From IMG/VR virus record IMGVR_UViG_3300036781_000262, positions 1 to 43,885 of that record: 43,885 nt of DNA, one strand, 5' to 3'. The DNA comes from a virus. How positions within the stretch are numbered: position 1 is the first letter of the stretch; every line of letters begins with the position of its first letter. Positions 1-43,885 of this stretch are shown one piece after another. Under the pieces are notes generated by a model. It saw only the letters and a list, made by a program, of their open reading frames with translations, was not told where the DNA came from and searched no databases. The position numbers and the translations under genes are program-made.

Positions 1-127
1 ACGAAAATATCGGCCCGGGATTTGATCCAGATGGCAGAAAGCATGGAGGTTGACGGCCAAGATTGGTGCATCCGAATGGATGCTTGGCTAGATCTTAGGG
101 GGCCAAATGTTGGGCAGTGGGAAGCCG
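1..127. repeat. Contig-terminal direct repeat, left copy
   Basis: Bases 1-127 are identical to 43759-43885. A perfect 127-bp terminal overlap is what a de Bruijn assembler leaves on a circular or circularly permuted molecule, since 127 is a common k-mer size. The gene crossing the join stays open on both sides, which supports real circular continuity. It is therefore read as an assembly overlap and not as a biological terminal repeat, although a short direct terminal repeat cannot be excluded from sequence alone. Confidence 0.9.
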
Positions 128-168
128 GAACCTTTATTCAGTTCAAAGGCGAACGCTCTACTTCCTGA
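1..168 (+). CDS. Hypothetical protein, C-terminal part of a gene crossing the contig join
   Basis: Reading from the ATG at 43735 through the join gives a 63-residue protein that begins MNLIIERLTK and ends with TGA at 166-168. The protein is acidic and Trp-containing, with no recognised domain, signal peptide or membrane segment. It is the last gene of the rightward block and converges on the methyltransferase gene, overlapping that gene's end by 11 bp. The function is unknown. The open frame across the join is itself evidence that the genome is circular. Confidence 0.6.
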   Translation, partial: TKISARDLIQMAESMEVDGQDWCIRMDAWLDLRGPNVGQWEAGTFIQFKGERSTS

Positions 169-790
169 TTACCCAGAAGTTTTTGTCCACGATCTGCGCT
201 TGCCCGAACAGCCCATTTTCTAGGCAGAAGCGGTAATAGGACACGGCAACCCCCGGAAAACCCATGTCGTCTCCAAACATGATTCCACCCGGGCGAACCA
301 ATTTCCAGTAGGCGTTCATATCCTCGTATGGATCGTAGTGTTCGTGGCTCCCGTCAACATAGCAGAGATCGGCCTTGATGCCGTGTGCCGATAAGAGACG
401 CGCTCCGTTAATGGAAGTCTGCGGGATGGGGCAGATGCGTTCATGCACACCGGCCCGCTTCACGTTGGCGAGAAACAGAAAATAGAGGCGCGGGTATCCA
501 TGTTCACGTTCAAGGACGGACGTAGCGACTTGCTGGTTAAGGTCGTGGTCGATTCCCCCGAGCCATGTGTCCACAGCGTAGAGTTTCGCTTCAGGGGCGA
601 GCTTCGCCATATGAATAAGCGAGGCCCCCTTCCACGTTCCATTTTCGATAATCGTCTTCGCCTTCGTTTCTTGGATCAACTCCTCAAAGATAGGATGCGT
701 AGAATGCCACCCTTGGGCATCGTCGGGCATGTTCAGTTTTTCGATACCCTCGTAAATCGAGGCGTCAGGGAGCGGGCGGATTGTGGTCAT
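158..790 (-). CDS. Class I SAM-dependent methyltransferase (Methyltransf_24-like)
   Basis: A 210-residue protein with a class I methyltransferase pattern. A glycine-containing motif I (IIENGTWKGAS) lies at about residues 47-57, an acidic residue ends the next strand (D74), and a YVDGSHEHYDPYED segment at 144-157 is followed by a GGIMFGDD strand near 168-175. This arrangement resembles the Methyltransf_24 and cephalosporin-hydroxylase-like families, which usually act on small molecules or sugars and not on DNA. It lies in a leftward operon with a glycosyltransferase (1085-1993), so a glycan or surface modification role is inferred. The substrate is unknown. The gene ends by overlapping the convergent 63-residue gene. 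Confidence 0.75.
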   Translation of the reverse strand: MTTIRPLPDASIYEGIEKLNMPDDAQGWHSTHPIFEELIQETKAKTIIENGTWKGASLIHMAKLAPEAKLYAVDTWLGGIDHDLNQQVATSVLEREHGYPRLYFLFLANVKRAGVHERICPIPQTSINGARLLSAHGIKADLCYVDGSHEHYDPYEDMNAYWKLVRPGGIMFGDDMGFPGVAVSYYRFCLENGLFGQAQIVDKNFWVIRK

Positions 791-1080
791 GCTTCGGTGC
801 GGGTCGTGAGGTTTTCAAGACGCTCGCGAAGGAATACCACGCGCTTGACCTGAGAACGGATGCGGTCAGCGACCGGAACCAGCATTTCATCGGGAGTACC
901 AACCTCTCCTTTTGTTGGCTCTTGAGCGCGAAGAACGGGTTCAATTCGTTCGGCGTGCCGCTCAATGGCTTTCTCAAGCCCGTCAAGTGAGCCGACAAGC
1001 TCACTGAGGAAGGCTTCTACCTGAGTTTGCGGACGAGGAGCGATTTGCGCTCCGGCTGACTGGTGTTGTTTTTGGATCAT
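787..1080 (-). CDS. Small hypothetical protein between methyltransferase and glycosyltransferase
   Basis: A 97-residue protein beginning MIQKQHQSAG. It is predicted to be largely helical and charged, with heptad-like spacing over residues 25-90 that could form a coiled coil. The ATG at 1080 is preferred over upstream in-frame codons because those would run into the glycosyltransferase gene. Its stop overlaps the methyltransferase start by 4 bp, so it is co-transcribed. No family is recognised; a structural or adaptor role is only a guess. Confidence 0.6.
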   Translation of the reverse strand: MIQKQHQSAGAQIAPRPQTQVEAFLSELVGSLDGLEKAIERHAERIEPVLRAQEPTKGEVGTPDEMLVPVADRIRSQVKRVVFLRERLENLTTRTEA

Positions 1081-1084
1081 AAAA

Positions 1085-1993
1085 TTAGGGAATATCAGCA
1101 GTAAGCAGCGTTTCGAGGCGGGACAGGTGGTAGGAGGCTTTGGTCGGGTCGGCGTCACCCTTCAATCGCCAGTTCTGCCCAAGCTCCTGCAAAATCTTTT
1201 GGTTGTTTACTGGAAGCAGTACGTCAGAGCGGTGCGGGACGATTAGGTTGTTGTCGATGAACAGGTCAAAGCCGGACTTCTTGGCCAGTTCGCAAAAGTA
1301 GTAGTCCTCCCCAAGCAGGATATTCTTCGAGTGGTCGGGATCGTAGACGATACGGGAAATCTCCTCCATAATTTCAAAACTGGCGACAGTCGGTTTCTCT
1401 TTCAGGATTTCCTTGATGCGTTCGATCTTAGATTGGCCAGTAGTCGGGCCGTAAATCCCATTCGGGTAAAACTCAAACATCCCTGTTTTCGCTTTGTCCA
1501 TGTGCGTATCTTTGAAGACGTATTGCAGATGGGGGTTGTCCGCTTTGATCTTCTCAAAGACACATCGCTTTTTCTTGGAAAACCCGAGTGGTATTTGCTG
1601 CATGTGGATCAGGCCGTCAGGGCGAACTTTCGCCGTCACTCCCGAAGCCGCCCCATGCCACTGTGAATTAAAATTATGTCCGACGTAGGGAGCCGCCACA
1701 ATATCCACGTCGTGAGAAAGAAGCCGGGCGAACATGGAAACCATCGTGGCCGGGTCTTTGTGCCCCAAGTCCACATCCCAAGATATTAGCTCGTCATCCC
1801 CACGCCGTAGAAAAAGGTCCGTCCCTTCATCCCGAGCCATCGCTACGGAAGTCCCCGATGTCCACGCAAAGTCGATAGCATATTTAGCGTTTGGCCCCTT
1901 CGCCAGAGACGAGTTCAGCAGGGCAATTAGACTGCGACAGTAGTCAGTTGAGAGGCCAGAGCGGACAGGCGAAAATACGAGGATGCGTTTCAT
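1085..1993 (-). CDS. Glycosyltransferase, GT-A-like
   Basis: A 302-residue protein with the layout of phage GT-A-fold glycosyltransferases. An N-terminal strand MKRILVFSPVR is followed by a conserved MARDEG helix start (about residue 52), a DxD-type motif WDVDLG at 72-77, an AAPYVG segment, and a late GEDYYFCELAKKSGFDLFID stretch typical of the acceptor-side region. The DxD would bind a metal-nucleotide sugar. The donor and acceptor are unknown. It is co-oriented with a methyltransferase beside the terminase; phages use such enzymes on virion proteins, DNA or host glycans. Classification is fairly secure and specificity is not. Confidence 0.7.
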   Translation of the reverse strand: MKRILVFSPVRSGLSTDYCRSLIALLNSSLAKGPNAKYAIDFAWTSGTSVAMARDEGTDLFLRRGDDELISWDVDLGHKDPATMVSMFARLLSHDVDIVAAPYVGHNFNSQWHGAASGVTAKVRPDGLIHMQQIPLGFSKKKRCVFEKIKADNPHLQYVFKDTHMDKAKTGMFEFYPNGIYGPTTGQSKIERIKEILKEKPTVASFEIMEEISRIVYDPDHSKNILLGEDYYFCELAKKSGFDLFIDNNLIVPHRSDVLLPVNNQKILQELGQNWRLKGDADPTKASYHLSRLETLLTADIP

Positions 1994-2236
1994 TCAGTAG
2001 AGCTTCGTAAGGGTGTTTTCGTAGCTGGCCCCCGTCGTCTCGTTTGTCATTGGGCAAACCGGCTCCGCCCAATCAATTTCATCCTCCCTGAAGAACCGGC
2101 GAGGAAGTTGTACTGATTTCTGAAATGGCAAAGAGGAGAAAACGTGAACATCGCGGACCCCTGCCCGATATTCCGCCTCAAAAATCTCCCCCGCCTTGGT
2201 CTTGATAATGTAGATTACGCCGTGTTTAAGTTTCAC
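1994..2236 (-). CDS. Small hypothetical protein, first gene of the 158-2236 leftward operon
   Basis: An 80-residue protein starting at GTG 2234-2236 with the sequence MKLKHGVIYIIKTKAG, a likely beta-hairpin start. The body is beta-rich with several Phe and Arg residues, which fits a small SH3- or OB-like barrel, but no family is recognised. The stop abuts the glycosyltransferase start. No Shine-Dalgarno sequence is visible, and the gene is divergent from the terminase with 88 bp between them. Confidence 0.6.
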   Translation of the reverse strand: MKLKHGVIYIIKTKAGEIFEAEYRAGVRDVHVFSSLPFQKSVQLPRRFFREDEIDWAEPVCPMTNETTGASYENTLTKLY

Positions 2237-2324
2237 GAATAGTAGTCAATCGGGGTTACGCCGATTCCAGCAACTTATAAACTGTCTTGCCAGCAACCTA
2301 GTAGAGTCGCTAATTCTGCGTTAG
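2237..2324. promoter_or_regulatory. Divergent intergenic region with a 6-bp hairpin
   Basis: This 88-bp gap separates the leftward modification operon from the rightward virion operon. AATCGG at 2248-2253 pairs with CCGATT at 2261-2266 across a 7-base loop. A TTGACT on the minus strand sits just upstream of the 2236 start, and a TTATAA lies near 2275 on the plus strand, but neither has a convincing partner hexamer. Promoter function in both directions is inferred from position only. Confidence 0.35.
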
Positions 2325-4013
2325 ATGGCAAAAGTTACCTATGCTGACCAAGTTCAGCCCTCGTTCGGTATTCCTTGGCGTCCGGTTCTGACCCGTGACT
2401 TTGTGAAAGATTGGGATGCGGAGCGTTTGGGCCGCTACATCAAAATCCGAAAAGAGACGGAGGCCGGTGCGATCAATAATCCTGTAGGTCAGGGCTGGTC
2501 CCTTCCCATGTGGGAATTGGTCATGCAGAACTGGACCAAATATCAAAACATCGTGATATGCGGAGGCAACCGTTCGAGCAAGAGCGTGCTGGCTTCGCGT
2601 CTTTCTCTTTGGGCAGCGGCAACTATTCCAGAATCAGAAGTGCGCTGCTACCACGTTAACGAGGACCGGAGTATTCAGGACCAGCAGGCTATGATCTACG
2701 ATGCGATCCCCTCTCAGGTTAAAGCACTTCCAACCAAGAAGGGTCTTAATCATTCTTTACAGTGGAGCCAGAAAAACGGCTTCACAGATAATATCTGCAT
2801 CCTCCCGCCGCTACCCGGATACCGTAAGGGCGGCTCCATTAAATTCGGAAACTACCGCCAGTACCAGCAGGACGCGCAGGTAATCGAAGGATTCAAAGCG
2901 CACGTTGCGTGGTGCGATGAGGAGTGTCCCCAGAAAATGTTCGAGACGCTTCAGTACCGCATGGTGGATTATCACGGCAGAATCATCCTGACGTTTACCA
3001 CGTTGAACGGATGGACTCCGCTCGTGCAGGACATTCTTGGAAAAACCAAGACGCTCAAAACTAAGCCGGTCCCGGAGTGGGCTGTTCCGAAGCTGGGCCG
3101 CATCGAATTGCCAATCATGCAGGAGAGCCTTTCCCGTCCCGGCACGGTGATCTACTATTTCTGGACAGAAGATAATGCCTTCATCGACACTTCCGACTTC
3201 ATCGCGAAGATCAAAGAGCGTCCGAAGGACGAGATTCTTGCTCGTGCGTTCGGCATACCGACAAAATCCATCACGGGCGTATTTCCGGGATTCAACAAAG
3301 AGATTAACGTCATCCCGCACGAAAAACTCCCGTGGTTGGACGCTAACCTCAAGGTGGATAAGAAAGGCAATAAGGTGCCGTACAAGGTTACTCGTTACAT
3401 GGCTATCGACCCAGCAGGCTCAAAGAGCTGGTTCCTGTTGTGGGTAGCCATTGACGCAATGGGAACGTGGTGGGTCTACGATGAATGGCCGGATCAAGAC
3501 GATTGGGCTCTGCCGGGAAGCACCCCCGAGGGGAAACCGGGTCCGGCCCAAAAAGGTCAGAAAAAGGGCATCCTAGACTACATCGAAATTATGAAGTCCA
3601 AGGAGAACGGTGATGAAATCGCGGAGCGGTTTATTGACCCGCGTGCTGGCGCGTCTGAAAAGCAAATAGATGAAGGCGCGACCAACATCATCATGGATTT
3701 GGCGCGAAACGACATCACGGTAATTCCCGCATCCGGCATCGACATTGAGAGCGGTATTCAGCTCATAAATAATCTTCTGGCGTGGGACGAGTCGAAGCCA
3801 AGGGACTCCCTCAACTCTCCGAAGATTTATTTCTCGGACAGGTGCCAGAATATGATTCAGGCGATGACGGAATACAATTTAGAGGGTGGCCGTAATTGTG
3901 CATGGAAAGACCCGGCCGACTGCCTGAGGTACTTATCCGTTTCGGACATCCAGCATATCGACCAAACAAAGTTTACAGACGCTCAGGTGTTCGGTCGTAC
4001 TGGCAGCTACTAG
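2325..4013 (+). CDS. terL: Terminase large subunit (packaging ATPase/nuclease)
   Basis: A 562-residue DNA packaging motor protein. The ATPase has a Walker A variant GGNRSSKS at residues 80-87, a Walker B strand and catalytic acid in VAWCDEE at 194-200, and a coupling motif LTFTTLNGW at 222-230. The C-terminal half begins with a conserved aspartate strand (YMAIDPAG, D362), and a later FIDPRAG segment supplies another acidic position, as expected for the RNase H-like nuclease. The length is normal for the family. It cuts concatemeric DNA and pumps it through the portal encoded next. The start at 2325 lacks a Shine-Dalgarno sequence. Confidence 0.93.
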   Translation: MAKVTYADQVQPSFGIPWRPVLTRDFVKDWDAERLGRYIKIRKETEAGAINNPVGQGWSLPMWELVMQNWTKYQNIVICGGNRSSKSVLASRLSLWAAATIPESEVRCYHVNEDRSIQDQQAMIYDAIPSQVKALPTKKGLNHSLQWSQKNGFTDNICILPPLPGYRKGGSIKFGNYRQYQQDAQVIEGFKAHVAWCDEECPQKMFETLQYRMVDYHGRIILTFTTLNGWTPLVQDILGKTKTLKTKPVPEWAVPKLGRIELPIMQESLSRPGTVIYYFWTEDNAFIDTSDFIAKIKERPKDEILARAFGIPTKSITGVFPGFNKEINVIPHEKLPWLDANLKVDKKGNKVPYKVTRYMAIDPAGSKSWFLLWVAIDAMGTWWVYDEWPDQDDWALPGSTPEGKPGPAQKGQKKGILDYIEIMKSKENGDEIAERFIDPRAGASEKQIDEGATNIIMDLARNDITVIPASGIDIESGIQLINNLLAWDESKPRDSLNSPKIYFSDRCQNMIQAMTEYNLEGGRNCAWKDPADCLRYLSVSDIQHIDQTKFTDAQVFGRTGSY

Positions 4014-4066
4014 TCTAGCCTTTACAACGGGGATGGCGCAGATATTAGAAAAACTACTCCTAACCT

Positions 4067-6247
4067 GTGTCCACCTTCTCTGCCAACAACTCCGTTTTGC
4101 CCAAGGCGGATTTACAGATCGCCCCGCAGGACGATAGCGGCCCGGATTTCAGCCAGCTAAAGAGCAACTTCCAGACCTGTGTTACAAACAACAACCCCTA
4201 TGTAACGCAGACGGCGAGTAACTACGCGACACGCTACGCCATTTGGGGCGGTCAGTCAGCGGACGGAAAAAAGCACGCACGCGGCCCCAACGGTCAGATT
4301 GATGCGGTGCCGTGGGATGGGGCGAGCGATCTCAGGGTGTATCTCGTAGATAACCTGATTAACGACAAGGTGGCGATGATGTTGGAGGCGATCAATAAAG
4401 CCTCACTTGTCGCGCAGCCGGTGGAAGGAAACGATATTAAGCGGGCGAAGCAGGTTTCCACTTTTATGAAGTGGATGATTAAAACCCAGATGCCCGATTT
4501 TGAGCGCGAGATGGAGTTGGGCGCTCAGTATCTTCAGGAAAAGGGTGCATTTCTCATGGGGCAGTTCTGGGAGACCTCTCAGGAGAAGATTCTGACGACC
4601 ATCCGACTCTCCGACCTTCAGGCCCAATTTCAGGACATCGACCTTCAACAGCTTTTAGATTCGGGTGACGTTGACGACTACCTGAAATCCATTTTTGAGG
4701 AAATCTACGGGGTGACCCGCGCCAAGGCGGCTAAGATGCTGAGGGAACTTGCCCGTAACGGCATCACCACAGCGGCGATTGTCGGCAAGGAACGCAATTA
4801 CCCGGTAATGCGGGCGCTCAGCTTGGACACTGATGCTTTTATCCCGCCCGACACGACAGACATCGAAGCGGCTACGGAAATCCACCTCGTTAAGTATTAC
4901 TCCCCGGAAAAACTCCGTTCGATGGTGAACACGGATGGGTGGGACAAGAACTGGGTGGAGAACGCGATTGCCACGGCTAAAGGCAAGATGCTGGCGAGCA
5001 CCCCGCAGGAATTCATGCAGCCGATGAGCCGGTCTTTCGTCTACACGCAGCAACGGTTCACTAACAAAATTGGCGTGGTCTGGACCTACCAGCGTTTGAG
5101 CGATGAAGACGGCGTTCCGGGTGTTTACCTGACCGTTTTCAGTCCCGATATTCCCCCGACGCCGGGCGGAGTTGGGGCGGACATGGTGAAATATGGGGCG
5201 CACAAAGGTTACGCGAAGTCCGGACTCTACGGTGACACTGACGGGCGCTACCCATTCATCCTTTACCGCCGCGAGTACCTTTCTCGCAAATTGCACGATT
5301 CCCGTGGTCTGCCTGAGCCCCTGAAACCCCTTCAGGACACGATCAAAGCCCACAAGGATGCACGAATTGATACGGCAAGTTACAATATCATGCCGACGAT
5401 CTTCTACCCGATTGGCCGTCCGCTGCTGAAGTGGGGCGCGGGTGCGCGGGTGCCGGAACGTCGCCCGAATGAGTACCATTATGGCGAACCGATCCCGTTT
5501 GACCAGACGACAGAAGCGAGCCTCGCGACATTGGTTAATGACGCCCGTGATTACGCTGGTTTTGCTCCGAGCGATTCCGATGAACCGATTAACCCGACGA
5601 AAAACCAAGCGGAATTGAATAAGCTGTTCGGGTCTCTCGCTGCGTCCCTTCACCAGATTTGGAATCTGTTTAAGAAATACGGCAACGAGGTTACTTATTA
5701 TCGTGTGGTCGGCATTCAGTCCGAGGAATCAACGCGATTCGAGCGCGGCCCAGAGGACGAGGATTTCTATTTCCAGATGGTCCACGACCTCCGCAGCTCA
5801 GACCCGGAATATCAGGCCAAGAAAATCGACCGCATCCTTCAGCTTGCTCAGGCGGCAGACCGTAACGGGGCGGTTGACTGGACGGAAATGCTTCAGGTCG
5901 GCATGGACTCGGAAGACCCGAGCATTGCGGCGCGTGTTCTTCGTCCAGCTGAGGCTGGCGCTGAGGCCATCATTAACGAGGTGCAAAATGATCTTACGAA
6001 GATTTGGTCGGGCATAGCAGTCAACGTTCGCCCCAATACGCCGCCGGGAATCGCCAAGCAGACGCTTCAGAACTGGGCGCAGTCGCGTGATGTTATCGCC
6101 CGCTATGAGAACGATGAGGCGTTCAAGGAGCGGGTCGATGTTTACGCCCAGCAGGTTCAAATGCTGGAAGACCAGCAGAACAACAAGCAGGTCGGCAGGC
6201 TTGGCGCAGTCCAGCCGACTCCCGTAATCGGGCCGTCTGCGGTTTAA
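4067..6247 (+). CDS. Portal protein
   Basis: A 726-residue protein directly after the terminase, with the size and composition of podovirus-type portal (head-tail connector) proteins. Features include an N-terminal Trp/Asp segment (VPWDGASDLR near residue 85), a long helical middle, a DPxxR-like region near 370, and a helical, Gln-rich C-terminus that could form the barrel. GTG at 4067 is chosen because an in-frame TAA lies at 4061-4063 and no ATG exists earlier. Twelve subunits are expected at one capsid vertex, where the terminase docks. Identification rests on position, length and overall similarity to phage portals; no single catalytic motif exists. Confidence 0.85.
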   Translation: MSTFSANNSVLPKADLQIAPQDDSGPDFSQLKSNFQTCVTNNNPYVTQTASNYATRYAIWGGQSADGKKHARGPNGQIDAVPWDGASDLRVYLVDNLINDKVAMMLEAINKASLVAQPVEGNDIKRAKQVSTFMKWMIKTQMPDFEREMELGAQYLQEKGAFLMGQFWETSQEKILTTIRLSDLQAQFQDIDLQQLLDSGDVDDYLKSIFEEIYGVTRAKAAKMLRELARNGITTAAIVGKERNYPVMRALSLDTDAFIPPDTTDIEAATEIHLVKYYSPEKLRSMVNTDGWDKNWVENAIATAKGKMLASTPQEFMQPMSRSFVYTQQRFTNKIGVVWTYQRLSDEDGVPGVYLTVFSPDIPPTPGGVGADMVKYGAHKGYAKSGLYGDTDGRYPFILYRREYLSRKLHDSRGLPEPLKPLQDTIKAHKDARIDTASYNIMPTIFYPIGRPLLKWGAGARVPERRPNEYHYGEPIPFDQTTEASLATLVNDARDYAGFAPSDSDEPINPTKNQAELNKLFGSLAASLHQIWNLFKKYGNEVTYYRVVGIQSEESTRFERGPEDEDFYFQMVHDLRSSDPEYQAKKIDRILQLAQAADRNGAVDWTEMLQVGMDSEDPSIAARVLRPAEAGAEAIINEVQNDLTKIWSGIAVNVRPNTPPGIAKQTLQNWAQSRDVIARYENDEAFKERVDVYAQQVQMLEDQQNNKQVGRLGAVQPTPVIGPSAV

Positions 6248-6250
6248 TTT

Positions 6251-6550
6251 ATGGCACGTAAATCAGCGGCTCAGGTCGCTCAAGAAAAGTTAAAGTTGGA
6301 CCGTATCCAAGCGGCCATGACTCCGCTGGTTGGAATTCCCGCTTTCGTGGAATTCATGCAGCTAATCAAAGACCTCAAAGACGAGGCGGTGGCGAATTCG
6401 GTTTCTTTTGAAACGTCTGCGAGTGAGCGAAACTCCCTTGTTTCAAAGGGGGAAGTTCTATCTTACCTGAACATCATCCAGACTTACGAGGGCGAACTGG
6501 AACAGCAGGAAGCTCAGATTCGGGCCGCGCAGCAAGAGACTAACGGATAA
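6251..6550 (+). CDS. Small coiled-coil head protein of unknown function
   Basis: A 99-residue protein starting 3 bp after the portal stop. It is strongly helical, with Glu/Gln/Lys-rich segments at residues 5-25 and 65-97 that look like coiled coil. Small helical proteins in this slot may assist head assembly, but no family is recognised. Its last 11 bp overlap the end of the antisense zinc-finger gene. Confidence 0.65.
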   Translation: MARKSAAQVAQEKLKLDRIQAAMTPLVGIPAFVEFMQLIKDLKDEAVANSVSFETSASERNSLVSKGEVLSYLNIIQTYEGELEQQEAQIRAAQQETNG

Positions 6551-6725
6551 CGCCGCACACGCGGGAACGACTGTTGGTGAATCCGTGACCTGAACCACGA
6601 CACGTTGGGCATGTATCCCGCCAAGCGTTACCGTTTCCAAACGGCACTCGCACGGTTCCGGTAGAGCCGCACAAGTGACACGGTTTAAGGATTCGGAGCA
6701 GACGCTTTTTAAGCAATCGGAGCAC
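6540..6725 (-). CDS. Small DnaJ-type zinc-finger protein
   Basis: A 61-residue basic protein, antisense to the virion operon. It carries two CxxCxGxG-like knuckles, CHLCGSTG near residues 16-23 and CPTCRGSG near 39-46, the pattern of the cysteine-rich zinc domain of DnaJ. Such short proteins are common in phages and probably bind zinc; the partner is unknown. The start is GTG at 6723-6725, with an in-frame stop 21 bp upstream and no clear ribosome site, so the exact start is uncertain. It sits next to the antisense HNH gene and may have arrived with it. Confidence 0.55.
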   Translation of the reverse strand: MLRLLKKRLLRILKPCHLCGSTGTVRVPFGNGNAWRDTCPTCRGSGHGFTNSRSRVCGVIR

Positions 6726-6786
6726 GGCGGCATTAACAAAAATCGTTTAATAGACCTCAATCCATCTCTTAACATAGTAGCTGTCC

Positions 6787-7227
6787 TTATTTCAGGATTT
6801 TCCTTCTTTTGTCTTTAAACACAAGTTGGCCGGAATCGAAAAGCCGCGATATTTGGATCATTCGTTTTCGTTTATTTAACATATCCCGTTTGTTGTCTTC
6901 ATCCGTACCGGGGAAAAGGTGATCTGGATTTACGCAAATCGTGTTATCGCATTTGTGGCATATGCAGGGCTTGTCATAAGGAATATCCCCATAGGAAAGC
7001 GTGTAAGATACACGATGGGCTAGCGTCCGCCTGAACACGCCATATCCTTTATTGTTTTTGGCACCGATCCAGTTCCAGCATTCTCCAGATTTATCCACTT
7101 TTTTCCAAAAGGAATTCTCGAACGAGGCCAAGGACCACTTTCCAATGCAATCCTCCAGATTCGGTTGTTCATGGATATCGCTTGCCAGCGATAGAACTTC
7201 GTCAAACAGTTTTGCAGCATCACTCAT
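6787..7227 (-). CDS. HNH homing-type endonuclease
   Basis: A 146-residue protein with a Trp-rich segment (ECWNWIGAKNNKGYG at 49-63) followed by an HNH core. H71 starts the helix, CHKCDN at 90-95 contains the metal and catalytic histidine region, and VNPDHLFPG at 99-107 supplies the final N and H. This layout is typical of free-standing phage HNH endonucleases that spread by cutting alleles lacking them. The gene runs against the virion operon and is clearly AT-richer than the portal and capsid genes, which are signs of an acquired element. The start is the ATG at 7225-7227. Confidence 0.85.
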   Translation of the reverse strand: MSDAAKLFDEVLSLASDIHEQPNLEDCIGKWSLASFENSFWKKVDKSGECWNWIGAKNNKGYGVFRRTLAHRVSYTLSYGDIPYDKPCICHKCDNTICVNPDHLFPGTDEDNKRDMLNKRKRMIQISRLFDSGQLVFKDKRRKILK

Positions 7228-7251
7228 ACTAATATTATGGGTTTATGTTAG

Positions 7252-7287
7252 CGAACCGAAGTCCTGATATGGCTTCGGTTCGTGCTT
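7252..7287 (+). terminator. Perfect 10-bp hairpin followed by a short T tract
   Basis: CGAACCGAAG at 7252-7261 pairs perfectly with CTTCGGTTCG at 7273-7282 across an 11-base loop and is followed by TGCTTTTA on the plus strand. It could end or attenuate rightward transcription before the scaffold and capsid genes, or insulate the antisense HNH gene. The T tract is short, so the terminator reading is moderate. Confidence 0.5.
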
Positions 7288-7347
7288 TTATGGCATCACA
7301 TTCTGTGGTGATCGTAAAGCACTTAACATTAGAATCGTTACTAGTTG

Positions 7348-7366
7348 ACTAATAATTTTTATTAGT
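7348..7366. promoter_or_regulatory. AT-rich 8-bp inverted repeat upstream of the scaffold gene
   Basis: ACTAATAA at 7348-7355 pairs perfectly with TTATTAGT at 7359-7366 around TTT. It lies 60 bp before the scaffold start in the 200-bp gap 7228-7427, which otherwise holds only the 7252 hairpin. It may be an operator, an mRNA leader hairpin or part of a late promoter; the sequence alone does not decide. Confidence 0.35.
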
Positions 7367-7427
7367 GCTTGATTTACGCACTGAGGCATCCCGCTTCTGC
7401 CATTGGCCTTCTTGGGGCCGCAAATCC

Positions 7428-8537
7428 ATGTCTGATACTACAGTTCAAGAGGCTCCTGCACAGCCCGCTCAGGTAGAGCAAACCGTTGCTGAAACGAAAG
7501 GCGCGACGAACACGACAATGAGTGATTTCGCGAAGCGGTTGGCGGCCAAGCAAACGGCCCCCGTCCAATTCCAAGCACCTGTTGAAGTTAAGGTGGAGGC
7601 AAAAGCCGAACCCGCGCCAGTAAACGAAGAAGCTAAGAAACCCGCTGAAGTCGAAGCTCTGGTCACCGAGGAGGCGCAAGCCACTGAGGAAACCGAGGCT
7701 GAAACCGAAGAAGTTCTTTCACCCGAGGCTCACTCCCTCGACCCAAAGCTACAGGCAACGATCAATAAACGCATCGGAAAAGAGGTCGCCAAGACCAAGC
7801 GAGAGATTGCGGCACGGGTTGCGGCGGAAGTAGAACGCGACCAACTGAAGGCGCAACTGGCTGAAAAGTCGGAAGCAGTCCCCGAGGTTGTCCCGGTTCC
7901 CGCCAACGTCCCGCTGGCTGACATAACGACGATGGAACAGCTCAATCAGTACCGCGAAAACCTCGCCAATGACATCGTAGAGGCAGAAATGATGCTCTAC
8001 TCTGAGTTCCCGCCCGAGGGGAAACAGACCAAGTGGGGTCATATCACGAAGGACGCCCTGATTGCGGCTCTTACGCAGGCCAAGAAGGATGAGCGCACCG
8101 CGATTCCCGCCCGTGAGAAGTTCCTGAACACCCGAAGCCAATCGTCCCAGACGGCCCAAGAGAAATTCCCATTTCTCAAAGACCCGACCCACCCCGGTTA
8201 CCAGATGGCAAAGCAGGCACTACGGGATAACCCCGTTCTGCGCTCCTACCCTAACTCTGAGTACCTAGTGGGAATGATGGTAAAGGGGCAGTTGGCGATG
8301 TTGGCAGAGGAAGGCACCAAGCAGGAGCCAAAGGCGGCTAAACCCCGCCCCAAGCCCACTGGTGGCCAAGCCGATATAACGTCAGATGCGAGTATCACAC
8401 GCGCCCCCACGGGCACGATGAACAGCCAAGCTTTGCAGGCCGAGAGAGCGAACGCAACGGGTGGTAAGAAGAGTCTAAACAGCAAGGATTTCGCCAAGCT
8501 TCTTATCGCAAACGCAAAGTTCCGTAACTCTCAATAA
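7428..8537 (+). CDS. Scaffolding protein (putative)
   Basis: A 369-residue protein directly before the major capsid gene, the standard scaffold position. The first 115 residues are low-complexity Ala/Glu/Pro/Val, strongly acidic and probably disordered. The middle (about 120-170) is a Lys/Glu/Arg helix likely to form a coiled coil, and the C-terminus is basic, as in scaffolds that bind the inner capsid wall. The ATG at 7428 (MSDTTVQEAP) is preferred to an upstream GTG at 7365 because the extra 21 residues are not acidic, that start overlaps an inverted repeat, and a GGGG run lies before this ATG. No protease domain is seen. Confidence 0.75.
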   Translation: MSDTTVQEAPAQPAQVEQTVAETKGATNTTMSDFAKRLAAKQTAPVQFQAPVEVKVEAKAEPAPVNEEAKKPAEVEALVTEEAQATEETEAETEEVLSPEAHSLDPKLQATINKRIGKEVAKTKREIAARVAAEVERDQLKAQLAEKSEAVPEVVPVPANVPLADITTMEQLNQYRENLANDIVEAEMMLYSEFPPEGKQTKWGHITKDALIAALTQAKKDERTAIPAREKFLNTRSQSSQTAQEKFPFLKDPTHPGYQMAKQALRDNPVLRSYPNSEYLVGMMVKGQLAMLAEEGTKQEPKAAKPRPKPTGGQADITSDASITRAPTGTMNSQALQAERANATGGKKSLNSKDFAKLLIANAKFRNSQ

Positions 8538-8538
8538 C

Positions 8539-9540
8539 ATGGCTATTGCAACAACTTATAACACCGCTGGCGACCGTGAAGACCTCACGAACGCGCTGAC
8601 GATTCTTACCCCGGAGGACTGCCCGAAAACGAGCACGTTCTCCAAGTCCACCGACGCATTTAATATGTTTCACGAGTGGCAGATGGACACCCTCCTCCCC
8701 GTATCCTTTGCGGGTGTGGTGGAAGGTGCCGACGTTTCGAGCTTCACCGATCAGGTTGCCCAGCGCGCCCGCGTTGGCAATCGTGTCCAGCTTTTCAGCC
8801 GCACTTGGGCTGTGTCGCGCAACCAGCTTGCGTCCGACCCGGCTGGTGTGAGCAACGAAATGGCGAACTCGAAGACGAAGGCCGCCCGCGAAATGAAGCG
8901 CGATATTGAAGCCATGATTGGCTCCGATAACGACCTTCAGCAGGGCACGGGTCTGGTTCCCTCGAAAACTCGCGCCCTCGGCAAGTGGGTTTCCACGACT
9001 CCGGGCTCTGATGTTCCGGCTGCCTACACGACCCCGACCGCCTCGATTTCCACGGCCACCTCTGGTGCCCTTACGGAATCCGGATTCAACGACGTTTACC
9101 AGTCGATCTTTCAACAGGTCGGTGGCCGTCGCAACTACACGCTCTATGCGGGTCCGACCCTCAAGCGCACGATCTCCAAGTTCCAGCGCAATGCGACTGG
9201 CACCACGGCGACCCAGACGTACCTCGTCAATCAGGACGCTACCCAGCACCAGATTGACCTCAATGTGACGATCTACGAAGGCGACTTCCATCATGTCGTC
9301 ATCGTACCGGACATGTTCAACGGCCTTGTTGACGGTGCCAACCCCGGCACGGTCACGGCCCAGCAGCAGAACCGTGGTTATGTCATCGACCCGGAGCTTG
9401 TCGCTCTCAGTTGGATGTACGGTGTGGAAATCCAAGACCTCCCCGATTTCGGCGGTGGCCCTAACGGTTATCTCCGCTCCGCCATCACCCTTGAGTGCAA
9501 AAACCCGCTCGGTCTCGGCAAGTTCGCCGGTGCCAGCTAA
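8539..9540 (+). CDS. Major capsid protein, SU10/DUF5309-like HK97 fold
   Basis: A 333-residue protein with the look of the SU10 major head protein family (DUF5309): an N-terminal DREDLTN segment, a conserved SRTWAVSRNQLA stretch near residues 92-103, an MKRDIEAMIG spine-helix region, and a late VVIVPDMF...ALSWMYGVEIQDLP P-domain segment. Many copies form the icosahedral head. It follows the scaffold by one base and precedes a decoration-like protein. Identification is confident from family resemblance, length and position. Confidence 0.88.
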   Translation: MAIATTYNTAGDREDLTNALTILTPEDCPKTSTFSKSTDAFNMFHEWQMDTLLPVSFAGVVEGADVSSFTDQVAQRARVGNRVQLFSRTWAVSRNQLASDPAGVSNEMANSKTKAAREMKRDIEAMIGSDNDLQQGTGLVPSKTRALGKWVSTTPGSDVPAAYTTPTASISTATSGALTESGFNDVYQSIFQQVGGRRNYTLYAGPTLKRTISKFQRNATGTTATQTYLVNQDATQHQIDLNVTIYEGDFHHVVIVPDMFNGLVDGANPGTVTAQQQNRGYVIDPELVALSWMYGVEIQDLPDFGGGPNGYLRSAITLECKNPLGLGKFAGAS

Positions 9541-9558
9541 CCCAAGGAGACTACTACC

Positions 9559-10050
9559 ATGGCTTCATACGCAACCACCCTCACGGCGACCAATATTTCC
9601 CCCCTTAATGACGTTGAGCGCATTAACGGGTTCAATACGAAGTTCGTCATTCCGTTCTCGTTCGTCGCTCAGGCTTCGGCCACGACTGCGACGGACGTTG
9701 TTACTGTCACCCTCGGCAACACCCCGGCAAAGTGGATGGTCGATAACGCCCGCGCTGTTATCACGACCGCTTTCGCTGGTACTGGCACCCAGACGCTGAC
9801 CATGCAGGTCGGTTCTACCTCGTCCATCGCTGCGTTCATCTCGGCTCAGTCCGTGTTGACCGCTGGCGCTCTTGGCGAGGCTTCGACGCTGGACCAGCTC
9901 ACCAACGCGACCGGCACTTCCGCTGTCTCGCTGGTGGCGACGTTCACCAATGCCGCTGCCTCGTCTCCGTCCGCTGTTACCGCTGGTTCCGTTACCCTGC
10001 TCCTGAACATTCAGGACCAGAACGATTCCACGTTCCAGCCGGGCGTTTAA
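9559..10050 (+). CDS. Head decoration-like protein (putative)
   Basis: A 163-residue Thr/Ala/Ser/Val-rich protein of alternating beta-strand pattern, right after the capsid gene. It is one of few genes here with a clear Shine-Dalgarno sequence (AAGGAG about 14 bp before the ATG), which suggests high expression. Jelly-roll or immunoglobulin-like decoration proteins often occupy this place and bind the capsid surface. No signal peptide or catalytic motif is seen. The call is from context and composition. Confidence 0.55.
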   Translation: MASYATTLTATNISPLNDVERINGFNTKFVIPFSFVAQASATTATDVVTVTLGNTPAKWMVDNARAVITTAFAGTGTQTLTMQVGSTSSIAAFISAQSVLTAGALGEASTLDQLTNATGTSAVSLVATFTNAAASSPSAVTAGSVTLLLNIQDQNDSTFQPGV

Positions 10051-10113
10051 GTGGAGGGATTATGATTCACGGCGGGGCGTAGAATAAATCCTGCGTCCCG
10101 CCGTTTCACTTTC

Positions 10114-10572
10114 ATGCAAGAAAACATCACAGCGTCTAACCTGCTCGCGCAGGAACACTCGGCCCTTGCGGCGGAGATCACGGATATTGTTAACGACAAC
10201 CTTCCCCGAGAGAAGGCGATTGCGGCCCAGCAGATTTTGAAGACCGCCAAGGAGATTCAAAGCGGGCTCGCCCCGACTTCCGGCGATGGCAGAGGCCAAG
10301 CCGCAGGATCCATTCCGATGATCGTCTATCTCCGCTGGCAGTTGGAGTATCCGGGATGCTGGCAGGATAAGTCGTTCGTGACTGAATTTCTTTACGACAA
10401 TCCGGGTTTGGTTTTCCCGGGATACAAGCCGAAACCCAAGCGTCAGTTCCTGAACATGCGCCATGGGAACATTAAGCTGAACAACTTCGGCGGCGATCTC
10501 TACCTAGAGCGCCGGGCGAAGGTTCAGCAGGCGATTCAGGCTCAACGGAACGAACAGGCTAAAAATAGCTAA
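10114..10572 (+). CDS. Hypothetical protein in the head-to-neck region
   Basis: A 152-residue protein, helical at the N-terminus (residues 5-50), with a Trp/Tyr-rich middle (RWQLEYPGCW near 72-81) and a basic, Gln-rich helical tail. Its place between decoration and neck genes suggests a head-completion or DNA-binding role, but no family is recognised. It lies 63 bp after the preceding gene and its TAA shares one base with the ATG of the HNH gene. Confidence 0.6.
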   Translation: MQENITASNLLAQEHSALAAEITDIVNDNLPREKAIAAQQILKTAKEIQSGLAPTSGDGRGQAAGSIPMIVYLRWQLEYPGCWQDKSFVTEFLYDNPGLVFPGYKPKPKRQFLNMRHGNIKLNNFGGDLYLERRAKVQQAIQAQRNEQAKNS

Positions 10573-11225
10573 TGCCAAATCAGTTTACAGGTAAAATCAG
10601 GGTTCACGTTGAAGAGAAAACGTGTCGTACATGTTTATTGGTTAAACCAATAAACGATTTCTATAAATCAGAGCACATGTGCGACGGTCGGATTTCCTAT
10701 TGCAAGAAATGCATGATTGTGAGGACCGGAGAGTATTACAAAAAGAACAAAGAAAAGATGAAGAAATGGGACAAATCCCATTATGAATTACGGAAAATTG
10801 ATCCCGATTACAGAGAGAGGAAGTCTGCATATCAAAAAAAGCGCGTAGACTCAGACCCTATTTTTAGAGCAAGAAAGAATATCGGTTGTCGCATCAATAA
10901 TGCACTTCGCAGGAGTGGATTAACAAAGACGAACAAAACCCATCATCTTCTTGGATGCACTCCCCGACAGGCGGTTTATTTTCTAACGGGGGGAGGGAAT
11001 GAAATTCCTAATGGCCTGCACGTTGACCATCACGTTCCTTGTTCTTTTTTCGACCTAAGCATTATTGCGCACCAGATGGTTTGTTTTAATTGGAGGAATT
11101 TACGGCTTCTCCCTAAGACTGAAAATCTCATCAAATCAGATTCTCTTCCCCCCGATTACAGGGAGCACTTGAATGGTATTTGCGAAGCCATTTCCATTAA
11201 CTCGAACGTTTTCGACATAAAATAA
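10572..11225 (+). CDS. HNH endonuclease with N-terminal zinc ribbon
   Basis: A 217-residue protein. A zinc ribbon with two CxxC pairs (C18/C21 and C44/C47) is followed by a very basic linker and then an HNH core: LHVDHHVP at 149-156 and FNWRNLRLLPKTEN at 172-185. This is the classic phage free-standing HNH type. The DNA is markedly AT-richer than both flanking genes and the gene fits between them with a one-base overlap at its start, which indicates acquisition by homing. It probably nicks or cuts phage DNA at related loci; it is not needed for the virion. Confidence 0.85.
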   Translation: MPNQFTGKIRVHVEEKTCRTCLLVKPINDFYKSEHMCDGRISYCKKCMIVRTGEYYKKNKEKMKKWDKSHYELRKIDPDYRERKSAYQKKRVDSDPIFRARKNIGCRINNALRRSGLTKTNKTHHLLGCTPRQAVYFLTGGGNEIPNGLHVDHHVPCSFFDLSIIAHQMVCFNWRNLRLLPKTENLIKSDSLPPDYREHLNGICEAISINSNVFDIK

Positions 11226-11226
11226 C

Positions 11227-12561
11227 GTGGCAAATATTCGTTATAAAAGTTATTCTGACTTCATAAATACCCTTGGCGGTCTTGTGAATTGGTCGTCATT
11301 TACGGCCCTGCCTACCACCCAGCAGCTCGGTATTCAGCAGTATTTCAATAACGCAGCGGGTGACGGCTGGATTGAGTCGGACTGGCTGGCGATTTGCCCC
11401 GTTGGCGAAGCCCGTTTCGCTGGCAACCAAGGCCAATATCCGAACGACCTAAGCGTTACGACCTACTGGACGCCTACCGCCGCCACGGTGACAAATAACA
11501 GCATTGCTAACCCGGCTGACGGTAGGGTGACGGCTTCCCGTATTTTGGAGACGACGGCCAACTCCCTCCACAACGACCTACAGAATATCACGTTTATTCC
11601 GGGGGCGACCTACCAACTTACTTGCTATGCGCGTCCGATTGGCGGGCGGTATCTCTACCTCTCGGCTTTTGATGGGGTGAACACCTACTCTTCCTACTTC
11701 GATATTGTTAGCGGAGTGGTAGGGACGACCTCGGCAACCACCTCAATGCCCTCCACGATTAACCAGACGGCGAATGGTTTCTGGGTGTGCTCAATTTTCT
11801 TCACGACGGCGAGCGGGGCGGGGGCGGGTTTGTTCGGCCCGGGTATCTCTACCAATGGCTCTACGCTCGTTTATGTGGGGGATGCGGCTAAGGGCATATA
11901 CACTTGGGGAAATGTCCTCTCACAGACGACGTATGCGGCTCCCACGGCCCTCCTGATTCCCAATGACCAGCTCGGAGAGGAGTTTATCGACGCCTGCTTT
12001 CAGGTCTACCAGACCAACCCGGTCGGACAGGGGCTTTCTCCCTTGCAAGGCTTCCAGATGGTCCCGGATGGCGTCCAGATCATCGGAACCAATAGCTGGA
12101 CGTGGAATGGCTGGCTTTGGACGTTCCCGACTTGGTACACGGCGGGCTACCCCCTTTACCTGAATTATCGCAAGGGATGCCCCAGCTATTCCGGTACGAC
12201 CTATAGCGGAGCTGCCACCTACGCCGTAAACGACCAAATCCTATTCACGAATAGTGCAGGCGTAATGGATTTCTGGAAGTGCGTCGTTGCTACGACTGCG
12301 GGCCAGTCCCCCGACACGAACCCGAATAGCTGGCAGGTACTTCAGGTACCAGATTTCCTCTTTCAATACGTCGTGTACGCGAGCTACGCCGATTACCTCC
12401 GCATGGACTCCCAAATGGATAAAGCGAAAGAGGCTGACGCGCTGGCGGACGCCGAACTGGTTCGTCAGCAAACGCGCCAAGAGCTTCAGATGGGTATTCA
12501 ACCGCCGTTTCGCGTCCAGTCCCACCAAACAGCCCGCGCTGGTAGCTGGCTCGCCCGATAA
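11227..12561 (+). CDS. Neck/head-tail connector protein with inserted carbohydrate-binding-like domains
   Basis: A 444-residue protein starting at GTG 11227. The N-terminus (residues 5-58) and the C-terminal helical segment (375-435, ending in QELQMGIQPPF) look like the two ends of a phage head-tail adaptor. Between them, residues about 62-235 have a beta-sandwich pattern like CBM_4_9 domains (NPADGRVTASRILE, YQLTCYARPIGG, then FWVCSIFF), and 320-373 resemble a CBM5/12 module (YAVNDQILF, FWKCVV, then AGQSPDTNPNSW). The inserts would project from the neck and could bind glycans or host surface. The adaptor role is inferred from position after the head genes. Confidence 0.6.
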   Translation: MANIRYKSYSDFINTLGGLVNWSSFTALPTTQQLGIQQYFNNAAGDGWIESDWLAICPVGEARFAGNQGQYPNDLSVTTYWTPTAATVTNNSIANPADGRVTASRILETTANSLHNDLQNITFIPGATYQLTCYARPIGGRYLYLSAFDGVNTYSSYFDIVSGVVGTTSATTSMPSTINQTANGFWVCSIFFTTASGAGAGLFGPGISTNGSTLVYVGDAAKGIYTWGNVLSQTTYAAPTALLIPNDQLGEEFIDACFQVYQTNPVGQGLSPLQGFQMVPDGVQIIGTNSWTWNGWLWTFPTWYTAGYPLYLNYRKGCPSYSGTTYSGAATYAVNDQILFTNSAGVMDFWKCVVATTAGQSPDTNPNSWQVLQVPDFLFQYVVYASYADYLRMDSQMDKAKEADALADAELVRQQTRQELQMGIQPPFRVQSHQTARAGSWLAR

Positions 12562-12578
12562 TTTAACCCAAACAACAT

Positions 12579-12926
12579 ATGGCTTACAATCTGATCCACC
12601 CACTCTACCCGATGCCCGCTTTGGCGTTGGGCGGTACTTCGTACCTGACTTCCCAAATCGTCACCGTCACCTCTGGATCAACCACGGCCACCGGCTACAC
12701 GCCCGGCTCGGTGGGCGATATTCAGTTGGTCTCGTTCGACATCTTTGGCGATGACATCCGCTGCTACTGGGAAGGCTCCACGCCCACCGCTTCCACCGGC
12801 CACGTTCTGCCGGGTGGCACTGCATATACATGGTCGGTGAACCAGTGGAACAACGCCCGCTTCATTTTGAGCGCTGGCGGAACTGGCGCTGCTGTCATCA
12901 CGGCCTCCCCGTTCAACGGCGGCTAA
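12579..12926 (+). CDS. Small beta-rich virion protein (putative)
   Basis: A 115-residue Gly/Thr/Ser/Ala-rich protein with alternating hydrophobic strands and a Trp pair near residues 89-93. It has no signal peptide or membrane helix. Its composition matches the neighbouring capsid-associated proteins, and a minor head, neck or decoration role is inferred from position only. Confidence 0.55.
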   Translation: MAYNLIHPLYPMPALALGGTSYLTSQIVTVTSGSTTATGYTPGSVGDIQLVSFDIFGDDIRCYWEGSTPTASTGHVLPGGTAYTWSVNQWNNARFILSAGGTGAAVITASPFNGG

Positions 12927-12932
12927 TATTTT

Positions 12933-13103
12933 ATGGAACTCACTCCCGAAAAAAGCCTGCAAGTCCTAGCTGTTCTAATCAATCGCGCTCCCCTCTCGGA
13001 AGCTGAAGCTATTGGGGCTTCCTCGTGCGTGGATATTATTGAGAAGGCGTTTAAGGAACTGAAGGACTTCAAGAATCCACCGAAGCCCGTTCCGACTGAC
13101 TAA
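12933..13103 (+). CDS. 56-residue hypothetical protein
   Basis: ATG at 12933 opens a 56-residue acidic, helical protein (MELTPEKSLQVLAVL at its start, a Lys/Pro-rich end) that stops at 13101-13103. The stop shares one base with the ATG of the following gene, so translation is probably coupled. No family is recognised. Small proteins in this slot are often assembly chaperones, but this is a guess. Confidence 0.65.
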   Translation: MELTPEKSLQVLAVLINRAPLSEAEAIGASSCVDIIEKAFKELKDFKNPPKPVPTD

Positions 13104-14674
13104 TGTCCTTCCTTGGATGGAGCCCCGATCAAGCCAAGAAGCCCGATGCGGTAGTTCTGCCGGATGGGCGGAAGCGTTTGACGCGCTATTTCCAAACCAC
13201 GACTACGGGGCAGATTCCCCCCGCGCTAGATTTAGCTCCGGGAACCGCTGATTACTGGACAGATGCCCCGACCGGATGGACGGGCCTACTTCTCACCTAC
13301 AAGAAGTTTGTCGATGACCTAGCGCCAAAGGGTCAGGACACACGCCCGATTCTCTCGCTCATTTATGAGCAGATTTCGGCTACCGCTGAGACGCCTGTTG
13401 GAAATCCGACCGTAGTCGTCAATCAATACGGTTACTTGGAGGTAACGTATGAATGGGTGCAGTTCTCCACTAATGCGTTTATCCCGCAGACGGTGGGAAC
13501 GGCAACCGCGGCCTCCCCATGGGAGGTTTGCGTTCTCCGGGATCAGGAAGCCCCGGACGACGGCACGCTTCGCCATATTAAACGCACCTATGTTCAGGGC
13601 GGAGAGTTGTCGGATGTTTCGGAGCTTCGGTTTGGTGGGAAGCTCACGATTCGCACACTTCGTTATCTCAATCAGGTTCCGCCCACTCCGGCCGGTTACA
13701 CGTTGGTTGGACCCGGTGTTGAATACATCAACGGTCTCCCTGTTTATTCCTACCAGTTCGCCCAAGCAAGCAATGGGTCTGGGGGCGGAACGGGTGGTCA
13801 GGTTTCCCAAGGATTTACCAATAATCAGGGAGGTAATACAGCGTTCAACCCAGCAAGCCCGAACAGCGCGACGGGTGACGTTATTTGCACTACCAGTTAC
13901 GTCACGAATCCTGCGATCACCACCAATCCCGTTACCCAGCCAACAGGATTTGTTTTGTTCGCGGTGGATGTTCAGGACGAATCGGGTTTTCGCATGTGGG
14001 AAACCAAGTCGGGTTTTGGTGGCGGTTCTGAAATTACCGTGGATGTGGTCGGCCAAAGCGACGGCGCTTTGATTTACTCCGTCTCCCAGAACGACGATAA
14101 CGGAAACCTGATTCCCTCCTATCCGGGAACGGGTACTGCATATAACATTAAGCTGACCCACACCCGAGATAATGGGTTTTGGCGGAATGTGGCGATCTGG
14201 CAAAAGCCCCCCGCTACTATCACTTTCAAGAAACAGATTAATTTCACGAAGCCGGGTTCGGCTGAGTTCACCGGAAGCCCGCCGCAATTCGTTTTGAATT
14301 CTCCTGTGACAATGACGCTCTTGGCCGATGCGGAGGTAAGCTATGACGTAACGCAGGATACGACCGCTCCGTTTACGGTGGAAGCTTACGCCACGTTCTA
14401 CTCTACCTACACCCCGGCAGACACGGGAATTGCGGTACAGAGCCAGCAGTCACTTGGTGGATACTTGGCGGGGGCATCTGGTATCTCGGGCACGAATAGC
14501 AATTACAACGGCGTACTCTGCACGACTTGGGAAGCGACTCTTGGCAGTTCAACGCCAAGCTCTTTCAACGTTCCAGATACTAAGACGCTAGCAACGGATA
14601 ACGACCCGTATTTGACGGATGTTAGTGGGGTAACGGTATTCCGTCGCACGGTTACGACCTACGCATTCCCATGA
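13103..14674 (+). CDS. Large virion structural protein of unknown role
   Basis: A 523-residue beta-rich protein. The first half contains compact strand/turn segments (LVVNQYGYLEVTYEW-like stretches near residues 105-120). A Gly/Gln/Asn-rich linker lies at about 227-250, and the second half is Ser/Thr-rich with repeated strand patterns. The layout suits a tail, neck appendage or fibre-base protein. It is coupled to the genes on both sides by 1- and 4-bp overlaps. No enzymatic motif is seen; depolymerase activity would need structure comparison. Confidence 0.6.
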   Translation: MSFLGWSPDQAKKPDAVVLPDGRKRLTRYFQTTTTGQIPPALDLAPGTADYWTDAPTGWTGLLLTYKKFVDDLAPKGQDTRPILSLIYEQISATAETPVGNPTVVVNQYGYLEVTYEWVQFSTNAFIPQTVGTATAASPWEVCVLRDQEAPDDGTLRHIKRTYVQGGELSDVSELRFGGKLTIRTLRYLNQVPPTPAGYTLVGPGVEYINGLPVYSYQFAQASNGSGGGTGGQVSQGFTNNQGGNTAFNPASPNSATGDVICTTSYVTNPAITTNPVTQPTGFVLFAVDVQDESGFRMWETKSGFGGGSEITVDVVGQSDGALIYSVSQNDDNGNLIPSYPGTGTAYNIKLTHTRDNGFWRNVAIWQKPPATITFKKQINFTKPGSAEFTGSPPQFVLNSPVTMTLLADAEVSYDVTQDTTAPFTVEAYATFYSTYTPADTGIAVQSQQSLGGYLAGASGISGTNSNYNGVLCTTWEATLGSSTPSSFNVPDTKTLATDNDPYLTDVSGVTVFRRTVTTYAFP

Positions 14675-15177
14675 TGACCCCGTTTAATAACTCGGTTATC
14701 CCCGGCCCCGGATTCGTTAATCCAATGCCGTCAATGCCCTCGGAGCAGTTTGGGCGTTCCATCGACAAACTACCCCCTGATTCTGGTGGCTCTGGTGGTG
14801 GCGGTTCCTTCGACGGCGACTGGCCGCTGAAACTCGTGGCCGTGGACACCGAGAACGTTAAGGTGCTTCTCGGGACCGTCTCGGGGTTCACGCCGACCGA
14901 CATTGAGACCGATCTGGATGTCAGTGGGACCGACGGAACGTGGGCGATCTACATGGAGGCTTCTATCTCTGGAACGTCCGTGACCGGCGCATCTGTGGAC
15001 GGCGCTTCGAGCGGGGTGGTTCCGACGGATGACTCCACGACAAGCTATCGGCTCATCGGGCAGGTGGATGTCTCGGGAGGAGTCATCACCGCCGTCCGCC
15101 CCAGTATGGCGTGGTCGATGAACCTGACAGTCTGCACAGCGGGAACTCCTCCGTATGCGTGGACAACCGGCGCGTGA
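14671..15177 (+). CDS. Virion appendage protein, Gly-linker type
   Basis: A 168-residue protein: a Pro/Met-rich flexible N-terminus, a glycine-serine linker near residues 39-47, then a compact beta domain of about 120 residues with a Trp-containing C-terminus. The flexible-head-plus-beta-domain plan suits an attachment or fibre subunit. It overlaps the previous gene by 4 bp and the next one by a GTGA junction. Confidence 0.55.
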   Translation: MMTPFNNSVIPGPGFVNPMPSMPSEQFGRSIDKLPPDSGGSGGGGSFDGDWPLKLVAVDTENVKVLLGTVSGFTPTDIETDLDVSGTDGTWAIYMEASISGTSVTGASVDGASSGVVPTDDSTTSYRLIGQVDVSGGVITAVRPSMAWSMNLTVCTAGTPPYAWTTGA

Positions 15178-16367
15178 ATCCGTTTGATCCAGATTTATTC
15201 GCGGTGGGCACGCCTTGTTTGCCGTGCTGCGGGGGATCGGGAGAGTGCGCGTGCGCGTTGTTTATTCCGCCGGGAAGCGGATTGGTTCCTCCGTTTGGTA
15301 GTCCATATGCATCATATGCCGACGCGGCTACTGCCATAACTAATCAAACGAGCGGGTGCATTGGATACTGCAATTTTCAGACTTCAGATACGGGGCAGTT
15401 ATTTTCTGCTTCGTTCGACGGGACCACCATAACCGCAGCAGCGACCGCTGGGGCTACTGTCGCAACCGAGCTTCTAGCCGTAGATACGTATTTTTTAGTC
15501 ACTCTATCGGCGGGGGGAACCATATCCATACCATTCATCGTAAGCACAGGAGGCGGTATTGGAACGCAAGAGATCGACTGCTATCTACTAGCTTGCGAGG
15601 ACTTCTCTGAAGTGGATTATCAATTTTCCGTATCCGGCACCGGCACCGTGGTTCTAACGGCTCCGAGTGCAGGGACATACATTCTGGAGGTTCGCGGAAA
15701 TACAGAGGCCTTTATTGATCCGATCACATCGGTTAGCCTTAGTTTTACGGCGACTTGTTCAGTTTCTTATACGGTAAGTCCCGTCATCGCCCTCTACGAC
15801 GACTCCGGCACCACGCGGCAGTTGGAGGCGTGCCCGAAGATGCTTTTTCCGCTCCGAACTGAAAGCACGGGAGACTGGTTCGCTAGTTGCGCGGATGCCG
15901 CAACTGAAATCACGGATAAAACAAGCAACTGTGTGGGGTATTGTGGAGATGCGCCGGGAAATACATTCTTGGCTACAGGTGGTGCGTCATTCAATTTTAG
16001 CCTATCCGGGCTGTTTCTAGTTATTGGCATATTCGAGGGTTCGGCAAGCGCAGAGGTTGGTGAAACTTTCACGCTAACTGGTTCGGGAGGAACAGGAGTG
16101 AATACTGTCGGCCTTACGATCTATGACTATGCGGGGGTACTCGTGGAAACAGTTAGTACGTCAGGCACAGGCACAGTGACATCATCCCCACTTCCGTACA
16201 CAGGAAGGTATCATCTCGTCATGGCTATCACTCCGGCGACGATTCCAGATTCTATTTTCACGGCTTCGCTTTCGTCGTCTGGCACCATGAGCACTAACGC
16301 GATTCAAGCGCTTTACGATTCTTCGCTTTCTTGTCCGAGCAGATTAAATTGCGGAGACTCCTGCTAA
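15174..16367 (+). CDS. Cysteine-rich protein with two related beta domains
   Basis: A 397-residue protein; GTG at 15174 is chosen because it overlaps the previous stop as GTGA and yields an N-terminus (MNPFDPDLF) without overlap into the upstream coding frame. A Cys cluster follows (PCLPCCGGSGECAC, residues 18-31). Two related segments start ASYADAATAITN...CIGYC (about residue 47) and ASCADAATEITD...CVGYC (about 239), each followed by beta strands like pre-peptidase-C or immunoglobulin-like domains. It ends with further cysteines. Probably an external virion protein made by internal duplication. Confidence 0.6.
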   Translation: MNPFDPDLFAVGTPCLPCCGGSGECACALFIPPGSGLVPPFGSPYASYADAATAITNQTSGCIGYCNFQTSDTGQLFSASFDGTTITAAATAGATVATELLAVDTYFLVTLSAGGTISIPFIVSTGGGIGTQEIDCYLLACEDFSEVDYQFSVSGTGTVVLTAPSAGTYILEVRGNTEAFIDPITSVSLSFTATCSVSYTVSPVIALYDDSGTTRQLEACPKMLFPLRTESTGDWFASCADAATEITDKTSNCVGYCGDAPGNTFLATGGASFNFSLSGLFLVIGIFEGSASAEVGETFTLTGSGGTGVNTVGLTIYDYAGVLVETVSTSGTGTVTSSPLPYTGRYHLVMAITPATIPDSIFTASLSSSGTMSTNAIQALYDSSLSCPSRLNCGDSC

Positions 16368-16540
16368 TGACTGCTAACATCATCACCCGCGCCGAACGCG
16401 AAGCACGTCGCAACCTTAAGCACACGCCGTTCGCCAATCCCGGAACGCCAATCATGCCCATCGCCCAATGGCGCAAGAAAGGCTGCACGACCTGCAAACC
16501 AATCCCGGTATACTCTCGACAAGTTCCTGCACAGGATTAG
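16367..16540 (+). CDS. 57-residue basic protein with a CxxC motif
   Basis: The ATG at 16367 overlaps the previous TAA by one base. The product is basic (REAREARRNLKH-like helix near residues 7-18) and carries a GCTTCK knuckle near residue 45, a possible half zinc site or redox pair. No family is recognised. Coupling to the virion genes suggests a minor structural or assembly factor. Confidence 0.6.
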   Translation: MTANIITRAEREARRNLKHTPFANPGTPIMPIAQWRKKGCTTCKPIPVYSRQVPAQD

Positions 16541-16557
16541 AGAAACTTATAGTAACA

Positions 16558-18093
16558 ATGGCCACTCCAAGATCAACCAACCCCCTCGTTTCCCGCATTC
16601 GGGAGGATAATATCTTTTCAGGTGGTACGCAGTCCAACCTTCGCTCGGCCATGGACCAGACCTACGCGAATTTGCGGGGTGGTAATGGGCCTCAGACTGA
16701 TTTCGGCCAACAGAACGCTCTAAACAACGCAGGCATCTACGAACCGGGTTCCTTTGGAGCGCAGAACGCAGCGGCGAACGGGACGGGATACGCGGCTACT
16801 CCAGAGCAGATTTCTTCAGGCCAAGGAGCGGTCGGTTTGTTCAGCTCTGGCGTTGGGGCTCCTCGTGGGGGCGGTTCATCTTCTCTTAATATCGCTACGG
16901 GTAATATCTTTGGCGGTGGAATTCCTGCGGGCGAACGGGCAGCCGCAACAGGCGCTCCCGTGGGAAATCAAATTGCCGGTGTCATTTCCGGTCTTGGTGA
17001 TGAAGGGGCCAAATACGCCTATAATTCGGCCCTCATGCAATCTGGTATAAATCTAAACCCAGAGGGCCAGAATCCCGCAGATTATGCCAATGGCGTTCGG
17101 GCGGCTCAGAATATCTTTGGGCGCTTCTACAATGCCGATGGTAGCCCTAAGTCAGCAGGATCGGCGGGCGGTGTCGGTGGTCCCGTTACAGCCTACGCCC
17201 CCACAGACCTACGCCAGCGAGCGATTTCGGCTAATGGTGGCGGGGTGTTCGGCCAAGGTGATGTTGGCGCGTCTTTCGATGGGATGAACGCTCAGGGCGG
17301 TAGGAAGTTCTCCCTTGGCCAAATCTATCCGGGTACAGGTGACGGGCAGGTGCCCAACCCGATTGCCCCCTCGGCTCCTACTCCATTTGCGGCATCGGCT
17401 CCTAAGCAAGATACCTTCTCCCGGAACGCTAAGGGATTTCAGGATCATATCGTGGCACAGCAAATGGCCGCTGGTCTTTCAAAGGGTCTCGAACCGGGTT
17501 ACATGATCGACCCCGAGCGCCCCAATTCGGTTAAGCCGATTCCCGGTAGTCTGGCAGAACTGAACTACAAGAAAGCGCAGGTTGACGCCGCTGGTAAGGC
17601 CCAAGACTCCGTTGACGCTAAAAACGCCCAGACGGAAAAGGTCCGTCAAGTTACTGAAGTAGCCGGAAACGTCGTTAGCAATATCGACAGCATCCTACCC
17701 AAGATCGACAGCCTTACCGCTGGTCCTGTGGGCGGGGTGGCGCAGCATGTTCCCGGAACGCCGGGCTATAACGTCGGAGCAATTCTGAAAGGCGTGAAGG
17801 CCAATCTTGGCGTTCAACAACTTCAGTCCATGCGGGATGCCTCAAAGACGGGCGCTTCCGGTTTCGGCCAGCTCTCCGAAAAGGAGTTGGACGTTGTTAC
17901 CTCGACGGTGGCGAATCTCGACCAAGCGCAAGACCCCGAACAGTTGAAAGCAGGCTTGGCCAAGGTGCGCGATCATTTCAACGCATGGAAACTTTCCTAC
18001 GAGGCAGGCCAGAAAGCCGCTTCCGGAACGCTCTCCCCGCAGGAACAGGCCAAGACGTTGCTGGCTATTCGCCGCGCCACCCCAAAGAAGTAA
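16558..18093 (+). CDS. Internal virion / DNA-ejection-type protein
   Basis: A 511-residue protein starting at ATG 16558 (MATPRSTNPLVSRIR). The first 330 residues are Gly/Ala/Asn-rich and flexible. The C-terminal 190 residues contain a helical domain found in many phage structural proteins, with a P-G-T-x-x-Y-N start (HVPGTPGYNVGAILK), a Q-SMRDASKTGASGFG segment and LSEKELDVVTSTVANLD. A podophage ejection or minor virion protein is the best reading; no transglycosylase active site is seen. It is immediately followed by a second large Ala/Gly-rich protein, the usual pairing in short-tailed phages. Confidence 0.6.
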   Translation: MATPRSTNPLVSRIREDNIFSGGTQSNLRSAMDQTYANLRGGNGPQTDFGQQNALNNAGIYEPGSFGAQNAAANGTGYAATPEQISSGQGAVGLFSSGVGAPRGGGSSSLNIATGNIFGGGIPAGERAAATGAPVGNQIAGVISGLGDEGAKYAYNSALMQSGINLNPEGQNPADYANGVRAAQNIFGRFYNADGSPKSAGSAGGVGGPVTAYAPTDLRQRAISANGGGVFGQGDVGASFDGMNAQGGRKFSLGQIYPGTGDGQVPNPIAPSAPTPFAASAPKQDTFSRNAKGFQDHIVAQQMAAGLSKGLEPGYMIDPERPNSVKPIPGSLAELNYKKAQVDAAGKAQDSVDAKNAQTEKVRQVTEVAGNVVSNIDSILPKIDSLTAGPVGGVAQHVPGTPGYNVGAILKGVKANLGVQQLQSMRDASKTGASGFGQLSEKELDVVTSTVANLDQAQDPEQLKAGLAKVRDHFNAWKLSYEAGQKAASGTLSPQEQAKTLLAIRRATPKK

Positions 18094-19653
18094 ATGGCCG
18101 ACCTAAACTCACTTTCCGACGAACAGTTGCAGGACATTGCAGAAGGCAAGATGGACTCTTTGCCGGATGATGTGTTGCAGAAGATTGCGGGCGATGAATC
18201 AGCCCCAGCTCCGGCCCCAGAAAAGCCGCGCTCCCTATTCAACACGGACCTCCCCTTTCCGACTCCATTTGGAACCATCACGGCCAATCCCCAGCAAGTC
18301 GCTCACACCGTTAAGAATCTTGGCCTAGAGGGTGGCGGGGCAACGTTGGGGCAGGTAGCGGGTGCTCCCTTCGCTGAATTTGGCGGCGTGCAGGCTGGCG
18401 GCGCTATCGGCGGGGCACTTGGTAACATCGCCGGGCAGCTCACGACTCCCGGCAAGAAATTCTCCCTTGGTGAAGTGGGCGGCGCTGCGGTGGGTGGTGC
18501 TATTCCCGGCGCGTCTTTGGCCAAGGCTGGCGCTAGAACTGTAGCCATGCAGGGGGCTAAATACGCCGCTGGAAACGTTGCTGCGGTGAATACCCAAAGT
18601 ATGATCGACACGGGCAAACCGGCCTCCCTTGGACAAGACGCGGTTGCCGCAGTGGGCGGTTTCGCTGGCGCTGGACTCTCTAAGTTCATCGACACTGGCC
18701 GCGCCGCTCAAGCTGTTGCCGATAAAACTTCGCGTGATTCGTTCAATCGCGAGACGCTCAAAATTGGTCGTGATCTTGGTTACACGGTCCCGCCCTCTAT
18801 TGTTAACCCGAACGCGGTAAATAACTCCCTAGAGTCTCTTGGCGGTAAAGCAGCGGTTGCCCAATCGGCAATTCATATGAATCAGCCGAAAACGGATGCT
18901 GCTATTGCAGCCCAAATTGGCCTTCCTGATAACGCCCCAATTTCTCCGGTCAGCATTAACACTATGCGGGCCGAACCTAATTTGGTTTACGACGCGGTAA
19001 ACAAGAGCAGTCCGCAAGCATCTGGCCTTCTGAAAAGTTTCAAGGATTCAATGGATTTAGCCCGTGAGGCATTCACGGATTATCGCGCCTCCAAAATGGC
19101 AGGCACCCCGAACAATGCTCTTTTGGCTAAAGCAAAGCAGGCCGCTGCTGATGCCGATGTTTATAAACAGGGCCTAAAGAGTGTTCTACCTGTTCCCCTA
19201 TTTGATAAGTTCGATGGTGCTCGCGTTAAGCTGGCAGAAATCGGAATGGCCGAACGCGCCTTTAGCGGAGGTAATTTCGATGCCAGCGTAATTGGTGACG
19301 CATTTGCCCACGGAGAAAAACTGACTGGTAATCTCTATAAAATTGGCCGCTTTGAAGATCGTTTCGGAAAGTATCTGAGGAAGGCAATCAACACCCCCAC
19401 ACCGGGAGTCGATAACCTCAAACTGATGATGAAGTTTGGCGGAGCGGGTGCTGGTATCGCTTCTGGGCATCCGTTACTTGGTATCGCCGCCCCCGTAGCC
19501 GTAGCTGCTGGTGAATCCGCAGCTAGAAAGGGTGTACTGACGCCCTTCTACCAGAAAAAACTAGCCTCCCCATTTTACGGTCAAACCAACGCAGAGGACT
19601 TCGCGGCGGCTCTCGCTCGCTACTCCGCCATGAATCAAAGCCGCCAAAACTAA
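18094..19653 (+). CDS. Ala/Gly-rich internal virion protein (putative ejection protein)
   Basis: A 519-residue protein starting directly after the previous stop. Residues 1-40 are acidic and helical. Residues about 80-200 are extremely Gly/Ala-rich with GxxxG-type spacing, suited to insertion into a membrane, then comes a long amphipathic helical region (205-430) and a second Gly/Ala hydrophobic segment near 450-475. The pattern fits proteins ejected with the DNA to form a channel across the cell envelope. Family membership was not recognised; the role is inferred from composition and position. Confidence 0.55.
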   Translation: MADLNSLSDEQLQDIAEGKMDSLPDDVLQKIAGDESAPAPAPEKPRSLFNTDLPFPTPFGTITANPQQVAHTVKNLGLEGGGATLGQVAGAPFAEFGGVQAGGAIGGALGNIAGQLTTPGKKFSLGEVGGAAVGGAIPGASLAKAGARTVAMQGAKYAAGNVAAVNTQSMIDTGKPASLGQDAVAAVGGFAGAGLSKFIDTGRAAQAVADKTSRDSFNRETLKIGRDLGYTVPPSIVNPNAVNNSLESLGGKAAVAQSAIHMNQPKTDAAIAAQIGLPDNAPISPVSINTMRAEPNLVYDAVNKSSPQASGLLKSFKDSMDLAREAFTDYRASKMAGTPNNALLAKAKQAAADADVYKQGLKSVLPVPLFDKFDGARVKLAEIGMAERAFSGGNFDASVIGDAFAHGEKLTGNLYKIGRFEDRFGKYLRKAINTPTPGVDNLKLMMKFGGAGAGIASGHPLLGIAAPVAVAAGESAARKGVLTPFYQKKLASPFYGQTNAEDFAAALARYSAMNQSRQN

Positions 19654-19665
19654 CCCACTCCTAAA

Positions 19666-20397
19666 ATGTCACTTCCAGGAAATTTATCCAATCTCGCCCG
19701 CGTTAGATTCTCCCCCTCTGGCACCTCCCCTGTCGGCACTACCGGAATTGCTGCTACACAAGTGGCATTCGGTTCTGGGACGAACCAAATTCGCGGCTCC
19801 GCCAACTTCACCTACAACTCAGGCCCGTTCACGTCTTCCAATACGATTGAAACGGCGCTTAATCTCTCCCCTGACTTCAGTGGGCAAACCGGAACGGCTG
19901 GATGGAATGCGTTAATGATTAACGCAGCGTCCGGCGGTGGAAACGGAACGAAGAATCTTATTCAAGTCCAGACCGGAGGCGTGACTGTTTTCCGAGTCAC
20001 TTCCAGCGGTTCTGTCATTTCTTCCGCAGCTGTGACTTCAATTAGCGGTTCGTCTGGTGTTGGCTATGCTACTGGCGCGGGTGGAGTAATCACTCAGGCC
20101 ACCAATCGGACAACCGGCGTCACGCTTAGCAAGGTTTGCGGCCAGATAACGACCAATAACACCTCATTGGCGACTTTGGCTAGTGCTGTATTCACCGTGA
20201 CGAACACCACCGTGGCTATTACCGATACGATTAATATCTGCGTACAAAGCGGAAAGGTTAACGCGAAAACACTGGTTTACGTTAACGCTGTCGGCGTTGG
20301 GTCGTTCGACATCACCGTTTTTAATTTGGATACCCTCACCGCCGAAACCGGCGCAATCGTCATTAGCTTTGCGGTCGTTAAGGCCGTAATTGCCTAA
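19666..20397 (+). CDS. Tail fibre-like / receptor-binding protein (putative)
   Basis: A 243-residue Ser/Thr/Gly/Asn-rich beta protein. The C-terminal about 115 residues contain a GYATGAGGVITQATNRTTGVTL segment (20 of its residues are near-universal in a phage fibre C-terminal domain), followed by KVCGQITTNN and a final IVISFAVVKAVIA strand. That domain caps many phage fibres or appendages. The N-terminal 110 residues would connect to the virion. It starts 12 bp after the ejection gene. Confidence 0.6.
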   Translation: MSLPGNLSNLARVRFSPSGTSPVGTTGIAATQVAFGSGTNQIRGSANFTYNSGPFTSSNTIETALNLSPDFSGQTGTAGWNALMINAASGGGNGTKNLIQVQTGGVTVFRVTSSGSVISSAAVTSISGSSGVGYATGAGGVITQATNRTTGVTLSKVCGQITTNNTSLATLASAVFTVTNTTVAITDTINICVQSGKVNAKTLVYVNAVGVGSFDITVFNLDTLTAETGAIVISFAVVKAVIA

Positions 20398-20409
20398 CTC
20401 TTTTTTCTT

Positions 20410-21069
20410 ATGAAATCACTTCGATCAACTTTCGTCGCGCTGGCTTTTGTTCCGGCGCTTTTGTCTGCAACCCCCATCGCCCATAATTATTTAATCTACA
20501 ATGTAGATGCTGGCGTCACTGGATTAGAGTCAAACTGGTTTGGCGATAACACGCTGGCGGCTGATGCGTTCTTTTTCCACACGGCCTCCGGTCCCATGCA
20601 GGCGACACTCGGCACGGGTCTTCTCCGCGTGGGCAGTACGATCAATATTGATCCGGACGTTCTTCCGCTCGCCTTCAGCTATAACTTCGCCCCATCAGCC
20701 AAGACGATCCAAACGACCGCAGCGGCAGCTAATGGGTTTCAGGTTTCATCTACCCGCAAGTCATGGGTGACGTACTCGGTTACGATCACGACCGCAACGA
20801 CCGTTCTTGGAACGTCAAACTCTAGCGGTTACGTGGTTCTGGAAATCGCGGCCACTAATTCAACCACCGCTAGCGACTGGAAAGAAGTGGGGCGCATGTC
20901 CAGCGGTCAGAATACAGCCATTACGGTGGCCGTGGGAACGATTACCCAAACGGGAGGCGGTTCGCTCTCTGGCATGGTGCCAAGCGGCTATTACACGCGC
21001 CTGCGTTCTGTGTCCGTAGCGGATACCCCGACTTTCGCCTATAACAGCGGCCAAGAAGTTTTGATGTAA
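20410..21069 (+). CDS. Fibre-tip-like protein with an N-terminal signal peptide
   Basis: A 219-residue protein. The first 21 residues (MKSLRSTFVALAFVPALLSAT) are a basic start, a hydrophobic core and small residues, a good Sec signal peptide with a likely cut after LLSA. The rest is beta-rich and ends SGQEVLM, with a segment (TRKSWVTYSVTITT) and an RLRSVSV strand that resemble phage fibre-tip proteins. A secreted fibre-like protein is unusual: virion proteins assemble in the cytoplasm. It may be exported, or the hydrophobic N-terminus may serve another role. Confidence 0.6.
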   Translation: MKSLRSTFVALAFVPALLSATPIAHNYLIYNVDAGVTGLESNWFGDNTLAADAFFFHTASGPMQATLGTGLLRVGSTINIDPDVLPLAFSYNFAPSAKTIQTTAAAANGFQVSSTRKSWVTYSVTITTATTVLGTSNSSGYVVLEIAATNSTTASDWKEVGRMSSGQNTAITVAVGTITQTGGGSLSGMVPSGYYTRLRSVSVADTPTFAYNSGQEVLM

Positions 21070-21074
21070 TCTCG

Positions 21075-21497
21075 GTGAAGCCAGTACTAACACTTTCATT
21101 GATGGTGCTGGTTTTGTCTGCGTGCTCCAAGCAAGCCACGTTCACCCCTTCCCCGCGTTCAAGTGAAAGCGTCACGACGGTAACACGGGATGCGCACGAT
21201 TGGGTAGCGAGTGACCCGGCGAATCGTTTCTGGTCGGGCGTGAAGCCCACGGGAAGCATGAAGCCTTTCGTAGATGAACATACCTTAGCCCTCTGCCTTC
21301 GTTACAAAGGACAGGAAATCCCAAATGGGAGTGTCGTAATTTACAACCGTGGCGACATTAAGCGGGTGATTCACGTTGTTTCCGACCAAAACGCCGACTC
21401 AGTTTACATGTCGGGCTATGCGAATCACGATTCTGATGGGTGGTTTCCGAAGTCATCCATAGAGGGCGTGATGGTTGGTCAGTTATATTTGCCATGA
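21075..21497 (+). CDS. Lipoprotein with signal-peptidase (S24/S26)-like motifs
   Basis: A 140-residue protein starting at GTG 21075. A lipoprotein signal ends in the lipobox LSAC (C17). The mature part has GSMKPF with S61 in the position of the catalytic serine of S26/S24 peptidases, and GDIKRVIHVV with K96 in the position of the general-base lysine. The fold and dyad are inferred from these motifs; overall length is short but enough for the catalytic core. It is the first of two lipoprotein genes joined by an ATGA overlap in a lysis-like module. It could process an envelope protein or be an inactive relative. Confidence 0.6.
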   Translation: MKPVLTLSLMVLVLSACSKQATFTPSPRSSESVTTVTRDAHDWVASDPANRFWSGVKPTGSMKPFVDEHTLALCLRYKGQEIPNGSVVIYNRGDIKRVIHVVSDQNADSVYMSGYANHDSDGWFPKSSIEGVMVGQLYLP

Positions 21498-22135
21498 AAG
21501 CCCTAGCTGTCCTTTCGCTTCTAGGTCTGACTGGCTGCTCCCTGCTTAACCGTGGGGCGATCAAAGCGGGGGGCGTTTCGGTTACGGGTCCGAAAGATGC
21601 AGGGACTCCAACCACGTTAAACACGGCCACGCAGAAAGGGAGCATTCGCATTCCGGCCAACTCCCGAATCATTCGCCGTGAGGTTGCTGCACAGCCTGCG
21701 GTTCCAGCCACAAAAGAATCGCCCGCCATTCCCGCAAAGCCCGCTTTGGTTGAAACGGAAGTATTCCCGAGCGCGGACACGGAATGGAACGAGAGCCAAA
21801 GCACCGTAGCGGCCAATTCTGGCACCGTAGACACCTCCATTGCCTCAAAGCGGATAGACGCTGAGGAATCCCGTCCGCTCCTTTATGCGGCGATTGCTGC
21901 GGCCCTAGCGGCTGGTTTCTTCGTGTACCGAGCTTATCCGACTCCGGCCCTATGCTGCGGAGCGGCGTCCGTTGTGTTCTTCATGGCGTGGCGCATGTCT
22001 GGGCTTCCCTCGTGGTTCTGGGCGTTGGGTCTGGCCGCTATCGCTGGCGGGGCCTTCCTCTATCTGGGTCACGAGAAAGGGCTGTATACCCCCGTGCCTG
22101 ACGATTCTACTGCTACGAAACCACTAACCAAATAA
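21494..22135 (+). CDS. Lipoprotein with three transmembrane helices
   Basis: A 213-residue protein whose ATG overlaps the previous stop (ATGA). The N-terminus MKALAVLSLLGLTGC is a lipoprotein signal with the lipobox LTGC (C15). A Pro/Ala-rich low-complexity stretch (about 75-100) spans a possible periplasmic linker, and residues about 130-195 hold three hydrophobic helices. A lipidated N-terminus plus several membrane spans could bridge two membranes, as spanins do, but no spanin family is recognised. Part of the distal lysis-like module. Confidence 0.6.
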   Translation: MKALAVLSLLGLTGCSLLNRGAIKAGGVSVTGPKDAGTPTTLNTATQKGSIRIPANSRIIRREVAAQPAVPATKESPAIPAKPALVETEVFPSADTEWNESQSTVAANSGTVDTSIASKRIDAEESRPLLYAAIAAALAAGFFVYRAYPTPALCCGAASVVFFMAWRMSGLPSWFWALGLAAIAGGAFLYLGHEKGLYTPVPDDSTATKPLTK

Positions 22136-22140
22136 ATCCC

Positions 22141-22239
22141 ATGTGCCCATTCCCTCCCGACAAGCCGGAGCGTCCCGACAGCATCGTTGCCAAGACGACC
22201 ACCAAGAAAAAGAAAGCTAAGAAGAAAAAGAAGAAGTGA
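22141..22239 (+). CDS. 32-residue lysine-tailed microprotein
   Basis: ATG 22141 opens a 32-residue protein: a Pro-rich start (MCPFPPDKPERPDS), then TTTKKKKA and six lysines at the end. The TGA at 22237-22239 overlaps the next ATG. The start follows the previous stop by 5 bp, so it is in a tightly packed operon. The polybasic tail could bind nucleic acid or acidic lipid; a lysis-control or membrane-association role is only inferred. Confidence 0.5.
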   Translation: MCPFPPDKPERPDSIVAKTTTKKKKAKKKKKK

Positions 22240-22736
22240 TGGACGCGGCCCCAATTCTGTTCCTCGTGTGCCTGCTGCTTCTTTTGGCGTTCGCCACCAA
22301 GAAGGACCGAGCGGCGCTGTGGATTATCACGATCTCCAATGTTGTTGGCTGGTTGCTGGTGATCTTTGTCACGCGGCAGATACACGCGCCGTGGAAGCTA
22401 GTAATTCCGGCAGGGGGCGAAACGCTCACGATCTTGGCTTTGATCGGTATTGGCCGTAACCGCTCATCCTTAATTCAGGCTAGTTTACTGCTTATCGCGT
22501 GGTTGTCACACGTCCTATGTTACGTCGATTGCCAGACCGGCTCCAACCTCGTCTATGACCACTACGAACAAATTCTTGCGGGGGTTGCCGTCTGCCAACT
22601 GCTAGGCTTCCATGATACCGCTTCCCATTGCTTTACGTCTGCCCGAGATTGGCTTCTGGGATATGGTAGCAGGGGCGTTCGTGTTTCAAGCGTTGGCCCT
22701 GACCTTCTGCATACTGAGGGCGATCCGAAATTATAA
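22239..22736 (+). CDS. Multi-spanning membrane protein (possible holin)
   Basis: About 165 residues with strongly hydrophobic segments near residues 5-19, 27-44, 60-74 and 79-97, and a more polar, Cys/His-containing C-terminal third. Four helices with a soluble tail resemble holin-like or envelope proteins, but no family is recognised. The ATG at 22239 overlaps the previous TGA; a GTG one codon earlier is also possible. Placement between two lipoproteins and a holin-like gene suggests an envelope or lysis role. Confidence 0.55.
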   Translation: MDAAPILFLVCLLLLLAFATKKDRAALWIITISNVVGWLLVIFVTRQIHAPWKLVIPAGGETLTILALIGIGRNRSSLIQASLLLIAWLSHVLCYVDCQTGSNLVYDHYEQILAGVAVCQLLGFHDTASHCFTSARDWLLGYGSRGVRVSSVGPDLLHTEGDPKL

Positions 22737-22750
22737 CCGACTCCCCCACG

Positions 22751-22996
22751 ATGTCAGACGAATTACAAATCCTGAAGGCCGACAGTAAGCTTTTGAAAGA
22801 GGCTATTTTCGGCAACCCCGCCAACATCCGAGATCAACCCGGCATCATCGCTGAACAAAACCGGCAGTCCGTTGCACAGGATAGAACCAACGAGATTTTG
22901 ATGGACCTGAAGAAAGACGTTACCCGAATCATTTACATGTTCGGTGGGGCGCTGATTACGGGGGTGGTTAGCCTCTTCGTAAAACTACTTCACTGA
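22751..22996 (+). CDS. XhlA-like single-helix membrane protein (putative holin component)
   Basis: An 81-residue protein: a charged helical N-terminal half (MSDELQILKADSKLLKEA, then QDRTNEILMDLKKDV) followed by one transmembrane helix (about 58-77) and a short basic end. This plan matches haemolysin XhlA-type phage proteins, which associate with a holin at the membrane. It is the last gene of the rightward virion/lysis operon, just before a strong hairpin. The family call is from architecture only. Confidence 0.6.
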   Translation: MSDELQILKADSKLLKEAIFGNPANIRDQPGIIAEQNRQSVAQDRTNEILMDLKKDVTRIIYMFGGALITGVVSLFVKLLH

Positions 22997-23004
22997 AAAC
23001 GATT

Positions 23005-23047
23005 GAGGGCCGGAAGTCGTAGGTTGTCGCCCCTGCTTCCGGCCCTC
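23005..23047. terminator. 12-bp perfect hairpin between convergent operons
   Basis: GAGGGCCGGAAG at 23005-23016 pairs perfectly with CTTCCGGCCCTC at 23036-23047 across a 19-base loop. It sits 8 bp after the last rightward gene and before the end of the leftward early operon, the expected place for a bidirectional transcription stop. There is no long T tract on either side. The stretch 23048-23215 beyond it contains no supported gene. Confidence 0.7.
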
Positions 23048-23215
23048 TAAGAGTTAGCTGCGTCGCGATACGTTTCCCGCTTCTCAGGGCGGGTGCCAGT
23101 GTCTTTAGTTGGCGATTCTGCTGACGTAGGACGCTTTTACAATCCTAAAGTGACTTGGGTTGTTCTGGGCGGGAAGTACGCTGTAATGCAGCCAGAATGG
23201 CAGGGCGGGGCATCC

Positions 23216-23530
23216 CTACAGCTTCTCAATCTCGATAACCGCCCCTTCCTCTCCTTTCTTCACTTTTCGCCAGCTTCCGCAAGGTACCCCGGTCCACTTT
23301 AAGGAGTCGTCCAAGGGCAAAGAGGTAAGTATCAAGGATAGTTGAGACGGCTCCATCCCCATCCCGGTCCCGGTTATCTGAAACAAGGAGCGTAATTGTG
23401 ACTCTATATCTCTGGCCGTTGCCTCCATCCACTTCTGTTTGATGGGGGAAGTTATGAGTCGGCCCCGAGAGAGCATCTTGCCGTTTTTGAACGATGGACA
23501 ATGCCCTTGGCCGCGAATCCGTAACGTCAT
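23216..23530 (-). CDS. RusA-like Holliday junction resolvase family protein
   Basis: A 104-residue protein from the ATG at 23530. It begins MTLRIRGQGHCPSFKNGK, which resembles the RusA opening (a strand, Gly, then Pro-Ser-x-Asn). A KQKWMEATARDIE helix follows, then the LPLDDSLKW strand carrying the paired acidic residues of the RusA active site, and an EEGAVIEIEKL C-terminal strand. RusA proteins resolve branched DNA during replication and packaging. A GTG at 23569 would add 13 residues, but the ATG matches the family N-terminus better. Last gene of the early operon. Confidence 0.6.
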   Translation of the reverse strand: MTLRIRGQGHCPSFKNGKMLSRGRLITSPIKQKWMEATARDIESQLRSLFQITGTGMGMEPSQLSLILTSLPLDDSLKWTGVPCGSWRKVKKGEEGAVIEIEKL

Positions 23531-23572
23531 GGTAGCCGGGCTGGGCGAGGATAGCGGGGAGGTGTTCACTTT

Positions 23573-23746
23573 TTAGGCGCATCTGACTTTGATCTTCATC
23601 TTCGGATTAAAGTGCATGGAGGTCCGGTTGAATTGGATTTCGTGATGCGTAGGCGAATGCTTTATCAGCTTATGCTCGCGCTCGAATTCCCCCTGTGCCT
23701 TAACCGCCAGCTTATTTTCTAGGAATGTTTTCGGCATGGGTTTCAT
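23573..23746 (-). CDS. 57-residue basic hypothetical protein
   Basis: An ATG at 23744-23746 opens a 57-residue Lys/His-rich protein (MKPMPKTFLENKLAVKAQ, ending KMKIKVRCA) that stops at 23573. The composition suggests nucleic-acid binding; no family is recognised. It sits just upstream of the RusA-like gene in the same direction, with a 4-bp gap to that gene's GTG option. Confidence 0.55.
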   Translation of the reverse strand: MKPMPKTFLENKLAVKAQGEFEREHKLIKHSPTHHEIQFNRTSMHFNPKMKIKVRCA

Positions 23747-23795
23747 TATTTTATTTGGTCAAGTTGCTCACGGGTGAAGCGGCTCATGGGGCGAA

Positions 23796-24083
23796 TCAAA
23801 AGCCAGCGAACTCGCCAAGCTGTTCAAAGATTTCACGGTTCATTTTCTTCGGGATAACATCGAGAGGCGCGTCCTCGTCTTCACCGGCCATCTTGCGGGC
23901 GGCTTCCTCGTTATCGCAGACGCAGCCATGTTCATCACCGGGAATCGCCACCACCCAAACATTCATCAGCGAAGCGTTCACATGCTCGCAATTCGGGTGA
24001 TGGTTGGTCATGGGTTCGCTCGGGTTAAAGCAACGCGCCCACCCCATGCAACCATTCGGACAAGGCCAATTTAGTGTGCTCAT
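23796..24083 (-). CDS. Cysteine/histidine-rich small protein
   Basis: A 95-residue protein with six cysteines: CPNGC near 8-12, C18, C32 with nearby H28/H29/H34, and a GCVCD pair near 53-57. This density suggests one or two bound metals. The C-terminal third is acidic and helical. No family is recognised. Its ATG overlaps the upstream stop, so it is co-translated within the early operon. Confidence 0.6.
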   Translation of the reverse strand: MSTLNWPCPNGCMGWARCFNPSEPMTNHHPNCEHVNASLMNVWVVAIPGDEHGCVCDNEEAARKMAGEDEDAPLDVIPKKMNREIFEQLGEFAGF

Positions 24084-24271
24084 TTTGGATAGACGATATA
24101 TCTCCTAACTTCTCCCGCTTGGGAAGGCTTCTTTCGGGAGCCGCAGCGGGCATCCCGTTTCTCTCGTTCCTTGTTGATTTCTTTCCAGCGGTGAACGGAT
24201 AGCTTTTTGGCGGTGGAGATTTTAACTTTCCCTTTGGCGATTCCCCACGCGATGGCTTCGGATATGGTCAT
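24080..24271 (-). CDS. 63-residue basic protein
   Basis: A very basic small protein with a possible helix-turn-helix-like first half (MTISEAIAWGIAKGKVKIS, then TAKKLSVHRWKEIN). It could bind DNA. The start follows a CCCC run without a Shine-Dalgarno sequence, and both ends overlap neighbours by 4 bp. No family is recognised. Confidence 0.6.
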   Translation of the reverse strand: MTISEAIAWGIAKGKVKISTAKKLSVHRWKEINKEREKRDARCGSRKKPSQAGEVRRYIVYPK

Positions 24272-24477
24272 GGGGAGTAAAGATAGTTCAAGATGCGGTT
24301 AGCCGCCCAATTTTGCAGGCGACCCAAAAAGGTTTGTTCGCGGTGAAGATACCAAGCGACAACGTCGTTGCGGCCATAGAGCCACCAGCAGAAGCGGATA
24401 AACCGCGTCTCACGCTTGTGGATCGTGTACCCGTGCAGATTTGGTTGCTGCGGGTCGTGGATTCGTTCCTCGCTCAT
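24268..24477 (-). CDS. 69-residue Trp/Tyr-rich protein
   Basis: A small basic protein rich in aromatic residues (FIRFCWWLYGR near 27-37, and an NYLY end). The amphipathic aromatic helix might touch a membrane, but charge is spread through it and no clear transmembrane span exists. It is joined to both neighbours by 4-bp overlaps. Function unknown. Confidence 0.55.
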   Translation of the reverse strand: MSEERIHDPQQPNLHGYTIHKRETRFIRFCWWLYGRNDVVAWYLHREQTFLGRLQNWAANRILNYLYSP

Positions 24478-24779
24478 TTCGTTTCGCCCTCCTGCTTGGG
24501 TTGAGGCAGAGAAGCGGCGGGGCGGTTCCAGCGAATAAGCGCAGAATCAAGAGCGGCGCAGGCTTCGGTCACCATCTTCTCTTTCCAGCCACGACCAGAG
24601 TAAGCGTTTATTTTATTAGGACGACCGCCGTACCCCAGAGAAAATCCGCGCTGCTTCCAATACAAGGAAACTCCGCCGCTATTGTGTTCCTCGTTTTGTG
24701 GTGCCTCGATAACCGAGTGCTCGTACTGTTTGTAGTGCGTGATCTTCCAGCCTTCAGGTAGTTTGTGCTCATCACTCAC
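24474..24779 (-). CDS. 101-residue hypothetical protein
   Basis: Starts at GTG 24777-24779, overlapping the upstream stop (GTGA). Residues 5-70 alternate short strands with aromatic residues (GWKITHYKQYEHSV, VSLYWKQRGFSLGYGG), and the C-terminus is helical, ending in a Pro/Gln/Glu-rich tail. The LYWKQRG-FSLGY pattern looks like a small mixed alpha/beta domain; no family is recognised. Confidence 0.55.
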   Translation of the reverse strand: MSDEHKLPEGWKITHYKQYEHSVIEAPQNEEHNSGGVSLYWKQRGFSLGYGGRPNKINAYSGRGWKEKMVTEACAALDSALIRWNRPAASLPQPKQEGETK

Positions 24780-26404
24780 TTGGATTCCTCCTGCTTGGGT
24801 TGATCGGCTGGGAGGGTGAGGGTGCGGGCACGTTTAACGCATTCGTTGTAGCCCGTCTCGTAGTCGGCATGTTCGCGGGCATCAGGGTCCATTTCCGCAG
24901 TTAGTTTTTGGGATGCTATTTCATCCAGAGCGATCCGCACTCCCGCTGCTGTCGCGATTGCTTTGATCAAGTCGGACTCAGTCTCTTGCAGGCGACGCGC
25001 CAAGTTAAACCCCTCCTCCTTGAAGCGTTCTTCCTGCGAACGTTGCCTGCGTAAATTTCCCTCCACCAAAGACAGCGCGGCGGTGAGCTGCTGGCGAAGC
25101 AAATCCTGTTCATCAAGTGCCGTCTGCCAGATTTCCCGGCAACGCTCCGGCGATTCTCCTTCCTTGGCCCCGAAAAGCTCGCGCCATGAGGCGTTCTGTC
25201 GGGTGGCGTTGGCGAGGGCGGTGTTTGCGGCGACCTTCTCTTCACCAAGTCCGGCAATGATGCGGTTCAGCGCCTCCACTTGCTGCTGGAGGGCCCTCGT
25301 CTCAGTGTCGCACTTCACGCGGTAGTCATGGTAGAACGCATCCCTCTCCGCAGTCAGGGCGGCGAGTTGGGATTCAAGCTTTTTGGCAAGTTCCCCGATT
25401 TCTTCGATGCATACGGTGGCGGCCGCTTTGCGCGAAAGCAAACTCATGCAGAGGGTAATCACCTCGTTCGCCGTCCCCATCTCCGCTTTCTTCAACGCCG
25501 TCCCCTCCATTTTTTGCTCCAAGCATACGGGATGAGGGGCGGACGTATGCGAAGCCGGATTGGACGGAATCGCTGCGTCTTGCTCTGTCCCACGGACAAC
25601 CTCAGTTGTGCCAAGCATAGTACGGGACAAATTCTTTTCCGCCTCCCCCTTTGGAGTATCCGAGGAATTGGAACGGGGCTCCGCTTTCTTCAACGCAGAG
25701 GGGGAGACGCGGGCGCGCATGTGGCGTAAGATTATTTCATTGAGTTCAGAAACCGTAATATCAGCTGGTTCTGGACCAACGCCCCAAACGGCAATCTCCT
25801 TCGCCGCCTCACGGGCAATCGCCTCGTCGGTGGTCGGGTGGGCAATCGCCGGACAGGATCGCAACGCGAAGAGAAACGCGAATTCTTTCGTCGCTTGCAA
25901 CATGTCGCGTTCAAGAACCTCTTGCGGGGTTGCCCAGCTCCACGGAGTCGCCTTGGCTGGTTCAGTGCAGGCCGGTTCTTCGTCCTTTTCAAGCACGACG
26001 CCATATCTGTGGCCGATGTAATCGCCGCCATTGTATCCCTTCAGCGGACCGGTTTGTCCGATGAAATGGAAACGCGATAGCGGAATATTCAGCCCCGTTT
26101 CCTCAATTAACTCGCGTTGCGCCGCCCTGAAAGTCGTCTCGCCAAATTCAACCTGACCGCCAGCAAACTGCCACAATCCCAGCGCGCCCAACTTGGAAAT
26201 ACGCTGACTTACGGCGAACCTACCAGCACGAAAAAGAATGATAGAAACACCTTTAGGAATCTCGGCTTTCGCTTCCTCGGACGCAGGGGCGGGAAGGGCG
26301 GCGGGGGGCTTAGGTGATTTTCGTGGCATGAACAGTTCGCCGACAGGGCCGGACGAACATGTTCCTTGAAAGTCATCTTTCCAGATTGGAGGTAATTCGC
26401 TCAT
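24776..26404 (-). CDS. NUDIX hydrolase fused to a long coiled-coil region
   Basis: A 542-residue protein from ATG 26404 (MSELPPIWKDD). A complete Nudix box lies at residues 83-105: GQVEFGE, then seven residues, then RELIEETGL, which satisfies G-x5-E-x7-REUxEExGU. The Nudix domain (about 48-185) hydrolyses a nucleoside diphosphate linked to another group; the substrate is unknown. After a linker with Ala/Lys/Glu repeats (ALKKAE occurs twice), residues about 335-505 are Gln/Glu/Ala/Leu-rich coiled coil. Phage Nudix proteins are usually under 200 residues, so this fusion is unusual. It is the longest gene of the early operon. Confidence 0.8.
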   Translation of the reverse strand: MSELPPIWKDDFQGTCSSGPVGELFMPRKSPKPPAALPAPASEEAKAEIPKGVSIILFRAGRFAVSQRISKLGALGLWQFAGGQVEFGETTFRAAQRELIEETGLNIPLSRFHFIGQTGPLKGYNGGDYIGHRYGVVLEKDEEPACTEPAKATPWSWATPQEVLERDMLQATKEFAFLFALRSCPAIAHPTTDEAIAREAAKEIAVWGVGPEPADITVSELNEIILRHMRARVSPSALKKAEPRSNSSDTPKGEAEKNLSRTMLGTTEVVRGTEQDAAIPSNPASHTSAPHPVCLEQKMEGTALKKAEMGTANEVITLCMSLLSRKAAATVCIEEIGELAKKLESQLAALTAERDAFYHDYRVKCDTETRALQQQVEALNRIIAGLGEEKVAANTALANATRQNASWRELFGAKEGESPERCREIWQTALDEQDLLRQQLTAALSLVEGNLRRQRSQEERFKEEGFNLARRLQETESDLIKAIATAAGVRIALDEIASQKLTAEMDPDAREHADYETGYNECVKRARTLTLPADQPKQEESK

Positions 26405-26406
26405 GG

Positions 26407-26769
26407 TTATTCTGATTTGAGGGCTTCGCGGCGGGTGATGAAACGATCTGAGAGTTTCCAATGGACGGCCTGCCCACGCTTCCAGCTTGAGACCATTTGC
26501 TTGCTCTCAAGAAAACGCAGGCGATTAACGAGGGCGTTCTGGTTTACGGGCGTATGGTTTCTGGCCATGATCTTCGCAATTCGCGTCGTGCTGCGCCAAT
26601 CGTCTCCAACCGATTCCATTGTCTGCTTCATGTCGAACGACAGCTCAACCATCCCGACGCCCCTGCAACAACGGCAGACGATTTTGGGATAAGTGTAGTC
26701 CGTCCATGTCATTGAATCCGGCGCGATTCGTTTAACTTTGGACGCGGGAGGGTTTGAGGAGGGGGTCAT
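26407..26769 (-). CDS. Winged-helix-like protein with a CxxC knuckle
   Basis: A 120-residue protein from ATG 26769 (MTPSSNPPASK). A short knuckle CRCCRGVG (about 33-40) may bind zinc, as in DnaJ-like fingers. The C-terminal part (about 52-115) reads as a winged helix: TTRIAKIMA, then VNQNALVNRLRFLESKQMVSSW, then a basic wing strand ending VHWKLSDRF. It probably binds DNA or regulates early transcription; the target is unknown. Confidence 0.6.
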   Translation of the reverse strand: MTPSSNPPASKVKRIAPDSMTWTDYTYPKIVCRCCRGVGMVELSFDMKQTMESVGDDWRSTTRIAKIMARNHTPVNQNALVNRLRFLESKQMVSSWKRGQAVHWKLSDRFITRREALKSE

Positions 26770-26999
26770 GTGTTGTCGCTGATTGAATTTGTTGTGCCGT
26801 GATCTTTCGGCCTGCTCCACTTTAGGTTATCATGGAATGCGTAGCCGCGTTGCTGATAGAGGGTGTAATCGGTGCAGGGTCCGCCGGTCCATCCCGGCAC
26901 GGCCCACATCGGACACCCAAGCTCTTTGTGGACTCCGGCGCGGCGCGGCTCTTGGTCTGACGGCACCCATTCGCGGAGAGGGTTTAGTTCTGCGCTCAC
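26766..26999 (-). CDS. 77-residue Trp-rich hypothetical protein
   Basis: Starts at GTG 26997-26999 overlapping the upstream TGA. The protein is rich in Pro, Gly, Trp and Tyr, with two cysteines (GCPMW, GGPC) and little helix. The look is that of a small compact domain, possibly metal-bound. No family is recognised. Confidence 0.5.
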   Translation of the reverse strand: MSAELNPLREWVPSDQEPRRAGVHKELGCPMWAVPGWTGGPCTDYTLYQQRGYAFHDNLKWSRPKDHGTTNSISDNT

Positions 27000-27337
27000 T
27001 TCGTTTTAATCTCCGTATTGAGGCGGGCGGCACGGTGGTGGGCGGTTCTGAATCCTTCCTTGGCGGCCCTCATGCACAGCTCAACCCAAGCGACAGATTT
27101 GCCGGTGGCCCACACACTTTCGATTTCATCTAGAACGGCCCGATCCTCCCCCTGCTGCGTGAAGTGGGGAGCAAGCGCGGTGAGGAGCGAGTCTTTCACA
27201 AAGGTTACACGCCGGTCGTGCTGATGTTGCTCCTCCTCGTTGAAATCCATGTTATTGTATTCGAGAAGTTCTATGACGATCTTCTCTGCGTTGTCGGCCA
27301 GCGCCTGTTTGATCTGTTCCGGGATACCTGAGTTCAT
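26996..27337 (-). CDS. 113-residue helical hypothetical protein
   Basis: A predominantly helical, acidic-to-basic protein (MNSGIPEQIKQALADNAEK at its start, with a later WVELCMRAAKEGFRTAHHRAARL helix). The ATG at 27337 follows CTCCCC with no Shine-Dalgarno sequence. No family is recognised; it is one of the series of overlapping early genes. Confidence 0.6.
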   Translation of the reverse strand: MNSGIPEQIKQALADNAEKIVIELLEYNNMDFNEEEQHQHDRRVTFVKDSLLTALAPHFTQQGEDRAVLDEIESVWATGKSVAWVELCMRAAKEGFRTAHHRAARLNTEIKTK

Positions 27338-27792
27338 GGGGAGATGGTTTTAAGGACAATACGCGCGCGAATTTGGTAGCGTTCATGCGTGGTCATTCCG
27401 TCGGTCTGGTGGCAATCAAGGCTGCGATGGCCCCAGCATTGATACTGCGTGCGGTCATAGAGAAAGCTGTCGGTTCGGATGCCGCTGTTCATCTCGGATT
27501 GGCGACGTTCAGCGTTCGCGGTGTCGAGGTTGTAGAGCGCTTTCGCAATCGCCTCCACCTTCTGCTCCTCCCCCAACTTCGCCCACTTCAGGGCCTTCTT
27601 TGCCGCAGAGAGGGTCGGCATGGGTAAGACGAGGACTATGGAGCATGTGGCGGCGGCAAAATCGTCGTCCTTTGCGGGCGCAAGGTCAGTGATAACATCG
27701 GCGTCTTCGTACTGGTAGCGATAGAGGACAGCGGGACGCTTAGACGGAGGCAATTTCTTCGCGGCCTTCCCCGCGTGTTTGGGAGATTTCAT
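27334..27792 (-). CDS. 152-residue hypothetical protein
   Basis: A basic Pro/Lys-rich N-terminus (MKSPKHAGKAAKKLPPSKR) is followed by a mixed alpha/beta middle and a Cys/His-containing C-terminal region (YQCWGHRSLDCHQTD near 117-131) that could bind metal. The ATG at 27792 follows CTCCCC. The function is unknown. Confidence 0.55.
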   Translation of the reverse strand: MKSPKHAGKAAKKLPPSKRPAVLYRYQYEDADVITDLAPAKDDDFAAATCSIVLVLPMPTLSAAKKALKWAKLGEEQKVEAIAKALYNLDTANAERRQSEMNSGIRTDSFLYDRTQYQCWGHRSLDCHQTDGMTTHERYQIRARIVLKTISP

Positions 27793-27799
27793 GGGGAGA

Positions 27800-28003
27800 T
27801 TAGGAGGTTAATCGGAGGCAGAGGCGTTCGATCTTGGCGTCGATTATGGCGATGGCTTCAGTCAGCGGCTTTGTGCGTTCGGTGATGTGTTCAATGTAGC
27901 CACCGGACTTGCTGACGAGTTCGCGCACAAGTAATTCACGCTGCTTCTGGTAGTCGTAAACGGCCTGCACAATAGCTGGTGAAGTCATGGGTTCGGTCTT
28001 CAT
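27800..28003 (-). CDS. 67-residue helical protein
   Basis: Two amphipathic helices (AIVQAVYDYQKQRELLVREL and a second one near 40-62) suggest a coiled-coil hairpin. The start at 28003 follows CTCCCC. No family is recognised. Confidence 0.55.
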   Translation of the reverse strand: MKTEPMTSPAIVQAVYDYQKQRELLVRELVSKSGGYIEHITERTKPLTEAIAIIDAKIERLCLRLTS

Positions 28004-28341
28004 GGGGAGGGATTGTTGAGGGCGTTGAGGGCGAGTTCCAGTTGATATGCAAGGTCGTCGCGAAAATTGATATTCCCTGCTGCCGCATCGTTTATCTTGC
28101 TAATCGTGTCTTCCAGCGCTTCCAGCACGAGGGCCATCGTCTGCGGGTTCAGCCGGGCGATTAGTTGGGCGTTGGCTTCCAGTTCGGCGCACAGAACGTC
28201 AGGATCAACGCGGTTATCGGAACGAACGCCAGTTGAGGCCACAAGTTCTCGGTTGTGATTCTCGACAGCAGTAGATGCGTGGCGAACGATGCTCCACGGT
28301 CCCGGCGTCGCCTTCTCCAGCAGTTCTTTTAGCGCGCTCAC
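28000..28341 (-). CDS. Ea22/TPGPW-type early protein (copy 1)
   Basis: A 113-residue protein starting at GTG 28341. It opens LKELLEKATPGPWSI, the hallmark of a common phage family of small early proteins (related to Ea22-like proteins), and a central region has ANAQLIARLNPQTMALVLEALE. The known function is obscure. This genome has two further relatives (29504-29881 and 35950-36327). The stop overlaps the next gene. Confidence 0.65.
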   Translation of the reverse strand: MSALKELLEKATPGPWSIVRHASTAVENHNRELVASTGVRSDNRVDPDVLCAELEANAQLIARLNPQTMALVLEALEDTISKINDAAAGNINFRDDLAYQLELALNALNNPSP

Positions 28342-28751
28342 TGGGGAGGCGGGGTGGAGGACGGCATTGCAGAACGGTCGCCGAATGCGCCGGGCACGGT
28401 TGCCATTACGTGGTCGATTGCGGCGCGGTAAAGAACGTGGTCGCCACTGAACTGCATGCAGCGTTCCCCGCAGAAGCGAAGAATTTCGTTTGCCTGAAAC
28501 ACCGTGCAGTTAGAGCGGAAATCCAGCCGCGCCTTATCCTTGCGCAGTTCGACGGCCTCCCCCTCCAAAGCTGAGATGCGGCGCTCTAGGGAGCGAACCG
28601 GCTCAAGGGCCTTATACATTTCATCGTCGGCTTGCTCTGCGTTAATCCGGCCCATGCGGTAATCTTGGGATACATGGGCGAGCAGGCGTTGCGCTTGGTC
28701 CGTCATCGGCGTCGGCGTCTTGTCTCCCTCGGGAGTGGCGGGAAGGCTCAT
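28338..28751 (-). CDS. 137-residue hypothetical protein with a coiled coil
   Basis: A flexible Thr/Pro N-terminus (residues 1-17), then a helix (AQRLLAHVSQDY) and a classic coiled-coil stretch RSLERRISALEGEAVELRK at about 53-71. The C-terminal part contains CGERCMQF (a CxxxC) and a Ser/Pro tail. Many phages carry such EAR1-like helical early proteins; no function can be assigned. Confidence 0.55.
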   Translation of the reverse strand: MSLPATPEGDKTPTPMTDQAQRLLAHVSQDYRMGRINAEQADDEMYKALEPVRSLERRISALEGEAVELRKDKARLDFRSNCTVFQANEILRFCGERCMQFSGDHVLYRAAIDHVMATVPGAFGDRSAMPSSTPPPQ

Positions 28752-29140
28752 TTCAGCCCCTTTTGCATGATGCTTTCGGGGTGTTCACGGGCGATCTGGC
28801 GGACGGCTTCGCGGCGCTCGGGAACGCTCAGGATTTGCTTGATGTCCGTGGCCATTTCAGCGGCCATGTGATTCACGAGACGGTCGGCAAGTTCGGCTTC
28901 GATCCGCTCCTTCAATTTGCGTTTGATGCCGTCCTGATCGACCAGCGACCACGCACCCTGAAGCAAGCCAGCGGGCACGGTAACGCGGTTGGTGTAGTCG
29001 GGCTGAAGCCACGCGCCGTTAGTGATGAAGTGAAGCACGGCCTTTTCGGCGTGGAACTTGATTTGCGCCTCAAGCGAGCGTTCGTTTTCGGTTTCAATTT
29101 CTTGCGGGAACGAGGGGGAGGATTTGGGTTTGGGAGGCAT
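28748..29140 (-). CDS. 130-residue acidic/helical hypothetical protein
   Basis: From ATG 29140 (MPPKPKSSPS). Residues 10-35 are Glu-rich, followed by one strand region (WLQPDYTNRVTVPAG) and long helices (KRKLKERIEAELADRLVNHMA). The ATG is preferred because further upstream codons collide with the neighbouring 29145-29315 gene. No family is recognised. Confidence 0.6.
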   Translation of the reverse strand: MPPKPKSSPSFPQEIETENERSLEAQIKFHAEKAVLHFITNGAWLQPDYTNRVTVPAGLLQGAWSLVDQDGIKRKLKERIEAELADRLVNHMAAEMATDIKQILSVPERREAVRQIAREHPESIMQKGLK

Positions 29141-29144
29141 GGGA

Positions 29145-29315
29145 TTAGGGCGTTGGCGTGATAATGACCGACATGGCCTGCGACCATGAGATGTCCGCGA
29201 GCGCCGGGTCGGACTCAAAGTGGACGCCGTTACAGAGCGCGGTTTCCTGATCTTGCTGAATCGTGAGCGACTTAACTTTGCCGTTCTCGATGTAGGTAAT
29301 GGTGATTTGTTTCAT
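29145..29315 (-). CDS. 56-residue hypothetical protein
   Basis: ATG at 29313-29315 opens a protein with an N-terminal beta hairpin (MKQITITYIENGKVKSLTI) followed by an acidic middle and an IITPTP end; the stop is at 29145. Reading frame, spacing (4 bp before the next gene) and codon usage support it as a real gene despite its size. Function unknown. Confidence 0.6.
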   Translation of the reverse strand: MKQITITYIENGKVKSLTIQQDQETALCNGVHFESDPALADISWSQAMSVIITPTP

Positions 29316-29345
29316 AATCTTATTTTTCGTTTAGCAGGTGTGCGG

Positions 29346-29507
29346 TTAGGAGGAGGCTGGCTCTTTGGTGAGGGCGATTAGCTCCACGCGAATTAATACG
29401 GCATACTTAAGAACGTGGTGGGCGTCGTCGGGCCTCTGCTCCATTTCGGTAAGTAGCTCTCGGATTTTCTCGGTGTGCAGGAGGACGGTTGTGGCGGGGA
29501 GTGTCAT
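29346..29507 (-). CDS. 53-residue helical hypothetical protein
   Basis: ATG at 29505-29507 overlaps the upstream TGA (ATGA). The protein is helical (EKIRELLTEMEQRPDD, HHVLKYAVLIRVELIAL) with the look of a small two-helix bundle, and stops at 29346. No family is recognised. Confidence 0.6.
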   Translation of the reverse strand: MTLPATTVLLHTEKIRELLTEMEQRPDDAHHVLKYAVLIRVELIALTKEPASS

Positions 29508-29881
29508 TGGGTGGCGGATTTGTCCAAGTCGTGCTTGGCGCGGATGGCCTCAACGTCGCAGATGATGCTTTCCAACTCGGACAAATCACCAGTCCGACAA
29601 TCGCCAGTAAGGTAACGCGAAACCTTGTCGATGATGGCGACGAAATCCGCGTGGCTGTTGCAGGCGCGAACGATGAAGGCGGCGTTGGCCTTGCATCCTT
29701 CTTTGGTCGATGCGCCGATAATGGTATTGCCGTGAAGGGCCATGCCACAATCGGCGATGATAACACCGGCGGGACTGATAATCATCTGACGTGCTGTTTT
29801 GATACCAAAGGCGGCGTTACTGATACCCGCCACGCTCCACGGCGTCGGCGTGTGTTGAATTGTGATGTCGTAAGTTTTCAT
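29504..29881 (-). CDS. TPGPW-type early protein (copy 2)
   Basis: A 125-residue protein with IQHTPTPWSVAGI near residues 8-20 and a conserved C-terminal block ANAAFIVRACNSHADFV at about 78-94. These are the two blocks of a widespread phage early protein family. It is the same length as copy 3 at 35950-36327 and clearly related. The function of the family is not established. The 75 bp upstream (29882-29956) contain no gene. Confidence 0.65.
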   Translation of the reverse strand: MKTYDITIQHTPTPWSVAGISNAAFGIKTARQMIISPAGVIIADCGMALHGNTIIGASTKEGCKANAAFIVRACNSHADFVAIIDKVSRYLTGDCRTGDLSELESIICDVEAIRAKHDLDKSATQ

Positions 29882-29956
29882 GTGGCGTAAGAATATCAGA
29901 AACGGAGCGGGAAAAACTATCCGTAGATTCGCCCAATTATAGCTAGGGTGTAATAT

Positions 29957-30214
29957 CTACTCACCCCTCGCCAAACTCGGCAGCACAGACCGCAAGAAGT
30001 ACCAGCAAAGAGCCTCCGTATGGGGGCAGAGGGTGGCCTCAGTTAAGATCGGTTCGCCCCGGTCAAGGGCTGGTTGGGCTACGCATTTGTGATGCTGGCA
30101 TGGGCAGAAACCTCCCCCATGATTTCCCGTGAGATCAACCCGGTGAAACGTTCCCGGCTGGCTCCTGCTCTCTACTTCCCATACATAGCGGTCTCCGGTG
30201 GGGCGGATCGTCAT
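29957..30214 (-). CDS. SWIM-type zinc finger protein
   Basis: An 85-residue protein from ATG 30214, overlapping the upstream TGA. A strand-rich N-terminus (RYVWEVESRSQPGTFHRVDL) leads to FCPCQHHKC and then TLCPHTEALCWY, giving C37-x-C39 and C63-x-H65, the CxC...CxH signature of SWIM zinc fingers. These domains bind DNA or proteins. A stand-alone SWIM protein is common in phages and archaeal viruses, but its target is unknown. Confidence 0.7.
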   Translation of the reverse strand: MTIRPTGDRYVWEVESRSQPGTFHRVDLTGNHGGGFCPCQHHKCVAQPALDRGEPILTEATLCPHTEALCWYFLRSVLPSLARGE

Positions 30215-30588
30215 GACGCTAGAACCATTTCCGTTTGCGTTGCGGGGAGGGAGTCTTGGTAGCCGTGGCGGGAGAGCCAAGTCCGTGCTGTGGAAACTTT
30301 GTCGGCGGGGATTCTCAGGCACAGAACCGGCCTTCCTTTCGCATCTTTGTTCGGGGAGGGTATGTATCCTACCTTTTCGATCAGGCCCATTTTAAGCAGG
30401 CCCTTGGTGGCAAGGCCGGATACGTGTTTGTCGCCCCCTGTCAGTTCGCGAGGAATATCGGCGGCGGAAAAGTCCAGACCCCGAAGCCCGATTAAGAGCA
30501 TGGAAGCCTGAACGGAATGGAAAGCCTCGCCTCGGAAGCCAGCGATCAAACAAAGTTCGCGGCTGAAATCTAGTTTTTCGGTGCTCAT
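30211..30588 (-). CDS. Winged-helix-like regulatory protein
   Basis: A 125-residue protein with a winged-helix pattern: a helix (FHSVQASMLLIGL), then FSAADIPRELTGGDKHVSGLATKGLLKMGLIEK as helix-turn-helix into the first wing strand, then a GRPVLCLRIP wing strand. It resembles MarR/transcription-factor-like readers in phage early regions. The position just upstream of SWIM and downstream of the replication-like gene suggests control of replication or early transcription. Confidence 0.6.
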   Translation of the reverse strand: MSTEKLDFSRELCLIAGFRGEAFHSVQASMLLIGLRGLDFSAADIPRELTGGDKHVSGLATKGLLKMGLIEKVGYIPSPNKDAKGRPVLCLRIPADKVSTARTWLSRHGYQDSLPATQTEMVLAS

Positions 30589-31139
30589 GCTCTTAGTTGT
30601 TGGTTACAGCGGGTGCGCCAGCTTTCTGGCAGGCCGCTAAATTTACGGGAGTTCAGGGCAAAAAGTAGCTGGCCGTGAGCGGGATGTTCTTCGCTGATTA
30701 GCGAGAGTTCGGTGTTCAACCAGACCAGCCATCCATCGGGGCCGTCCGGTGCGGGAATCTTTAGGTTTGTGGCGTGAGTCGCCCCCATCGCTTTCAGGTC
30801 CACAACCTTTTCGGCCTTGTTGAGCCAGTTCACGAGGAAGCGGCGTGTCGGAACTCGTTTGTTATTCCGGCACCAAAACTGAGCCCGCCCGATTTCCTGC
30901 TTCACGTTGATCCCGCTAAGAGCCGGTTCGCCCTCCAAATAAGCCACCCATTCAGCATCCGACATTTCCGCCACCTTCTTAGCCCGCTTGGGTTTCTTCT
31001 CCCACTCCTTTTGCAGCTCTAAAACTGAATACTCATGGATGGCTGCGGCTTCGTCCAGAATCTCGTTGTTGGTCAGGCGGCGTGCTAAAGCTTGTGAGCG
31101 GGCGATGCAGGCGGCTTTGAACTTTTCCCTGAATGTCAT
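30585..31139 (-). CDS. Replication-organiser-like protein (putative)
   Basis: A 184-residue basic protein. The N-terminus is helical (FREKFKAACIARSQALARRL), a Lys/Arg segment lies at 47-55, and a block EIGRAQFWCRNNKRVPTRRFLVNWLNKAEK at about 82-111 resembles the C-terminal part of phage replisome organisers and helicase loaders, where a trimmed domain precedes recruitment of the host helicase. No Walker motif is present. With no polymerase in the genome, this is the best candidate for loading host replication proteins. The assignment is tentative. Confidence 0.45.
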   Translation of the reverse strand: MTFREKFKAACIARSQALARRLTNNEILDEAAAIHEYSVLELQKEWEKKPKRAKKVAEMSDAEWVAYLEGEPALSGINVKQEIGRAQFWCRNNKRVPTRRFLVNWLNKAEKVVDLKAMGATHATNLKIPAPDGPDGWLVWLNTELSLISEEHPAHGQLLFALNSRKFSGLPESWRTRCNQQLRA

Positions 31140-31507
31140 GGGGCGGGGGCGCTGAGCGCATTTTTAACCGCACGGAGCTGTTCTAGGCTCAGGTCTTTCC
31201 ACTTTAGCGCGGTGAACTTGCTGACCAAATTCGCCTTCTCTATTCTTTGGACAAGTTCGGGCGTGGGCATCAACAGCCGCGAGCGCCGACCGTAGCCAGA
31301 AGTTTCTCCCTTAACGATTCCATCCTCTTTCCCATAGCGGGTCACGAGAGTTTCGCATCCGGGCCGGTCAAGCTGCGTCACGATCATTGTCGCCGTGACA
31401 CGATGAACGCGGACGATTGATAGACGCTCCTCCCCGTAATTACCTGAATCGAGAATTGCGGTGCTTCCGGGCTTCAAAGAATCAAAGGGACTTGGCTGGG
31501 TGTTCAT
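31136..31507 (-). CDS. 123-residue hypothetical protein with a beta-rich N-domain
   Basis: Residues 8-75 are beta-rich (TAILDSGNYGEERLSIVRVHRVT and TMIVTQLDR), similar to small RNA- or DNA-binding barrels; the C-terminal 40 residues are helical. It follows a leftward terminator by about 50 bp, so it may begin a transcript. The ATG at 31507 has a GGGGA about 7 bp upstream, one of the few possible Shine-Dalgarno sites here. Function unknown. Confidence 0.55.
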   Translation of the reverse strand: MNTQPSPFDSLKPGSTAILDSGNYGEERLSIVRVHRVTATMIVTQLDRPGCETLVTRYGKEDGIVKGETSGYGRRSRLLMPTPELVQRIEKANLVSKFTALKWKDLSLEQLRAVKNALSAPAP

Positions 31508-31554
31508 AGGAAATTCCCCGATAGGGGGTAGTGGAAAAGCTGATAGTCAGGGGC

Positions 31555-31585
31555 AAAAAAAGGGGCCGGTGGTTACGCTCCGGCC
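31555..31585 (-). terminator. Leftward intrinsic terminator
   Basis: On the minus strand GGCCGG (31580-31585) pairs with CCGGCC (31564-31569) and is followed two bases later by seven Ts (31555-31561). Stem, spacing and T run match a Rho-independent terminator. It lies directly downstream of the 31597-32184 gene and would split the early operon into two transcripts or attenuate it. Confidence 0.7.
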
Positions 31586-31596
31586 TAGCGGGTCAC

Positions 31597-32184
31597 TCAG
31601 AGATTTACGCCGGGGAGGTTCAGACGAACTAGGGTACGCTGGCAGTCGCGTTCAACGGGAAGCGATTCGTGGATCATGGTGACGTTTCCGATGTATGCGC
31701 GGTGTGGGCGAAGCGAAACGGATTCGAGGGCCGAAAGATTAAGGCGTGAGCAGTCTCCACCTTCACCTATTGGGCCGTCGAAATCGCCAACGAGAGCACG
31801 GCTAGCGCACAAGTCGGAGGCCAACAGGATTGCTTCGGGTTCAGCGAACGTGGCCGTATTCCAAGCGCCCGATTTGCCGGGACGGTGCGAGCCATGCCCG
31901 CCCCCACCTGTGCCGCCGTGCCCGTTCTTCTCGGGATTCCAGTAGCCGTCGATATGCGCCCCCGGACGACGTTGCGACTTTCCTGCCTCAACTCGGCCTT
32001 GATCGATCATTAGATAAATCGGCTCCTCGGTATGAATGCCCACCAACATTGCGTCTACGGTCGGTTGCCAACGCGAGAGGTTTGCGGGAAGCCCCTCCCG
32101 CTGGAAGAAAGGCAGCATGTAAACACGCTCGCCGGTATTATCGGGAAACGAAACGCTCCCCAATTCGATTAGTTCAGATTTCAT
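31597..32184 (-). CDS. Possible Fe(II)/2-oxoglutarate dioxygenase-like protein
   Basis: A 195-residue protein. PGAHIDGYW at 74-82 gives an H-x-D pair (H77, D79). A glycine/histidine-rich loop lies at 88-103, and TMIHESLPVERDCQRTLVRL near 169-188 gives a distal H172 with R183 eleven residues later. An HxD...H...R arrangement on a beta-rich protein is the metal and 2-oxoglutarate signature of this superfamily; a plain cupin is the alternative. Substrate unknown: phage members modify DNA bases, nucleotides or proteins. A leftward terminator follows it directly. Confidence 0.45.
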   Translation of the reverse strand: MKSELIELGSVSFPDNTGERVYMLPFFQREGLPANLSRWQPTVDAMLVGIHTEEPIYLMIDQGRVEAGKSQRRPGAHIDGYWNPEKNGHGGTGGGGHGSHRPGKSGAWNTATFAEPEAILLASDLCASRALVGDFDGPIGEGGDCSRLNLSALESVSLRPHRAYIGNVTMIHESLPVERDCQRTLVRLNLPGVNL

Positions 32185-32200
32185 ATTAAGTTTATGTTTT

Positions 32201-32395
32201 TCAGCCCTCCACTAAAGACTCCGCCAAGAAGGCGAACTCATCCAGCTTAGGGAACATTTGTGATCTTTGCGGGTGGGCGGTTCGATAGATTCGCCCCAAG
32301 TGCATCTCATGCAATTCGCCCACCAACTTTTCTAGTTCTTCCTTGGTGAACTCAAAGCGGGGGAGGGGCTTGGCGGGGGGAATGACGATTCTCAT
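32201..32395 (-). CDS. 64-residue hypothetical protein
   Basis: A small protein with a Pro-rich start (MRIVIPPAKPLPRFEF) and one long amphipathic helix (TKEELEKLVGELHEMHLG). The ATG at 32395 follows CCCC and overlaps the upstream stop. No family is recognised. Confidence 0.55.
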   Translation of the reverse strand: MRIVIPPAKPLPRFEFTKEELEKLVGELHEMHLGRIYRTAHPQRSQMFPKLDEFAFLAESLVEG

Positions 32396-32940
32396 GGGGA
32401 TTTAGAGCCGCTTCCGACTCGTTCGGGGGTTGCGTGCATAATGTCTTCGATGATTTGGGTAAGCATGGGGTCGGGCGCTTCCTCGGGTTCGGATGCCATG
32501 CGGGGCTTGCTGTCGATCTCCGTCATGTCGGCTGCTGCGCTTTGAATGTCGGTGTAGAGTTGCAGGATGTGGCCGCGAGCAATGCGGTAGGAGCGGAACT
32601 TGTCGTCAGGAATCAAGAACAGGCACACGGGAAGCCAGAGCGGGCTAGTGATTCGGAAGTGCGCCGTGGCCGTCTTGGGGACGAACTTGTTTTTGCTGTT
32701 GGCGTAGACGCGGTAATGCACGCTCCGCTTTAGCATGAACTCGTTTATCGCCGCGATGAACAGAAGGGCGTCCGATTGCTTGGCCACGAAATCAATATCC
32801 TTGGGAACGTATTCAGCGTTACCTTTCGTTACCGCCGCCGCGCAACCCCCGCACAACGCCACGCCTAAGCGTTTAGCCGTGTATAGGAGCCAGCCGTGAC
32901 GCTTGTTGAAGTCGTTACCGAGGGTTGCGAGTGTTTTCAT
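32392..32940 (-). CDS. Nucleotidyltransferase-fold-like protein
   Basis: A 182-residue protein. LGVALCGGCAAAV (about 25-37) followed by VPKDIDFV (45-52, D48 and D50) matches the core of minimal nucleotidyltransferases: a GG/S motif helix and a DxD strand. A later beta segment (ATAHFRITSPLWLPVCLFLIP) and an acidic helical tail complete it. The third acidic residue is not obvious. It could add nucleotides to RNA or protein, or act as a toxin- or antitoxin-like factor; no partner gene is evident. Confidence 0.5.
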   Translation of the reverse strand: MKTLATLGNDFNKRHGWLLYTAKRLGVALCGGCAAAVTKGNAEYVPKDIDFVAKQSDALLFIAAINEFMLKRSVHYRVYANSKNKFVPKTATAHFRITSPLWLPVCLFLIPDDKFRSYRIARGHILQLYTDIQSAAADMTEIDSKPRMASEPEEAPDPMLTQIIEDIMHATPERVGSGSKSP

Positions 32941-32941
32941 G

Positions 32942-33586
32942 TTAAAAATGACAATTTTCGTCCAGTTTCTTCATTGCTTCCGTGATGACGGGCGCGCCGG
33001 ATTCGACCCGCTGTTGAATGGCTACGAGTTCTCGGGTGATTCGCTCCACGAGTCCAGCGTCGCCCGGAAGCCATGCCACGCCGTTTCCTTGGTGGTTGGC
33101 AATCGCGATCCAAATATCCACGGCACGCGCTAGGGCTCCCCCCACTGTAGCACCGTGTACGGGCGTTCCTGACGCCGCAGGAGAGACTGGGCGGGCCGGA
33201 GGGGTCTGGGCATGGGTTTGCGCGTAGCTGCGTTGTGGGGCGGCTTGCGGCTCTCTGGCGGGTTCACGGATGGGCTTGTCGAACCCGTAAGCTTCAGTTG
33301 GGCGGGCAGCTTCAAGCTCAGGGTTCTCATCCTCCCGCGTCCAAGCGGTACCTTCTCCCGGCTTGGGGTTGCGAGTGATCTTGATCTTCGGGACACCCCT
33401 CGGCGTGCTGCCGGTGATGTCGTAGCCTACCGAATCGCCCACCTTGTAAGGCGGAACCTCGGTCTTGCTGTTGGTCGTGCCCGCCCCGCCGTCCTCAAGA
33501 ACGACATAAAGCGGATACATGGTGCCGTATTGGGATTCCCACGGCTTACCGTCTGATTTGATGTTGGTGATTTTGCAGATGCGCAT
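32942..33586 (-). CDS. OB-fold-like protein, possible single-strand DNA-binding protein
   Basis: A 214-residue protein. The first 80 residues are beta-rich (MRICKITNIK, TMYPLYVVLEDG, VGDSVGYDITG) and suit an OB barrel. A Pro/Ala/Gln-rich disordered linker spans about 100-140, and a C-terminal helical domain ends in LDENCHF, acidic near the tip as in some SSB-type proteins. Binding to single-stranded DNA is inferred from architecture and its place among replication-type genes. Confidence 0.45.
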   Translation of the reverse strand: MRICKITNIKSDGKPWESQYGTMYPLYVVLEDGGAGTTNSKTEVPPYKVGDSVGYDITGSTPRGVPKIKITRNPKPGEGTAWTREDENPELEAARPTEAYGFDKPIREPAREPQAAPQRSYAQTHAQTPPARPVSPAASGTPVHGATVGGALARAVDIWIAIANHQGNGVAWLPGDAGLVERITRELVAIQQRVESGAPVITEAMKKLDENCHF

Positions 33587-33608
33587 GATGTTTTGTTGTG
33601 GTTAAAAG

Positions 33609-33773
33609 TTATTCGTTGTCCCGATTGTTGCGGGTGGGCCAAGTGCGCCCCTCAGTGAAAGTTTCGGCTTCCACGGAAAGCTTGTGCATCCGCTGAACCT
33701 CCTCCTCAGAAGGAATCCAAAGCGGTATTCCCTCGTTCGCCTCCCCGAGTAGTTTCTGGGTGTCTTCTTTCAT
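33609..33773 (-). CDS. 54-residue hypothetical protein
   Basis: From ATG 33773 (MKEDTQKLLGEANEG), preceded by a CCCC run. Acidic helical start, a PLWIPSEEEVQRMHKLS central helix and a polar end. The reading frame extends upstream, but that part overlaps the HNH gene, so the ATG is preferred. Function unknown. Confidence 0.55.
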   Translation of the reverse strand: MKEDTQKLLGEANEGIPLWIPSEEEVQRMHKLSVEAETFTEGRTWPTRNNRDNE

Positions 33774-33781
33774 GGGGAAAA

Positions 33782-34138
33782 TTAGGTTAGCCAACCATAG
33801 GAGCGGGATATTTTGGGATGTGAGTGGATGTAGTCGTGGCAGGAGCGACAAACGGGCATCCATGTGCCCTCGTTGAGCAGGTTGCCGTTGAGGCGCCCCG
33901 CGATGTGGTGAACGTCTTGGGAGCGAATCGTGCAAATGTGGCGGGGTTCATACCGGACAAGCGCCTCACAGTAGCGATTAGAGGCCAGAAAGAGTTTTCG
34001 CTGTTTCGAGTAGAGGTGATTCGCCGCCACGCGGCGCTTGCTGACCCTCGACATGGGCTTGCGTTTCTTTGGGCCGGATTTGGCGGGGCGGTTCAAAAGG
34101 TTTCCGTCTCGGGCGATTTGCTGGGCGTAATTGGTCAT
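33782..34138 (-). CDS. HNH endonuclease
   Basis: A 118-residue basic protein. The N-terminal half is Lys/Arg-rich (GPKKRKPMSRVSKRR, 22-36). The HNH core has C69, QDVHHIAGR at 74-82 with the HH pair, N84/N86, and VCRSCHDYIHSHP at 96-108, whose CxxC and histidines bind structural metal and close the site. This form is common in phage early regions and may process replication or packaging intermediates; homing is the alternative. Unlike the two in the virion operon, its composition matches its neighbours. Confidence 0.8.
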   Translation of the reverse strand: MTNYAQQIARDGNLLNRPAKSGPKKRKPMSRVSKRRVAANHLYSKQRKLFLASNRYCEALVRYEPRHICTIRSQDVHHIAGRLNGNLLNEGTWMPVCRSCHDYIHSHPKISRSYGWLT

Positions 34139-34419
34139 GGGAGGTCGTTAAGGGCAGCTAGGATGCGGGCTTTGGGGGTGGGTTGTTGGTAGCGCTTATC
34201 GTGGCCATCGTTAATGTCCACCGGCCATGTGTTCGGGCCGGAATCGAAGACGCGGTATAGAGCCATGCCTTCTTCGCATTCGCTGGTTTTTCCACGAATT
34301 CCGCAATGGCCCCTCGCGCAGCATTTTCCCGTGCTCTCGTTGAAATCCTCCCCGCTTGTCCAAAGCTCCTCTGGAATCGCGGAAAATTTGGCGATGAAGT
34401 ATTGTTTGTCGTATGTCAT
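34135..34419 (-). CDS. 94-residue Cys-rich hypothetical protein
   Basis: A mixed protein with GKCCARGHCGIRG (31-43) and C48, enough cysteines and a histidine for one zinc site. The flanks are aromatic and charged. Both ends overlap neighbours by 4 bp. No family is recognised. Confidence 0.6.
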   Translation of the reverse strand: MTYDKQYFIAKFSAIPEELWTSGEDFNESTGKCCARGHCGIRGKTSECEEGMALYRVFDSGPNTWPVDINDGHDKRYQQPTPKARILAALNDLP

Positions 34420-34622
34420 TTTGAATCTGGATTAAGTTCTTTGGCCAACTGCTGAAGCTCCCGCTCACGCTCCTCCCGAATTTTCTCATCTACGAAGGCG
34501 TTAATCGCTGACCTATCTTTTGAGAGCAGTATTTTGTTAACGTGGAGTATTTCCGTAACGGTACGGGCTGGCGGAATTATTCCCGCGAGGGGCACGGTCT
34601 GGTTGTGGGAGGAGAAGTTCAT
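34416..34622 (-). CDS. 68-residue hypothetical protein
   Basis: From ATG 34622 (MNFSSHNQTVPLAG); an upstream in-frame ATG would overlap the next gene by 30 bp. The C-terminus is a charged helix (EKIREERERELQQLAKEL). The ATG overlaps the upstream TGA. Function unknown. Confidence 0.55.
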   Translation of the reverse strand: MNFSSHNQTVPLAGIIPPARTVTEILHVNKILLSKDRSAINAFVDEKIREERERELQQLAKELNPDSK

Positions 34623-34768
34623 TTGTTGTCGAAAACGTAGCGGTGACACAGAACGGCAATCATCTGCATGAAGGAATAAGCGAAAGCACGTTGCCAGTTA
34701 TGGTCTGTAGCAAAGGCGTAGATAAAGTTTCCCGCCGCGCATCCCAAGATACAGGGAAGTGTTTTCAT
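34619..34768 (-). CDS. 49-residue hydrophobic/aromatic small protein
   Basis: ATG at 34766-34768 opens MKTLPCILGCAAGNFIYAF and continues to a FMQMIAVLCHRYVF segment, ending with TGA at 34619. Two moderately hydrophobic stretches could be short membrane helices. It overlaps both neighbours by 4 bp (ATGA), which supports translation. No family is recognised. Confidence 0.5.
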   Translation of the reverse strand: MKTLPCILGCAAGNFIYAFATDHNWQRAFAYSFMQMIAVLCHRYVFDNK

Positions 34769-34857
34769 TGAGCCAGAGCCCAGCAAAGGGCGGTGATAGC
34801 GATATCGGCGTTGCCCACCCAGCAGGCGAATTCCAGTTTATCGGTGAGGGTTTTCAT
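34765..34857 (-). CDS. 30-residue microprotein
   Basis: ATG at 34855-34857 opens MKTLTDKLEFACWV and ends ALCWALAQ with TGA at 34765-34767, overlapping the next ATG. It follows CCCC like many starts here. Its Trp/Cys-containing C-terminal half is amphipathic. The two ATGA junctions make it a credible translated microgene; function unknown. Confidence 0.45.
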   Translation of the reverse strand: MKTLTDKLEFACWVGNADIAITALCWALAQ

Positions 34858-35192
34858 GGGGTCCAGAGGTGGAGGGCGCGAAGCAGGGATTCTGATCGAA
34901 GTGCTGCGGTTGCGGTAATGTACTCGTCCACACCAAGCCCTCGCTTGTGCCGCGCTTCCTTCAGCCAGTCGGCGTAAGCCCAGAATTGGGCGAGGTTCAG
35001 CACCTTCTCCGCTTCGTGGCAGGCGTTGAGGTCGTTCAGGTAGTCGGGGAGATTGGACACATCCCCAAAGTTACGATTGGCAACGGCCACCCCATCAGGA
35101 GGGATGCTGACATACCGAAATTCCCCCTTTATCTTGCTGAACTTCCACCCGCACGCCTCCGCAATCGCGATTCTCTGAGCTTCAGGTTTCAT
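34854..35192 (-). CDS. Conserved phage early protein (PDYLNDLNA type)
   Basis: A 112-residue protein with the blocks RIAIAEACGWKF (7-18), LPDYLNDLNACHEAEKVL (48-65) and ATAALRSESLLRALHLW (94-110). These three blocks recur in a common small phage protein family of unknown function. It is coupled to both neighbours by 4-bp overlaps. Confidence 0.65.
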   Translation of the reverse strand: MKPEAQRIAIAEACGWKFSKIKGEFRYVSIPPDGVAVANRNFGDVSNLPDYLNDLNACHEAEKVLNLAQFWAYADWLKEARHKRGLGVDEYITATAALRSESLLRALHLWTP

Positions 35193-35431
35193 TGTACGCG
35201 GAAGTTAGGACGGTCGTAGAACGCGATCAGTTCTTTGCCTTCATCGGAGTCAGGGGCGGGGCACAAGGTCATGCCATCCTGCCCTACGATTGCTTTCTGG
35301 GGGGCGATAGGCTCCACGTCCCACTGCTTAAAGTCGGGCCTCCCCAAGCACCAAATAAGGGCAATGGTTAGGTAGTCGAAGGTGGGTCCGGTTTGGCCAC
35401 GAGGACCATGCGGGCGGTATAGGGCGTTCAT
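35189..35431 (-). CDS. 80-residue hypothetical protein
   Basis: From ATG 35431 (MNALYRPHGPRGQTG), overlapping the stop of the deformylase gene. A hydrophobic segment (FDYLTIALIWCLG) is followed by acidic residues. No family is recognised; a signal or membrane role is unlikely given the length of the hydrophobic run. Confidence 0.55.
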   Translation of the reverse strand: MNALYRPHGPRGQTGPTFDYLTIALIWCLGRPDFKQWDVEPIAPQKAIVGQDGMTLCPAPDSDEGKELIAFYDRPNFRVQ

Positions 35432-35847
35432 GCAAAGAGGCAAACGCCGTTGAGGTGGTCTAGTTCATGCTGAAAGATTCGTGCCTCGAAACCCTTGAAC
35501 GTGCGCTTAACAGGTTTCGTATTTTCGTCCAGGTAGCCCACGGTGATAACGCGATGGCGCACCGTGTTCTTGGAGAGACCTGGGAAGCTCAAGCAACCCT
35601 CCACGCCGTGCTCCTCGTCTTTACCGTGAGAGAGGATTTCCGGGTTGATGCAGACCAGCGTTAATCCGCCATCCCGCATCACAAAGAAACGTTCGGAAAT
35701 CCCCACCTGAGGAGCAGCAAGGCCAACCCCATTTGAAAGTTTCATAAGCAACTTCATATGGTCGGCGATCTCCGCAGCAGATTTGAAGTCCTGCACACGA
35801 ACGGCCTCCTTGCGAAGTACCGGATCGGAACTGTGAACTAGATTCAT
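35428..35847 (-). CDS. def: Peptide deformylase
   Basis: A 139-residue protein with all three catalytic motifs: GVGLAAPQVG at 40-49, EGCLSFPG at 83-90 (metal ligand C85) and QHELDHLNG at 126-134 (H127, catalytic E128, H131). It removes the formyl group from the first methionine of new proteins. It is shorter than the usual bacterial enzyme and lacks the long C-terminal helix, as in several phage deformylases. It lies in the early operon before a TPGPW-type gene. Known phages with deformylase keep host translation or photosystem repair running; the benefit here is unknown. Confidence 0.93.
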   Translation of the reverse strand: MNLVHSSDPVLRKEAVRVQDFKSAAEIADHMKLLMKLSNGVGLAAPQVGISERFFVMRDGGLTLVCINPEILSHGKDEEHGVEGCLSFPGLSKNTVRHRVITVGYLDENTKPVKRTFKGFEARIFQHELDHLNGVCLFA

Positions 35848-35949
35848 GTTATTTTATTTGAAAGTTTCGCCTACGGCTTCCCGGCCCGTTAGTATTTAGC
35901 TGACGTTAGGAAGCTTTCGGCGATGTCCCGCAATCACACGGGCAAAGGG

Positions 35950-36327
35950 TTAGGGGGTGGCGGATTTGAGGGCGGCGCGAGCTTCACGAACAACAGCCAG
36001 CGCCTCTGGATAATGCGTCACTCCAGCATCCTTCATGGCCTTGGCGTAGGCATCGGTCATGGTCTTGAGCTGTGCCACCAGCGCCTCGTGTGAGTTCATG
36101 GCCTGCACCATGAAAGCTGCATTCGCTTCGGCGTCGTCGTGGTTGCAAATGTGGGCGATTGACCATCCGTGAGTGGTTCCGCCAGCATGCAGGAAGTAGC
36201 GATATCCGGTGTTCATGTCCCGATTGAAGCGGGCAAGGACGAACGGCCCCGGCGTGTGCCGCGATTCCACTTGGGACTCGCGAACTGTCTTCAGGTTTTC
36301 CGCGTTAGCGGGGAGAGAAGTATTCAT
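35950..36327 (-). CDS. TPGPW-type early protein (copy 3)
   Basis: A 125-residue protein from ATG 36327. RHTPGPFVLARF at 23-34 and EANAAFMVQAMNSHEALVAQL at about 72-92 (a 21-residue block given here in part: ANAAFMVQAMNSHEALV) match copies at 28000-28341 and 29504-29881. The C-terminus is Ala-rich helix. The gap 35848-35949 downstream holds only a weak CCCG/CGGG hairpin (35927-35942). Confidence 0.65.
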   Translation of the reverse strand: MNTSLPANAENLKTVRESQVESRHTPGPFVLARFNRDMNTGYRYFLHAGGTTHGWSIAHICNHDDAEANAAFMVQAMNSHEALVAQLKTMTDAYAKAMKDAGVTHYPEALAVVREARAALKSATP

Positions 36328-36379
36328 ATGCTTTTTTGAGTTAAGGAGTGGAAGCGTTGTTGCGCCTCCGTTGAAAAGG

Positions 36380-36559
36380 TTAGGCGGAGACCTTGTGCCA
36401 CTTGCGGAAGTCCTCTCCAACGAAGATGCGCTTACCGCGATAAAGGAAGTAGTGAACATCGAATCCGTTATCCTTGCGCTGGCCGCAGTGAATGTTGATC
36501 GGCCTGTCGTCTGATGGGCGAACATAACGCCCGACCTTGTACTTGTAGCGAATTTTCAT
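36380..36559 (-). CDS. 59-residue basic protein, first gene of the early operon
   Basis: From ATG 36559 (MKIRYKYKVGRYVRPS). Very basic and aromatic, with strands typical of a small barrel (VHYFLYRGKRIFVGE). No family is recognised. It is divergent from the 36690 gene, so the promoters of the early operon should lie in 36560-36689. Confidence 0.55.
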   Translation of the reverse strand: MKIRYKYKVGRYVRPSDDRPINIHCGQRKDNGFDVHYFLYRGKRIFVGEDFRKWHKVSA

Positions 36560-36689
36560 GTGATTGTTTTTATCAGCCGGATAATTCCTGCCGATGTGAT
36601 GAGTGGATACTAAGCCAAGCGGCTTGGCAATGCCTATCTTTAGATATTTCTGGGCTTGCTTTGTAATGCCAATCGGCTTCGCTGCCCCC
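36560..36689. promoter_or_regulatory. Divergent early control region
   Basis: This 130-bp gap separates the leftward early operon from the rightward block. GCCAAG (36614-36619) pairs with CTTGGC (36623-36628) around CGG, a perfect 6-bp hairpin or half-site pair, and a related GCCAATCGGCTT follows at 36668-36679. Such a repeated palindrome between divergent genes could be an operator. No -35/-10 pair with correct spacing is convincing. Confidence 0.4.
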
Positions 36690-36854
36690 ATGCCAGAAAC
36701 CGCAGAGGTGCCCCCAGATCAACTTACAGCCGTGATGGCCATGCTGGGGCGTAACGGCGGGAAATCGCGTTCTAAAGCGAAACGTGAGGCCGCAAAGGCC
36801 AACGGGAAGTGCCCGAAGAAGAACTTCGCCCCCAAGAAAGAGAAAGTGGCCTAA
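36690..36854 (+). CDS. 54-residue basic protein
   Basis: From ATG 36690 (MPETAEVPPDQLTAVM). The C-terminal half is Lys/Arg/Gly-rich (RNGGKSRSKAKREAAKANGK) like small DNA-associated helix proteins. An in-frame upstream ATG at 36603 would run through the control hairpin and is not preferred. It is followed by an intrinsic terminator at 36973-37008. Confidence 0.5.
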   Translation: MPETAEVPPDQLTAVMAMLGRNGGKSRSKAKREAAKANGKCPKKNFAPKKEKVA

Positions 36855-36972
36855 TTCGCGCCATCGGGTAATTTCCTGCTTGTGCTATCAGGGGAAAGCT
36901 GATGCCGTTTTCGTGTTGCGAGTGAAGTCGCGGCGAAAGTTCCAATTTTGAGGGGCGCAAATCTCTCTAAGA

Positions 36973-37008
36973 AGACCCGGACCCACAGCTTCACATGTGG
37001 CCGGGTTT
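36973..37008 (+). terminator. Rightward intrinsic terminator
   Basis: AGACCCGG (36973-36980) pairs with CCGGGTTT (37001-37008) with one G-T pair; an inner CCACA/TGTGG extends the stem. TTTTCTGCTTTT follows. It would stop transcription from the 36690 gene before the large RNA region. The preceding 36855-36972 contains no supported gene. Confidence 0.7.
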
Positions 37009-37028
37009 TCTGCTTTTGAGAGTCCCGT

Positions 37029-37958
37029 GTTCTTTTCCAGATAGGGCGCAGACCGCAAGGCGAGCGCAGCGAGGTGGACTGGTGATGTCACTCCTTTGGC
37101 CCGAAAGGGCGCATTCTATGCCGTATGCGTAGACCCTGCACCAAAGAACGACGCAAACCACTATGCATGGCCGGGTGCAACCCCCGGGTCTACCTCGCTG
37201 CTCTTGCCGCAAGGTGAGCGCCGAATTGAGATAGGTAGGCGTTCACGTCCGTTCTTACGCACTGGACTAATTCGTGTCGCCACATCGCTAGCCGAGCCCG
37301 GTAACTGCGTTTCCCGAAGCCAAGCAACGGCGTCCTGTCTCAATTCGGCCCTTGCCGCACGGGAGCGCAGAGTTGAGGCGGCGAATCCTGCTAAGGCTGG
37401 TTCTGAGAAATCAGGAACGCCGCTGCCGAACGTAAGGCGGCAGATGTTCGCCCCCTCAATCCTGCCCTCTCCCCTATCTGGAAGAAAACTAAATCAGGTT
37501 CAGTGTAGTTTCTGTTGTTGGGGCCGCGTGGGTGGCGCTAGCGTTAGGTAATTCCGAAGCGTGAATACGGAGTTCGAGCCTCCGCCCAACAGCAGAACTT
37601 AGACTGAACATGAATCACTGAAGCCGGACTTCCTCGTTCAACGCATAGAAGAATGGGGCGTGTAAGCGGCGTTCCCTGATATTGGCGAGCGATCTACCGC
37701 TGAAGGTTCGGGGTGAGGGCTTCCGTTCTCATCTATCGGTGTAATTATCGCCACCGAGAAACTACCCGTTGAATCGCGCCGACTGTCCATTGTTTAGGCG
37801 CGTGGAGGGGCTTGCAACCACAGGCTACGAGAAACAGCCAAGGGCATTAGTCAGTAACGAGGCCCGAGGTGGGGAATGATGGACTACCGTGCGTCACGGG
37901 TGATGACGCCTCCTTTTGCAGGTGATAGCGAAGCAGGCCCTCATTTGCAGGGCTTGCT
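37029..37958 (+). ncRNA. Large, highly structured noncoding RNA (GOLLD/ROOL-like in kind)
   Basis: About 930 bp with no credible gene, between a terminator and RNase HI. Visible pairings: an 18-bp closing helix (37029-37046 with 37472-37489, one mismatch, one wobble); GCCGAATTGAGATAGG at 37220-37235 with 37334-37349 (16 bp, one wobble); 37066-37075 with 37192-37201 (10 bp); 37129-37136 with 37186-37193 (8 bp); 37373-37385 with 37447-37459 (two 6-bp helices around one mismatch); GNRA hairpins at 37099-37110 and 37403-37414; hairpins 37775-37802, 37891-37909 and 37932-37958. A tRNA-like domain sits at 37498-37609. The strand is inferred from neighbouring genes and GNRA loops. The family was not identified. 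Confidence 0.7.
37498..37609 (+). other. tRNA-like domain on a 25-bp stem
   Basis: A tRNA-sized core (37516-37592) has a perfect 7-bp acceptor-like helix TGTTGGG/CCCAACA (37516-37522 with 37585-37591) and a canonical T-arm CGGAG-TTCGAGC-CTCCG (37568-37584) directly abutting it, plus a GG-containing D-loop-like segment closed by GCG/CGC (37526-37538). No clean 5-bp anticodon stem is found. The acceptor helix continues outward to 25 bp (37498-37522 with 37585-37609, two mismatches, two wobbles), so the element is embedded in the large RNA and is probably not a free tRNA. Confidence 0.6.
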
Positions 37959-37999
37959 ATTGGCCTCGAACAGCCGTTTGCAGACAACTTCCGTTAGAC

Positions 38000-38512
38000 A
38001 TGAAACAATCCGAAATACCCTTCAACTCATCGCTCCCGTTGGTCACTCTGACGACGGATGGAGGATGTAATCCGAATCCGGGGAAGGGAGCATGGGCATA
38101 CGTGATCCGGTTCGGCACGGCATACAGAGAGCAGGTAGGATGTACTCCTCTTACGACAAACAACCGAATGGAATTGAAGGCCGTTATTGAGGGACTGAAG
38201 GCGCTGAAGAAACCTTGTCGTGTTTTGGTTCGCACGGACAGCTTGGTGATCTCCGCATGGATTCAGAACAAGATCGGCAAGAAGACGGCTCGCGACTGTC
38301 CGGACATTCCTGAAATGGTGGGTGAGGCTCGCGCTCTCTGCAAGATTCACACGGTTACGTTTCAATGGGTGCGCGGCCACAGTGGCGACCCGGATAACGA
38401 ACGATGCGACCAACTTTGCACAGAGGCCATCGGTCCTGTTTCTGCGGTTTGCATGACGCGAACGGGAGAAAAACCTAATCGCGCTTCTGAACGCCCGCCG
38501 CACCTCGCCTGA
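38000..38512 (+). CDS. rnhA: Ribonuclease HI
   Basis: A 170-residue enzyme that cuts RNA in RNA-DNA hybrids. Active-site residues are in place: D20 in TTDGGCNPNPG, E58 in NNRMELKAVIEGL, D80 in VRTDS and D137 in PDNERCD, with a flexible-loop H127 in RGHSGD. ATG 38000 (MKQSEIPFNSS) is chosen because the upstream extension runs through the structured RNA. The length is normal, with a 25-residue basic tail. It may remove primers or R-loops during replication, and it lies directly after the large RNA, which makes a functional link tempting but unproven. Confidence 0.93.
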   Translation: MKQSEIPFNSSLPLVTLTTDGGCNPNPGKGAWAYVIRFGTAYREQVGCTPLTTNNRMELKAVIEGLKALKKPCRVLVRTDSLVISAWIQNKIGKKTARDCPDIPEMVGEARALCKIHTVTFQWVRGHSGDPDNERCDQLCTEAIGPVSAVCMTRTGEKPNRASERPPHLA

Positions 38513-38592
38513 TTCGCCCCACCAACAACCCAGTAGCCCCGCTAATCAGTCTTGCCATCCCCATATTAGTTATCCTAAGCATAGCGTGTAGC

Positions 38593-39009
38593 ATGGGCCA
38601 ACGATTACATCTCTACGCATCCAAGAAACTCACGGTGCCTGAATTGTCAGCATGGATAGATTGCCGCGTTAAGGAATTATTTGAGGTACCTTTACCGGGC
38701 TTCGAGGAAGACTCTTATCGAAAGACCGAGGCCATGATGACGGCGCTAGATCGCCACCCTGCCAGCGAGCATCAGTTTGAGTGTGGGTCAACGTGGTCCA
38801 TTCAGGCATATCCTGACCTCGGTTGGACTGCGTGGGTTTGTACACCCGATAAGATCGAAGCAATCAAAGCCATGGCCCGCGAAGAAATGGCTACTCACAA
38901 GGGATTAAAATCCGCCCACCCCAATACCGATTGGACCATTGGCCCGCTATTCGACTGGCTGAACGCCCATATCGGATGGAATATCCTCGTGAACCACGAA
39001 GGAATCTAA
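38593..39009 (+). CDS. 138-residue hypothetical protein
   Basis: Begins MGQRLHLYASKKLTV and contains aromatic segments (CGSTWSIQAYPDLGWTAWVC near 64-83) and an IGPLFDWLNAHIGW block near the end. No signal or membrane helix. The pattern looks like a compact alpha/beta domain; no family is recognised. The 80-bp gap before it holds no gene. Confidence 0.6.
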   Translation: MGQRLHLYASKKLTVPELSAWIDCRVKELFEVPLPGFEEDSYRKTEAMMTALDRHPASEHQFECGSTWSIQAYPDLGWTAWVCTPDKIEAIKAMAREEMATHKGLKSAHPNTDWTIGPLFDWLNAHIGWNILVNHEGI

Positions 39010-39011
39010 GC

Positions 39012-39182
39012 ATGAAACCCCCGCTTAAAACTTGGGAGCCTCTTAACGATTGGGCCGTCCGGAATGGTTGGGACCGAGCCAAAGCCCTTTTGCAAGCCCT
39101 CTCCCATCCTGACGTAGAGTGGTCTTTGATGGATGAAGCGGTCCGGCTCGCCCCGAAAGAGCCCCATAAATCCAATGAGTAA
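39012..39182 (+). CDS. 56-residue hypothetical protein
   Basis: From ATG 39012 (MKPPLKTWEPLNDWAV), 2 bp after the previous stop. Trp-rich helical protein (RNGWDRAKALLQALSH). Its end overlaps the next gene start by 8 bp. Function unknown. Confidence 0.6.
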   Translation: MKPPLKTWEPLNDWAVRNGWDRAKALLQALSHPDVEWSLMDEAVRLAPKEPHKSNE

Positions 39183-39396
39183 CAACAACTTTGGGACAGC
39201 AGGAATGGTTCCGGATGAGAACTCCGGCCCGGCCACGGTGCCGCATGAAACACCTGCGTCTCATTCGCCCCGCGTAAAGGAATCAGGCCGCTATACGCCC
39301 GAACAAGCCGCCCACTTGGTTGAACATGGTTCGCCCGCATACCCCAAAGGTGTCGCTATCCTTGATCCTCGCGGATTAACCCGCTTCGCCCCATGA
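39175..39396 (+). CDS. 73-residue hypothetical protein
   Basis: From ATG 39175 (MSNNNFGTAGMVPDENSG), chosen because it overlaps the previous stop only slightly. Polar, mostly disordered N-terminal half, and a TPEQAAHLVEHGSPAY helix. Coupled to the next gene by a 4-bp overlap. No family is recognised. Confidence 0.55.
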   Translation: MSNNNFGTAGMVPDENSGPATVPHETPASHSPRVKESGRYTPEQAAHLVEHGSPAYPKGVAILDPRGLTRFAP

Positions 39397-39644
39397 ATAG
39401 ACGCTCCTTCTTCGGTATGGTTATCGGGCTTCCCTTGGCGGTTAAGGCATTGCTTAAACCAACCGCCCAATCCGGTAATGTTTTGGAAACGGGAACCATC
39501 ATTGAGTCCAGAAACGAGATTCATTCTGATGGCACCTATTCCCAGACGCTAGTTGGCTTCCGTGACAACGTTCTCACCACCCGCAAGTTTAGATGGGTTG
39601 AGGGTAGGCGTTACCTAATCTCCGAACACGCGCAAAAGACATGA
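39393..39644 (+). CDS. Small protein with a twin-arginine-like N-terminus
   Basis: An 83-residue protein starting MNRRSFFGMVIGLPLAVKA: two arginines, then Ser-Phe-Phe, then a moderately hydrophobic stretch, close to the Tat signal consensus. After it come about 60 polar residues with strands (SDGTYSQTLVGFRDN, RKFRWVEGRRYL). No AxA cut site is obvious, so it could be a Tat substrate, a membrane-anchored protein or coincidence. Coupled by 4-bp overlaps on both sides. Confidence 0.55.
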   Translation: MNRRSFFGMVIGLPLAVKALLKPTAQSGNVLETGTIIESRNEIHSDGTYSQTLVGFRDNVLTTRKFRWVEGRRYLISEHAQKT

Positions 39645-40360
39645 GCGATTCGCCCGAAAACCAGCCCACAGCGGCAATCCCACCACCCCCGCCCACCAAC
39701 TCAGTGCAGGTGGCCGCAGAAAGCAGCACCACAGCCATTCCTAGCCCCCTACAAGCTCCCTACGGCCTAAAGAAAGACGGCACCCCCAAGAAGAAACACA
39801 CTGGCGGTAAGAACGGAGCGCGCCCCCCCGGTATCCCCAACACCGCCCTAAAACGCACCTACGATCCTGAACAACTAGCCAAGGACGTAGCCATCACCCT
39901 CTCCAAAGGCCAAGGGATCATGCGCGCCCCCACCCTTCGCACCCTCTCTGAACCAGACCGCCGCTCCCTCGCCGCCTCCCTCCAAGAACCAGTAGAAGCC
40001 TTCAACGACCGCCTCGCCTCCAAACTCCGCTCCATAGCCGACAAACTAGCCGACTCCATCGAACACGACGTAGATAACGGCCTATTCAAACCCGGCGAGA
40101 AAGGCTTCATATTCTCCGTGATGCACGACAAACGCCTCTCCCTCGACGGCTCCCGCGCCCTCAACAACGCCTCAGTCAATGTAACCGTCAATAACTTCGG
40201 CCCCTCCCCCAAAGCCCAACTCCTCACTGAACTAGATGGGATGACCAACGTATCACCAAAGGTAATTGAGGTTAATCCAGACCAAACCAGTGTGCATACT
40301 GAGTCTATTTCAGGCCTTGTTGCTATGGATTCTCGCCCACGTAGCCAGAAAGTCAGTTAA
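39641..40360 (+). CDS. Hypothetical DNA-associated protein, possible terminase small subunit
   Basis: A 239-residue protein. The N-terminal 60 residues are Pro/Thr/Ser-rich with a GGKNGARPPGIPN basic patch. Residues about 85-155 are helical (SLAASLQEPVEAFNDRLASK and a second helix), then a strand (ASVNVTVNNFG) follows. Helix-plus-C-terminal-strand architecture resembles some small terminase subunits, but no clear DNA-binding motif is seen. The gene is very C-rich and G-poor on this strand, unlike the genes to its right. Confidence 0.4.
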   Translation: MSDSPENQPTAAIPPPPPTNSVQVAAESSTTAIPSPLQAPYGLKKDGTPKKKHTGGKNGARPPGIPNTALKRTYDPEQLAKDVAITLSKGQGIMRAPTLRTLSEPDRRSLAASLQEPVEAFNDRLASKLRSIADKLADSIEHDVDNGLFKPGEKGFIFSVMHDKRLSLDGSRALNNASVNVTVNNFGPSPKAQLLTELDGMTNVSPKVIEVNPDQTSVHTESISGLVAMDSRPRSQKVS

Positions 40361-40657
40361 CTAGACCGGTCTGTCTACCTCTACGCCGACCGGCAAAGGT
40401 TCTCATTTCTTGGCCGTAACACTAGATGACTGCCGTAAGTCATATCAACACCAACACTTTTACATTAGACATAATAAAGGTTGTGCGTTTAACACCTAGC
40501 TAATCGTGCATATTGCAAGAATCGGATAGGGGGCGGGGGGATCAGCCGAGCGGCTTCTCCTCTTATTATGATTCAATTCAGACCCTAAGGTTAGAATCCG
40601 CAGTGAAACCTTTGCTAAACCGTTAACCAAGTTTTAGATAAAAAACACAGTGAAATT
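40361..40657. promoter_or_regulatory. Long noncoding region, candidate origin/control region
   Basis: 297 bp without a credible gene. It contains an 8-bp palindrome GACCGGTC (40363-40370), a hairpin ATGACT/AGTCAT (about 40427-40444), an AT-rich stretch with TAATAA near 40470, a G run, an AGCC/GGCT hairpin, and an A/T-rich leader before the 40658 start. The strand composition flips from C-rich to G-rich across it, which often marks an origin or a switch of transcription direction. No iterons are visible. Confidence 0.4.
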
Positions 40658-41191
40658 ATGAATCATCTATCAATCATCGAGAAGCACGTTAAGGCCATTG
40701 AGTCTTCGTACCTAAATATTAAGACGGACGGTACGAGGGAGAAGGCTCGTTGGGCTATACACGGGCTGAATGGCAGGCTGTTTGCCGGGAATGAGTCTGT
40801 GGCTATTCCTGAGCCCGTACAAGCGTCCGTTCCGGTTGAGGCGGTCCTGACCCGTGAGGAAGGAAAGAGTGATTGTGGGGCGGTTTCTGTGGCTGCTAGT
40901 TTGCCAGTGGTGCCTGAGGAGCCTGCGATTGTGGGAGATTTGGAAGGGAGCGGGACGTTCTACCCGGAAACGGTCACTAGCCTGCCGGTGGAGATGATTG
41001 GGGGTTGGCCGGAGCGAGGGGAGATGGAGATTATGGGGCTGGCCCCGAATCGTAGACACCTGACAGCTAGCCTGCCGGATGGGCGGAAGGTATCAGTGGA
41101 GCGGACATTTGGGCGGTTGTGGAAGCCGGGGGAGAAGGTCCAATGCCGGATCGTTCGAGCTGGTGCGGCTCCATTGTTTCGGGTGGTGTAA
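40658..41191 (+). CDS. Hypothetical protein with an OB/SH3-like C-terminal domain
   Basis: A 177-residue protein. The N-terminus is helical (SIIEKHVKAIESSYLNI), the middle (45-100) is Val/Pro/Glu-rich and flexible, and the last 60 residues are beta-rich (MEIMGLAPNRRHLTASL, KVQCRIVRAGAAPLFRVV) like a small barrel. It could bind RNA or DNA. The gene is strongly G-rich on this strand. Function unknown. Confidence 0.55.
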   Translation: MNHLSIIEKHVKAIESSYLNIKTDGTREKARWAIHGLNGRLFAGNESVAIPEPVQASVPVEAVLTREEGKSDCGAVSVAASLPVVPEEPAIVGDLEGSGTFYPETVTSLPVEMIGGWPERGEMEIMGLAPNRRHLTASLPDGRKVSVERTFGRLWKPGEKVQCRIVRAGAAPLFRVV

Positions 41192-41199
41192 CAGCTCAT

Positions 41200-41256
41200 G
41201 GTATTCCTAATACCGCTATTGACACCCGATATGGTGTCGCTATCCCATAGCGGTAT
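41200..41256. promoter_or_regulatory. Nested inverted repeats upstream of the 41255 gene
   Basis: Four overlapping perfect pairings lie in 57 bp: GGTATT/AATACC (41200-41205 with 41209-41214), ATACCGCTAT/ATAGCGGTAT (41210-41219 with 41247-41256), GACACC/GGTGTC (41221-41226 with 41233-41238) and CGCTAT/ATAGCG (41238-41243 with 41247-41252). The outer and inner pairings exclude each other in part, so alternative structures or a pair of operators are possible. Confidence 0.55.
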
Positions 41257-41515
41257 GGCACGCAATTACATGTTTATCCGTCAGGAGGCCGAGGCGCTTG
41301 TTGACTTGCTGGAAGCCAATGCAGGTTTCCAGATTCACGACCACACGGCCCTAGATATGGCTACGGAGCTTAGGGAGATGTTCGGTATGTGCACGAAGGA
41401 GCAAGAGGCCGCCAACGTGGAAGCGCAGAAGAACGCAGGACCGGGAAAAACGATAAATCTGAACGTCACGGTTTACGAAGACCCTAACTTCTCAAAGTTT
41501 CCGTTCATCCCATGA
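41255..41515 (+). CDS. 86-residue hypothetical protein
   Basis: From ATG 41255 (MARNYMFIRQEAEALVDLL), directly at the end of an inverted-repeat cluster; the longer upstream frame would run through those repeats. An N-terminal helix pair and a final strand block (KTINLNVTVYEDPN) are visible. The last 4 bp overlap the next start. Function unknown. Confidence 0.55.
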   Translation: MARNYMFIRQEAEALVDLLEANAGFQIHDHTALDMATELREMFGMCTKEQEAANVEAQKNAGPGKTINLNVTVYEDPNFSKFPFIP

Positions 41516-42048
41516 AACACATCTGTACCAAGTGCGGCCACGCTGACGAGATCAACCCAGCCAAGCTCCTAGCGTCTATCCGTACCCCGAAGAAGGAGGC
41601 GGCTTGGAAGAGGAATGGGGAGAAGCTGAAGCAGATGTATGCGGAGGCTCGAATGGTTAAGGCTTCGTTTATTCCGGTGCCAAAGCCCGATTTCCCACAA
41701 ACAGCGGGACGTTTGCCAGACAAGCCCCGGCCGCCAGAGGACTACGTTTTTCCTATTCCCACCCGCCCAACCACCCTAGAAGGCAAGAAAGCCGCAGCTA
41801 TGGCAGCGTTGGCTGGGCGGCATAAAATAATGCCGGATGCACGTGAGTTACAAATGGGCACGTGGGATAAAGACCTCCACAACACGCCCCGCGCCCCCTT
41901 CGACGTAAACCTAGAGGGCGAACCCCACCGCGTAACCACTATGGGCAAGAAACTAGGCCTATTTTACTTAGGTGGAGGCGAACCAGTGTTTGCGCGTTAC
42001 CTTGAACCGGGCGAACTAGAGAAGTTCTGGGAACGGAGGATAAAATGA
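41512..42048 (+). CDS. 178-residue protein with an N-terminal CxxC knuckle
   Basis: Starts MKHICTKCGHADEI, a zinc-ribbon-like half site (C5, C8, with H11 close by). Basic and helical middle (KKEAAWKRNGEKLKQMYAEAR), a Pro-rich segment (residues 60-90), and a C-terminal LGLFYLGGGEPVFARYLEP region. The cysteine pair without a second pair suggests a dimeric or His-completed site. Function unknown. Confidence 0.55.
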   Translation: MKHICTKCGHADEINPAKLLASIRTPKKEAAWKRNGEKLKQMYAEARMVKASFIPVPKPDFPQTAGRLPDKPRPPEDYVFPIPTRPTTLEGKKAAAMAALAGRHKIMPDARELQMGTWDKDLHNTPRAPFDVNLEGEPHRVTTMGKKLGLFYLGGGEPVFARYLEPGELEKFWERRIK

Positions 42049-42308
42049 ACCCCGTAGGATATAAATGCAGGATGGGGGTCGTGCCCGCTTTTTCGGGAGA
42101 CTATGGAACAATCCTTTTCACGCCTAATTTCTCAAAATACATGGCGATGGTGAAGTGGAAGTCGGTCCATAGTAGAGGACGGCGCTTGAAATATTGGCGG
42201 CAGCTTCATGATGACCTCACCGAAGCGTTTCTCGTAATTAACCGGGAAATGTACGTTGCCGGTGAACCAGAAAACATGTGCCTCGTCCCTACAAAATTCA
42301 TCCAATGA
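42045..42308 (+). CDS. 87-residue hypothetical protein
   Basis: Starts MNPVGYKCRMGVVPAF, overlapping the previous stop (ATGA). Basic aromatic middle (YMAMVKWKSVHSRGRRLKYW) and an acidic C-terminal helix. No family is recognised. Confidence 0.6.
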   Translation: MNPVGYKCRMGVVPAFSGDYGTILFTPNFSKYMAMVKWKSVHSRGRRLKYWRQLHDDLTEAFLVINREMYVAGEPENMCLVPTKFIQ

Positions 42309-42556
42309 ACTGGCTAAAAAACATTTTTTGGCCACGCGCCCCGAAATATAAGGTGTTTACCATATTTTGGCATAAGTCACAAACCCTTGGTGGTGAAAGC
42401 ACATGTTTTTGGGATGAAATTGAAGTGGAAACAGGAATTACTTGGGTGACCCAACACTGTGCCCAATACGAAGCTGTAGACTCAGCGCAGGCCCGAGCCA
42501 TGCACCGCAGCGACAACCCCGGATGCGAGCCAACCTCAATCATCACTTGGACATGA
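42305..42556 (+). CDS. 83-residue Trp-rich hypothetical protein
   Basis: Starts MNWLKNIFWPRAPKYKVF. Trp and Cys are frequent, and beta strands dominate (KVFTIFWHKSQTLGG, CFWDEIEVETG). Both ends overlap neighbours by 4 bp. Function unknown. Confidence 0.6.
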   Translation: MNWLKNIFWPRAPKYKVFTIFWHKSQTLGGESTCFWDEIEVETGITWVTQHCAQYEAVDSAQARAMHRSDNPGCEPTSIITWT

Positions 42557-42642
42557 GCCTCTGGACCCGCTTAGACCGCCTCCTAAAATGGTTCGTTCGG
42601 CCCCGCACTAAACGTCGTTGGTACGATTGGGGGATGAAATGA
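42553..42642 (+). CDS. 29-residue basic microprotein
   Basis: ATG 42553 opens a 29-residue Arg/Trp-rich protein (MSLWTRLDRLLKWFVRP at the start, ending WGMK), with ATGA junctions on both sides. The arrangement makes translation plausible. An amphipathic basic helix is likely and could bind nucleic acid or membrane. Confidence 0.5.
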   Translation: MSLWTRLDRLLKWFVRPRTKRRWYDWGMK

Positions 42643-42941
42643 CACGCGAAGAAATAAAGGGAAGAATGACCCAAAATGGAAGCGGGTGGGCGATTGAATG
42701 GGAGTGTGTTGAAACCTGCTGGGCCGACGATCACCCCGTCTGCATCGACTTCATCATTTACGGTTCCGATGGTGGGGCCGTGATAAAATGCGGAATCAAG
42801 TGGGACGGTTGCTCGAACTGGATTGAACCCGAAAGCGGTTACTTTCACTTGTGCGGACTTCGCCACGTTGAAAACCTCTACTCCGCAATGGACATGTGCT
42901 ACACAATCGCCGGAAAGTATATGCCGGAGGCTTTGGAATGA
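42639..42941 (+). CDS. 100-residue hypothetical protein
   Basis: From ATG 42639 (MTREEIKGRMTQNGSG). Beta-rich with cysteines and aromatics (GWAIEWECVETCWADDHPVC, then KCGIKWDGCSNW). The six cysteines could bind metal. Coupled to both neighbours by ATGA overlaps. No family is recognised. Confidence 0.6.
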   Translation: MTREEIKGRMTQNGSGWAIEWECVETCWADDHPVCIDFIIYGSDGGAVIKCGIKWDGCSNWIEPESGYFHLCGLRHVENLYSAMDMCYTIAGKYMPEALE

Positions 42942-43471
42942 GCGATTTCTCCTCAATTCAAGCGTTGCTCGAAAAGCACGCCCCGAAACCTAAACCGCGC
43001 TTACCGGCCGCCAACGAGGTGCGGAGATTGGTCGTTAAATCACAAATTGTCGAAGGCCAGCGCGCCCCCGCGCATGTCGTCCAGTTCATCCATGCCCAAT
43101 ATTTAAAACACAAGAGTGTGAGAAAAGCGGCCAAGTCGGTCGGAATGGGGAGAACCACTGTTAGGCGAATGTTCAAGAACAACAGCCTAGAAGTGGTCCA
43201 ACAATTTCGACAGCCCGTTCGTTTCTGGAATGGCCGGAAGTATACCCTGAAATCTGATGGGTCTTGCTGGCGACGTACCCGGCGCGGCGAACAGTATATG
43301 TCACTCCACCGTGATATGTGGGAGGCCGCTAACGGCCCAATTTCAAAAGGAATGTGCGTGGTGGCCCTCGACGGCGATAACATCGACATTCGCCTCCCCA
43401 ATTTAAAGCTGATGACCCGCTCTGACTACATGAAACACCTAACGGCCCTCAGAATTAAGAAAGCCGCCTAA
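42938..43471 (+). CDS. HTH-HNH endonuclease-like protein
   Basis: A 177-residue protein from ATG 42938. A helix-turn-helix lies at about 58-80 (HKSVRKAAKSVGMGRTTVRRMF). The C-terminal half has an NUMOD-like strand region and SLHRDMWEAANGPISKGMCVV then LDGDNIDIRLPNLKLMTRSD (122-163), the HNH layout. The usual catalytic pair His-His is replaced: the site reads VVALDGDN, so activity may be reduced or the protein may only bind DNA. The fusion of HTH and HNH suggests a homing or regulatory role. Confidence 0.7.
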   Translation: MSDFSSIQALLEKHAPKPKPRLPAANEVRRLVVKSQIVEGQRAPAHVVQFIHAQYLKHKSVRKAAKSVGMGRTTVRRMFKNNSLEVVQQFRQPVRFWNGRKYTLKSDGSCWRRTRRGEQYMSLHRDMWEAANGPISKGMCVVALDGDNIDIRLPNLKLMTRSDYMKHLTALRIKKAA

Positions 43472-43562
43472 ATTTTCCCCGCTTCGATGGTAGCCGCGTT
43501 ATCCGACCTGTTTCGGAACCTTGAGCGCGTAGCGATAGTAAGAACGCAGGGGGTTATCTTTT
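43472..43562. other. Noncoding gap
   Basis: 91 bp between the HTH-HNH gene and the next small gene. A G-rich CAGGGGG lies about 10 bp before the 43563 start and may serve as a ribosome site. Nothing else is seen. Confidence 0.5.
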
Positions 43563-43751
43563 ATGAACGCCCAAATTATATTTCTTGTCCTAAAGGAAGG
43601 AACGTTAACCGAGCACAGCGTATCTCGGGATGTTGGCGTGAGTCCGATCTGTCGTTTCGTGGAAAACGAATTTGTCCACCGCGCCGGATGGGACTCCACA
43701 CCCCGTCAACATGCCCCATGGGGTTTAGAAATCTATGAACCTAATTATTGA
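43563..43751 (+). CDS. 62-residue hypothetical protein
   Basis: From ATG 43563 (MNAQIIFLVLKEGTLTEHS). A hydrophobic strand, then a charged helix and a Pro/Trp-containing end (STPRQHAPWGLEIYEPNY). A competing plus-strand frame at 43487-43738 has poorer composition. Its end overlaps the gene that crosses the contig join by 17 bp. Function unknown. Confidence 0.5.
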   Translation: MNAQIIFLVLKEGTLTEHSVSRDVGVSPICRFVENEFVHRAGWDSTPRQHAPWGLEIYEPNY

Positions 43752-43885
43752 AAGGCTGACGAAAATATCGGCCCGGGATTTGATCCAGATGGCAGAAAGC
43801 ATGGAGGTTGACGGCCAAGATTGGTGCATCCGAATGGATGCTTGGCTAGATCTTAGGGGGCCAAATGTTGGGCAGTGGGAAGCCG
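43735..43885 (+). CDS. Hypothetical protein, N-terminal part of the gene crossing the contig join
   Basis: ATG 43735 opens the frame that continues through the duplicated 127 bp and into 1-168, giving a 63-residue product. See the entry at 1-168 for its properties. Confidence 0.6.
   Translation, partial: MNLIIERLTKISARDLIQMAESMEVDGQDWCIRMDAWLDLRGPNVGQWEA
43759..43885. repeat. Contig-terminal direct repeat, right copy
   Basis: Second copy of the 127-bp terminal overlap, identical to bases 1-127. When it is collapsed the genome is a circle of 43,758 bp and the gene starting at 43735 continues without interruption into 1-168. Confidence 0.9.

Follow-up and report, generated by a model that had tools for sequence, protein, structure and literature searches.

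To our knowledge, only a few giant phage RNAs have been described, and a function is settled for none of them. The closest described systems are GOLLD and ROOL, both large phage RNAs without known function that assemble into RNA-only cages (PMC12286853). GOLLD is reported to be phage-borne, to go up during lysis and to be ribosome-bound in pull-downs; its conserved half is the 3' part, and a tRNA sometimes occurs in the linker that joins the 5' domain to the 3' domain (PMC12286853). A mycobacterial GOLLD gene is reported to carry an internal pseudo-tRNA from which no tRNA could be detected (PMC6582537). ROOL, represented by a 659-nt example, is often located near tRNA islands (PMC12286853).

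The locus considered here is found in IMG/VR virus record IMGVR_UViG_3300036781_000262, the whole of which (43,885 bases) constitutes the window. The first and last 127 bases of the record (1-127 and 43759-43885) are identical and form a direct repeat; the record therefore probably represents a complete genome whose ends are joined, either circular or circularly permuted. The genes for terminase, portal and capsid have many environmental relatives, and among named phages only remote ones (at most 28% identity). One 7-kb relative is located within an alphaproteobacterial metagenome bin, which gives a weak hint of the host. On one side the locus is flanked by a leftward gene block, reaching to approximately 36.7 kb, together with a rightward gene of 54 amino acids, and on the other side by a rightward gene for RNase HI (Table 1). 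A strong intrinsic terminator, absent from the original prediction, lies directly upstream of the RNA and thereby sets the preceding gene apart from it. No sigma-70-like promoter was seen in 36300-38700.

We note several further features of this genome. A 23-nt motif (AGTGTCATTGGGTGGCGGATTTG-like) occurs in three copies, approximately 6.4 kb apart, within the leftward block (23098-23120, 29500-29522 and 35946-35968), possibly as a regulatory or promoter element. The divergent start of both gene blocks (36600-36690) contains the repeated letters CCAATCGGCTT / CCAAGCGGCTTGGCAATGCC, and similar peptide letters (IGIAK) are found near 5600-5687 in the nearest syntenic genome (L111, terminase identity 68%), which suggests conserved DNA at divergent promoters. 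The phage encodes a peptide deformylase (35428-35847, minus strand, Pfam E 5.9e-41). The region 3' of the portal gene is noncoding at 6550-6800 and 7201-7400; a 200-nt window at 7201 has a fold z of about -5 on both strands, resulting at least partly from a terminator-like hairpin near 7254-7290.

Table 1. Features of the RNA locus and its flanks (window coordinates).
Feature	Position	Strand	Remarks
54-aa gene	36690-36854	+	coding score 0.31; stops before the terminator; by eye resembles a small ORF of L111 (5348-5584, -) at the same position
Intrinsic terminator GAAGACCCGG...CCGGGUUUUCUGCUUUU	36974-37018	+	directly 5' of P1; 36965-37028 has z -3.8 and -26.2 kcal/mol; U tract by sequence reading
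Structured RNA, whole supported extent (585 nt)	37029-37613	+	fold z; five nested helices tiling the stretch
P1, closing stem	37029-37046/37472-37489	+	17/18 positions paired, including one G-U, the exception being a C-A mismatch; mean pair probability 0.92
Linker 1	37047-37058	+	ends in GCAA; sequence, MFE fold, repeat D1
Arm A	37059-37208	+	basal helix GGCGAG-C-GCAGCGAGGU...ACCUCGCUGC-U-CUUGCC; interior hairpins including GCCC-GAAA-GGGC
Helix A	37059-37080/37187-37208	+	score 46.5, third-rank shuffle maximum 31.5; mean pair probability 0.96
Linker 2 (GCAA)	37209-37212	+	sequence, MFE fold
Arm B	37213-37356	+	basal helix GGUGAG-C-GCCGAAUUGAGA...UCUCAAUUCGGC-C-CUUGCC
Helix B	37213-37243/37326-37356	+	top helix, score 47.5, shuffle maximum 40.5
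Linker 3 (GCAC)	37357-37360	+	sequence, MFE fold
Arm C	37361-37471	+	basal helix GGGAG-C-GCAG...CUGC-C-CUCUC; apical end with two hairpins, one of them capped by GAAA
Helix C	37361-37386/37446-37471	+	score 42.5, fourth-rank shuffle maximum 29.5; mean pair probability 0.98
tRNA-like domain on extended acceptor helix	37494-37613	+	37500-37615 has z -5.7, no shuffle as good
Helix T	37494-37522/37585-37613	+	among the five nested helices above shuffles
Noncoding stretch, RNA to RNase HI	37614-37999	+	folds no better than chance; a weak hairpin resembling a terminator at 37891-37909
RNase HI gene	38000-38512	+	ATG at 38000; Pfam RNase_H E 4.8e-29; PHROG 531 E 3e-34

The original prediction described a giant RNA of approximately 930 nt (37029-37958). 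Its structured part is supported, but spans about 585 nt and ends near 37613. The stretch 37029-37613 has a fold z of -8.9 on the + strand and -6.4 on the - strand (150 dinucleotide shuffles), and its minimum free energy on the + strand, -274.3 kcal/mol, compares with -228.6 kcal/mol for the best shuffle, all 150 shuffles being at least 45 kcal/mol weaker. The locus is the minimum of the genome: all other sampled, non-overlapping windows of 585 nt have z values of -3.7 or higher, and among 98 windows of equal size taken genome-wide on both strands z falls below -4 in only one, which overlaps the RNA. In the remainder, 37614-37958, structure is at chance level: the 3' third (37621-37970, z -0.5) folds like its own shuffles, and the several 6- to 10-bp hairpins that had been proposed there score at shuffle level.

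The individual helices lead to the same boundaries. All ungapped helices in 37020-37970 were scored and compared, rank for rank, with those of 30 dinucleotide shuffles. At the top five ranks the scores (47.5, 47, 46.5, 42.5 and 35.5) lie above the highest shuffle values (40.5, 34, 31.5, 29.5 and 29). The helices concerned are P1, A, B, C and T, given here in order of position and not of score; each is nested with the others, and together they cover 37029-37613 end to end, with linkers of 12, 4, 4, 0 and 4 nt between them. In the sixth helix (score 30, barely exceeding its rank maximum of 28), arm C pairs over 11 bp with 37665-37675, in competition with its own fold; all helices of lower rank are at shuffle level. 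The three long helices named in the original prediction are confirmed at its coordinates. Its 18-bp closing stem has the coordinates of P1, and its 16-bp helix (37220-37235/37334-37349, including one G-U pair) and 10-bp helix (37066-37075/37192-37201) constitute the cores of the longer helices B and A, respectively.

With regard to the strand, the five helices comprise 102 Watson-Crick pairs, 12 G-U pairs and 2 A-C mismatches. A palindrome acting as DNA would give both kinds of mispair equally. We note that the helix scoring itself prefers G-U over A-C, so that the excess of G-U supports a + strand RNA without proving it. The + strand also folds 20 kcal/mol better than the - strand, and the letters of the T loop (UUCGAGC, see below) exist only on the + strand.

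In the predicted anatomy, P1 closes a four-way junction of three arms (A, B and C), and a tRNA-like cloverleaf follows 4 nt later. The letters of the junction are repeated threefold, a feature absent from the original prediction: GCAA or GCAC precedes each arm, the arm starts with GG(N)GAG-C-GC, and its strand returns to CUUGCC or CUCUC with an unpaired pyrimidine facing the C of GG(N)GAG-C. The recurring letters therefore indicate one junction design that is common to three arms with different interiors. This also bears on the two GNRA hairpins proposed previously: the letters CC-GCAA-GG are present, but as hairpins they compete with the longer arm stems, and the MFE fold places GCAA and GCAC at the arm junctions.

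The tRNA-like domain was likewise absent from the original prediction. It consists of a T arm of 5 bp (CGGAG-UUCGAGC-CUCCG), joined without a gap to the 3' strand of the acceptor (CCCAACA), a D-like arm (GCCGC-GUGG-GUGGC), an anticodon-like arm with a 5-nt loop in an irregular stem, and a variable loop of 5 nt. The acceptor helix is unbroken to 13 bp and then continues with small internal loops. A canonical tRNA (Rfam RF00005) shares the T arm with UUCGAGC loop on a 7-bp acceptor, the four-way junction and the 5-nt variable loop, whereas the phage domain differs in an acceptor extending far beyond 7 bp, in the lack of CCA, and in an anticodon-like loop of 5 instead of 7 nt on an irregular stem. 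The domain escapes both ARAGORN and the Rfam tRNA model, and ARAGORN finds no tRNA gene in the entire 43.9-kb genome. When a descriptor combining the T arm with at least 11 of 13 acceptor pairs is run on all fetched DNA (4.0 Mb, counting both strands), this site is the only match, and 2.0 Mb of shuffled DNA give none. As the descriptor was designed with the site already in view, this uniqueness measures rarity and is not a formal probability.

The region contains no credible gene, as had been stated. The longest frame within the RNA (37096-37551) scores -0.07 bits per codon, compared to 0.01 to 0.42 for the genes of the phage, and has no PHROG match. A conserved frame through the region had been named as one observation that would speak against an RNA; the frame has no coding signal, and used as a probe it found no relative in the viral (IMG/VR) and bacterial (GTDB) collections. 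Fold energy, nested tiling helices, the excess of G-U pairs, the absence of coding and the tRNA-like cloverleaf together argue for a structured noncoding RNA on the + strand. On the basis of these folds we consider it very likely that 37029-37613, known from one sequence, encodes a real structured RNA of this strand, and the element is very probably an orphan large structured phage RNA, similar in kind to GOLLD and ROOL.

The collection of families in Rfam includes group I and group II introns, RNase P RNA and tmRNA. The Rfam scan proposed earlier was run, and no family matches the RNA, either at the gathering thresholds or at E<=10. Neither the window nor 36850-38050 yields a match at E<=10 to the GOLLD model (RF02032, 416 positions), which was run without a positive control; the ROOL model (RF03087) gives none at E<=10, and as the control genomes gave none either, its sensitivity is not gauged by this search. 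The group II intron model RF01998 also has no match. Of the suggestion that the element is either a divergent GOLLD or ROOL or a new class, membership in the two families is thus not supported, whereas the order of a 5' domain followed by a pseudo-tRNA is found as in GOLLD. The likeness to GOLLD consists of a large ornate phage RNA whose 5' domain is followed by a tRNA or pseudo-tRNA in the linker (PMC6582537, PMC12286853), a trait of some GOLLD members that is present here at 37494-37613. The differences are the lack of a structured 3' domain after the tRNA-like part and the lack of tRNA genes in this phage genome. With ROOL the element shares a phage origin, many arms and a similar length, but not the frequent vicinity of tRNA islands, and a fused pseudo-tRNA is not described for ROOL in the passages of PMC12286853 considered here.

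Searches by blastn of phage (50,697) and plasmid (72,556) records found no homologue of the RNA, nor did sequence patterns and probes in IMG/VR or a probe in GTDB genomes, and the 23-mer of the T arm has no match in IMG/VR. Terminase relatives were collected at 80 loci; a model of the tRNA-like domain has no match in 50 viral records, nor in 385 genomes belonging to the same class as the MAG in which a terminase relative is located. A glued model of the three-arm core (R2) did not recover its own locus as one match, the arms being long, and was left unused. The paired junction motif has 76 matches in IMG/VR, which lack nhmmer support, are mostly located in open frames and are attributed to chance, as are the 9 matches of the single junction motif. 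Relatives of the RNase HI (39-41% identity) have coding DNA and no RNA upstream, a match of 15 bases in one of them (L002) being due to chance, and the downstream protein of 138 amino acids has no relatives. In L111 the small gene is followed by the homologue of the gene at 39641, with only about 260 bases between them. Neither L111 nor L125, the two relatives readable at the locus, has the RNA or the RNase HI there, so that the block of both either is accessory to this genome or has been lost in these two. Records closely resembling the window may be missing from the collections, and the absence of homologues is thus no proof of uniqueness.

Structured gaps in L126, L072 and L122 have no three-arm or tRNA-like anatomy by sequence and MFE. 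One stretch in a phage contig not closely related to the window (L126:3453-4250, minus strand) is noncoding and strongly structured (z -5.6 to -6.5), has no Rfam match and a TTGCAC-N-TATAAT-like promoter by eye, and possibly contains one or more undescribed phage RNAs.

Several other explanations have to be weighed. One possibility is that the RNA forms a long leader that acts in cis on the RNase HI transcript. Its fold, together with the flanking terminators, would then govern the read-through of the + strand operon or its stability, antitermination being one example. Such a role is consistent with its placement, directly 5' of RNase HI in the same orientation and flanked by the strong terminator and the weak hairpin, and with the lack of a separate recognised promoter. 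Nevertheless, we regard a leader as unlikely: 585 nt of nested structure plus a cloverleaf go far beyond the general requirements of known phage antitermination RNAs, and 386 nt without structure above chance lie between the RNA and RNase HI. The neighbouring gene also invites comparison with a replication-priming or R-loop RNA that is processed by RNase HI. ColE1 RNA II, a structured RNA of about 550 nt that is cut by RNase H, is comparable, and both readable relatives lack the RNA together with RNase HI. Against this, GC content is 0.52-0.62 across 37000-38000 without any AT-rich stretch, a repeat search found no iterons, and RNase HI is common in phages (764 records), so that its vicinity is weak evidence; a priming RNA is scarcely probable.

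A GOLLD too divergent for the Rfam model, composed of a 5' domain, a pseudo-tRNA in the linker and a 3' domain, would account for the similar size, and the order of domains fits the published descriptions (PMC6582537, PMC12286853). It is improbable, given that the 416-position model finds nothing at E<=10 over the window and that structure here is at chance level in the 3' part, which PMC12286853 describes as GOLLD's conserved half. The large junction-rich fold, GNRA loops and tRNA-like domain could belong to an undescribed or decayed type of ribozyme, intron-like or tmRNA-like element, a reading made quite improbable by the lack of any Rfam family at E<=10 and of a flanking endonuclease or split gene. 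Finally, inverted repeats acting as DNA (a cruciform, a packaging or a recombination site), or structure arising by chance, would be compatible with the good fold of the - strand (z -6.4). The ratio of G-U to A-C, the better + strand fold, the restriction of the T loop to the + strand, and shuffles that are all far weaker make these highly improbable.

In our preferred reading, 37029-37613 would specify a noncoding phage RNA on the + strand, stable and about 585 nt long. We infer its transcription, and propose that it would be made during infection as a large RNA scaffold, like GOLLD and ROOL, with the folded RNA itself as the product. The three like junctions would build a compact, possibly self-associating core; self-association and a scaffold role are suggested by analogy only, and a scaffold-type function is a tentative proposal, to which we give somewhat less than an even chance. 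The tRNA-like end may serve as a handle for host factors that bind or process tRNAs (RNase P or the ribosome), or in the formation of the 3' end. The chances are about even that the element represents a new class of large ornate phage RNA. Without sequence relation to GOLLD, ROOL or OLE, it would combine three arms built on one repeated junction with a pseudo-tRNA carried by a long helix, and would hence be a further independent invention with a built-in tRNA mimic. If an independent RNA keeps a large junction core together with an embedded pseudo-tRNA, this would suggest that both features go together for a reason. The question of giant RNA function would then narrow to what binds or cuts the tRNA-like end, and whether the core self-assembles.
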